Assembly: GCA_954871525.1 (NCBI GenBank)
Contig: OX940860.1
Location: forward strand, 24,894,001 to 24,958,000
Direction: 5' to 3'
DNA from: Parietaria judaica
Lineage: Eukaryota > Streptophyta > Magnoliopsida > Rosales > Urticaceae
DNA length: 64,000 nucleotides
Below, in pieces: positions 1 through 64,000 of the stretch (position 1 is its first letter; each line of letters opens with the position of its first letter). The position numbers and the translations under genes are program-made. The notes under the pieces were generated by a model. It was not told the origin of the DNA. It was given only the letters and a program-made list of their open reading frames with translations, and did not search any database.

Positions 1-140
1 ACTTAAAAAGTGTAGTCGGAAGATCCGACTACACTTATTATGTGTCGTCGGATCCACCGTCGTTGGATATCCGACGATGGAAAAACTTACGTCGTCGAAA
101 TAGGGGTCCGACGACACTTGTTAAGTGTCGTCGAATCGAT
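1..140. repeat. Cluster of inverted repeats built on a GTCGTCGGA motif
   Basis: The first 140 bases hold stacked short inverted repeats. Positions 8-36 form a near-perfect hairpin with 13-bp arms (AAGTGTAGTCGGA and its complement). Positions 58-81 are an imperfect palindrome around GGATATCC. A third pair, GTCGTCG and CCGACGAC, sits at about 92-116. The motif (A)GTGTCGTCGGA recurs in both orientations. Arrays of this type are common in subterminal regions of CACTA (En/Spm) elements, but neither a CACTA terminus nor a target duplication is visible, and the window edge cuts the left side. The family call is inference. Confidence 0.4.
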
Positions 141-223
141 AGGCTAGCCCAATTAAATCAGATTGATATCATAATCAAATAAAGATATAAATCATTTAAT
201 TTAAATATTTTATTTTTGACAAC

Positions 224-297
224 TACTTTTCTTAAAGATATATATGACGAGTGTGCGTGGTACTTTTCTTAAAGATATATATGACGAGTGTGCGTGG
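224..297. repeat. Perfect 37-bp tandem duplication upstream of the first kinase
   Basis: A 37-bp unit starting TACTTTTCTTAAAG is repeated exactly at 224-260 and 261-297. It lies about 220 bp upstream of the kinase ATG and so in its likely promoter. A CTATAAATTA sequence near 387 could be the TATA box. The identity of the two units suggests a recent local duplication. Whether it changes expression cannot be told from sequence. Confidence 0.8.
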
Positions 298-517
298 TTA
301 AGACTTAAGAAATCCACTGCTTCATTGTTACAGAGAAGAGAACTGCGAGCTTTCCAAAGCCCTTCGATTTCTTCGGTAATATTTCTATAAATTAGGTTTC
401 AAGTTCTTATTTGCATCATCAATAATTCAAAAGAAGTCAAGTTTCTCTGACGTATTGGTTTGATTCAACACATGATATACATCTAATCTAATCTAGGGTT
501 TGCGATATTATTCATTC

Positions 518-1435
518 ATGATGAAGATGGAGGCCTTTGAATGGGTTCGTGGCGAAGAGATCAGCCGTGGATCTTCTGCTTCCGTCAGCAAAGCCACCGT
601 CGTGAACGCACCGCAGGACACCGACCTTCCCAAACTGGTGGCCGTCAAAACTTGCAGAGACTGGCTTTCGGGTCCGTTGCGTGACGAAAAGAGAATCCTC
701 GACGAGGTTGGAGTTTCCCCGCATATCATCCGCTGCTACGGAGCCGGCCTCACCGTCGAGAATGGCCAGAGCTTCTACAACATCTTCCTCGAGTTGGCAT
801 CCGGAGGAACCCTCAAAGACGAGCTCGAGCGCAGACGTGGCTTCAAGCTACCCGAGTCGGACGTTAAGAGGCACGCGAGAGCCGTCCTCGCAGGGCTATC
901 GGCCATCCACGCGAAGGGCGTCGTCCACTGCGACATCAAGCCTCAGAACATCCTGATATGCGACGGCGGAGAGGCGAAGATCTCGGACTTCGGGCTGGCA
1001 AAGAAGGGGAAGTGCGGGCTAAGAGGCACTCCTATTTACATTGCGCCCGAGGCGGTGAGAACAAAAGAGTGTGCGCCGCCCGGCGACGTCTGGGCTTTAG
1101 GGTGCGTGGTGGCGGAGATGGTCTCCGGAAAAGAGCCGTGGGATGAGGTGGCGAGCGAAGATGTGTGCACCATCTTAACGCACATCGGCAAAGACGACAG
1201 CGCTCCGTGTATTCCGGAAGACATGTCAGAAGACGGAAGAGACTTCCTGAGGAAGTGCTTCATGAAAGATCCCAAGGCGCGGTGGACCGCTAAGATGCTT
1301 CTTAACCACCCCTTTGTCGACATCCCGGCTCGCGCGTTCTCGGAGGCTGAAGGGAAAAATTCGTTAGGGTTTTCAAAGAAAACTGTTGAATTAAAAACGT
1401 GCAAATTAGCTGCTTCAGAAAGCTTGTCTTGCTGA
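518..1435 (+). CDS. Intronless MAPKKK17/18-type serine/threonine kinase, copy 1
   Basis: A single-exon protein kinase of 305 aa, the compact form typical of the plant MEKK-like MAPKKK17-21 group, which in Arabidopsis acts upstream of MAP kinase kinases in ABA and stress signalling. I place the start at ATG 518, in a run of Met codons (518, 521, 527); upstream in-frame sequence has no earlier ATG. Visible motifs: catalytic-lysine segment VAVKTC, catalytic loop HCDIKPQN (Cys in place of the usual Arg of HRD, normal for this group), DFGLAK, and the activation-segment end GTPIYIAPE. The glycine loop is degenerate: it reads SRGSSASV, so the first glycine is Ser. The C-terminal tail after the kinase domain is short. 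A paralogue follows in tandem 1.15 kb downstream, and a third, broken copy lies near 40 kb. The family call is firm; the exact orthologue and whether it is active are uncertain. Confidence 0.9.
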   Translation: MMKMEAFEWVRGEEISRGSSASVSKATVVNAPQDTDLPKLVAVKTCRDWLSGPLRDEKRILDEVGVSPHIIRCYGAGLTVENGQSFYNIFLELASGGTLKDELERRRGFKLPESDVKRHARAVLAGLSAIHAKGVVHCDIKPQNILICDGGEAKISDFGLAKKGKCGLRGTPIYIAPEAVRTKECAPPGDVWALGCVVAEMVSGKEPWDEVASEDVCTILTHIGKDDSAPCIPEDMSEDGRDFLRKCFMKDPKARWTAKMLLNHPFVDIPARAFSEAEGKNSLGFSKKTVELKTCKLAASESLSC

Positions 1436-2490
1436 TAATAGGTGCTATAAGAACAATTGATATTTATTTTGTATGTATTTTTGGAGTTATATCTATATAA
1501 AGTGAGTTTTAAACTGTAATTGTGAATACGATCATGAACACATCCCGTCGATTATCGATACAGCCAATATATCTGACAGGCACAAATCGGTTAACGATTT
1601 TTGAAATCAAGTTCTTGTCAATTGATTCTACAAAGCATATCAAAATCGACTTATATTAATTTGAACAAGTTTTTTTTTTTTTTTATTCACGAATATATTC
1701 ATTTCATGGCCAGCCCCCCTGACTAGGCGAGCAAATACAGGCCTTCAAATTAAATTTATACTATTGCATACTTAATTAAATATAAAAAAATATTTTTAAA
1801 ATACTTTATAGGCCCTGAAAATTAATTAATTTAGTACTCCGATTAAAAACGACAAGTTCAGGACCGACCACGAAGATATTACAAGGCATTTTAAGAAGTT
1901 GATTATAACTTTTTATGATAGTTGAGTTTATCTATACCATTGAATACCATTGTTATTATTATTATGTAGCTCGATGAGGATATGTGAGTACGGTGTAGTG
2001 TACGGACACCATTATTTCGGTAAAATAATTAAATGATTTTTCTTGCCTTAAGTGGCTTTGGGAAAAAGCTAATTGTGTGTGATTTAGGAAACTTCCCTAA
2101 AAGAATTTTAATTTATATTGTTTTAGTTTGTCATCCGTTATAATAACAGAAATATCTTCCCCAAAATTTTCTGATATTTTTACTTTATATTTATTTTATT
2201 GCGATATACTCGTGCGGTAATATTTTTAGAGCTAACAACTTCAACCTTCAAATATTAATAAATAATATAATATTGAAATTAGATACCAAAATTTGATATA
2301 TCATATATATATATAGATATATATATGCGTTTGGTTGACCTAGGTTGAGTTTTTAGGAAGGTACGGCTTCTGTTACACTTCAGAGCATGAAGGCTTAAGC
2401 TATTCGCATTCTAAGTTCTGGGTTTACGATCTTTGATTTCGACTTCGGTAAGTCATTCGTATTTCTATATGAATAGATTATATATTTTAT
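1436..2490. other. Intergenic AT-rich spacer between the two kinases
   Basis: No coding potential seen. It holds the 3' end of kinase 1, a poly(T) run near 1671-1684 and AT-rich sequence. The last few hundred bases are presumably the promoter of kinase 2. No transposon ends with target duplications were recognised. Confidence 0.6.
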
Positions 2491-2499
2491 ATGTATATA

Positions 2500-2553
<54 letters not shown>
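2491..2553. repeat. (TA)n microsatellite just upstream of kinase 2
   Basis: An uninterrupted TA run of about 40 bp (roughly 2511-2552), preceded by mixed TA/TG steps, ends 36 bp before the kinase 2 ATG. It therefore lies in the 5' UTR or core promoter. Such runs are length-variable between individuals and could influence transcription start or leader length. Confidence 0.85.
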
Positions 2554-2559
<6 letters not shown>

Positions 2560-2588
2560 CATGATCGAACCTTTGCGATAATCAAGAT

Positions 2589-3623
2589 ATGGAGCCGTTT
2601 CAATGGGTTCGAGGAGAAGAGATCGGTCATGGAAGCTTTGCCTCCGTCAGCAAAGCCCAGGTCATGGCGGCACGATTCGCCGACCTTCCGACGTCGATTA
2701 TGGCGGTGAAGACCTGTGAAGCTGCGCTTTCGGATTCGCTCAGAGAAGAGAAGAGAATCCTTGATGCCGTCGGGTTTTCTCCGCAGATCGTGCGCTGCTT
2801 CGGAGATTGCTCCACCGTCGAGATGGGCCAGAGCTTGTACAACATCCTCTTGGAGTTCGCTCCCGGAGGCTCTCTCGCCGACGAGATCCAGCGCCGGCGC
2901 GGCTTGGGCCTGGCCGAGTCGGACGTTCGTAGGTACGCGAGAGCCGTCCTCGAAGGGCTCTCGGTGATCCACGCCAAGGGCTTCGTCCACTGCGACATCA
3001 AGCCTCACAACATTCTGATATTCGGCGGAGGAGAGGCGAAGATCGCCGACTTTGGTTTGGCAAAGGAGAAGGAGGCGAAGGTAGCGAGGTGTCAGGTTAG
3101 AGGCACTCCGCTTTACATGGCGCCGGAGTCTGTGAATGCCAACCAGTACGAGGCCCCGTGCGACATCTGGGCTTTGGGCTGCATGGTGTCGGAGATGGCC
3201 TCCGGAAAGCCGGCGTGGCCCGACGAGGCGAAGATCGCAAACATGTTCGCTCTCCTGATGCGCATCGGCGACAGCGACGACATTCCAAATATTCCAGAGG
3301 GCATGTCGGAAGACGGGAGAGACTTTCTCCGAAAGTGCTTCGTGAAGGACCCGGAGGCGCGGTGGACCGCTCAGATGCTTCTCAGCCACCCCTTCATCGC
3401 GCATTTCGAGCCAGACAACAACGACGAAGCTCGCACTGCTCTCACGTTCCCAGCCACGAAAGCAGTTAGGGCTTCACCGAGAAGCCATTTTTGCTTCGAG
3501 GATTCGACATCGGCTAATTCAGAGTCCCCGGCCAATCGCATAAAACAGTTGGTGTCGGCTTCGAGAGATCGAGACGGCGGCGGCTGTTGGGACTTCTCCA
3601 GCAGTTGGCTGACAGTTTTGTAG
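2589..3623 (+). CDS. Intronless MAPKKK17/18-type serine/threonine kinase, copy 2
   Basis: A 344-aa single-exon kinase, close paralogue of copy 1 upstream and of the disrupted copy near 40 kb. The start is ATG 2589, which gives the same opening (MEPFQWVRGEE) as the other copies. Its glycine loop is the better conserved one (GHGSFASV). Other motifs: VKTC lysine segment, HCDIKPHN catalytic loop, DFGLAKEKE, GTPLYMAPE. The Ser/Asp-rich C-terminal tail of about 70 residues is longer than in copy 1 and is where members of this group usually differ. By family knowledge it would phosphorylate MAP kinase kinases in ABA/stress signalling. A long TA microsatellite sits directly upstream. Of the three copies in the window this is the most likely to be fully functional. 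Confidence 0.92.
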   Translation: MEPFQWVRGEEIGHGSFASVSKAQVMAARFADLPTSIMAVKTCEAALSDSLREEKRILDAVGFSPQIVRCFGDCSTVEMGQSLYNILLEFAPGGSLADEIQRRRGLGLAESDVRRYARAVLEGLSVIHAKGFVHCDIKPHNILIFGGGEAKIADFGLAKEKEAKVARCQVRGTPLYMAPESVNANQYEAPCDIWALGCMVSEMASGKPAWPDEAKIANMFALLMRIGDSDDIPNIPEGMSEDGRDFLRKCFVKDPEARWTAQMLLSHPFIAHFEPDNNDEARTALTFPATKAVRASPRSHFCFEDSTSANSESPANRIKQLVSASRDRDGGGCWDFSSSWLTVL

Positions 3624-4686
3624 TTCTTTTCATTATTAGTTTTGGTTTGTGATCATTGATACATTAATTAATATATATTGTACAAGGGCGAGAATTAGAG
3701 CGCAAATGATAGGATGAGTCTTTGTACGTGTCAACCTAGTTGAGATGCACTATGGACCGTCGTGATGCCTCTCATCCCCGACCCCCTTCAGCTTAACTTA
3801 CAATTGTATATCAATATATCAGATTTTTATTATATTTTAAACAAATATTTAGTTATATGTTGTGTTTAGTTTATGTAAATTATGTAGTCGATGTGTAGTG
3901 ACACCCCGGGTTCAGGGTCGTTTCTTCCAAACTGTAACTTAACATAGCCCCGCTTAAAAAAATAAAAAAAATTGACAAGAAGTACTTAAGTTTAAGACCT
4001 TAAATATGAAGAAAAAATAATTAAACAAATAAAAACTCAAACAATTAATACAGTAAGTACTCGAGGCAACATTTAGACGTATATATAAAAATTTTGGTTC
4101 CTTATAAGTCGAACAAAATTACCGAAATAGGAACATTTTTACCACCGTATACATCATATCATTAATTAATCATATCATTAATTATCTTCCATATACTAAG
4201 CAAGTACATAAATTAATTCTATAGATAAAAACTATTATATGTAGTGTTAAGTTAACAACACATTATCAGAAATTAGTTAATTATCCTCAGTAAGTTACTC
4301 TATCATGGAATCATCTGAACTTGCTTTCTAAATATATGAAGTTTATTTTTAAACAAAATACTTGAAAATAAAAACGTTCAATTCTAAGTATGAAATATGC
4401 ATAAACTAATTGCTGGATATAAATTTGTTTTTCACAACTAAGATTTAAAAGTTGTGGCGATTATGTCGCTCGCTTGCTACATCGGCGATAAATCACAGCA
4501 GGTACGGAATACGTGTCTCGCTCAGACTAGCAACATTTGCGATAAAATTGCAAGAAATAAGGCTATGCGTTGCATACCGATACCGATGACAAAACCGGAG
4601 CAGATAACATAACACTAGATTTTGTATATGTACATGAATCATTTGATCCACATATTTTTTTAGATGCTTGGATTCATAAGCTTTTA
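3624..4686. other. Intergenic AT-rich spacer
   Basis: Between the convergent ends of kinase 2 and the CRR42-like gene. AT-rich with no ORF of note and no recognised repeat ends. The region must contain the 3' ends of both neighbours. Confidence 0.5.
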
Positions 4687-4823
4687 TTACTCTTGAAGCT
4701 CTAAAGGCTTGAAATATTTGCCATCAATGAGGTACGTGCCAATGCTCAGACGGATCGCCCACACATCCATTGGTTTTCTTGACACAATTCTGCAATAAGA
4801 AAGCCAATTTAATAATAATAATA

Positions 4824-4859
<36 letters not shown>

Positions 4860-5727
4860 ATAATAATTTTTACAGCATAAGAACCCTATAAAAGATATGC
4901 ATCAGTGACGGCATATTCTCATTCTTTTTTCGGAATAATAAAACCAAATGATGGCAAAAGTGTATTTCCGTTGGAACTGCATTTCAATTATTATTTTTCC
5001 CTTAACTGTCACTTGTAAAGCCTAGAATAATTGGTTTTCATAGTATTTTTGTGTTTTTTCTAGGTGGTTAACATTTTTACCAATTTAACTCATTATTTAT
5101 TCAACTTTAATTAAATTCACCCCTTAAAAAATATATTATTTTTTTTTCATCAAATTAGAAAGCAACATAATTTTATATGGGAAGTTTTAGCTTTTTACGT
5201 TGCATTTATTGGCTTAACGAATTAGCATCAGAATTTTTATTTTTATTTTTGTTTCTTTTAATTCCATAGGCATATAAATTTTACATATAGACAACACCAT
5301 ACAATAAATAAACTAAGGATTAAATTAGACTAAATCCGTATTATTTTTCCTTAAAAGAAAAAATTTCCGCACATAACTTCTAATAGAAAAGACTACTAGA
5401 ACTAGTAAAAAAAAAAAAAGACTACTAGAAGTAACAAGTAATTTACCTGCCAACATCGCCGGGCTTGACTAGGCCGGAGTTGACCCTGAGGCAGGGAACG
5501 GAAGCGGCAGTTTTGATCATCTTTGGGGCCTCAACCATTATAACCGGCGAGCCTACCCCCAGTTTTGACCGTCGTTTTGAAGCCTCATCGTCTCCGGCTG
5601 ATTCGCATGACACGACATTGTTTGGGCGTTGATTCGGGCTAGCGGAGAAGGGATTAGTCTTGCTGTTGAGTAGGAAAGAAGATGAAGTTTGCTTGGTGGC
5701 TAAAGAAAAGGATATCGAAAATGCCAT
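4687..5727 (-). CDS. CRR42: DUF3148 chloroplast protein, CRR42-like (two exons)
   Basis: Two exons: 5727-5447 and 4789-4687, joined by a GT-AG intron (4790-5446), give 127 aa. The N-terminus is rich in Ser/Thr and poor in acidic residues, as in a chloroplast transit peptide. After it comes the conserved DUF3148 segment: GSPVIMVEAPKMIKTA, then CLRVNSGLVKPGDVGR at the exon junction, then exon 2 with KPMDVWAIRLSIGTYLIDGKY and the ending FKPLELQE. The known Arabidopsis member, CHLORORESPIRATORY REDUCTION 42, is a stromal factor needed to build the chloroplast NDH complex. I assign the symbol by recollection of that family, not by search. The intron holds a long AAT/ATT microsatellite close to its 3' end. 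Confidence 0.8.
4811..4868. repeat. (AAT)n/(ATT)n palindromic microsatellite
   Basis: AAT repeats run into ATT repeats and back to AAT, so the tract is self-complementary and can fold. It lies in the intron of the CRR42-like gene, about 20 bp from the 3' splice site of that minus-strand gene. Confidence 0.85.
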
Positions 5728-6028
5728 GATTATATTTTTGTGGCCCTCACTTTGTATATTATCTATATATATTTTATATTGTTTTTCGTAGATGGTTTAT
5801 GTATGTATTTTTCGTCTGAGCTGAGCTGAGCTGAAAAACAAAACTAATCTTATTAATGTTATTGCTGTCTTTATCGAGGTTGGAGGTACCGTTACCAAGG
5901 AAATACCGATAGTCTAATTTTACGGGGTATGTCGAGCGACAATAAAGTTTTTGTTGAATATTTTATGAAAGGATTCACCAGCAAAGCTTTTACTGATCAG
6001 ATTTTACCGGTAAAATGATTAACAGATA
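5728..6028. other. Intergenic: putative promoter of the CRR42-like gene
   Basis: Upstream of the minus-strand CRR42-like gene, ending at the target duplication of the Mutator-like MITE. AT-rich, with a GAGCTGAGCTGAGCTG triplication near 5818-5833. No coding signal seen. Confidence 0.45.
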
Positions 6029-6515
6029 TTTATATTAGGGTTAATGACGGCAAAAATATCCAAAGTTTGGTCAAAGAACCCTTCGTGTACCCAAAGTTTA
6101 AAAGTGGAGACAAAAATACCCAAAGTCGCATTTGGGGAGTTGACCACTTCATTCTCGTAACGCCGTTAACTTACCCGTTAACTCTGGCCACGTGGACAAA
6201 TGTGGGTTGCTGACATAATAATTTTTGCCACGTGAACAAGCCCACATCAGCCTCGTTTACGACAAAACAAGGAATTAAACCCCTAATTAATACTATTTAA
6301 CACAACTAATTGAACCCCTAATGATTACACTTAACAAAACAGATTTGTCCACGTGGCCAAAATTAACAGGTAAGTTAACGGCGTTACGAGAACGGAGTGG
6401 TCAACTCCCCAAATGTGACTTTGGGTATTTTTGCCACCACTTTTAAACTTTGGGTACACGAGGGGTTCTTTGACCAAACTTTGGATATTTTTGCCGTCAT
6501 TAACCCTTTATATTA
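6029..6515. mobile_element. 469-bp Mutator-like MITE (foldback), copy 1
   Basis: The element runs from 6038 to 6506 and starts GGGTTAATGACGGCAAAAAT; the end is its reverse complement. The two arms of roughly 200 bp are inverted copies of each other and contain phrases such as CCCAAAGT and TTAACGGCGTTACGAGAA. It is flanked by a perfect 9-bp direct repeat TTTATATTA (6029-6037 and 6507-6515). Long inverted repeats with a 9-bp target duplication are the marks of Mutator-like elements. It has no transposase, so it is non-autonomous. A copy of exactly the same length is at 23914-24382. Confidence 0.9.
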
Positions 6516-7055
6516 TATGCGTAACTATTACATACTTACAATATTTATTCTATAAAATAATATTAATATATAATATGAAATTGTATTGTTGACATATCAT
6601 ATATATAGTCTCACTCTCATCGTTTTTATTAAATATTATTGATAAGCCCTCTGACTTCTATAAAATTTGTCAAAAATTCAATTTTTTTGTGTTTAAAATC
6701 AAACCATGCCTACAACACCAACGCTCAGAAACGCAGGGGCAATTTAGAACTTACACAAGCTTTCGCCATGATTCTATGCATCATTCTCGGTTGGGAAACC
6801 GATACCCCGAACTCCTCACGGGTTAAGATCATTCCTCTCCAGCTCTCGAAATAATATCAGTAAACGGCAAATGCCCAGGAAACAAATTACAAGAAGAGGA
6901 AAACACCATTGTGCTTACAAAAACTTTACAACCTTTACAAACAAAAAAATGCACGTCGGTTTTGCTGGGGACTTCTCTGAGGTTTACCGATCAAACAAAG
7001 AGCTTTCGTGAGTTCGTCAGCGGGATCTTTTGCTGTGACTATTCGTATTGTTTTG
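6516..7055. other. 3' flank of the TOUSLED gene
   Basis: Downstream of the minus-strand TOUSLED stop codon. Two small plus-strand open frames here (about 6640-6850 and 6910-7210) have no recognisable domain. The second overlaps the last TOUSLED exon antisense and is not supported. The stretch probably includes the TOUSLED 3' UTR. Confidence 0.5.
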
Positions 7056-10000
7056 TTACTTTTTTGAGTAAGAGAGGTAGGGATCTTGTGCAATTGTCAA
7101 TACGTCGGGTCGGTCGGCTTGGTTATAAGTTAGACAACGGCGAATTAGTTCCTGCAAACACAATTACGAGAGACCATGGAGAAAAAAGGTTAAACCTAAT
7201 AAGCTCGTAAATTTATTATAAAAAAAAATATATTCTTCTAGTAATGGCAGCCATTCATAAACGGATACGAACCGAATAGTTTCTAAAATCTTAAGAAAAA
7301 AAATTATGGAAAGATGAGCTAGGGTTCTACGATCAAACTTTCGGTATGGTTTTCAGGAAATTAAGTAAAAGCCGAGCTAGGGTTCTACACTATCGAACTT
7401 TCTGTAAGAAGCTTCTTTTTGTTACCGTAAGAGAGACGTATAATTAACTCACCTTGGCCTCACTTGACACCGATGGTCTAGAAGGGAACTCCACTCGACG
7501 AGCCTTTATAATTGTGTCTTCACGCAATATGCGTTCTTGACTCTGATCATGACCGAATGGACGTTTTCCAAATAGCATTTGGTAAAACAAAATTCCCGCA
7601 GACCATACATCAACCTGCTCAAAGAGACAGCTATAAAAATCAGAGAATAATCAATTTTCTAATAATTTGACTAAGTTGGAATGTAAATGGATTAACTGGT
7701 CTAATTTCATTTCTGGAACTTAAGAAAGAAAATAAAGTCCCTAACTCGTTTCCATCCACGGTCTCCTTACTTTTTAGATTTTTTTATTTATTTTGCAGAT
7801 ATATTCATCAGGAAAGAGTTCGGTCTCCTTATCGAGCGTACTTGTGATGATAAATGATTATAATTTTAAATATCTACGGACCTTCGATGATATGAGAGGT
7901 ATCTTGCTGAGCTCAAAGCATTCGGGAGGTAAATACCTGTATACGACGTAAATTATATCGCTGTAAAAATAAATTGATGCTCTAATGCACAAGAAAAGAA
8001 GTACAGAACCCGGGACATAACTTCAACTGGATGCATATTGTTAGTGTCAAAATTAATTTCATGAAGCATACCGTTCATTTTACAGCGGTCATTTACACTA
8101 TACAACGCATGAACTAGTTATACAAGCAGATCATTATCTGATAGGACCCAAGGTACAAGTCAAACATGAACCACCGAAGATTTACTAATGTGACGAATTC
8201 CCAAAAAATTGTTGATTAAAAAAAAAACAGAGTAACAAATGTAGCGAACATTCCTACCCAAGCTCTCCCTAAAGAAGTGAGAAAATATGCCAAAACTCAC
8301 GTGCCGTCTTCCTTCGTGATAGGTGACTAATATACGGATTCAGAAACCCAAATCCCTACTTATTACAAACTTCCAAAAAGGCCCCTAATTGCTTTACCTT
8401 AAATAACCCAAAAACCCCTAATAACCTAAGACATAGATAGAATAGAAGGATTTATTGAATCGGTAATAATTATAGGACAAACATTATCACTCTAATTTGA
8501 GTACTTACCAATATGTTCCAGCTCCCTGAGATGTAAGTTCCATACCCTGTGATCCGACATCATCCTCCACAATCTTGCTAAGACCAAAATCCGTCACTTT
8601 GGCGATGCCCAGTTCGTCAAACAGCACATTTCCGGGCTTCAGGTCATAATGTATAATTTTCTGGGTTCTTTTATTCAAGTATATCAGGCCATGAAATATC
8701 TGGATTATTATAATCCGAGCTTCCTTTTCAGGTAGCACGGGTGTTGCTTTAAGAACCGCATCAAGATCTTTACCTAAACAAGCGAGAAGAAAATTTAATT
8801 GCAGCAAGCAGCGAATACAACACGTAATGTTTATATATGAGTGAGATTCCTGACGGTAAACATACCACTGCAATATTCTAGGACTGTGCAAAACGTATTA
8901 TGATCAATCTCAAAAATGTCCCAGAGCCGTACGATGTGATGATGTACCAAGGTTTTATGAATATTGTACTCCCGTATCGCATGACGTATGTAACTTTGCT
9001 TCTTCTCTTCACTCCATTGAGCATTCAAACCGTGAAGCTTACATGCAACATATCTATGATCCACCAAATCATAAGCCTGCTGGAAATTTCTTACTTCAAA
9101 TCACTGCAAAAAGGTTTAACTTTACAAAAAACAATGAAGGCAAGGAAATGATCTCGTCGTCTTTTTTTTTTTTTTTTTTTATGAATGTGTCCTAATACGA
9201 TTTATCACGGATTTATGACCTTGTAAACCTCGCTGAAACCCCCTTTCCCTAGAAGATTCAAGAGAGCATATCTGTGGTTTAGAACTTGAAAGTTGTTGAA
9301 ACGAGAACCATCTTCATCTCGTATCCGCTTCATTTCACGTATAAGTCTCCCCTTCTCTAGCTCATAGCGATCCCTCTCTCGTAGTAGCACTTCTTCCTCC
9401 TACAGACATTAATGGAATTATGATTAAGAAAATATACGAGAAAAAAAAAATTTACCAAATGATAGCAAAAAAATATTGAATGCGCATAGCAAATTTTTGA
9501 TCCAGTGAACTAACACGTTTAATGCTGGCTAAGCGGGATTTGTAGATTTCATCTTGAATGAGTGAATCTTCTTCCTGTATTCCTGTTTCTGAGTCGGCTC
9601 CGTCACCCTTATCTGAAGAAGAAACCAAGTCCTATTAGTACTAATACTATGGATAGAATTAAAAATAAAAAAGAAGTGGAAATTGGATACATTACTCTCA
9701 TGATAGAAAGTAAGAACTCTACCAAAAATGAAGCGCGAATTTTATACCGTAGTACTATGAATAGAATTCATAAATATGTTAAGTAGATTTGCCTGATTTA
9801 CTATAACAAACACGTAAAAACTTAAATGGGGTATCTGATCACTGAGACGGAATAGTAAAACAAAAAACATAGATATACCCGATTGTCTTTTCTTCAATGA
9901 TTTCCGTTGCCGTTCAACGGCTTCTCGTGTTTCTAGCAGTTGTCTCTGAGAAAATTGTGTGATGTTATACGATCAATGCATGCTTAAAAAAATAGAGAAA

Positions 10001-13000
10001 AATAAAAAGGAAAATCTAATCTCCAATAGATAAACACAAAGAAAAGTATATAGCTTACAAGATGAATATTGAGGTCCTTTAAAGCTTGGCCTTCTTCCCA
10101 AGTCTCTGATATGACAGTTCCAGCTCTAACCATATGAGAAAAAGAAACATAGTGGGTAAACAATTGTTACACTCGTTACATTAATAATAATAATTTATTT
10201 ACGTCTATTTTGATCATTTAACGTCAATATGTTAGCTCCATTACTTAATTATGTTTTTTTTTTTTTTTTATGTTTACGATTTGAGCGATTATGTTTAAGT
10301 TTCGGCCTGGCCCATTAGGACCAGAGATTAATGATAAGGCGTTGAGCCGTCGAAGAATTATTCACATAAATTAGTCTCTTAGTTTGGCACAACTTCTCTC
10401 TAGCTATTAAGGTTTCTTAACATAGGAAAATGACGATCCTTCGGTTCAAGACTCATGTTAGGATCAATGTCCCAGCATCATACCAACATTATCCTATTAA
10501 TGCAATCAAGTACATCAACCATGGTATGACAAACTACTTGGTTTCCCTAGATTTAAAAATGGTGAAGTTTCGTACATAATTAAATAATTTCATAACCTAG
10601 TTTGAATATTTATCAAAATACAAGGAATACCATCTCAACCATCTAAAGTCTAAACAAAGTGCAGGTTACGATAATCATGTTAGTATAATTACTAATGATG
10701 CTAAAGATCATAATCGTGTAAAGAAAGCATTTAAAGTGTCATTCTTCATCAGTGATATCAAACCAAATTACCTGATTACACCGACATTGCCAAGTCGCAA
10801 GGAGTCTTGACGCACTTTCATTCTTGCCTCAAGTCTCTCTGCTTTTGAAACAGATATCAATAAATCGGAGATGACTTTCGCCCTCTGCATAGGAGACAGT
10901 ACAATAAATGTGAACCTCTCTTTAATAAAAAAAATTATTTGGCTTTGAAAAACTTTTGAGCGTAAGAAGAAAAAATGAAGCAAGAGTTGAACGAACAAAA
11001 ATGTTAATGAATTTATTTAGATATCTAATATAATAATTAAAATTTCCTGGACACGAATGTAATTCAAGCTGCTTATATGCGTACCTTAGGATTTACCAGT
11101 TGTTCTTTATCTTTCAGATCTTTCAATTCCTGCACCAATCGAGTAACAAAGAAAGTTAAACTTCATACCAAAAGAAACAAAAAGAACAAAGGTTTAGTTA
11201 ATAAACTCAGACATGAAAATACCACCTTCTCTAACTGTCGATATAGATTCTGATACTCAGATGCCTCTTGACGGGATTTACGGAGGTCCTCTTCAAGGAC
11301 TGAAACTTTTGATCGTAATGAAACAACTTCCTCCTGTTTTTAGAATAATATAATCCCAACTATTATATACCAGACTACTTATCGTATAGTTAAAAAACTC
11401 ATTACAGAATCCATGTTTTCTAGTAAGAGATTCAACTTTCATCAGATACTATGAATTGCAACAACAACCAAAAGAAAACGAGGATAGTAAAAGCAGATAT
11501 ATACCTCCAATATAGACCGGCTCTCATCGCGGAAATGCTCCTTGGACTTACCATCCTACACGAGTAATAAGTAGGTAAAGATCATTCAATTCCTTATCAA
11601 ATAAAATAGTGTTCTTTCTTTTTAGACTATGGCTAGCATAAGTAAAAACAATCCACAGAAGAAAATTTAAATAAAAATAGAGAATTAAGAGTAGATAAGT
11701 TAGAATTGATTTTAAATTGTAGCATAGTAATGACCAGAAAAACTGAAATCTTGTACCCAATCGAATGCTAAATGGTTTTCTTTGAACTGTTGTTTAAAAC
11801 TTAATAAAGATACCTTGTGATGCGCATTCTCGAGCTGACCATTTGCAGGGGCAACTGAAGGAGCACATACTTGAGTTCTTGTTTGATCATTATTTCTTGA
11901 GCCACGACCACGGCCCGAAACTGAATTTCCTCTACCGCGACCATGTTTTTTCCGATTTGGATCAGAGCTTACCTTCGTTTCTACATGTGTCGCTTTTCTC
12001 TTCTCAGAGACAGCCTGCAAAGTTTTATTGTTGTAAATTTAGAGAGTAAGTTATAATTTATAGCATGTCTTCAATGCAGCAAGAGAAGAATATCTCCACT
12101 AGACCATGAAAGGAATTTTAACACTTTCATCACAAATACTCCAGGGTCCGGATAATACTTGAGGTGTAAATTTGTATTTCTTTTTTATTAAAAAATAACT
12201 GACATGATTTTCCATACTAGTCAAATATATAATCATTTTAACCTGACGTGTGAAAAGAGAGAGAGTTATAAAGACTTACATCAACATGTTGAAAAATAGT
12301 TGAGCTTTCATCTCCGTGAAGCTTTTGACGCTTTTGAGTGTTAGCCTGAATTAGAAACTCCCCACCCGTCTGGCATAAGAGAACAGACAAGAACAAACGT
12401 TATTACCAAGTTATAGGTTACAATCACGTTATCCAAGACAAGAATTCAGCCTACGAAAAATTCATCAAATGTAATGCTAAATGACACTGTGGGCGCCTGT
12501 AGACACAGAACAATAGGAACAAAAGCGAGTTAAAGAATAAAACACCCTTAATGACATGAAGAAATGAAAAGACATAAAATAAAAGGACTAAACTTAAGAC
12601 TAAATGACCGTCTAGCCCTTATTCCGACGATAGGTAATCACGAGTCTTATCACTATGGTATTGGTAATAAAATATCAGGACGAATAGTATCCAAGGAATC
12701 AACAAGCATTGCAGACTTTTCAAATTATAACGTTGCAAATAATTGTGAAACGACGAACAAGACGGATAATAACAAGTGCACTCTCTCAGAGATATCTTTC
12801 TGAATTAAAGAACAGAAAAAGAAAACAAGATCTCTAACTTCCCTATAGATGGAGCCAAACTTGAATTTCCGCCAAAGTGCCTTCGACTTAACTTAGCACT
12901 TAGACTCATATACACTAATCTGTTCCTCCGAAAAAATGACCCGAAATACAGCCATAGAAGGATAACACTTCTCTAGACAAAGAAATCCAATCATATTCAA

Positions 13001-13779
13001 ACCCATAAAAAAAACTCGATCCTAGGACTAATAGCATAGCTACTTCACAATGTAACGACAAAAATCAGAATTTCCATCGTCCTCTTCAGCACACTATGAA
13101 CCATGAAGGTGAGCAAAATTGAAATTTCCACTCCTCCTACCAAATCACAAGCATTGAATCCCCCAGCGCGAACAATCGCACAGATACTCGAACTTCATCA
13201 GAGTGCCAGCTCTGTCCGATGAAACGGAATAACCAAATTATTTGATAAAAACACCTCTTTCTCCATCGATTTTTACACCAAGAAGTGCCTAGAATTTCAC
13301 CTAATTCATTCTTTGTCCTAATCTTCAATCCAGAACTTGATCCATTATTGCTCTTATGAATTCCAAAACCCTAGTAACTTCAGATGGCTACGAATTCAGA
13401 TGCATAGCCATATACAACAACACTGAATTATCCAAAAATCAAACAATACAATCCATATGAATTTCACAGCACAGCAGTGATACGATATGATTGGGCTTAC
13501 GTCGTCGTCGGATTCGCTAGAGGTAGAAGGCTCAGGCAGATCGTCGGCAACGAACCTCGCGGCGGAGGTCACCGCGGAGGCCCAAGCCGGCTGCTGCGGA
13601 GGCGGAGGAGGGAGAGGCTGCGAGGCCGAATTGGAAATGGCGGCGGAGACGGCACCGGACGCCGAAGCAGAGGTTTTGCCGGCCATGCGAGCCTCGAGCT
13701 TCGCAAGCTTGGTCGGCAAGGACTGGTCCGACTGGTTCGAAGAGTTGGACGAGAAATGCAACAACACATCGTCCGACAT
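7056..13779 (-). CDS. TSL: TOUSLED serine/threonine protein kinase (16 exons)
   Basis: Exons on the minus strand: 13779-13501, 12369-12280, 12014-11814, 11555-11505, 11333-11226, 11129-11085, 10884-10772, 10125-10059, 9945-9879, 9612-9515, 9399-9220, 9076-8866, 8773-8509, 7936-7882, 7614-7453, 7151-7056. They total 2088 nt, or 695 aa, close to the 688 aa of Arabidopsis TOUSLED, and all junctions stay in frame. The start is [18 protein letters not shown], the family's N-terminus, followed by Pro/Gln- and Ser/Asp-rich low complexity. Exons 2-3 carry basic, Arg/Gly-rich nuclear-localisation sequence; exons 4-11 form coiled coil. The kinase domain starts in exon 11 ([12 protein letters not shown]) and shows [19 protein letters not shown] (Tyr in place of Arg of HRD, as in Tousled kinases), DFGLSK, and the end [16 protein letters not shown] kinases phosphorylate ASF1 and histone H3 and affect replication-linked chromatin and flower development. 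Confidence 0.95.
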
Positions 13780-15854
13780 TGATGCAATTCACAGCACACC
13801 AAGCTATGAGCGGTGTCAGTCTCGGATCATTGACTCGGAGGATGAATTCCGAGGCCAAGCAGCGAGAAAATTGGACAGATTCTCGGCATCCAAGCAGGAA
13901 TTACAGAGCGAGAAGAGCTGAATTTGTTCAGCGAAAGAGCAATTTGGTTAGGGTTTCCAAACAGTCAAGAGAGTGAGAAGAACACGAAGATTGACGAAGA
14001 AGGAGCCCAGAAAACGGACACTTCTTTTTTTATTATTATTATTACTATTATTATTTCTAAATTATTATTTCTCTCTAAAGAAGCGTTATCGACGATAAAA
14101 TTAAATGTAGGGACGGAACCGGACCGAGTAAAAATCGGGAATCGGGCTAAAACTTTTGCTCTTTGCATATATTATGCAAAATGATTTCGGTGAGGCCCAA
14201 CCAACCCACGAGCGTGCCTTGACGTTTTTTGTACGTTTGGACAAGCTCGTGTGCAAGGTCTAACTTTGATGAGCGGTGACTTTTGACTCAGATGTCGGAA
14301 TTTGGATTACAGTGTCCTCATGGCAAGACGGGCTTTAAAGGCCTAAACTGTTTTCATTTTATGTGTGTTTTATGTGAGTTTTTTCTATTTTTTTTATCAT
14401 TTTTTATAGTTTTCGAGTCAACTATTTAATTTATATTTTCGCTCATTATTGGTTGGACTTTATGAAAATTGACTCTTTTGATTTTCTCTGAATTTAATTT
14501 ATTGTGATTTATATGTTCTAATATAGAAATTTGATGTGAATCATTAAATTGCGAAGAAGAAAAAAAACATTGATTGGCTATGGTAATCAATAATCGGGAT
14601 CAGATCGTGTTTTTAACTTCCATTGTGTCAATGTCTCTAAATTAAGGGTGATAATTCATGAATGATCTCGTTTTTTCGTATCTTAAATTTTTTTTAGCTA
14701 CTTCTGATCTAGCATAGCATGTTTGAAGAAAATAGTAATATCTTATCTACTTATTGATGTAATTCACGAAATAATTATTCTAAAATTGAGAATGATTTAT
14801 AGTTCTTAAAAAGGTGATAGAATAAAATTTTAAGTTTGGTGAATATTTATTTTTTAATCATGTGTAATTAAAAATCGTATTAGTGTCATTAGATAGTCGC
14901 AACTTAATGCTAATTAACAACCGGACACCGCACTTCGAACTAGTCGCAACTTTATTTTAGTTTATGCTAATTGCTACTCCTTCATAACGTAAACTCTTAA
15001 ACTTCATTACGATTTAATGTAACTTTCACTTAACATTATTTACTAAAACAAATTAACGAGTTTTGAATTACATCATGCGTAAAAAGTCACCTTTAATTGT
15101 TCCTTATGTCATCAGTATGGTAAATTATATATTGTAAACCAATGATAATTTTCACAGTAGTGTAGTTGAACATGTGTTTATGGTAATTAAAAAAAAAAAA
15201 AACACCTAAGTATGAAAATACGAAGGACATGACGTGGAAAATAGAATATTACTTACCATATATATTTGACTGCATCCACATACCATTCGGCATTCGTACT
15301 CGAAGTGGTGACATATAAGTCATCGATACGCTGCAACAGTGCGGCTACTTTTTGAAGTTTGGTACATGTCACAAACTTTGATCACAGATTAGGTATTTAT
15401 GCCGCAATTAACCTTAAAAAGATTGGTCCTTTTTGTTGATTTTTATCAATTTTAGCTCTTTATTCCACGAAAGAAAAACATTAGGTCCTTCCACCAGATT
15501 TTGCAAACTTTGAATATTTATGCTACGGAAAAAAAAATGTCTTGTCATCAAGATTATATGAACTTTCGGTCTTTTTGCCTTGTGCAAGTATCCTCGTTGT
15601 TACATTAAATTCCTAAAATATGTGATATATATATTATATAGAATTATAGATTGATTTATAGGTTAGGTTTGCAACCTTCAATCAAGCACATTTGTGTCCA
15701 TAAATTTTAAATTGTAATCAGAAGAATCACACAATAAAAATATATTTAAAAAGAAATCATTTAACTTGATTAAAGTAATAAAGTTACACCATTGAAAAAG
15801 GCTTGATGAAGCCAGAAAAACATGCCTTCTAACTGAATTAATGTATATGAAATG
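13780..15854. other. Intergenic spacer between TOUSLED and the zinc-knuckle gene
   Basis: About 2 kb. The first 200 bp are the TOUSLED 5' UTR and promoter, with a TTA-rich microsatellite near 14028-14055. The rest is AT-rich with no long open frame. The segment at about 15340-15600 has phrasing like degenerate MITE sequence (repeated 'time/ATTTATGC' type words), but I found no paired ends. Confidence 0.5.
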
Positions 15855-18800
15855 CTAATACCTATCGTAGTTTCCTCTATTCCAGCCGCTGCTACCGCCG
15901 CTACTGTTATAGTTTCCGTACCTTGACCCAGAATGGCCGTTTTGATGGTAATACTCGCTTGGTGGATATCGGGGAGCAGGTGTTTGGTAACCGTAGCGCG
16001 CATCGTGATGAGTGGGTGCGTGATGAGTGTGCGTGTGATGAGTGTGATAACCGTAATGCGAATTCGATTGATAATTGTGATTACCATAATGAGAATTTGA
16101 TTGATGGGCGTGATGAGCTTGATGCTCGTAACGGGAATTCGAATAGTGAACATTTGGAGGAGTCGCGTATGACAGTCTATGGTTAGAGCTAGACGGCGTC
16201 ACGGGGGATCGCCGCTCACTCGTCCGTCTCCGTGCCATAATTGGGTAGTCTTCGGGATCATGCGTGGTCCAACCGCCTCTATGTTTCGGCTTCCGAGGCG
16301 TCGAGAGGCCGCTTCCTTCGTGTTGGGGTATCTTCTTCTTCTTCTTGTGCGGTTTCCCGAGATCGTGAGGAGCAGACTTGGCTCCCTTGCTCCCCTTCGC
16401 CTCTCGGTGTGGTTTCGCATTTGGGGTCGACGGTTCCCGGTTCCTCTTTTTCTTCTGCAAAGGGTTTTGAGCGAGAACCACCTCAGCTGATAATCCTATA
16501 GAGTGATAATTTCCGAAATTGTAACACCAAAACTAACCTTGGTAGTTGTGGTTGGGCACTCCCGAGCAAAGTGACCTCCTTCACCGCACCTAAAGCATGA
16601 TTCTGTCGCCGTGCCTTCGCCGATTACCTTCATACATGACTGCACACATACGAACCATTTTAATAGTTATGATCAGATTTTATACTACAGATCTGGAACA
16701 AAACCCCTAGAAATTTGATGGGATCGTATTTCTGCTATAAGGAAATAATATTATTATAACTATATTAGGTTTATGTTGTTTTGTTTTAGTGTTGGTCGAT
16801 TTAATATCAGTAGCATTAGGTTTTAATTATTTGTGTTATTACGATTAAATAATGGGCTTTAGTATTAATTTGTAATTAATGGGACCAAGAGAAGTCATTA
16901 GGATATTTAGACCTAGCTGGTTGTTGGTGAGGGTGTGTGAGTTTATTGGAGCCTTTGGCCGTCTTGCATCACGGAGAGCCTCGGACCTCGCTCTCGAAGG
17001 ATTGGTCCACCATTGTTATCGAGATTTATTCAATAAAAAGAAAGGGGAATCACCGTTTCGGTGAATTCCCGTTGGCTGATTTTACGGTATTGTCTTATTT
17101 GGTTGTTTGCTGCGTTTTTGGTATTTTTCTACGCAATTCTGGTTCGGGATCCATCAAAATTATCCTAAAAGACAGTTGGACATAGTTCAATTTGACTTAC
17201 TGCTCGTCAAACAGACAAACGATGAGTACAAATAAATTTTGCAAGGTTCAAAAAGGCTTATAGCCATTTTCCCACTTTCAAGGCGTGTTTGAGGCAAAAG
17301 CCTTTAATACATAAAATATAAATAATTTAAAATAATATATAACATAAGATATCAAATATAGCTTATGTCTCAAATAGCATATATATGTCTTGAAGACTTA
17401 AACATAGGCATAACATAAAATGAGCGAGGGTGAGTCGATTAGGGCATTAATGTCATTTTAGTAAACATATCTGTTTTCAGGGATTTTTTTTTATAATAGC
17501 ACCTCGAGGTACCTACATTGAGGCGTGAGGCGTCAGCTTAAGGCATACGCCTTGTGCAGCCTCAGGGCGGAAGGGTGCCTTGTTTCGCCAAGGCAAGCCT
17601 CAAAACAGATTTTTTAAACACAAGTTTTAGCGTTAGTACACACTTACCGTACCAGTGTGACCCAATTGACCGCATCTGTAACACGAATCTTCTTTAGCAC
17701 AAAATTCCGCATAACTAACACAGCATAAATGCCCAGGCTTCTTGCATACATAACAGGTTATTTCCTGGTCAAAAAGAAAGAACGGTTTCAGAAAGCAAGA
17801 ATTATGATACAAAATTTGTAAGACAACAAATAACAAGTAAACCACCTTGAGATCATCAGGGTGGTAATCATTGTTGCAATTAAACATCTCATGGCCACTA
17901 TCTCCGCACTTCAAACAGATAGTTACGCTAGTGGAGCTGCTTTTGTACTTATCCGGACAGTCTTTAGCACGATGTCCGCCTTTTTTGCAGATGAAACAGT
18001 CTCTTCCCTGAAATTAACCAATCAAGACGACGTGGTTAGAGCAGGAATGCGCAGAGATAACATAACCCCTTTCAGTTAATGAGATTGAAAGCTACGAATA
18101 CAACAATAAAATGTACAACCATTAAAAAATAGGATTATCATCTCAAATAAGGCACCTACGCAAACACCATGCAATATTGACTGCTAGCAAATTCTCAGAA
18201 ACAACACGATAAAGAAATTTGAACTTAAATAAACCAAATCAAACAGAATACACATATAGTATACTGAATCACAACACTAGCTTATAGCATTTATAAAAAA
18301 TATTCTTCGAGAACAAAACCTAGCGCACAGCTTCACATCGTGCTCTACACTCGCACAAAAAAAGCGCAGCACTGAGTTTCGGAACTTAAATCAACAAATT
18401 AAGCAGAATATTTATTCTCAGAAACAGCACAATAACTATTAGTGGCAACTGAATCATTATTCATAACACTAGCTTATACAAACCTTGGTGCACTGCTTCA
18501 CATTGTGCTCAAAACTCCCGCAAACGAAGCACGGTTTCTTCCGCCTGGCGGATGTACATTGTGCTGCACTGTGCCCTTCTTCTCCGCAGTTATAGCATGA
18601 GCCCCAACTGCTATCTGGCGGGTCGAAATACCTAGGCCCGCGCTGATATCGCGTAAAAACAGACACACCAAACTAAGCACACCGTTCTGAATCCAACCCA
18701 TGTATGATTATACTGCGTTTAGAGCAACAAACATCTCACAAGTAATTTACGAAGCACGGTATTATTGCTTCGTTCCTCGACCGGGCTCGATTCTGTCGCC

Positions 18801-19679
18801 TTCGGTGCCACTTCGATGACTTTCGTCACCTCCAATTTATCCTTCTCTTCCTCCATAACAGAGGCCTAGGTATAACCAGCATAAAAGATCAAGACTTCAC
18901 CCAAAAAAATGAATATTTCGAAGATCACCATGATTTCATTGAATAAAACCTATGGATCCTTCGACTCCAAGAAACAGAAGCTTGATTATTATTATTTTTT
19001 TGCATAGAGCACTCACATTCGGGTCGGCAATTTCCCTCTTCTTACTGAGCTTCTTCTTCTTAATCATAGTCTTCGCTGACAAACCAACCCCATTCTCAGC
19101 CAAGTTGGACTCGACCGAAACGACACCGCCGGATATCAGTCCCACCGCCTCCGGTGCCACTTCGACGACTTCCGCCACCTCCAATTTATCTGTCTCTTTC
19201 TCCATAAGAGAGGCCTAGGTATAACCAGCATAAAAGATCAATACTTCACCAACAAAAGATTCAAAAATTGTCAAAACCTATGGATTTTTGTATAGAGCAC
19301 TTACATTCTGGTCAGCCATTCCCGTCAATTTACTAAGCTTCTTACTCTCCTTAATCAACTTCTTAATCGTAGGTCTCGCTGACAAACCAGCCCCATTGTT
19401 AGCCCCATGAGACTCAATCGAAACGACGCCGTCTCCGTCCCCGACGCCGTCGGAGATCAGCCCCGCGGCGCGCAAGAGCTTTGATTTCTCGATGATGCCG
19501 AGGGTCAGATCTTCGTTCGCTTCCCTGTCGTCGTCGTCGTCGTCGTCGTTGCTGGCGCTCGCCGCAGAGACTTCGGACTTCGACGGCCTCTTCTCGGCGG
19601 CTCCGAGCTGGATTCGCTCGCTCTCTTCGACGGCCTCGCGGTCGAGCTTCTCTTTCCGCTTCTGCTTCCTCAACCCCAT
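15855..19679 (-). CDS. CCHC zinc-knuckle protein with seven knuckles (AIR1/CNBP-like)
   Basis: Exons: 19679-19305, 19214-19017, 18865-18740, 18642-18484, 18007-17846, 17764-17648, 16639-16538, 16481-15855; about 621 aa. Exons 1-3 encode an acidic and Lys-rich N-terminus with a poly-Asp run. Exons 4-7 hold CX2CX4HX4C knuckles: CYNCGEEGHSAAQC, CFVCGSFEHNVKQC, CFICKKGGHRAKDC, CLKCGDSGHEMFNC, a degenerate CYVCKKPGH, one that spans the exon 6-7 junction, and CFRCGEGGHFAREC. The last exon encodes a basic, then His/Tyr/Asn/Gly-rich tail ending in NRGNYDRY. Such proteins bind single-stranded nucleic acid; yeast Air1/2 work in the TRAMP RNA-surveillance complex, and Arabidopsis has similar uncharacterised members. 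The function here is inference. Exon 2 arose by tandem duplication (see repeat 18800-19470). The last 3' splice site (CTGAG/GTGG) is weak, so the final junction could differ. Confidence 0.82.
16740..17175. other. Possible LTR-derived sequence in the last intron of the zinc-knuckle gene
   Basis: The ~0.9-kb intron between exons 6 and 7 contains GC-richer sequence unlike the surrounding intron. It includes TTATTCAATAAAAAG followed by GGGGAATCA and TTCGGTGAATTCCCGTTGG. A similar order of words (TTCAATAAAA, GGGAGTTCA, TTCGGTGAATT, GTTGG) occurs in a KIN-12 intron near 36380-36430. This looks like the R-U5 part of an LTR. I could not find both ends or a target duplication. Confidence 0.3.
17260..17620. 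repeat. GC-rich 'AAGGC...GCCTT' repetitive sequence in the same intron
   Basis: Contains many short AAGGC/GCCTT/GAGGC words, such as AAGGCATACGCCTT, and phrases like GAGGCAAAAGCC and GCCTCAAAACAG at its two sides. This resembles a dispersed plant repeat. No ends with a target duplication were found, so no family is named. Confidence 0.35.
18800..19470 (-). repeat. Tandem duplication of about 345 bp that created an extra exon
   Basis: About 18800-19148 and about 19149-19470 are diverged copies. Each unit holds the end of one exon (GLIS..GV..VES..A.NG.GLSA..), a short intron, and the start of the next exon (M-E-x-E-x-DKLEV..V.EVAP). Even the intron phrase CCTAGGTATAACCAGCATAA is kept in both. 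The result is an additional coding exon in the acidic N-terminal part of the zinc-knuckle protein. Confidence 0.85.
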
Positions 19680-20445
19680 CGCTCTGCCGATTCCTCTGAA
19701 GGTCGAATCAAGGTTTTGGTCTCGTTCAACCTCGCTCTAGGGTTTGAGCTCTCTCGCCGCCAGGCGTTTTGGCTGTTACGGTGACGATTTATTCGTTTTA
19801 TTTTACATTCGTTTTATAAATAGGTACATCCAATCCAAGTAAAACTACTTTAAAATATATAAAATTTCATGGTATTTTCAATCTTATTTATCGTGCTAAA
19901 ACTTAAAAGTACTAAAAATATTTTTTTGTCTCACCTTATGATTCATTAATCACAAACACATTTTATTTTTCACACAATTTAAGATTCATTTTATTTCTCT
20001 CTTTTCGAACGTTCAAACCAAGGTTCGAATTATCGTCGAAGATCGTTCGTTATTTTGTTTGCCAATGGTCATCGGCAAGTTTTTTACATTAATCGTTGTC
20101 GTTTTAGAATTTTCGAGAACAATGCAAAAAATGTACTTTTCAAGAAAAATTTAACTTCGTGTAGGCTATCAATATAGATTCACACGTCATTTTAGCTTAG
20201 GCCAAAATATGTATGTTGAGTTGTTTGGATTGGATATGAAGATTGATATTTATATACTAACAATGTTATTGTTTTTTTTTTTTTTGTATTTATTTCGTAT
20301 ACGACTTTCCAAATCCAAGTAAATGAGTATTATCAATTTTCATTCATTTCTATTTGCTTAATGTGAGACTTCTCCGGTAAGCCAAATAGTCAATTAAGTG
20401 TTTTATCAAATATGTGGTATATTCTGATCTGATTTTTAGTCCAAT
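19680..20445. other. Intergenic: promoter side of the zinc-knuckle gene
   Basis: Upstream of the minus-strand zinc-knuckle gene, then AT-rich spacer up to the foldback element. No ORF or recognised repeat. Confidence 0.5.
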
Positions 20446-21457
20446 AATATTTTAGGGTAAATTGCGGCTATGTACCCAATGTTTAGTTGGCTGCGGATTA
20501 CGTACCCAGTATTTATTTTCGACGGCTAATGTACGCAAACTTAATTCTATTAGATTTTTTTGTGTTTTCCGTCACTTGAACGTCAGTGAGTGATTCCTCC
20601 TCTATATATACACTTTTTCGTATTTTTGGCATAACTCACTCATTTTTTGTCCAAATTTCATGAATAAGCTACCGTTCGAAAGCTAAGAGATAGATCTACA
20701 ACTTAAGTATTTTAAGTTTTGTAAAAAACGTTTTAAAGAATACGAAATGTCAATTACAACGTAAAACTGGACATTAGTTTAATGCAAAATATTTTTTTCG
20801 AGCAAATTTTAATATACTTATTGACTTTCTATGATGAAACATAAAACTGAATAGTTGTAGATAAATCTATTATCTTTCTAACGGTAGTTTATTTATAAAT
20901 TTTGGACAAAAAATGAGTGAGTTATGCCAAAAATATGAAAGGTGTGATGTGAAAAAATCTTTCGTATTTTTTGCATAACTTACACATTTTTTGTCCAAAA
21001 TTTATAAATAAACTACCATTGGATAGATAAAAGATTTATCTACAATATTTTAGCTTTACATTTTATCAAAAAAAGTCATTAAGTATATTAAAATTTGCTC
21101 GAAACAAATATTTTGCATTACACTAACGTCCAGTTTTACGTTGTAATTGAAATTTCGTATTTTTAAAACTTTTTTTTTTACAAAACTTAAAACACCAAAG
21201 TTGTATATATATCTCTTAGCTTTCCAACGGTAGTTTATTTATGAAATTTGGACAAAAAATGAGTGAGTTATGCCAAAAATATAAAAATTGTACATATAAA
21301 TGAGGAATCACTTGCTGACGGTCAAGTGACGGAAAACACGAAAAAAATCTAACGGAATTAAGTTTGGGTACATTAGCCGTTGAAAATAAACATTTGGTAC
21401 ATAATTCACAGTTGATCAAACATTGGGTACATTAGCCGCAGTTTACCCAATATTTTA
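20446..21457. mobile_element. 994-bp foldback element with 9-bp target duplication
   Basis: The element (20455-21448) starts GGGTAAATTGCGGCTA and ends with its imperfect reverse complement TAGCCGCAGTTTACCC. Almost the whole element folds on itself, with arms of nearly 500 bp. Both arms carry GGACAAAAAATGAGTGAG-type sequence, CGTAAAACTGGAC and CCGTCACTTGA (or complements). A perfect 9-bp duplication AATATTTTA flanks it (20446-20454, 21449-21457). The duplication length and long inverted repeats point to a non-autonomous Mutator-like element. No transposase is encoded. Confidence 0.88.
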
Positions 21458-23241
21458 ACATATCAAATTATGAGCTTAATCTATGCATTCCCCGTTATTG
21501 CGGCAAAAGTATTAAAAAATTATCTTTTGGGATTTTTTAGCTAATCTTCTCATTTTCTTACTATTTTATATTTGTGACAGCATATATTATGACCTATATG
21601 TTTGTGTTTGTGTGACTATATTTTATTTACATATATTTTAGTACGATATGATTTTGTTTTTGGTAATTTTAGGTATTATCAACACTATATATAAACTTAG
21701 TAAACATATCCTTAAAAATATTTTTAGCGGTTTTTCATAGATAATCCTCGATAAGTGTCGATAATCCATCAATAATCCTCGATAAGTGTCTAACGATAAG
21801 CTACAGTTTTAGTAATTTTCCATCGATAATCCTCAAAAATCCGTCGATAATCCTAAAAAACGGAAAACGGATTTATCGGCAAAAACAACATTTTGAAACT
21901 TGCTTCAAACTTACAAACCCTTTGAACTTTAAAGTCGCAATTTCTTGAAACCCAAAAGCCCTAGTCGTGTTTCTGAGGTTGAGATGGACATCGACGATAA
22001 TGGACGACATTCATTGGAGACGAGAGAGTGGCATTCGACGAATGAGGGATAACGGGAGCCATTCGAAGTGGCATTTGTTAAAGCATGATTTCTTCATATT
22101 GATTTACATCAAAACGACGAATTTATTATTGACGTTTCAGGATTGGTCAAAAGAAATAAAAGTCAACATGGGCCTCAAGGAGAGGGCCTATTAGCAGGGT
22201 CAAAGCCCATCCGAGAGCTTGTCAAGTGATTGGCGATGAGCAATGATAGAATTCGGGGAGCGATGAGGGTTGAAACGAGGAGACAATAGGCGATGAAGGA
22301 TACGATGAAGGTCTAATCGACGAGGACTTTCTTGAAGAAACTCATTGTTGAAATCCGGTCGCTAAAGATAAAAGGAAATAAGTGCTAACTCTTTAGGAGA
22401 TGACGAAGGAATAATCGATGAGACGAGGAGGCAGGAGAGCAAGCGACGAGAGGCGGGACAATAAAGGCGATGAGACTATTCTCACGCCTTAACGAGGGAA
22501 TCAATGACAGCAGTTTGCAAGCTGTTTATTATAATGATCAAAGTATTTATCGTAGCAATCAAAAGGCAATTAAACACGAACGTGACCACCCATTTACGCG
22601 GATGGAAATGAATCTTAGCTCTATAAATAATGAATTAATAGATGGAAAAAAGGGACGGAAAGAACTCTGTAATTCACTCGAGATTATACAAGAAATAGAA
22701 TTTCTCTATTTTCAACTAACTTTGTTTGCCTAATTGGTTTTAACGAAAAGATCAGAGTCCCAAAGTAAATTAAAAACTAAATTACATTACTTCTAGCTCC
22801 GTGATTGTTGTGGTGATTTTTTGACTCAACAATATTTATTTATTCTACACGCTTTATAGTCGTTACCGCATGAAGGGCACTATATATTTGATTTAACATT
22901 TATTTCAGGACCTATAGGATATTCGTAATAAGAGTCGTAGTCTCTAGTGAAACCCGTAACTAAATTTAACCATCCCTAAGATATACATATTGTTTTTAGC
23001 CGTAGTGAGATTCAAAGTATCCGAATCTATTATTATTCGCGGAATCACGGCACAAGTACCAATTTTCTTTCAAGAAATAACGATAAGTTCTATTTTTTTA
23101 ATTGGACGAAATATCAAAATTTTGATATTATATATAAAAATCAAGGTTATTTATTTATTTATTTAAATAAAATAAAATAAAATAATTAATATTAACAGAA
23201 AAAACAGACCCGAGAGCTCCACATATTTCGTGTTCCTATCC
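21458..23241. other. Intergenic, probably decayed repeats
   Basis: About 1.8 kb with no supportable gene. At 21740-21860 the word GATAATCC(T/A)C recurs several times in a loose tandem array. The part at 22000-22460 is GACGA/GATGA-rich. CTCTATAAATAATG near 22619 looks like a TATA box followed by about 200 bp that ends TTTTTTGACTCAACA, which could be the end of an old LTR, but the other end is not found. Small open frames here show no domain. Confidence 0.4.
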
Positions 23242-25528
23242 ATGGCTACGCTCTCTCGCTACTCTCTTCAAACTCTCCCCTCTTCTTCTTCTTCTTCTTC
23301 TTCTTCTTCATCATCGAGCTATTTCTCTCACATCGCAATCCACTCTCTCCCACCAAAACCAGAGACTCCATTAACGTCCTCGCTTTCTCGCTTCTCGCCA
23401 TCGCCGCTGAACCCGATCGCTCTCAGACCGAGGCAAACGACGACGAGGTTCTGCGTCCACAACTCGCTCTTTCTTCTCAGCGCTTCCATTGACACGCAGA
23501 CCTTCCTCGCCACGATCAGCGTCCTCGCCTCCATTGCGCTCTCTCTCTTCCTCGGTCTCAAGGGAGATCCAGTGCCTTGCGAACGCTGTGCTGGGAATGG
23601 TTAGTGCTTGCAATTCCCTCTTTCTTTCCTGATAGCGGCAAAAGTACCATTGATTGTTTTTTTTATGCTTGACGAGTGTCCATCCGCTGACGTCTAATGA
23701 CGGAAGGATGGGGTTGGAATTTGATGACTCTTTAGACATTAGCTACTTTAGCCGCTAATAATTGGAGTATGTGGTGAAGGATTATCTCTGGAATTTAATG
23801 ATTAAATAATTTGTGATTTGGTGGAAAACTAAGATAAATTCCAACATGCTGTTACACTTAGAAAGAGATTTGGTACTTTTGTCGTTAATATTTCACTAAC
23901 GTAATTTAATTTTGGGTTAATGACGGCAAAAATACCCAAAGTTTGATCAAAGAACTCCTCGTGTACCAAAAGTTTAAAAGTGGTGGTAAAAATACCCAAA
24001 GTCGCATTTGGGGAGTTGACCAGTCCATTCTCATAACGCCGTTAACTTACCCGTTAACTATGGCCACGCGAACAAACGTGGGTTGCTGACATAACAATTT
24101 TTGCCACATCGATGAGCCCAAAGCAGTCTCGTTTATGATAAAACAACGAATTAAACCCCTAATAAACACTATTTAATACAACTAATTGAACCTCTAATGA
24201 TTACACTTAACAAAACAAATTTGTCCACGTGGCCAGAGTTAACCGGTAAGTTAACGGCGTTACGGGAATGGAGTGGTCAACTCCCTAAATGCGACTTTGG
24301 GTATCTTTGCCACCACTTTTAAACTTTGGGTACACGAGAGGTTCTTTGACCAAGCTTTTGATATTTTTGCCGTCATTAACCCTTTAATTTTAACTACATA
24401 TGTATAATATAGTTCAGATGTTAAAAAATGGAACGCAAAACAACAATGAAGTAAAGATAAAAGTAACGAGAAATCGACACAAAAATTCACGTCGGAGTTA
24501 ATTGCGATTTCGACATAAAAGTAACAAGAACTCTAGGTACGGACCCAAAATAATTTCAGACGGAGTCAAGTATTGCGAGGGGGGTGATTAACCAAAACAA
24601 ATTCTAAAAAAATAAGATAAAAATAAATAAATAAATTTTGAGGGGGACAATAGTTGCCTTCGATTACCTCCTAAAACGCTTATTACAAAAAGCCTTATCC
24701 GCAAGGTTCCCAATGTAGAGCTAAGTATCTCCTAAAATTTAGGTCGCACCGCAAAATTTTTAAAAAGGCCAGTGCCAAAAACAACTAATTGGACTTAAAA
24801 TCACGCATTTAGTTTGAAAAATGTCGTTTCTAAACGGGGAAAAGAGTACAATACTAATTTATTTTCTGCTCGGCAGGCGGGACGAAATGTGTATTTTGTG
24901 ACGGCGGTAAGATGAAGAAAGAGACGGGATTGGTCGACTGTAAGGTCTGCAAAGGTGCAGGTATGAGCTAGCTTCTTAACCCTGCATTTTTATTTTACAT
25001 TTTTTCAAAAATAGAACATTTCTCTTGTTGTTATAATAAAAAACTCGCAGCATCTTTTTATAGTCGTTTAGGAAGCAATGTTCCGGTTTTTTAGCATGCT
25101 AGACCAGGGGCGGTTATGGGCACATTTTTTAATTTTAACCGAATTATTCGGTTTAGCGGATAATTGTAATCGGTTTCCGTCTTTAATCTGCTTATCACTT
25201 AACTTGTCAATTCGATTAATTTATATTTGGTTATTATTAGGGGGGATTTTATAATAGGTATGGAAATTCAGTTTAACCAGTTTTAATATCGGTTAAAACT
25301 TAAAGCAAATAAAACAGGTAAAATTGGATAATATATATTTTTACAACATATTTGTTAGGGAACAATGTAATCTTGTCAAGAAGGCAAAGTTTAATAGTTA
25401 CTTGTACCCGTGAAGTCTAAAGTTCCAGCCTCGTTATGTATCAAACCGTTTTTTACTGTTCCAATGTTTTTTTAGGGTTGGTCTTTTGCAAGAAATGTGC
25501 AGGCTCCGGATATTCGAGGCGATTATGA
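23242..25528 (+). CDS. Plastid-type DnaJ cysteine-rich zinc-finger protein (three exons)
   Basis: Exons 23242-23599, 24877-24960 and 25476-25528 give 164 aa. I choose ATG 23242 (MATLSRYS). The N-terminus is a long Ser/Thr/Pro-rich stretch with a poly-Ser run from a TCT/TTC microsatellite; it looks like a chloroplast transit peptide. A hydrophobic segment ([18 protein letters not shown]) follows, then a DnaJ-type cysteine-rich region split over the exons: [31 protein letters not shown]. The protein ends shortly after, at SRRL. There is no J domain. Plant proteins of this architecture (BSD2/PSA2/ORANGE relatives) act as plastid chaperone or thiol-exchange factors; which one this is cannot be decided here. 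Intron 1 (1.28 kb) contains a 469-bp Mutator-like MITE. Confidence 0.82.
23905..24391. mobile_element. 469-bp Mutator-like MITE (foldback), copy 2
   Basis: Runs from 23914 to 24382, the same length and terminal sequence as the copy at 6038-6506, and differs at scattered positions. A perfect 9-bp direct repeat TTTAATTTT flanks it (23905-23913, 24383-24391). Both copies chose T/A-rich targets beginning TTTA. It sits inside intron 1 of the DnaJ-type gene and must be spliced out with it. Confidence 0.9.
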
Positions 25529-26259
25529 GCTACACATGTTCGATTTTTCTTCATATATCTAATTTGTATGATGTATAATTCTTTTTGTTCTCGAGTCCGA
25601 TTTACCGATGAAATTTCGTAATGAAAAGCGATTAATGAAATAAAGCTTTTTGAGATTTGTGAAAAATTGCCAGATTTACATGTAGATTTTAAGGACTAAT
25701 TTAAGAAATTTAACTTGTAAACTTTGGGGATATGTGAATAAATTGCTAGATTACATGCAATCGTACACACTAGTTGAAACTTGAAACCCATATTCAAACA
25801 GGAAAAAAGTGCTCAAACTGGTAAGTTTTACATGATAACGGGGGCGACAAAATACGGACAAAAAACACAAACCCTACAGTTTTACGTGATTTGGATACTT
25901 TTTACCTTTTACGAATGTAATTTTGAATATATAACTGCTAATTTAACCAAAACTCGAGTATATTTGCCGTTTTTATGTCCTTGAACGTAATGGCCGGCTT
26001 CTCATTTCTATATATATATATGATATATGCACGAGTCCCTACTAACACGTATTATGGCATATATGACGTGTTTCATATACAAATATGTATATAACAAACA
26101 TAAAAATACACAAACGACAACCATAATCCCCACAAAAGCCACACGCCAAACCTCCAATTACCAACTCCAATTGTCGTTTCATCCAAACTCTTCCCTTAAA
26201 TCATCTCCAAACTCTCCTCCTCTTCCATCGCCCTTCACCACCACACCTCATTAAACGAC
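25529..26259. other. Intergenic and carboxylesterase 5' flank
   Basis: The 3' flank of the DnaJ-type gene, then the promoter and leader of the carboxylesterase. AT-rich until about 26150, then C-rich leader (CTCTTCCC, CTCCTCCTCTTCC). A run of TA steps lies near 26010-26025. No ORF supported. Confidence 0.5.
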
Positions 26260-28504
26260 ATGCCGTCCGCCGCCCCCGCCGCCGACAACCCGCCCCACGA
26301 GGTGGACGAGTGCCGCGGCGTCCTCCGCGTCTACAGCGACGGCTCCATCGTCCGCTCCGCCCGCCCAAGCTTCGACGTCCCTGTCCGTGACGATGGCTCC
26401 GTCGCCTGGAAGGACATCGTCTTCGACCCGGCCCACGCCCTCGGCCTCCGTCTCTACCGCCCCGTCGCCTCCTCCGCCGATGCACCGTTGCCTGTCTTCT
26501 TCTACATCCACGGCGGCGGCTTCTGCATCGGCTCGCGCGAGTGGCCCAACTGCCAGAACTACTGCCTCCGCCTCTCGGCTGAGCTCGGAGCGCTCGTCGT
26601 TGCGCCGGACTACCGCCTAGCGCCTGAGAACTGCCTCCCAGCTGCGATCGAGGACGGGTTTGCGGCGCTGAAGTGGCTGCAGGCGCAGGCGGAGTCGGCT
26701 GATCCGGCGGACGAGTGGCTGAGCCGAGCCAAGGCGGACTACGGGAGGGTGTTCGTGGCCGGGGACTCGGCCGGAGGGAACATCGCGCACCATGCGGCGG
26801 TGCGGCTCGGGTCTGTGCCGGAGGGGCTGGGAAAGGGGGTGAGGGTGAGGGGGTACGTGCTTTTGGCGCCGTTCTTTGGGGGGACGGAGAGGACCGAGTC
26901 CGAGGCCGAGGGGGCCAAGGACGCCTTTCTCAACTTGGACCTCATTGATCGGTACGTTATTTTGATGCTACGAATACGAAAATAAAAGTATTGATTATGG
27001 AGAAACCTATATATGAAAGAAGAGCATAGGACATTATTATATGTTATTATAGTATAAAGTATAGACTATAGAGTAAAATACGGATATGTGCGGCAAAAAT
27101 ATCGTAATGCTACGAAAACTATGACTAATATTATTAATCAGTTTTTTCTTTCTTCACAATTTTTAATGATATAAAGTAATTGAGTTTTTTCTATTAACTC
27201 TCAACTTAAAAATTTACGTGGCGACATTTTGTCCACACTTTTGGTCTTATTGAGCACGTGGCGAGGGGGATAAACTTAAAATGCCTTAGTTCTTGCATTG
27301 TATTTGTATGCGTGTTTTGGATATAATGTGAAAAATTAGTGTTGGTTGTCAACTCTTCGGAGTTTTTCTAGCTAGGTGAAAAAAGTGGATAAATGATACA
27401 TTACTATGTTGAATCCCATGCCATGGTAGAGAAAAATAAAAAACTTAAATATTACTTACACTAAAATTATTTGTAGCATTTGGGAATTTATGCCAACGGA
27501 AAAAAAAATTAAAAAACATTGGGTCGTTTTGTCACATGAATATCCCTAAAAATATGAAAGGGGAATAATTTCTATATCACGATATAAGTACTAATCTTGT
27601 ATCGTTGGTATATTTTTATTTCTTATTTTAGCGACAATAGCACCTAAAGATCATAAAATAATGTTAAAGTTCAATTTTATCCATATCCAGTTTATGTCTG
27701 TTAAGTTGTGTAGAGACGTGAGTATGTCTCTAGTTTAATAAAAATGTTGAATATATAATTGATATTTAAAAAATTTAATCGTACACATCTATCATGTCAT
27801 ATACCACGGTACCAGATCTTAATAGAACATTGACGGAATTGTACTTTTATCTCTGTTACATATTGACCATGTATAAGACTATAAGCTATAATTTAATGAA
27901 TTAAAAGTGGAAAAACCAAAGAACAAGACAAGCCTTATTAATGGTCTTGAAAGTAAGAGACTAGGGTTTAACACCCAAATAAATGGGATGAAATTCTTCC
28001 ACACATTAAAAATTGGTATTTCGGATAAAAATCAGAAACCGGTATTTCCGAGTCTCGGTTTAATTATATTTTTTTAAATATTTTTTGGTTCTAAGTTATC
28101 TACTAAATTACATTTTTTCTGTTGAGGTGGTAGTAAAAAAGGGAATGGATTACCGGTTATTTTTTAACCGATGCCGAATTTCTGCTAATGGTTGTAGGTT
28201 TTGGAGGCTGTCGATACCTATTGGCGAGAGCACCGACCATCCCCTCGTGAACCCGTTCGGGCCATCAAGCCAGAGCCTAGAAGGTGTGGCTCTCGCCCCA
28301 ATATTGGTTGTGGTTGGAGGCAGCGATCTTCTCCGAGACAGAGCTCGGATCTACGCGACCAGGCTCGTAGATTGGGGCCACAAGATCGAATACGCGGAGT
28401 TTGAAGGCAAACAACATGGTTTCTTCACCATCGATCCCGACTCGAGCGACTCCGGCAAGCTCATGGAGCGTATCAAATGCTTCATCGCCGAGAATTCTGA
28501 GTAG
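26260..28504 (+). CDS. Plant carboxylesterase (CXE/HSL family, alpha/beta hydrolase; two exons)
   Basis: Exons 26260-26951 and 28198-28504 give 332 aa, the usual length of plant CXE proteins. The start is MPSAAPAADNPPHEVDECRG. Motifs: oxyanion-hole HGGGFCIGS, the following DYRLAPE, nucleophile elbow GDSAGGN, acid in VGGSDLLRDR (exon 2) and catalytic His in KQHGFF. The catalytic triad is therefore complete, unlike in the GID1 gibberellin receptors, which have lost the His. It likely hydrolyses small ester metabolites; similarity in layout is to Arabidopsis CXE15-type enzymes. Exon 1 is strikingly GC-rich against AT-rich flanks and intron, so its antisense frames are also open. The 1.25-kb intron has no recognised element. 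Confidence 0.9.
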
Positions 28505-29272
28505 ATACGAGCGTGATTGGTATGATCCTTTGGATTTGCTAGCTTGGTTCGTCTGTGAACTTTGCTTTGTGTTTGCTTTGTGTTTGCATGGTGTTTTATG
28601 AGTATTATCAAGTCAGAAATAAGAAATAAGAAATAAGAAATAAGAGAAGAGACGTGCATTGTAAAATATTTTACTAAGAGAAACTCAAAATTATCTTTCA
28701 TAAGTCTCTTTAATTTAATGTTTGGTGGCTAAAGTTCTCAAACTCGTCTGATTATCCAATTTTACGGGTTAGACGACAAGTAATTATATAGGTTTGTCAA
28801 AGTCGATTATTATTTGTGACGATTATATTTTGTAGTAAAAAAACCTATAAGTATTTATGTAAAAAAAATTAAAAAATCATATAATAGTTCGCAATGAGTC
28901 TTCAAAATCTTATACGACAAAGATGAGATAGGCAATTTTAGTTCTCAATTTCTCATACATACAAAGTTAAAACTCATCGGCATCAACAATAAAAAGTGTG
29001 TCGAACCTCATTTTTGCAGCTTAATTGAGTAAAAATCGCTACGTACATGTCGTAGTTGTACTGGTTGACATTGATGCATGTCAGTACCAATTGTTAAGAA
29101 TTGTCTTAATTCCCAAATCAGAAAACGATAAAAATAATAAACGAATTGAAATTTGACACCAGAAATATAGTGGTTCGCTCCCAGTATAGGAAGTACGTCC
29201 ACTGTAAATCTCGATCCACTATCAATTGGAGGTTTTGGTTACACCTTTAATCTCGCCTCTCTCAATTAGTGC
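28505..29272. other. Intergenic; includes an (AGAAATA)n minisatellite
   Basis: The 3' flank of the carboxylesterase. At 28614-28646 a 7-bp unit AGAAATA is repeated about four times. The part at 29140-29272 (phrases such as GTGGTTCGCTCCCAGTATAGG) looks like transposon leader sequence; the hAT MITE that follows is nested in it. No gene supported. Confidence 0.45.
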
Positions 29273-29957
29273 CGCACTAACAGGGGTGGAGTTATTCAAT
29301 GGTTAGTGCATGCACGGGATGTACCTGAAAACCGAGCGTAAAAATTCAAACGAGAAAATATTTGTTTGGAAAGAAATTAAAATAGGCGAAAACCATACAA
29401 ATAGTGTCAAAATCACCGATCAGACAACCAAATAGCGTGGGTTATATGGCCGAGTTGAAGAGGTTCAAAGTCCTAATTCCTAGGTGGTCCTTTGTACTAG
29501 TAATACTTCAAAGTAGTACTATTTTTTTTTACCTTTTAAATTAAGTTTTATATAAATTGTTAATAATACCAAAGATTGTTGTTTTTTATGTGCTTGAAAA
29601 TAAAAACTTTAACAATTTATTTAGTAAAAAAAATTATTATTTTTTAGAAAAAAAATTATTTTTATATTTTGTGTTATACAATAAAGATAAAAGTTCTTAA
29701 TATTTTTTCATGTGAAAGTCTCAATATTATCATTATCATTTCCTGTTAAATTTCACCCATAATGTTAATAATAAAACGTTAAAATCGGCATAAGAACTTA
29801 ATGTTTTCAATTTATAAGTTATATTCCATTTTCGTACCAATTATATTTTTTAGCATCGAAGATTGTTGTTATTTATGTGCTTGAAAAAATAAAATCGTTA
29901 AAACTTTATATTAGGCACCACCTGAACTGAAATCCTAGCTCTGCCACTGCGCACTAA
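29273..29957. mobile_element. 669-bp hAT-like non-autonomous element
   Basis: The element (29281-29949) starts CAGGGGTGGAG and ends in the imperfect complement CTCTGCCACTG. A perfect 8-bp duplication CGCACTAA flanks it (29273-29280, 29950-29957). Eight-base duplications and CA(G)GGG...-type ends are hAT features. The inside is AT-rich and non-coding, with a repeated phrase TTGTT(A)TTTATGTGCTTGAAAA at about 29579-29600 and 29866-29890. Confidence 0.85.
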
Positions 29958-30704
29958 GGACGTCTCAGTAGCGCTTCCGTGTAGATTAGGCTTGGAGTTG
30001 AGGTCTCACATTTGAATTGAAGGAGCTTCAAAATGCTCGGTATCGGTCAGGAGCGGTGAGAATGGCATTGATCCACGTCGATAAGACATTTGGTCATTTT
30101 CAAAATAGTGGAATTATATATGGATCACATCATATAGGAAAATATTTCAATCATCGACCTGTAAATTGATATTTGATATAGATCTATGAAGATTTTTAGG
30201 AAATGTGTTTAAATTTTTAGAAGATATTTATGGATATCAAGTAACAAACACATTCAATTGACTACATTTTTGTTCTTCATCATTATCAATCATATATAAT
30301 ATAGCACACAATTTTTAATTTTATGAATATGTAAATGTTTGAAATGTTTATTCGTAAATGAAGACTCATTAATAATTTGACATTCCAAGAGCGAAAAGAA
30401 CCAACCAAACGACAAGAGCGTGCGAGGGTATACCAGTAATTTCACTGTCTTCCCTCTCGAGCCAAAAATTTGAAATCCCAAACCTCAAACGGTCACGAAC
30501 GAAGTCTCCCTTTCAGAGAGAGCCCCCAACGAATCTCGGCCGTCCATCGAGACCGCTCTCCACCGTCCGATCTCTGTTCGTCTCTCTCTTTTCCGAATCC
30601 CATTTCTTCACTCCCCAAAACAACACAGAAAGAGTGAAACTCTCTTTCTCTCTCTCTCTCTCTGAAGCTCATCTCTCGTTCGATCGAAGGAAGAAGCAAG
30701 CGCA
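29958..30704. other. KIN-12 promoter and 5' leader
   Basis: AT-rich spacer up to about 30400, then GC-richer sequence leading to the KIN-12 start, with a CT-rich tract (TCTCTCTCTC) at 30645-30662 in the leader. A short minus-strand open frame here overlaps the gene antisense and is not supported. Confidence 0.5.
30485..30495 (+). promoter_or_regulatory. MSA-like element (G2/M-type) upstream of KIN-12
   Basis: TCAAACGGTCA matches the mitosis-specific activator consensus YCYAACGGYYA except at the third base. MSA elements bind three-repeat MYB factors and drive G2/M genes, which would fit a phragmoplast kinesin. Only one near-match was seen, 210 bp before the ATG. Confidence 0.4.
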
Positions 30705-33700
30705 ATGCCGTTCATCTCCGACACTGCGAGTGCGATCAAGAGCCGCTTCGGCTTCCACGACCCCTCGGCCGATCCGGCTCGCACTCCGAAAGTCTTCAAA
30801 TCCGCGTCCCGAGACAATCTCGCGCAGCCCTCCGCTTTTCGGAGCGTCCGAGAATGCTTCGACAATGACAATGAGGACGAGGACTCCGGTAATGCAGCGT
30901 CTTCGAGCCAGAGCTTCGAGTTCAGCGAGGACCCGGCTTTCTGGAAGGATCACAATGTCCAGGTACTGTTCTAGGGCTAAGTAAGTAGATGTTAAGCACA
31001 ATTTTATGCTTCGAAAAGAGCCTTCAATTTGTGTACGGAGCGAGAATCGTTGGTTATTGTGTTCGTCAATCTTCAAGGGAACAGTGTTTAGTTGGGGTTT
31101 TGCTAATAGATTAAGAGGTCTTCTTAAGAGTTGATATGATTTTTTTGTTGTCAATGCTAAGAAAATCCAGAGATTCAATATGATTTTTGTTATCTGTAGG
31201 TATGAAGAGTTGAATTTGAATGCGTATTTGGGATTTTGATTTGCCGTGTCTATATTTTCCTGATTGATCTTCTTGTCTTGATTTTACACAGGTCATAATC
31301 AGGATTCGACCGCTTAGTAGTGCTGAATTATCAGTGCAAGGCTATGGAAAATGTGTCCGTCAGGAGAGTTCGCAGGCGATAACTTGGGTTGGGCCTCCCG
31401 ACTCGCGTTTTACTTTTGACCTCGTTGCCGACGAGAATGTGAGCCAGGTAATGTACACGGACGGCTTATGTTACTTCTTTTGGTAGCTTATCTTCCGAGA
31501 TGGCCCATGGAACAGAAAGTTCCTCCACTGAAATCCTGCTGGCCGCAACTCTATGCACGCGAAGGCTCGCGAGCTCGTTGAAGATGCTGCGGAATTTTAC
31601 TTGACGATCAATTTTATGTTAACAGGAGAAACTATTCAAAGTGGCTGGAGTGCCCATGGTGGACAACTGCATGGAGGGCTACAACAGCTGCATGTTTGCA
31701 TATGGACAAGTGAGTTTTATTCTTGAAAGTTTGAACTTGTATGTGAAAAATTGCAGTCTTTGATTGTGTTCTGATTGTGATTGTTTCTATAAATTTAGAC
31801 AGGAAGTGGCAAGACCCACACAATGCTCGGAGACATTGAAGGAGGTACTCGAAGGCACAGTACCAACTGCGGGATGACGCCTCGAGTTTTTGAATATCTA
31901 TTCTCGAGGATCCAAAAGGTTTTTCGCATGCTTATTCTACGTTGGATGGTTGATCTGTAATTTGCTTCTTTCACAAACATTATAAGCCAAGTTAAACTCT
32001 GTTGCTTAGTATTAGATGCTTAATGTTGTATACAAATGAAAATGTCATTATATATAATCAATACTATTGTGAGATTTGTAAAAGTACTTTCCTTATGGCT
32101 GATTATTGATGGATTCCTTTGCTATTGTGGTGAACAGGACAAAGAAGCCCGAAGAGATGAAAAGTTAAAGTTTGCTTGTAAATGCTCATTTTTAGAAATT
32201 TACAACGAGCAAATTCTCGATCTTTTGGATCCCTCATCAATCAATTTGCAGGTACAAACTAAATAATTATTGAGTTATGTATGTTGACTAGAGGAAAGCT
32301 TTGGTGATGTCAATTCTTTAGTTTTTATTTTACTAAATAATGGATTTGTTTTTAACAAATTATAGCTGAGGGAAGATGTCAAGAAAGGAATTTATGTTGA
32401 GAATCTCAAGGAAGTAGAAGTTGCGAGTGCTCGAGATGTTATGCAACAACTTATTCAGGTACAAACTACAGAATTTTCTATGAAACTATTGAATAAGTCT
32501 ATTATTGATGATTATGCGGCTCCAAATTTGTGTAATCTGATAACTAAAATTAAGGATGAATAATAATACCAGCTAATCTTTCAGGGTGCTGCAAATAGGA
32601 AGGTTGCTGCCACTAATATGAATCGAGCGAGTAGTCGCTCCCATAGTGTATTTACTTGCGTCATAGAAAGTAAGGTAAGTGTCATGGTCCAATTCTCCGT
32701 TTGATATTTCCGTTCCTTTTAGTCATCCCTTCTCTTTCTTGTCAATGTTTCAACTAATATTTTGTTTGGTAATTCGTGATCAGTGGGAATCTCAAGGTGT
32801 AACTCACCATCGATTTGCTCGGCTCAATCTCGTTGATTTAGCGGGATCTGAAAGGTATGGTTATATTGCGTATTTCAAAGATTCAAGAACAATTTATTTT
32901 AAATTTTTGGGCTTCATATTACTTTTTTCTCTTTTCAGACAAAAGAGTTCCGGTGCTGAAGGTGAACGTCTCAAGGAAGCTACTAGTATCAACAAATCCC
33001 TTTCAACATTGGGGTATTTTGCTTTTTACAAATTTGTTCCTCATCTTTTACTAATATGTGTGTGATACCCTTTACTCATACATTGACTTTCTTAAAAATT
33101 TGCAGACTTGTGATTATGAACTTGGTAAACATTTCAAATGGGAAATCACTTCATGTTCCTTATCGCGATTCAAAACTTACCTTTCTGCTTCAGGTAATTA
33201 GCATATTTAGTCATATTTTAACCATATATTTTTTGGGTACACATTTAATTCATCTGATCTGGATAAGTTGTCTTCGTTGCAATCGAAGTTATCAATTTTG
33301 AGCAATATATGAGAGTTATGGAAGTTAAATATTGGTTGAATCGCTAGGAATTGGTATATTTTTTGCTAATTGGTGACATATGATTCACTGGCTTCCTTTG
33401 CAGGATTCCTTAGGCGGAAACGCTAAAACGATCATTATATCAAATATTAGTCCTTCTAGTTGGTAAGTGAAGGCTTTATTTGTATCTTAGATATCACTAT
33501 TTTACAACTGTATAAGGGTGCTAATTAAACCTATGATAATATTACCACAATCTTTTTTTTTTGGCCACTTATATTTCAGGGTAATTTTTATTTTTTCTCT
33601 TGACATACATTCTGTATATCTTGATAGTTTTGCTTATTTGTTTCAGTTGTTCACTGGAGACGCTAAGCACTTTGAAGTTTGCTCAACGTGCAAAGTTTAT

Positions 33701-36700
33701 TAAGAATAACGTACGCAATTTTTCAAACCAGGATATATTTATGTGTTATGTTTTAATTTATTTACTTGTTACCTGTTCTTTGTTCTTTTCATTTATTAAG
33801 AATGGGTTTTGAAGTTTCACATGACTTCTTTTACAGCTTATCTCAATCGTTGTACAACTTTTGTAGGCCATTATCAATGAGGATGCATCTGGAGATGTAA
33901 TTGCCATGAGGATTCAAATTCAAAATCTCAAGGTATAAATAAGCTAAATTTGTAGTTCACATTTTAATAAATCAAATTAAGCTATTTTAAGTTTTTAACT
34001 ACTTTTGCTTGCACATTTTACCCAATAGAGGGTCATATGTGCAATATAAATGCCAGAACCATATTATATTGACAGATCTGAACGTTTACAATGTGACACT
34101 TATGTGCTGGTTTTAACGATTCTTTTGGTATAAATTTGCTTATACAATAGAGAGAAGTATCTCGCTTACAAGGAATGACCAGCAGACCGGTTGATAACTA
34201 TGATAATGAAGTATTAGCAGTAAGCTTCCCCGGATCTCCGGGAGTCTTCAAGTGGGAAGGGCATAATGGGTCATTTAGTCCGCTTATATCTGACAGAAGG
34301 ATGTCCCAGGTGCAAATTAATCCAACTTGAACTCGTAATTTAACTTTGATTTTTAAAGTTCTCATGTGTACTGTATTGTGTGTTCAGAAAAAAGATTACG
34401 AGGTTGCCCTTGTTGGGGCATTCAGGAGAGAAAAGGATAAAGACATTGCACTACAGGCGTTGACTGCTGAGAATCAGGCAACTATGCAACTGGTAGGTTT
34501 CAAGGAAGAATCTCAACGCCATCACTAAGTTTATTTTGGCTATTACATTGTTAGACCAATTATCACTTATAGGCGAATGAAGGACAAACTTTGTAACTTA
34601 GAGTAGGTAATTATGTACTTGTATGTCTTTACGCTTTTTAGGGGTGCTTTGGGTCGTCTGCACTAACTGTGAGGATGAGGGTTTGATCTCATAATCCAAT
34701 AGTTAGCTTTTTATGTTTTGTTAGATTGAGAAGCTCCATTGTTCGCCTTGCGGTCGAAGGAAAGGCGTTTTGTGAGCTTTTTATTGAACAGAGTGTTCGG
34801 AATTTTACCATTGTGGTGAAATCCTTGCTGTCTTAGTCTTTGGCTGTTGTGTGGTTCTATCATACACGCATGACACATTCTAAGTTGAGTTCTCATAGAT
34901 TTTTCCTGAAAATCAGAAGGCACTAAGTCAATTATGGGCTATTTTATGAGTGGTATTGAATTTTTAAATAAATGAATGTATTTGCGTTTTGTTCTGAATA
35001 GGCTAAGCAAAGAGAGGATGAAATACAAGGCTTGAAAATGAGATTACGGTTTCGAGAAGCTGGGATAAAGAGACTAGAAGCAGTTGCTGCTGGAAAGATC
35101 TCCGCGGAGACACACTTGCTGAAAGAAAAGGAAGAGTATTTGAAGGAAATCGAGGTCCTTCGAACGCAAGTCAACCGTAACCAAGAAGTTACAAGATTTG
35201 CAATGGAAAATTTGAGACTGAAGGAGGAAATCAGAAGGCAAGGCTTCTTTTCTTTTTTACAACATTTTCTTATTAAATGTTGGTAATCCATAATATTATC
35301 AGATATACTCTAACTTCGGAAAGTAAAAATCAATATAGGTATTATTTGTAGAATACAAGCATTGACAATCGATATGATGATAGGATCCAAACTAATTCGA
35401 GAGTTAGACCAAAAAACTCTCCCACCCAATGATGACTTGGAGGTGCAAATCCAAATAATTGAAACATAAAGAAAAATTTTAATTGGGACATAGTTATCTA
35501 TGAGTGTAGAAATTCTAATCCTAAAATTATTGTGAAATACCTTTATTATTGAATAATAAAATACTTGGAAGACATTAAATAAATATAATTTAAGGGCTAA
35601 TACATGAAAGAGTTGTTTATCTATGCTAGTATATTTAGAAACATTTTTTCCTTGTTTGCCATATATGTATGTTGGTCTGGTCAAGCTTAAGGTTTCTTTT
35701 ATGCTTCCTTACTTTTCTATTAATTTTTTAATACTTGTATGCAAATGCCAACAGATTAAAGTCGTTCTACGAGGAGGGCGAACGCGAAACGGCGAATGAA
35801 CAGATCACAGTATTGCAGAATAAAGTAAGCTACTTATTCGGCTTCATCTTTCTTCTTCTTTTGGATGTTATGTACTTTTATGGAAACGGTTTCATTGCGA
35901 TCATATACGTAGTTGCTTGAAGCTCTTGACTGGAAGCTGATGAATGAATCTGATCCCGAAAAGGTACGAACTTAGTCTTGTGAATTTATTGTGTTTAATC
36001 ATGAAATGATTGACATTTTGAACTAACTTTATATTGCTTTGTGCATTAGAAAGCAAATTCAAGTGTGGTGATAGAAGAACTTGGTGAGGATGATCTACTG
36101 ATTTCCAACAAGGTGAGATAATAAGAATAACAATTATACTCTTTCTAGCTGTAAGAGTGTGTTAGGCCTTTTAGTAACTCAATAAAACCTTCTATTTCTG
36201 TCTTGGATTATCAGGGGCTTTTTGGTAATTTAAAATTTAGTAAGTTTAAGAGTTTCCTATCCCCCCGAGGGGGGAGACAACACATCTGGCATATTGTCTC
36301 TTACGTCTTAATAGGGAAAGCTCGGGCCGTGTGTTTTTAAGGAACGGCCGCTATGCTTGTTACTCGGTTCTTTAATTCAATAAAATTATCGGGAGTTCAT
36401 GTCTTCGGTGAATTTTTGTTGGTTCGTGTTTGTTTTCTATCTCGGGTGTAGTGGAATAATTCTTCTATCGAAGTGTTTCAACTTATTGCTATTTCCATTT
36501 GAGTTATATATAATGTCTTTTAACATGTATCTTGATCTCGTTTCAATTCACATTGTATGGAAATAGGAGCCACGATTGTCTTGGCAGTCATCAGTGAATG
36601 AAGAGAATGAATTTCTACGAATGCAGGTAATGTGATTGATTACGAAATTACATTGCCATGAGATTTATCTTCCATTATTGCTTTTCTTATTTCGGAATTT

Positions 36701-38884
36701 GTATTTATAGGCCATTCAAAACCGAGCCGAAATCGACACACTCGCAAAGAAGTTGGAGCTTTGTCTCGAAGAAAAGGAGAGATTCGAAAGGTAACTCTTT
36801 AAGTCCTTCGATTCTAATTATTTGGTAACAACACGATATTCCAAGAAACCTGCACTTCGGTATAAATTTTACAGAAAACCTGCAAGTAATCCCATAAACA
36901 CCCGCCAATTCTAATTTAAAATAGTCTAATTAAATCTATTAAATTTATTAAAAACGTCAAAGCTCTATATATTCCATTAAATTCATTCATTAATAATTAA
37001 TTTTAAATACTATTATTTTCCCTATCGTTTATCTGTGTACTTATGAAATATGATGGGCATACACAATTAGTTTTGTTTTTTAAGATGGTAATAAGTTTTT
37101 GGGCTCTTATCTTAAACCGTTGTTTGAAATACATTGGGTTAATGTTTTACAGGAATGTTAACGATTTGGCTTCGAAGCTAGCGGAGGAGAGATCTAACAG
37201 AGCCGGGAATGAAGAAACTAGTCAGCCGAGTGACCAAACAGAGCTTAAAGCCATGGTTGACGCCATTGCTGCAGCGAGCCAAAGAGAAGCCGAAGCTCAC
37301 GAGACAGCCATCGTGCTGGCCAAAGAGAACGATGAACTTCGCATGAAGCTTAAGGTTTTGATCGACGATAACAGCAAACTCATCGAACTCTACGAAGTCG
37401 CTTCCGCAGAATGCAGCAAGCAAGCCGTTGATGAACGCAAGATCTCCGAAGGTCGAGAAAAAGAGACGGAGAAAGAAGTCGTTGACTTGCGGCAACAGCT
37501 AGTGGAAATGCACGAAGAGAATGAGAAACTCATGGAGTTGTACGAACGAGCAATGCGGGAGAGGGATGAGTTTAATCGTACGCTTTCTTCCGTCGACCAA
37601 CGTGCCGAGAAAGTTGCTGAAGTTGACGGAGATTCTTCTCGATTTGATTCGCTTCAGGAAGAGCCAGCTCGCAATTTTGACAAGAAATCTACTGGATTCG
37701 AAGAAGAGAACGGTTCGATTGAAGATATTGACATGTGCACGGAAGAGATGAGTGAAATAGAGCCTTCAATTCCGGTTACAGCGAAGATACCCGAGGAGAT
37801 TAGTATGGCTCGGATGAAACTGGAAAGAGCGGACACCCATCTTGAAGATTCTGCAACAGCAATGATTCGGTTCGGTTCGCTCGAGAAATTAGTTATGGAG
37901 ATAAGCAAGTTGTCGAGAGAAATTAATTCCATGGAGGATGCGATTCGGGCGAAACAGAATCTTCATGAATCACTCAGACTCGATTCCTCCGAAATTCAAG
38001 AACGGAAAGCTCTGATTCAGAAGAAAATGTCGGCTCTAAAGTACTCGTTATGGAGTTTCTCTACATCGGTTTCCTACTTTGAGCAACGTGAAGCCCGAGC
38101 ACGCACACGGGCAAGCATGTCAGCGTCGTTTTTTGCTCAAAAGAAAAAAGAGTTAGCGGATTTACAGGTTAAGAAAGACGAAATCGAGGCTTGTTTAAGA
38201 AAGTCTAAACAGTTGGAATCCGAGTTGATTAGCAGCCTCTCTTGCTTATCCTCAAAGCTTGACGAGGAAAACAGGAAGCATGAGGACGAAAAGGTTCTTT
38301 TCGCCATAGACAACATTGAAAAAACCGACCCGTCACAGAAAAACTTGAATCTGAGAGGCCGAGCCACCGAGCTCCTAAAATCAGAAGAAGAGAAAACCAA
38401 AATTCAAGCTGAGATCAAGCACGCCCAAAAAAGACTCGGCGTGACTAGGAAGGAGCTCGAAGACCAAACAAGGAGGTTATCAAAAGTCAGCGCTGCAATC
38501 GTAACAGTTGACTTGGAAACCAAGAAAGCGTCCAAATCCGCGGAAGAAACCGAGCTAGCCCTTCAGAACGTGCTCCAAGAGAAAAACACACTTTTGGAAT
38601 TACGAGAAAGTGGCAACGCAGATATCGAAAACATGATTGTCGAATACCACCAACACGTGTTCGATTCCGACTTGAAGGAGGCCGAGATGAAAGAGTTGGA
38701 GGGAGAAATCGAAGAACTGAGAAAAGCTATGGCCGAGGCTATTGAGAAGTCAACCGAGCTGTTGAGTGTCAGTTCGGAGCATTCGTGTTTTTTGACGTCA
38801 GAAAAGATGGAAGAAGAGCTGGGAAGTGTGAGGGCTTATGTCTTGGAGGCCAAGCAATTGCTGGAGGGAAGTTTGAAGTGCTGA
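30705..38884 (+). CDS. Kinesin-12 family motor (KIN-12E/F-like, 22 exons)
   Basis: Exons: 30705-30962, 31292-31447, 31626-31709, 31799-31918, 32138-32251, 32366-32458, 32585-32674, 32784-32854, 32939-33013, 33106-33193, 33404-33462, 33647-33710, 33867-33932, 34151-34309, 34388-34492, 35002-35237, 35755-35824, 35913-35963, 36050-36112, 36567-36626, 36711-36790, 37153-38884. They total 3894 nt (1297 aa), all in frame. A short N-terminal extension (MPFISDTASAIKSRFGFHD, typical of the plant KIN-12E/F branch) precedes the motor: P-loop GQTGSGKTHTM, switch I NRASSRSH, switch II LVDLAGSE. The rest is long coiled coil, most of it in the 1.7-kb last exon. Kinesin-12 motors act at plus ends of spindle and phragmoplast microtubules in cell division. 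Intron 16 begins GC instead of GT (AGAAG/GCAAGG). Intron 19 holds LTR-like sequence. Confidence 0.93.
36164..36500. other. Possible LTR remnant in KIN-12 intron 19
   Basis: GC-richer than other KIN-12 introns. It starts near TGTTAGGCC, has a C6/G6 self-complementary phrase (CCCCCCGAGGGGGG, 36261-36274), then TTCAATAAAATTATCGGGAG and TTCGGTGAATTTTTGTTGG. The order resembles the U3-R-U5 part of a plant LTR and partly matches the zinc-knuckle intron near 17030. No target duplication was found. Confidence 0.3.
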
Positions 38885-39441
38885 GTTTGATTCATTTAAA
38901 GTAACGTTGTTGTTGTATTCCACAATGTGTAAAGCCAGTTTGATGAGCCAACCGTGCTTAGTTGATCATCATCTCACTTGTTTTGTATAATCATTTATTT
39001 TCTTCAATTATGAGTTAGAAACTAATCATTTATTTTCACTTACAAATATTAACCATTTATCAATCAAAGTTATTATAAAATAAGTCGTTTTAGATCTTTC
39101 CATTAAAACTCAAACGTAAAAAAAATAAGTTAATTAGTTCAAAGAAGAAAAAAATTGGTCCGTTTTGGGCCACTGCTTGTTGCCGGTGCTCGTTAAGTTC
39201 GAACCACGGTTTGACAAAAAAAAAAACTATATATAAAATAATAATAATAAAAAAACTAAAAGGAAGCAGCCTTTTAGTTCGATATCAATTAAAAGTTAAT
39301 GGCTATTTTCTCAAAAAAAAAAAAAAAGTTAATGGCTATTTGTGATATATATGTGAAAACATTTTTTTTTAGCAAAAAATGTAAAAAAATGTATGAGCCT
39401 AGCGTAGCATAAGAAAATATGTGTTTACGTAAAAATAAAAC
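38885..39441. other. Spacer between convergent KIN-12 and the broken kinase
   Basis: AT-rich 3' flanks of both genes with several poly(A) runs (for example 39314-39327). The phrase AAAGTTAATGGCTATTT occurs twice (about 39291 and 39327). No gene seen. Confidence 0.5.
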
Positions 39442-40224
39442 TTAACGTGAAATATCAAAACAATATCCAAACAAAAAACTACAGAAACCGAGGAACCGCG
39501 GAGCACCACCGGCTCCGTCGTCGACAAAGGGGTGGCCTAGAAGCATCCGAACGGTCCACCGCTTCTTCGGGTCCTTCACGAAGCACTTGCTCAGGAAGTC
39601 TCTCCCGTTTTCCGACATGCCACGCGGAATAGCCGGGACGTACTCGGCCATTGCAATGCGACTCAAGATCACAAACTTCTCGTCACTAGTCGCCTGCTCA
39701 AACTCCGTCTCGCCGCTGACCATCTCCGCCACCATGCAGCCTAAGGCCCAGACGTCGCATGGCGGCTCGCACTCCTTCCCCTTCAACGCTTCCGGCGCCA
39801 TGTATAGCGGAGTGCCTCTGATCCCCGACCCCGTCTTATTCTCCTTCGCTGCCCCAAAGTCGGCGATCTTCGCCTCTCCGTCGTCGTACATCAGGATGTT
39901 CTGAGGCTTGATGTCGCAGTGGACGAAGCCCTTCGTGTGGATCGCCAAGAGTCCTTCCAGGACGGCTCTCGCGTGCCTCCGAACGTCCAACTCGGGCAGC
40001 CCCGAGCCGCGTTGAAGCCTGATTTCGTCAGCGAGAGTGCCTCCGGGAGCGAACTCCAAGAGGATGTTGTAGAGGCTTTTGCCGTTCTCGACGGTGATGC
40101 AGTCTCCGAAGCAGCGGACGATCCGTGGACAAGCTCCAACGGAGTCGAGGATTCTCTTCTCTCCTCGCAACGAGTCGGAAACAGAAACTTCGCAGGATTT
40201 GACGGCCATCAGTAGAGGTGAAAC

Positions 40225-40349
40225 TCGCGACGGTACTATTCACGTCGCGACGAGTCGCGATCTTTGGGCGGGAGTCGCGACGCATCGCGATGACGTGGCT
40301 TCAATCGCGACCAGTCGCGAACACGTGTGGGAATCGCGACGTGAATAGT
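40225..40349. repeat. Left subterminal TCGCGA array of the hAT element (8 copies)
   Basis: Eight TCGCGA hexamers lie between 40225 and 40339, often extended to GTCGCGAC. In Ac/Ds and other hAT elements, arrays of short motifs near the ends are the transposase binding sites. The same number of copies is seen at the other end. The binding role is inference from hAT biology. Confidence 0.8.
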
Positions 40350-40771
40350 GCCGATCCGCGTGATGAAATCGATGGCCAGGATCTCGCCACGTCAGCGATC
40401 CAAGGGAGGTGCGAATTTGTGTTTGTTGGTGGCAATAATAACACACTTTTTACCCGAAATTTATTACCCAACCACAATTATTACCCACTTTACTCGAATT
40501 TCAACCCTAAAATTTCAAATTTCAATATTTTTTCACCCACTGTCTCCTCACAATTATTCACCCACTTCACCCACCACAATAATTATTCACCCACCCCACT
40601 CTCTCCTCAAACCCTATAAATACCACCTCTTCCTCCCTCATTTCCTCACCAACAATCTTCCATCTCTCTCTCAAATTCTCTCAATTCTCTAAGTTTTTTC
40701 CACTCTAAAGCTCTAAAGTTCTCAAGTTCTAAAGGTCTAAATTTCTCAAGCTCAAAAGTTCTCTCATTAAT

Positions 40772-43700
40772 ATGTCTCGAAGAAGCGGCGGTAGTTCCGG
40801 GGGTCGAAGGGCGGCCAGGAATTTGCAACCCCAATTTCTACAAGGGGGAACATCGCAGCCTTGTCCCGACAACTACATTCCCGTTATGCTTCCGTCAGAA
40901 ATATTCCCTTCCCCTCCCAATCCAAATTATCCCGACGATACAGTACGGTCTCTAAGACCTAGTCTAGTCCGGGCGTTGGCCCACCACCAAGCCAATCCCG
41001 ATCGTGTGTCCCGAGAATTGGTCGAAGCGGTGGCTCAATCTAGGGGGGAAATAACGATCCTTTTTTCGATCTCATGTTTCGGGAAGGTGCCGATTACAGA
41101 GCTCAAGGTCCCGAAGGTGCCGATCCAGACGAAACTCAACGCCCCGAAGATGCCGATCCTGACGAAACTCAACGTCCCCACGATGCCGATCCCGACGAAA
41201 CTCAACTCCCCCACGAGGCCGATCCCGACGACTTTCAAACGCCGCCCTCGGTCCATGGTTCAAATGTTGGGGTTTACAACCGCGGTTCTTCCAATCAAGA
41301 TAGCGGTGAAGCCTCCGTTGCTCGTCCTCGACGTGCTCGACGTCCTTCAACCGGGTAATAACCTTTATTCATTTGTTTATTTCATTAATTATTAATATTT
41401 ATTAATTAATAAGTTAGTACTTAGTAATAATTAATAATTAATATATATTAATCCGTTTTTAATTATTAATAATTATTCAATAATAATCACTTGAAAGTCT
41501 TAGTATGCTCTGTAGTTGCGGTTCCGACTGATCTTCCACATCAGAAACAATTTTCTTGAGATTTAATAATCATTTAATCATATTATCTTAATTATTTAAT
41601 TTCGTTTAATTTTTTAACCTTAAATATTATAGTTTAATTATTTTAGTTTAATTAATTAATTTGTCACGTCTCTTGAAAGTCTTAGTATGCTCTGTGGTTG
41701 CGGTTCCGAGTGATCTTCCACATCAGAAATGATTTTCTTGAGATTTAATAAGTTAACGGGATTAAAAATGGTAATTTGTATGTGTGGTGATTATTATAAA
41801 GTTCTTAATGGAATACGGTGTCTTAGAAAGATTGGTTTTTAAATAAGGTTTGCTTTGCAATCTCCTCCAAGCTAGCCTGGGAACCTCGGGGAGTTCTGTC
41901 TAGAAAAGCTTGGGCCTAAAGCGAGATCATAGCATCCTTTCCAGTCGATCTGGCCGTGGAACCTCGGGGAGTTCCGTCAAAAAGAGCTTGATAATGATTT
42001 CCACACATAGAAAATACCATTTTTAATTTCGTTAACTCTTTTAATTAACTATATGAAATTTAATTTAATTAATATGATTAATGTTAAGATCTAATAAATG
42101 TAATATTTTTTGTAATACTTAATTTATTATTAATCCGATGTAATATTCCTTTGTTTTAACAGCGCAACTCCTTCGGCCCTGGCGTGGGGACGACCAAACA
42201 CGGCCCCAGTGTAGGAATTTTTCCACGAAGATCGGCGGTTGGAGAATGGCGAACGCATCAAACTCGCCACGTGCAAAAAATGCGGCAAAGTACTAGACGC
42301 GATGGGTGACCTCGGAACCGGATACTTGAAAAGACACGCAAGAGCATGCTTCCCGACCGGGCAGCTCGAAGAGGTAAACACAGCACAGGTAAGTGCCCTT
42401 TCTGCAGTTAATTTACGGAAATAGACCCTCGAATGGATAATTTCTACGGGCGTGCCGCTGAGTTTTGTCGAAAATCCCAACCATACCCGATATATGCAAA
42501 GGATTAATCCGACGTACCAGCAGTTTTCCCGTACAACTTATACCCAAGACATGGAAACCGCATATGCTATGCAAAAAAACCTTTTGGTCGATTTTTTTAA
42601 AATGTCTAGCATAAACGTCGCTTTTACCACCGACCTGTGGAGCGGTCCAAGTTTAAACGACTATATGAGTCTGACCGCCCATTACGTAGACGACGAGTGG
42701 AATCCATGTCAAAGGCTTTTAAACCTATCGCCATTCGAGGGTCGTCATACCGGGCAAAACATTGCTGAAAAATTAATTGCATTATTTAATGATTGGGGTT
42801 TACAAAACCGGGTAATTTCCATTACCTTAGACAATGCCGCAAACAACAACGCCGCGATTTTAATCTTGGAATCTAGTTTGCCCGGTTCGCCATTTAAAAA
42901 TATTTTACATCAACGTTGTGCTTGTCACATAATAAATTTAATTGCACGAACCGGCGAACATCAAATTGCTAACCATCTTGATAAAATACGCGGCATTGTT
43001 GATTGGATCCAGCATCCTCAAACCACCGGTAGGTGGAGAAAGTTTTGTAAAGACCACAATCACCGCGCTAACAAGTTTGGTTTAGATAATAATACACGTT
43101 GGAACTCTACATATTTAATGGTTTCAGTTGTTTGTAGACAGCGGGTGCCGTTAGACCACTTCCTCGGGATGGAACTCGAGCCACAGAACCGGATCACGGA
43201 GGCGGATTGGGAAACGGCCCAAAAATTTACCCAATTTCTTAAACCATTTTACGCTATTACGCTAAATTTTTCAAACCAAAAAAGGCCCTCTTTAAACCAC
43301 GGTCTTTCGGGTCTTTACCAAATTACGTGTGCTTTCAAAGAATTTGAAAATGACCCTATTATTTCTCCCATTATTCCGGGGATGATTACAAAATACCAAA
43401 CTTACTGGGATCCACCCCCGTTTTTGTTTTGCTTCGGTGCTATACTTGATCCCCGTTTTTCGTTTACTTGGGGGGCAATGATGTTAGCCTGCGGGGAAAA
43501 CATCGGGGTGGATTACCAGAATTATATTAACGTTGTTAACGAAGCCTTTTTTGCATTGTACAGTGAATACGACGCCCGGTTCCCACAGTTCAACGCACAG
43601 GAAGAGCAAAGGACAGTGATGGAGAGCCCAACGAAGACGGGACTAGCGTTTAGCCGGAGACTCAGGCAACGGATAGATCGCGGGGAAGCAGGGGAATCCA

Positions 43701-44062
43701 GCACGGGACCGCCACGGGCGGACATACCGGAGGGCGCACCGGCAGAAGTTAAGCGATACTACGGCCTACGGTTCGAGGACGATTCAGGCGAGTTCGATGT
43801 CATAAAGTGGTGGAAGAATCAACGGGACAGATTCCCGATATTGGCGAGAATGGCGAGGGATATACTGTCCATCCCCATTTCAAGCGTTGCTTCGGAGAGC
43901 GCATTCAGTACGGCTCAGTACGTCATAAACGACCGGAGGGCGTCAACCACCAACACACACGTCGAGCAAATAGTGGTGTTGAATGATTTGTTGTACCACA
44001 ACCCGGTGATTGCCGAACGGTCCGACCAAACCGAACTGGAGCTAATGACTGAAAGGTTTTAA
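40772..44062 (+). pseudogene. hAT transposase gene (BED finger + RNase H-like + dimerisation domain), damaged
   Basis: Three exon blocks are visible. Exon 1 (about 40772-41356) opens MSRRSGGSSGGRR and later has an acidic repeat of the DPDETQRP type; its two halves are in different frames, shifting at a G run near 41042-41047. Exon 2 (about 42163-42421) encodes a BED zinc finger (CKKCGKVL ... YLKRHARAC), but a TAG at 42212-42214 falls where the family has Trp, and another TAG lies at 42422-42424. Exon 3 (from about 42425 to 44062) is a long open frame with TTDLWSG, LDNAANN, the insertion domain, and the C-terminal hAT dimerisation region (WWKNQRDRFP, SIPISSVASESAFS). Between exons 2 and 3 a strong donor CAG/GTAAGT at about 42390 has no acceptor at a workable distance, so sequence seems to be missing. 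This copy probably makes no full transposase. Confidence 0.85.
41490..41750. repeat. Duplicated 79-bp block in the hAT intron
   Basis: A block starting CTTGAAAGTCTTAGTATGCT occurs at about 41490-41568 and 41672-41750 with few differences. A second pair, GGAACCTCGGGGAGTT, follows at about 41879 and 41957. These lie in the intron between transposase exon 1 and the BED exon. Confidence 0.75.
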
Positions 44063-44584
44063 CGCCTTGTATCCCGAGTGACGCAATGTAACCGCCAATG
44101 ATGTGCTCTTTCCTCTCTTGGTTTTATGTCCCTAAGGAGGGTTTTACAAGAGAGGTTTTAGTGAGGCATCTTGTAATATTTACACTGAATATTTACAACT
44201 TTCTTCCACCTTATTGTAATATTCACAATGAATAATACAACTTTTTTTTTTTAATATCTCGTCTTATCATATTTATTTATATGTTAATGAAATTTGTTAA
44301 AATTATTAATATGTTACAAACTAATATTTATTAACATATGTTACAAATTAAAAATTAACAATAAAAAACAAGATTATTATTATGTTACAAAATAATAAAT
44401 TATAACATACTTAAATATTAATTTTGAAAAAAATAACTTAGAGATAATAATTTTAAATAATTAACATACTTAAATAATATTTTGAAATAATTAATAAAGT
44501 TTGATAATTAAATTCAGGTAAAAAGTACTAAAAATAAACATTTCAAGAAAACAGGTACATTTGCCGCAAACAACGGCCAGCGAG

Positions 44585-44682
44585 TCGCGACAAAATCGCG
44601 AGCCGTCGCGAGTGCACGCGTCGCGATGCGTCGCGACGGGAACAGTCGCGACTTTTGGCGATTGGGTCGCGACCCGTCGCGA
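44585..44682. repeat. Right subterminal TCGCGA array of the hAT element (8 copies)
   Basis: Eight TCGCGA hexamers within 98 bp, matching the eight at the left end. The spacing is irregular (about 10-19 bp). Likely transposase-binding region. CpG-rich and so a likely target of DNA methylation, in contrast with the AT-rich surroundings. Confidence 0.8.
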
Positions 44683-44817
44683 CGCGCCAGATGCAGCTCT
44701 AGCCATCAGTGTGGGAAGGTGGATGCCCAGTGCGTCCACGACGGTGGCTTTGCTGACGGAAGCAGAGCGTCCATGGGAGATGGCTTCTCCACGAACCCAT
44801 TCAAAGTCCTTCATCAT

Positions 44818-45125
44818 TAAATCTTCGCTGATCGCAAACCGTAGAGTTCAGTGTTTAAGTGCGTGTTTAGTAATTACTTGTATCAGTTTATGTATGCAAT
44901 ATATATATATCTATATATATATATATCTTTTAATAGATAGTGCATTTTATCTTTTAATTATTCTTCTAAAGATAAAGGGATCATCAAAGAAATGAGACGA
45001 TTAAATAGAGTTTAATTTTTTAAGCATATGAGTATATATATGACGGTAAAATCATTATAATTTTGATCTGAAGGAAAATATTTCCGATATTTCTTCTTTT
45101 AGTAATTATTAATTTATTCTTATTG
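44818..45125. other. Promoter side of the broken kinase, cut by the copia insertion
   Basis: AT-rich, with a TA microsatellite near 44899-44926. It is the 5' flank of the disrupted minus-strand kinase. The copia target duplication begins at 45126, so the original promoter continues at 50201. Confidence 0.55.
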
Positions 45126-45130
45126 AAACT

Positions 45131-45336
45131 TTTTAGAAAATGAACGAGAGCTTGGAAGAAGAAGAAGAATTTTCTCATTAATTTTTTTTTGATGCAGAGA
45201 ACAATTTAATACTTATAGAATACTAGCGTGATTGCTGGCGTGATTACCGGCGTAATTACAAAAAGGAGGCATAGGGTTGCCTACTCACTACACAAACAAC
45301 GTACAAAAAATAAATGTAAAAGTCTGGTGCTTAATA
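45131..45336 (-). repeat. 3' LTR of the copia element
   Basis: 206 bp, identical by eye to 49990-50195. It lies at the low-coordinate side because the element is on the minus strand. Confidence 0.95.
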
Positions 45337-45348
45337 CTCCCCCTCAAG
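45337..45348 (-). other. Polypurine tract of the copia element
   Basis: On the element strand it reads CTTGAGGGGGAG directly before the 3' LTR. It is the primer site for plus-strand DNA synthesis. Confidence 0.85.
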
Positions 45349-48300
45349 ATGGAGAGTATATGTCGATTACTCCCATCTTGCGTAAAAGATGATGAAACTG
45401 AGACGGATACAACGCCTTAGTCAACAGATCGGCAAGTTGGTTGTCGGAAGAGACATGAAAGGTTTTGATAATGCCAGATTGAATCTTTTCTCGGATGAGA
45501 TGACAATCTATCTCAATGTGTTTCGTCCGCTCGTGATAAACCGGATTAGCAGCGATGTGAAGGGCAGCTTGATTGTCGCAATATAATAGCGCAGGTGTAC
45601 GATGAGAAATTCGAAGATCTTGGAGAAGAGCAATGAGCCAAGTTATTTCACAACTAGTATTTGCCATACATCGATACTCGGCCTCTGCCGAAGAGCGTGA
45701 AACGGTGTGTTGCTTCTTGGATTTCCAAGAAATAAGAGAAGAGCCAAGAAAGATGCAAAAACCCGAAATAGACCGACGAGAATCTGGACATTGGGCCCAG
45801 TCAGAATCTGCGAATGCCTTGAGCTGTAACGTTGACTTGGAAGAAAAAAATAACCCTTGTCCTGGTGTTCGTTTTACGTATTGTAGAATACGAAAAACGG
45901 CCTGAAGATGAGGAGTGCGAGGGGCTGCAAGAAACTGACTTAGACGGTTCACGACATAGCTAAGGTCTGGTCGTGTGATCGTGAGATACAACAACTTACC
46001 GATCAAACGACGATAGCTAGTTGGATCAGCCAATAAATCCCCTTCAGATTGAGAAAGTTTAAGGTTAGGGACCATGGGTATATTCGCTGGCTTGCATCCC
46101 AAGTAACCCGAATCAGAAAGGAGTTCAAGTGAATATTTTCTTTGGCTAACATAAATCCCAATGGAAGATCGAGCAATTTCAAGACCCAAGAAGTACCGAA
46201 GAGAACCAAGGTCTTTAAGTTTGAAGTGCCGGTGGAGAGAAACTTTGAGAGCATCGACTGACGGAGTGTCATTGCTAGCAATGATTATATCATCAACATA
46301 CACCAATAGAATAAGAAAAGAGGTGCCAGTGGTCTTGGTAAATAGTGAATGATCACAAGTAGACTGAGAAAAGCCTTCAGAAATTAAAACAGAGGAGAAT
46401 TTGTGGAACCATTGTCGTGAAGCCTGTTTTAATCCATAGATTGATTTGTGTAAGCGGCAAACAGTATTGGGAGGAAGGTCAAAAAGTTGCTCCCCCTTGC
46501 CGAGAGAGTATCCTGGTGGTAATTTCATGTAAACTTCTTCGTCAAGGTCACCGTGCAAGAAAGCATTGGTGACGTCAAGTTGACTAAGGGACCATCCTTT
46601 CACCGCAGCAATAGACAAAAGAGTCTTAACAGTAACAAGCTTGGCAACAGGAGAAAATGTGTCTAGAAAATCTATGCCCTCTTGTTGCGTGTAACCTTTT
46701 GCAACGAGACGGGCCTTATAGCGATCGACGGTACCATCGGCTTTGAATTTGGTCTTGTATACCCATTTGCAACCAACAGATTGCTTTCCAACTGGTAGAG
46801 GACAAAGCGACCAAGTCCGATTTGATTCCAAAGCTTGTAACTCAAGGGCCATGGCCTCTCTCCAAATCTCACTTTTTAGGGCAGTGGTGAAATTTGAAGG
46901 CTCAGGATGGGAGCTAATAGACAAGGTGAAAGCACGGTAAGGTGGGGATAGTTTAGTGTAACTGAGAAAAGATGAGATAGGATATGTGGCAGGGGTTGAT
47001 GAGAGGGTAGGACTTTTAGAACTTGTAAGAGAGCAATGGTACTCAGATAAGTAAGAAGGGCGTTTAGTGGTTCGAGTAGGACGGATATTTGGAGGGCAGA
47101 CATCTGGTGGAGTTTGAATGGAGGGAGTATGGGAATCATGGGGTGTAATTGGTGTAGGCTCAGGAAGAGGAAGGGAATTATGTGGTAAAACACGATCATC
47201 GAATAAGGAAGTCGATAGAGATGAAGATGGATAGTGAGCAAAAGGAAAAAATGGTCTCATGGAAAATGACATTGCGACTAATGTAAACACGGCGACTTTC
47301 AATATCAAGAAGTTTATAACCCTTTACTCCAGGAGGATATCCAAGAAAAACAGATGCCCGGGCCCGAGGAGAGAATTTGTGACGTTGACTAACTAGTGTG
47401 GAACCATAACATAGACAACCAAAAGCACGAAGATGAGCGTACGACGGTTTCGTTTTGCAGAGAAGTTCAAATGGAGTTTTCTGAGAAAGAAGTGGGGATG
47501 GGGTTCGGTTAATAAGATAAACTGACGTGAGTACACAATCACCCCAATAACAAAGAGGAAGATGTGATTGGAAGTAAAGGGCTCGTGCAACGTTAAGCAG
47601 GTGTTGGTGTTTACGCTCAACAACGGAGTTTTGTTCTGGTTGCTCAACACACGAGTGATTAGAAATAATTCCTTTGCTGTTGAAAAAATCAGTGAATGCC
47701 AATTCAGGAGCGTTATCAGATCGGACCGATTTAATTTTTTCTTTAAATTGTGTTGAAATCAAAGAAAAAAATTGTGGAAACAAGGACAGAACGTCTGATT
47801 TGGCTTTCAAGAGATAGACCCAAGTTGCACGGGTGCAATCATCAACAATCGTAAGGAAATATTTGTGACCTTGTGGTGTAGCAACATGAAAAGGTCCCCA
47901 TGTATCAATGTGGATGAGATCAAAAGGGGCAGCAGACATATTATTATTAGAAAGAAAAGGGAGACGTCGTTGTTTAGATAGATGACAAATTTCGCAATGT
48001 GAATCTAAAACAGAAGTAGAGCGAGGAATTTGTAATTCATTGCGTAATATACGTAGTTTTACATGAGACGGGTGTCCAAGGCGACAATGCCAAATGTCTG
48101 ATTTAGAAACTGAAAAACTAGAAACAGAAATTGAATTACATAAGCTTTCTGTGGTTTCTAAAATGTAAAGGTTGTTCTCTTGTCTACCCCTCCCAATCGT
48201 CGAGCCCCGAGTAAGGTCCTGAATGACACAGAAATCCATGAAAAAGTCAACATGACAAGGAATAGTTCGAGTGAGCTCGCGAATACTTAAGAGGTTGAAT

Positions 48301-49605
48301 GAGAATGAAGGTACATGAAGGACATTATACAAAATGATACGTGAGGTTAAATGGACAGAACCAATATGAGTGACATAAGCATAATGCCCATCGGGGAGGC
48401 TCACTACAGTATTGGAAACAGGTTTGGATTCAAAAAAATTTTTTCAGATCTGAGCATATATGGTGTGTTGCACCGGAATCAAGAATCCAACCCATGACAT
48501 TTCTAGGAGGGTTACTAAGAGAAAATGAGGATATATTACCGTCCAAAACAGTAGGATTGACATCATTAAGAGTTGTCTCTGTCTGTGGTGGCTGGTTCTG
48601 GAGCTGGGAGCTGAGGTGAGCAATGAGTTGTTGAACCTGATCCGTCGAAAGAGAATTCAATGGCGGTGCAGTAGACGCACCCCTTGCACCGGTGGCTGAT
48701 GTAGATGGAAAAGAGTTCACCATATTTGAAGAAGCCACAAAACGAGTTGGCGGTGCTGCTGGCGCCTTTGGTTTCACCTTGTAACCCGGAGGGAAACCGT
48801 GCAACTTGAAGCATTTGTCAGCGACATGGCCAGAGATGCCACAATGAGAGCAAATTGGTCGCTTAAAGCGAGAGAACTGAGCAGCAAGAGCCGTCGGAAT
48901 AGGTGGAGCAACGACGTGGAAGGCAGTCGAAGCCGGTGAAGGACCAAGGACACTTGTGCCGAGACCTCGTTGTCTCTCTTCTTGAACGACAAGGCTAAAG
49001 ATCTTAGCAACAGATGGTAATGGTTCCATCATAAGGATTTGCCCACGGATGTTGGAGTAAGAATCGTTCAATCCCATTAGAAATTGCATTACAGATTCCT
49101 GATCTTGGTATTCAGTCCAAGATTTCATACCCCCACAAGAGCAAACAGGGGCGGGTTGGTAATTTTTCAATTCATCCCATAATATCTTCAGTTTGGTGTA
49201 ATATGGATTAACATCCATGTCTCCTTGAGATAGATGAAGCAACTGTTGTTTGATTTGGAAAATTCGAGGAGCATTGCTCTGTCGAAAACGAGCATGTAGA
49301 TCTTCCCAAACAGCCCGAGCAGAATCATTGTAAAGAAGAGAGTCTGCAATGTCTTTAGAGACGGAGTTAAGAAGCCAGGAAGTTACCATGCTGTTACAAC
49401 GAGACCAATCGCCGGCGCAGGCATCATCGGGAGATGGGATCTGAATGGAGCCATCAACGAGTCCGATTTTGTTCTTCGCATTCAACGCCATGAGAATGGA
49501 ACGACTCCAGGTGTTGTAGTTCGGTCCAGTGAGCTGGTGGGAGACGAGGATCATGCCGGGATGATCTGCACTGTGCAAGTAGTAGGGGTTGGAGGTAGAA
49601 TCCAT
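45344..49605 (-). pseudogene. copia gag-pol reading frame with two homopolymer frameshifts
   Basis: gag starts at ATG 49605 and carries the zinc knuckle CSHCGISGHVADKC; the protease motif WILDSGATHHIC follows in the same frame, which ends at 48430. Integrase is in a second frame (48404-47196): an HHCC region with HCRLGHPSH and CHLSKQ, then IDTWGPF, RSDNAPE and VVERKHQ for the DDE core. Reverse transcriptase and RNase H are in a third frame (about 47308-45344): AFLHGDL, YVDDII, then [11 protein letters not shown] and SSAEAEY. The frame changes at a T run (element strand) near 48437-48443 and again at a T run near 47249-47255. All catalytic motifs are otherwise present. Two shifts, both in homopolymers, in an element with identical LTRs are either very recent mutations or consensus errors. 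Confidence 0.9.
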
Positions 49606-49661
49606 CTTTGAAGGGGTCGGGGGATGTAGAGGAGAGAAAAAAAAAAAAAATTAGGGTTTGT

Positions 49662-49912
49662 TACTGTTTGCCGCTTACACAAATCAATCTATGGATTAAA
49701 ACAGGCTTCACGACAATGGTTCCACAAATTCTCCTCTGTTTTAATTTCTGAAGGCTTTTCTCAGTCTACTTGTGATCATTCACTATTTACCAAGACCACT
49801 GGCACCTCTCCTCCTCATCTTCAGGCCGTTTTTCGTATTCTACAATACGTAAAACGAACACCAGGACAAGGGTTATTTTTTTCTTCCAAGTCAACGTTAC
49901 AGCTCAAGGCAT
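49662..49912 (+). repeat. Inverted, internally deleted copy of the element's own pol in its 5' leader
   Basis: 49662-49809 is the exact reverse complement of 46319-46466 (148 bp), and 49811-49912 is the exact reverse complement of 45814-45915 (102 bp). Both sources are in the reverse transcriptase/RNase H part. The roughly 400 bp that separate them in pol are missing, with a CTC-type microhomology at the joint. In the element's RNA this leader is therefore antisense to its own pol. Confidence 0.93.
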
Positions 49913-49977
49913 AAGAGATGAATGAGGAGAAAAGGAAATAGAGGCCAAGAAAAATCAGAAAGCAAATGGAGATATAT

Positions 49978-49989
49978 GCTCTGATACCA
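49978..49989 (-). other. Primer-binding site (initiator tRNA-Met) of the copia element
   Basis: On the element strand TGGTATCAGAGC follows directly after the 5' LTR, the standard copia primer site complementary to the 3' end of initiator tRNA-Met. Confidence 0.92.
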
Positions 49990-50195
49990 TTTTAGAAAAT
50001 GAACGAGAGCTTGGAAGAAGAAGAAGAATTTTCTCATTAATTTTTTTTTGATGCAGAGAACAATTTAATACTTATAGAATACTAGCGTGATTGCTGGCGT
50101 GATTACCGGCGTAATTACAAAAAGGAGGCATAGGGTTGCCTACTCACTACACAAACAACGTACAAAAAATAAATGTAAAAGTCTGGTGCTTAATA
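49990..50195 (-). repeat. 5' LTR of the copia element
   Basis: 206 bp, identical by eye to 45131-45336. It would hold the element's promoter. Confidence 0.95.
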
Positions 50196-50455
50196 AAACT
50201 CGAGGTTATTCATGCAGAAAGTTGGTAATAAAATATTACCAAAATTATATATTTAAGATCATTAAAGTAGTTCGATTGGAATTAGAAAAAGTTCCTCAAT
50301 TTAGTTTATATATCTAAATATAAAATATGATATCAATTATCAAGTTATCAAGTATTAAATCATATCAATATCATAATATTTTCTCTATTAAAAGATATAT
50401 AGGCATTATTTAATTCTAATAATGATATCTTCAAATAATTAACATTATTATCACC

Positions 50456-50908
50456 ATAATAGTCAGGGGCGGAGCCAGGATTTTTACAAAGGGGGCGAAA
50501 AAAATTTAACTCGGAACTTTTAGAATATGATATTAAAAGTATTTTTTATAATTATTTTTTATAAATCGATAAAATATTTAGTGATACAATTCTACGAAGA
50601 TTATTACATAATATATAATAAAATAATCTTTATATAAAGAGATTAATAGTTTAATACTAATATAGAGATCATAAATATATTAAAAAAAACAAGATTGATG
50701 GGAATTGAACCTTAGTCTCTAAAGAGGAGAGAGTTAAAATTGAACTTTAATTTCTACTGCACCACAGTAACACTTTTGCCTATTTTGATACATTTTATGT
50801 ATATATTAATAAAACTGTATTATTAATTTTATTAAAAATAACATGTTTGAATCAAGTGGGGGCGGCTGTCCCCGCTCGGGCCTTCATAAATCCGCCCCTG
50901 ATAATAGT
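50456..50908. mobile_element. 437-bp hAT-type MITE with CAGGGGCGGA ends
   Basis: The element (50464-50900) starts CAGGGGCGGA and ends TCCGCCCCTG, perfect 10-bp inverted repeats. It is flanked by an exact 8-bp duplication ATAATAGT (50456-50463, 50901-50908). Inside it is AT-rich and non-coding. This end sequence is widespread in plants. It lies about 1 kb before the SMC3 start codon. Confidence 0.9.
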
Positions 50909-51928
50909 AATATCCCAAAAAGAGAAAAAAAGGAAAATTATATTAATGTTGGTTTTAGCGCGAAATATCGAAAAAGAAAGACATTCCCGCGCTCCAGCGA
51001 ATCGAACAGCCGTCGGATCAAATCCAACGGTCGTGATTAACGCGGTTTCACAGTAACGGCTGTGCACACCAAAGCAGGGAATGACAACGAATAAGGACTC
51101 CACTCCGTGTCTGTTCTGAGACGTCACTGGTATCAAGTCTTCACCAAAAGCGAGACTAAAATCCCCCTTTTTGCCGCCATTAATTCTCTCCTTCGAGATC
51201 TTCACTCTTCACGGAGCTCAGGCCGAGGAGCTTCGCGTCTTCTTCAACGGTAAGGACTCGCTTTCGCTTTCTCTGCTTCGCTGTCGGAGCTCGAAAATTC
51301 TCCCTCGGTCTGAAATGGCGGAGTTCGGGGTCGTGATTTTGGTGTAATTCAGCTTCTGTAGCTCGCTCCTTCCTGATTTGAAAACGAAACCCTAACTGGA
51401 TTCGAGCTACTGATTTTTGGACCGTTGAATTTCCTTTTTCGTGCTCGAGTTAGGGTTGATTTTGGCTAACTGTGTGAGATTGATCGCAAAGGTTTTTTTT
51501 TTTTTTTTTTTTTTCTGTACGAACCTTGTTGTACACTCTGAGAGTGAGAACTCTAAACTGGAAGTGTTGTTATCTGCGTTTGCTGTCAGAAATCGGAACT
51601 CGACGATCCTTTCTCGCTCTGAAATGGCAGAGTTCGGGGTTGTAAATTTGGTTTAATTAAGCTTCTGTAGCTCACTCTTTCGTGGATTGATGCCTTTTTG
51701 TGTGATTTGATACGAAACCCTAATGGAACACTAAGTGCTGAGTTTGGACCGTTGAATTTCCTTTTTTTCGTGCTCGAGTTAGGGTTGATTTTGGCTAATT
51801 GTGTGAAAATGATTGCCAAGGTTTTTTGAAAACTCTAAATTTGAAGTATCGTTATGTGTTTGTTGCTCTCTTTGTATAATTTTGAGTAATGTGTTCTTGC
51901 AGAAGTTTGCTACTTAGGGAATTGCAAA
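50909..51928 (+). promoter_or_regulatory. SMC3 promoter, leader and 5' UTR intron
   Basis: The promoter part has an E2F-type site GCGCGAAA (50958-50965), a near-E2F word ATTCCCGC (50983-50990) and TCCAACGGTCG (about 51023), one base from an MSA element. These fit an S/G2-expressed cohesin gene. A likely 5' UTR intron starts at the donor AACG/GTAAGG (51250) and ends at TTGCAG (51902), 26 bp before the ATG. It carries an internal duplication and a poly(T) run of over 20 bases. The regulatory roles are inference. Confidence 0.55.
51310..51827. repeat. Diverged direct duplication of about 190-210 bp in the SMC3 leader intron
   Basis: 51310-51497 and 51619-51827 share CTGAAATGGC(G/A)GAGTTCGGGG, AGCTTCTGTAGCTC, TTGGACCGTTGAATTTCCTTT and CGTGCTCGAGTTAGGGTTGA in the same order. 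They are direct repeats with small indels. Confidence 0.85.
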
Positions 51929-63614
<11,686 letters not shown>

Positions 63615-64000
63615 TAAGGTGAGCCAAAATTTCCAAATATTGATATTCATTGAAATTATTTGTCGTGGAGATGGAAGCTGGTTGTTAGAGTTGATGATTA
63701 GAAATGGATGGGTGAAAATTGAGGACTAGGTACCGGGCCAAAAACTGGGCTGTTCGGTTTCTGAAATTAGTTTTAAGAATTAGTTATTGATATGTAATAG
63801 ATTGATAAAAATATAGTTTAAACTTCAAATAAAGCCTAAATCGGGCTGGGCTGAGTCGAAGCCACGCTTCAAGGCCAAAACTTTCACCGTTCAAAAATGT
63901 TACGTTTTCAATTTGTTTCACTGTAAATTGGACGGCTAACGCCGGCTCTGAATTCATGCCACTCTGCTTCATCATATTTACGTAAATTGCAAAGTCTTGC
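63615..64000. other. 3' flank of SMC3
   Basis: Downstream of the SMC3 stop. No gene or recognisable repeat end seen before the window ends. Confidence 0.5.

Follow-up and report, generated by a model that had tools for sequence, protein, structure and literature searches.

The leader of a Copia LTR retrotransposon in the 64,000-nucleotide stretch of Parietaria judaica DNA analysed here (the window) contains an inverted copy of two parts of the element's own pol, and this self-copy is real and exact. The leader between the LTR and the start of gag is 384 nt long, and 251 nt of it (49912-49662, in the sense direction) are antisense to pol. We put at about even the chances that the insert is an inverted, internally deleted copy of pol produced by a template switch during reverse transcription, in an element whose transcript is predicted to fold into a duplex of about 250 bp. 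Coordinates of all features are given in Table 1.

Table 1. Positions in the window of the Copia element, its parts and the blocks of its leader insert.
Feature	Position	Strand	Basis or remark
Whole Copia LTR retrotransposon, 5,065 bp	45131..50195	-	Identical terminal repeats, domain order, 5-bp flanking duplication
Target-site duplication AGTTT, 5' side (sense direction)	50196..50200	-	Sequence read
5' LTR, 206 bp; termini TATTAA...CTAAAA	49990..50195	-	206/206 identical to 45131-45336
Primer-binding site TGGTATCAGAGC, adjoins 5' LTR	49978..49989	-	Sequence read
Leader part L1, 77 nt, 75% pyrimidine, no complete ATG	49913..49989	-	
Leader insert, 251 bp, 41% pyrimidine, antisense to pol	49662..49912	-	
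Block A of insert, reverse complement of 45814-45915	49811..49912	-	102/102
Extra G between blocks, matches neither source	49810	-	Base-by-base walk
Block B of insert, reverse complement of 46319-46466	49662..49809	-	148/148
Leader part L2, 56 nt, 75% pyrimidine, includes T14	49606..49661	-	
gag and start of protease (DSGA), 391 aa	48430..49605	-	Stop beside T7 run 48432-48438
Integrase ORF, 402 aa, frame differs from gag	47196..48404	-	
Reverse transcriptase-RNase H ORF, 654 aa	45344..47308	-	Frame change from integrase apparently at T6 run 47246-47251
Source and pairing partner of block B, inside RVT_2	46319..46466	-	
Pol stretch skipped between source blocks, 403 bp	45916..46318	-	No GT...AG ends, either strand
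Source and pairing partner of block A, downstream of RVT_2	45814..45915	-	
Polypurine tract GAGGGGGAG, directly before 3' LTR	45337..45345	-	Sequence read
3' LTR, 206 bp	45131..45336	-	Window self-BLAST
Target-site duplication AGTTT, 3' side (sense direction)	45126..45130	-	Sequence read

The element and its surroundings

Three successive open reading frames displayed the Pfam domains Retrotran_gag_3, gag_pre-integrs, rve and RVT_2, in the order gag, integrase, reverse transcriptase that defines Ty1/Copia elements. Two further Ty1/Copia features were present: a pair of LTRs (identical at 206/206 positions) with a short target-site duplication, AGTTT, on both sides, and a primer-binding site and a polypurine tract adjoining the LTRs. 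A first-pass annotation had called this a Copia element, as the Pfam domains in Copia order and the LTRs confirm. Several assignments are our own readings. We take the primer-binding site to match the initiator methionine tRNA, the purine run next to the 3' LTR to be the polypurine tract by its role, and DSGA in the gag reading frame to be the protease motif. The RNase H part of the 654-aa frame is presumptive and was named without a Pfam match, and the layout is presumably that of the Ale/Retrofit lineage within Copia.

The element departs from the standard plan in two respects. Both LTRs have TA...AA at their termini instead of the usual TG...CA, which is not obligatory. The 5-bp target-site duplication suggests that integration nonetheless succeeded with these altered termini. 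In addition, the gag-pol frame is broken twice, once on either side of integrase (towards gag-protease and towards reverse transcriptase), so that the single open frame of an autonomous Copia element is lacking. Both breaks apparently fall at homopolymers (the T7 and T6 runs of Table 1) and may therefore be slips of reverse transcriptase or sequencing errors.

The window contains several other repeats and genes. An open reading frame at 37043-38884 was most like KIN-12E-type kinesins, and the organism-named matches among the 89 listed were flowering plants. A hAT transposase frame (42452-44062), with dimerisation and RNase-H-like domains, lies about 1.1 kb from the Copia element. A palindrome of about 1 kb (20446-21454) has arms that are 86% alike and inner inverted and direct repeats of about 70-72%. 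A 483-bp element is present twice (6028-6510 and 23904-24386, 90% alike); with its inner inverted arms of about 165 bp, it looks like a small inverted-repeat transposon. Finally, three dispersed frames with a protein-kinase-like reading (500-1435, 2589-3623 and 39442-40209) are 74-77% alike in DNA, and a 114-bp piece related to them (44702-44815) is found near the Copia element.

The proteins closest to those of the element reached at most 70% listed identity among the best 120 of at least 7551 matches at E <= 1e-50 (7940 candidates scored), and none of them was this element. Among the same best 120, the best named relatives were from plants, save one phytoplasma-named entry (P0058) that looks like plant contamination. 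No relative in viral contigs was confirmed in two scans.

The leader insert

The inverted matches were found by self-BLAST of the window, and their limits were set by a base-by-base walk. The block B source corresponds to residues 281-330 of the reverse transcriptase reading frame, within RVT_2 (163-413), and the block A source to residues 465-499, downstream of that domain and, as we read the frame, towards RNase H. The two sources are colinear with the insert, in the same order and polarity, and span a single 653-bp stretch of pol. Exact inverted matches of the leader to the internal region reached 148 nt, against at most 13 nt in 20/20 mononucleotide shuffles of the leader; a chance match is thus ruled out. 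Besides the LTRs and the two blocks, no other 16-mer was repeated in the element, either directly or inverted.

These results uphold most of what the first-pass annotation had said of the insert. Its coordinates and the exactness of the inverted blocks were correct, and the pol sequence that it described as removed between them, about 400 bp, measures 403 bp. Of the copied sequence that it attributed to the reverse-transcriptase region, only the 148-bp block lies inside RVT_2, the 102-bp block lying downstream of that domain. The short microhomology that it had placed at the middle join was wrong: the matches end at 49811 and start at 49809, on either side of the extra G. This base lies within the 8-mer GAGGAGAG, which also occurs at 47366 and 49629 of the element; the G may have been templated by a very short third patch, or it may be untemplated. 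The outer joins share 0-1 base, assuming that L1 and L2 were once contiguous.

Three candidate causes were considered and set aside. The outer joins are not flanked by any target-site-like repeat longer than 3 bp, and the idea that a mobile piece had inserted into the leader was rejected on this ground. Nor was the 403-bp gap attributed to splicing of an antisense RNA, as no GT...AG is present at the exact skip, whose ends read TGCGAG...AAGAAA on the plus strand and TTTCTT...CTCGCA on the minus strand (shifted joins were checked by eye only). Structure was likewise not found to be a reason for the skip: folded as single-stranded DNA, the sequence had a z-score of 0.56, and 73/100 shuffles were at least as stable.

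The insert differs in composition from the leader around it, the pyrimidine fraction being 0.75, 0.41 and 0.75 across L1, insert and L2. Because both flanks are 75% pyrimidine versus 41% for the insert, we infer that an ancestral leader of about 133 nt was split by the insert. The insert also contributes three upstream ATGs (49912, 49818 and 49779). L1 and L2 contain none, and three were already present upstream of gag, in the LTR and its junction. An upstream open reading frame of 46 codons (50037-49897) starts in the LTR and ends within the insert, in register with the gag start codon.

Origin and age of the insert

According to the template-switch reading, minus-strand cDNA that had reached the leader (49661) would have left the genomic RNA at its growing end. 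This end would then have copied minus-strand pol cDNA, either its own or that of a second packaged RNA, from 46466 to 46319. After skipping 403 nt and adding one extra base, it would have resumed copying from 45915 to 45814, and the strand would then have returned to the leader RNA at 49913 and finished at the primer-binding site. Integration of this cDNA would have produced the identical LTRs and the AGTTT duplication, although these two features do not by themselves place the insert before integration.

Several observations favor such a sequence of events. Exact blocks in the same order and polarity are what is expected of one polymerase working on one antisense template with one forward skip. 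The joins, with no usable homology and one extra base, were also counted for template switching. For HIV-1 reverse transcriptase, both the addition of a nucleotide independently of the template and switching on a single matching base are described (PMC12115494). In the plant Copia element Onsen, only 5/32 new insertions are given as having a single parent, switching being frequent (PMC5668417). Abnormal switching has moreover been argued for complex elements with identical LTRs and 5-bp duplications (PMC1950507). In the present element, the interruption of a leader that appears otherwise uniformly pyrimidine-rich counts for the template-switch reading, and the identity of LTRs and arms would fit a recent replication cycle.

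Several points count against it. The return to the leader, without homology and only a few bases from the departure point, is left unexplained by template switching, and it would cost nothing if the chromosome had been broken there, because a break would explain it. The 403-bp skip, for its part, has no structural mark. Also counted against it is that a check of word stems in the texts of PMC1950507, PMC5668417, PMC12115494 and PMC3187697 found no report of an inversion of this kind.

The insert might instead be filler DNA, acquired when a double-strand break in the leader was mended either after integration or just before it, an origin that we hold to be possible though rather unlikely. Copying would then have run from 45814 to 45915 at the left end and from 46466 to 46319 at the right end, and the extended ends would have been joined with one added base while 403 bp of template still lay between them. 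The convergence of the blocks is exactly that expected of two ends extended on a single template, the sole extra base sits at the expected joining point of these ends, and the outer joins lie at one leader position without a target-site-like repeat longer than 3 bp. Repair thus accounts for the convergence and for the return to the leader equally well or better than template switching does. Filler DNA at plant breaks is reported to be copied from elsewhere by the template-switching polymerase theta, in the form of short templated patches from near or distant DNA with few or no shared bases (PMC8395108). In that work the patches resemble ours, but here both come from the same element and are convergent, and the break itself is hypothetical. 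As in filler DNA, the leader holds templated patches joined across 0-1 shared base or an added one, a pattern equally compatible with template switching. On the other side, repair would have to have taken place within the short time that the identity of the LTRs and of the arms leaves for it, no more than about 0.5-1 Myr in either case at the plant substitution rates given below, and the microhomology at the outer joins is at most one base, a figure that itself presumes contiguous L1 and L2.

Reverse transcription is preferred because switching occurs in every replication cycle, while repair must strike within a short time after integration. This preference is a judgement of rates, with template switching at about an even chance and repair an appreciable but lesser one. 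The template-switching origin proposed in the first reading of this sequence is thus supported as one of two near-equal options, break repair fitting almost as well. The origin is probably ordinary, the layout unusual.

The time available was estimated from substitution rates of 1.3e-8 and 7e-9 per site and year for plants. The 95% upper bound comes to about 0.56-1.04 Myr for the LTRs (0 differences at 206 sites) and to about 0.46-0.86 Myr for the arms (0 differences at 250 sites). The matching LTRs had been taken earlier to make the event young. Both bounds do lie below about 1 Myr at these rates, but LTR identity dates the integration only, and it is the 250/250 identity of the arms that bounds the age of the insert.

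Alternatively, the insert could be heritable in a subfamily whose carriers are packaged and moved in trans, thereby spreading a leader with antisense pol that makes dsRNA. Mobilisation in trans is invoked because the frame is broken in this copy, and it is conceivable, as gag and the primer-binding and polypurine sites look present; LTR and arm identity would also allow copying after the insert arose. We nevertheless regard this as improbable. Self-BLAST revealed no second copy within the window, and none was detected in the two viral-contig scans or in 17 Copia-like loci from prokaryote genome records, neither of which is a plant collection. Moreover, a perfect duplex of 250 bp should hinder reverse transcription. 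Finally, an assembly or library artefact, in which a chimeric read placed antisense pol in the leader, is the least probable origin: both frame changes apparently lie at homopolymers and are possible long-read errors, so that the assembly may contain errors here, but three precise joins would be required inside one element with both flanks in register, and the usual fold-back read differs from a 251-bp two-block sequence.

The 17 loci were also used as a control for internal inverted repeats. An inverted repeat of at least 40 bp was absent in 15/17 of them, which speaks against such repeats as a common Copia feature, although the control is weak, the loci belonging to other lineages and being mostly distantly similar and partly fragments. 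Of the two exceptions, L011 had one inverted repeat (64 bp, 80%) and L015 had six, at least four of them at 68-78% identity among the rows listed. The loci were not usable as a source of homologous sibling leaders, gag being matched in 3/17 at 23-26% identity. The Copia reverse-transcriptase relatives L001, L014, L015, L017 and L012, L013, L016 were found in Trichormus- and Frankia-labelled records; these loci are likely host-plant or other eukaryote DNA in prokaryote assemblies.

Predicted pairing and relation to known silencing systems

Co-folding of the leader with a 701-nt piece of pol gave -335.5 kcal/mol beyond the separate folds, and the two expected registers accounted for 255/264 intermolecular pairs. 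For ten control pieces of the element, the values were -7.6 to -21.1 kcal/mol. Alone, the leader had an unremarkable structure (z -1.36; 10/100 shuffles equalled or exceeded its stability). The arms are separated by a loop of 3,195 nt. A transcript of the LTR unit would form a nested stem, in which block A is the outer part, block B is the inner part and the skipped 403 nt bulge out on the pol side. Were the element transcribed, its RNA would thus be predicted to fold back into a duplex of about 250 bp; that such a duplex is possible had been claimed from the sequence at the outset, and the exact blocks and the co-fold bear it out. No RNA family at gathering score was found in the window, and no tRNA by ARAGORN.

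A silencing trigger of the hairpin type is structurally possible on the basis of this predicted fold. Dicer-like enzymes would cut the stem, and the stem would lower gag translation or reverse transcription of this copy. Any silencing consequence would possibly be a by-product, not an evolved function. A bolder model is a retrotransposon with its own RNA-interference trigger: a template switch would have put antisense pol in the leader, each full-length transcript would be a long hairpin RNA, and the copy, moved by sibling proteins, would spread a self-limiting signal silencing its family wherever it is transcribed. We consider this model a long shot.

The comparison with Mu killer of maize (Slotkin et al. 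2003, 2005, via PMC2725412 and PMC11624286), suggested by the first-pass annotation, holds in principle only. Mu killer as described there and the present element are both rearranged transposon copies, and the transcript of either could fold into a long hairpin homologous to its own family. Mu killer, however, goes back to a DNA transposon, MuDR, and its genetic action is in trans (PMC2725412, PMC11624286), whereas the present element is of the LTR type, with arms 3.2 kb apart and a hairpin that is predicted. Of the three features defining the Mu killer type, one is seen in the element, an inverted duplication within one potential transcript, the extent of which is assumed from the usual LTR unit. 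The other two, cutting of the hairpin transcript into small RNAs and heritable silencing of family members in trans, would be predictions for it. With two of the three features at the level of prediction, and with its derivation from a different element class, it is not a member of that locus type but a rearranged young copy. Any action that it may have would resemble that of Mu killer or of a hairpin transgene.

The nearest published parallel found is an antisense nested insertion of EVD/ATCOPIA93 in an rdr6 line (PMC11624286). There, too, a Copia locus has inverted self-homology, which was proposed as a possible start of transcriptional silencing; in the account given, its action as a trigger is proposed and not demonstrated. 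In the EVD case a second EVD had inserted, and LTRs 2562 and 1942 bp apart pair, whereas here pol pairs with the leader of one and the same element. Self-silencing hairpin RNA transgenes, in which the repeat and the promoter next to it are reported to be methylated (PMC9263138), share with the element a perfect inverted repeat in one transcript. These transgenes are designed, in contrast to the element, which is natural and has a 3.2-kb loop and a 403-nt bulge. Complex LTR elements attributed to template switching (Sabot and Schulman 2007, PMC1950507) resemble it in their identical LTRs, their 5-bp duplication and an interior best explained by abnormal switching, and the argument there is made partly on Copia (Angela-like) elements as well. 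They differ in that two elements are fused in sense, while here a short piece of the same element lies antisense in the leader. A literature search covering titles and abstract openings, subscription journals aside, turned up no LTR element whose leader holds an inverted copy of pol.

How silencing starts for a newly active LTR retrotransposon is an open question. Hairpin-forming rearrangements have been sought as the trigger in an Arabidopsis Copia burst, in an analysis that its authors called inconclusive (PMC11624286). A young natural copy with 250 nt of perfect self-complement in one transcript makes hairpin-initiated silencing directly testable. If small RNAs came from the two blocks alone and spared the intervening 403 bp, they could be traced to this single locus, and this two-block pattern is a built-in control that few repeat loci offer. 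If no such small RNAs are made, the case still documents, for reverse transcriptase or for break repair, a type of mutation that combines inverted self-copying with a forward skip, and it serves as a warning that such copies can resemble evolved antisense regulators.
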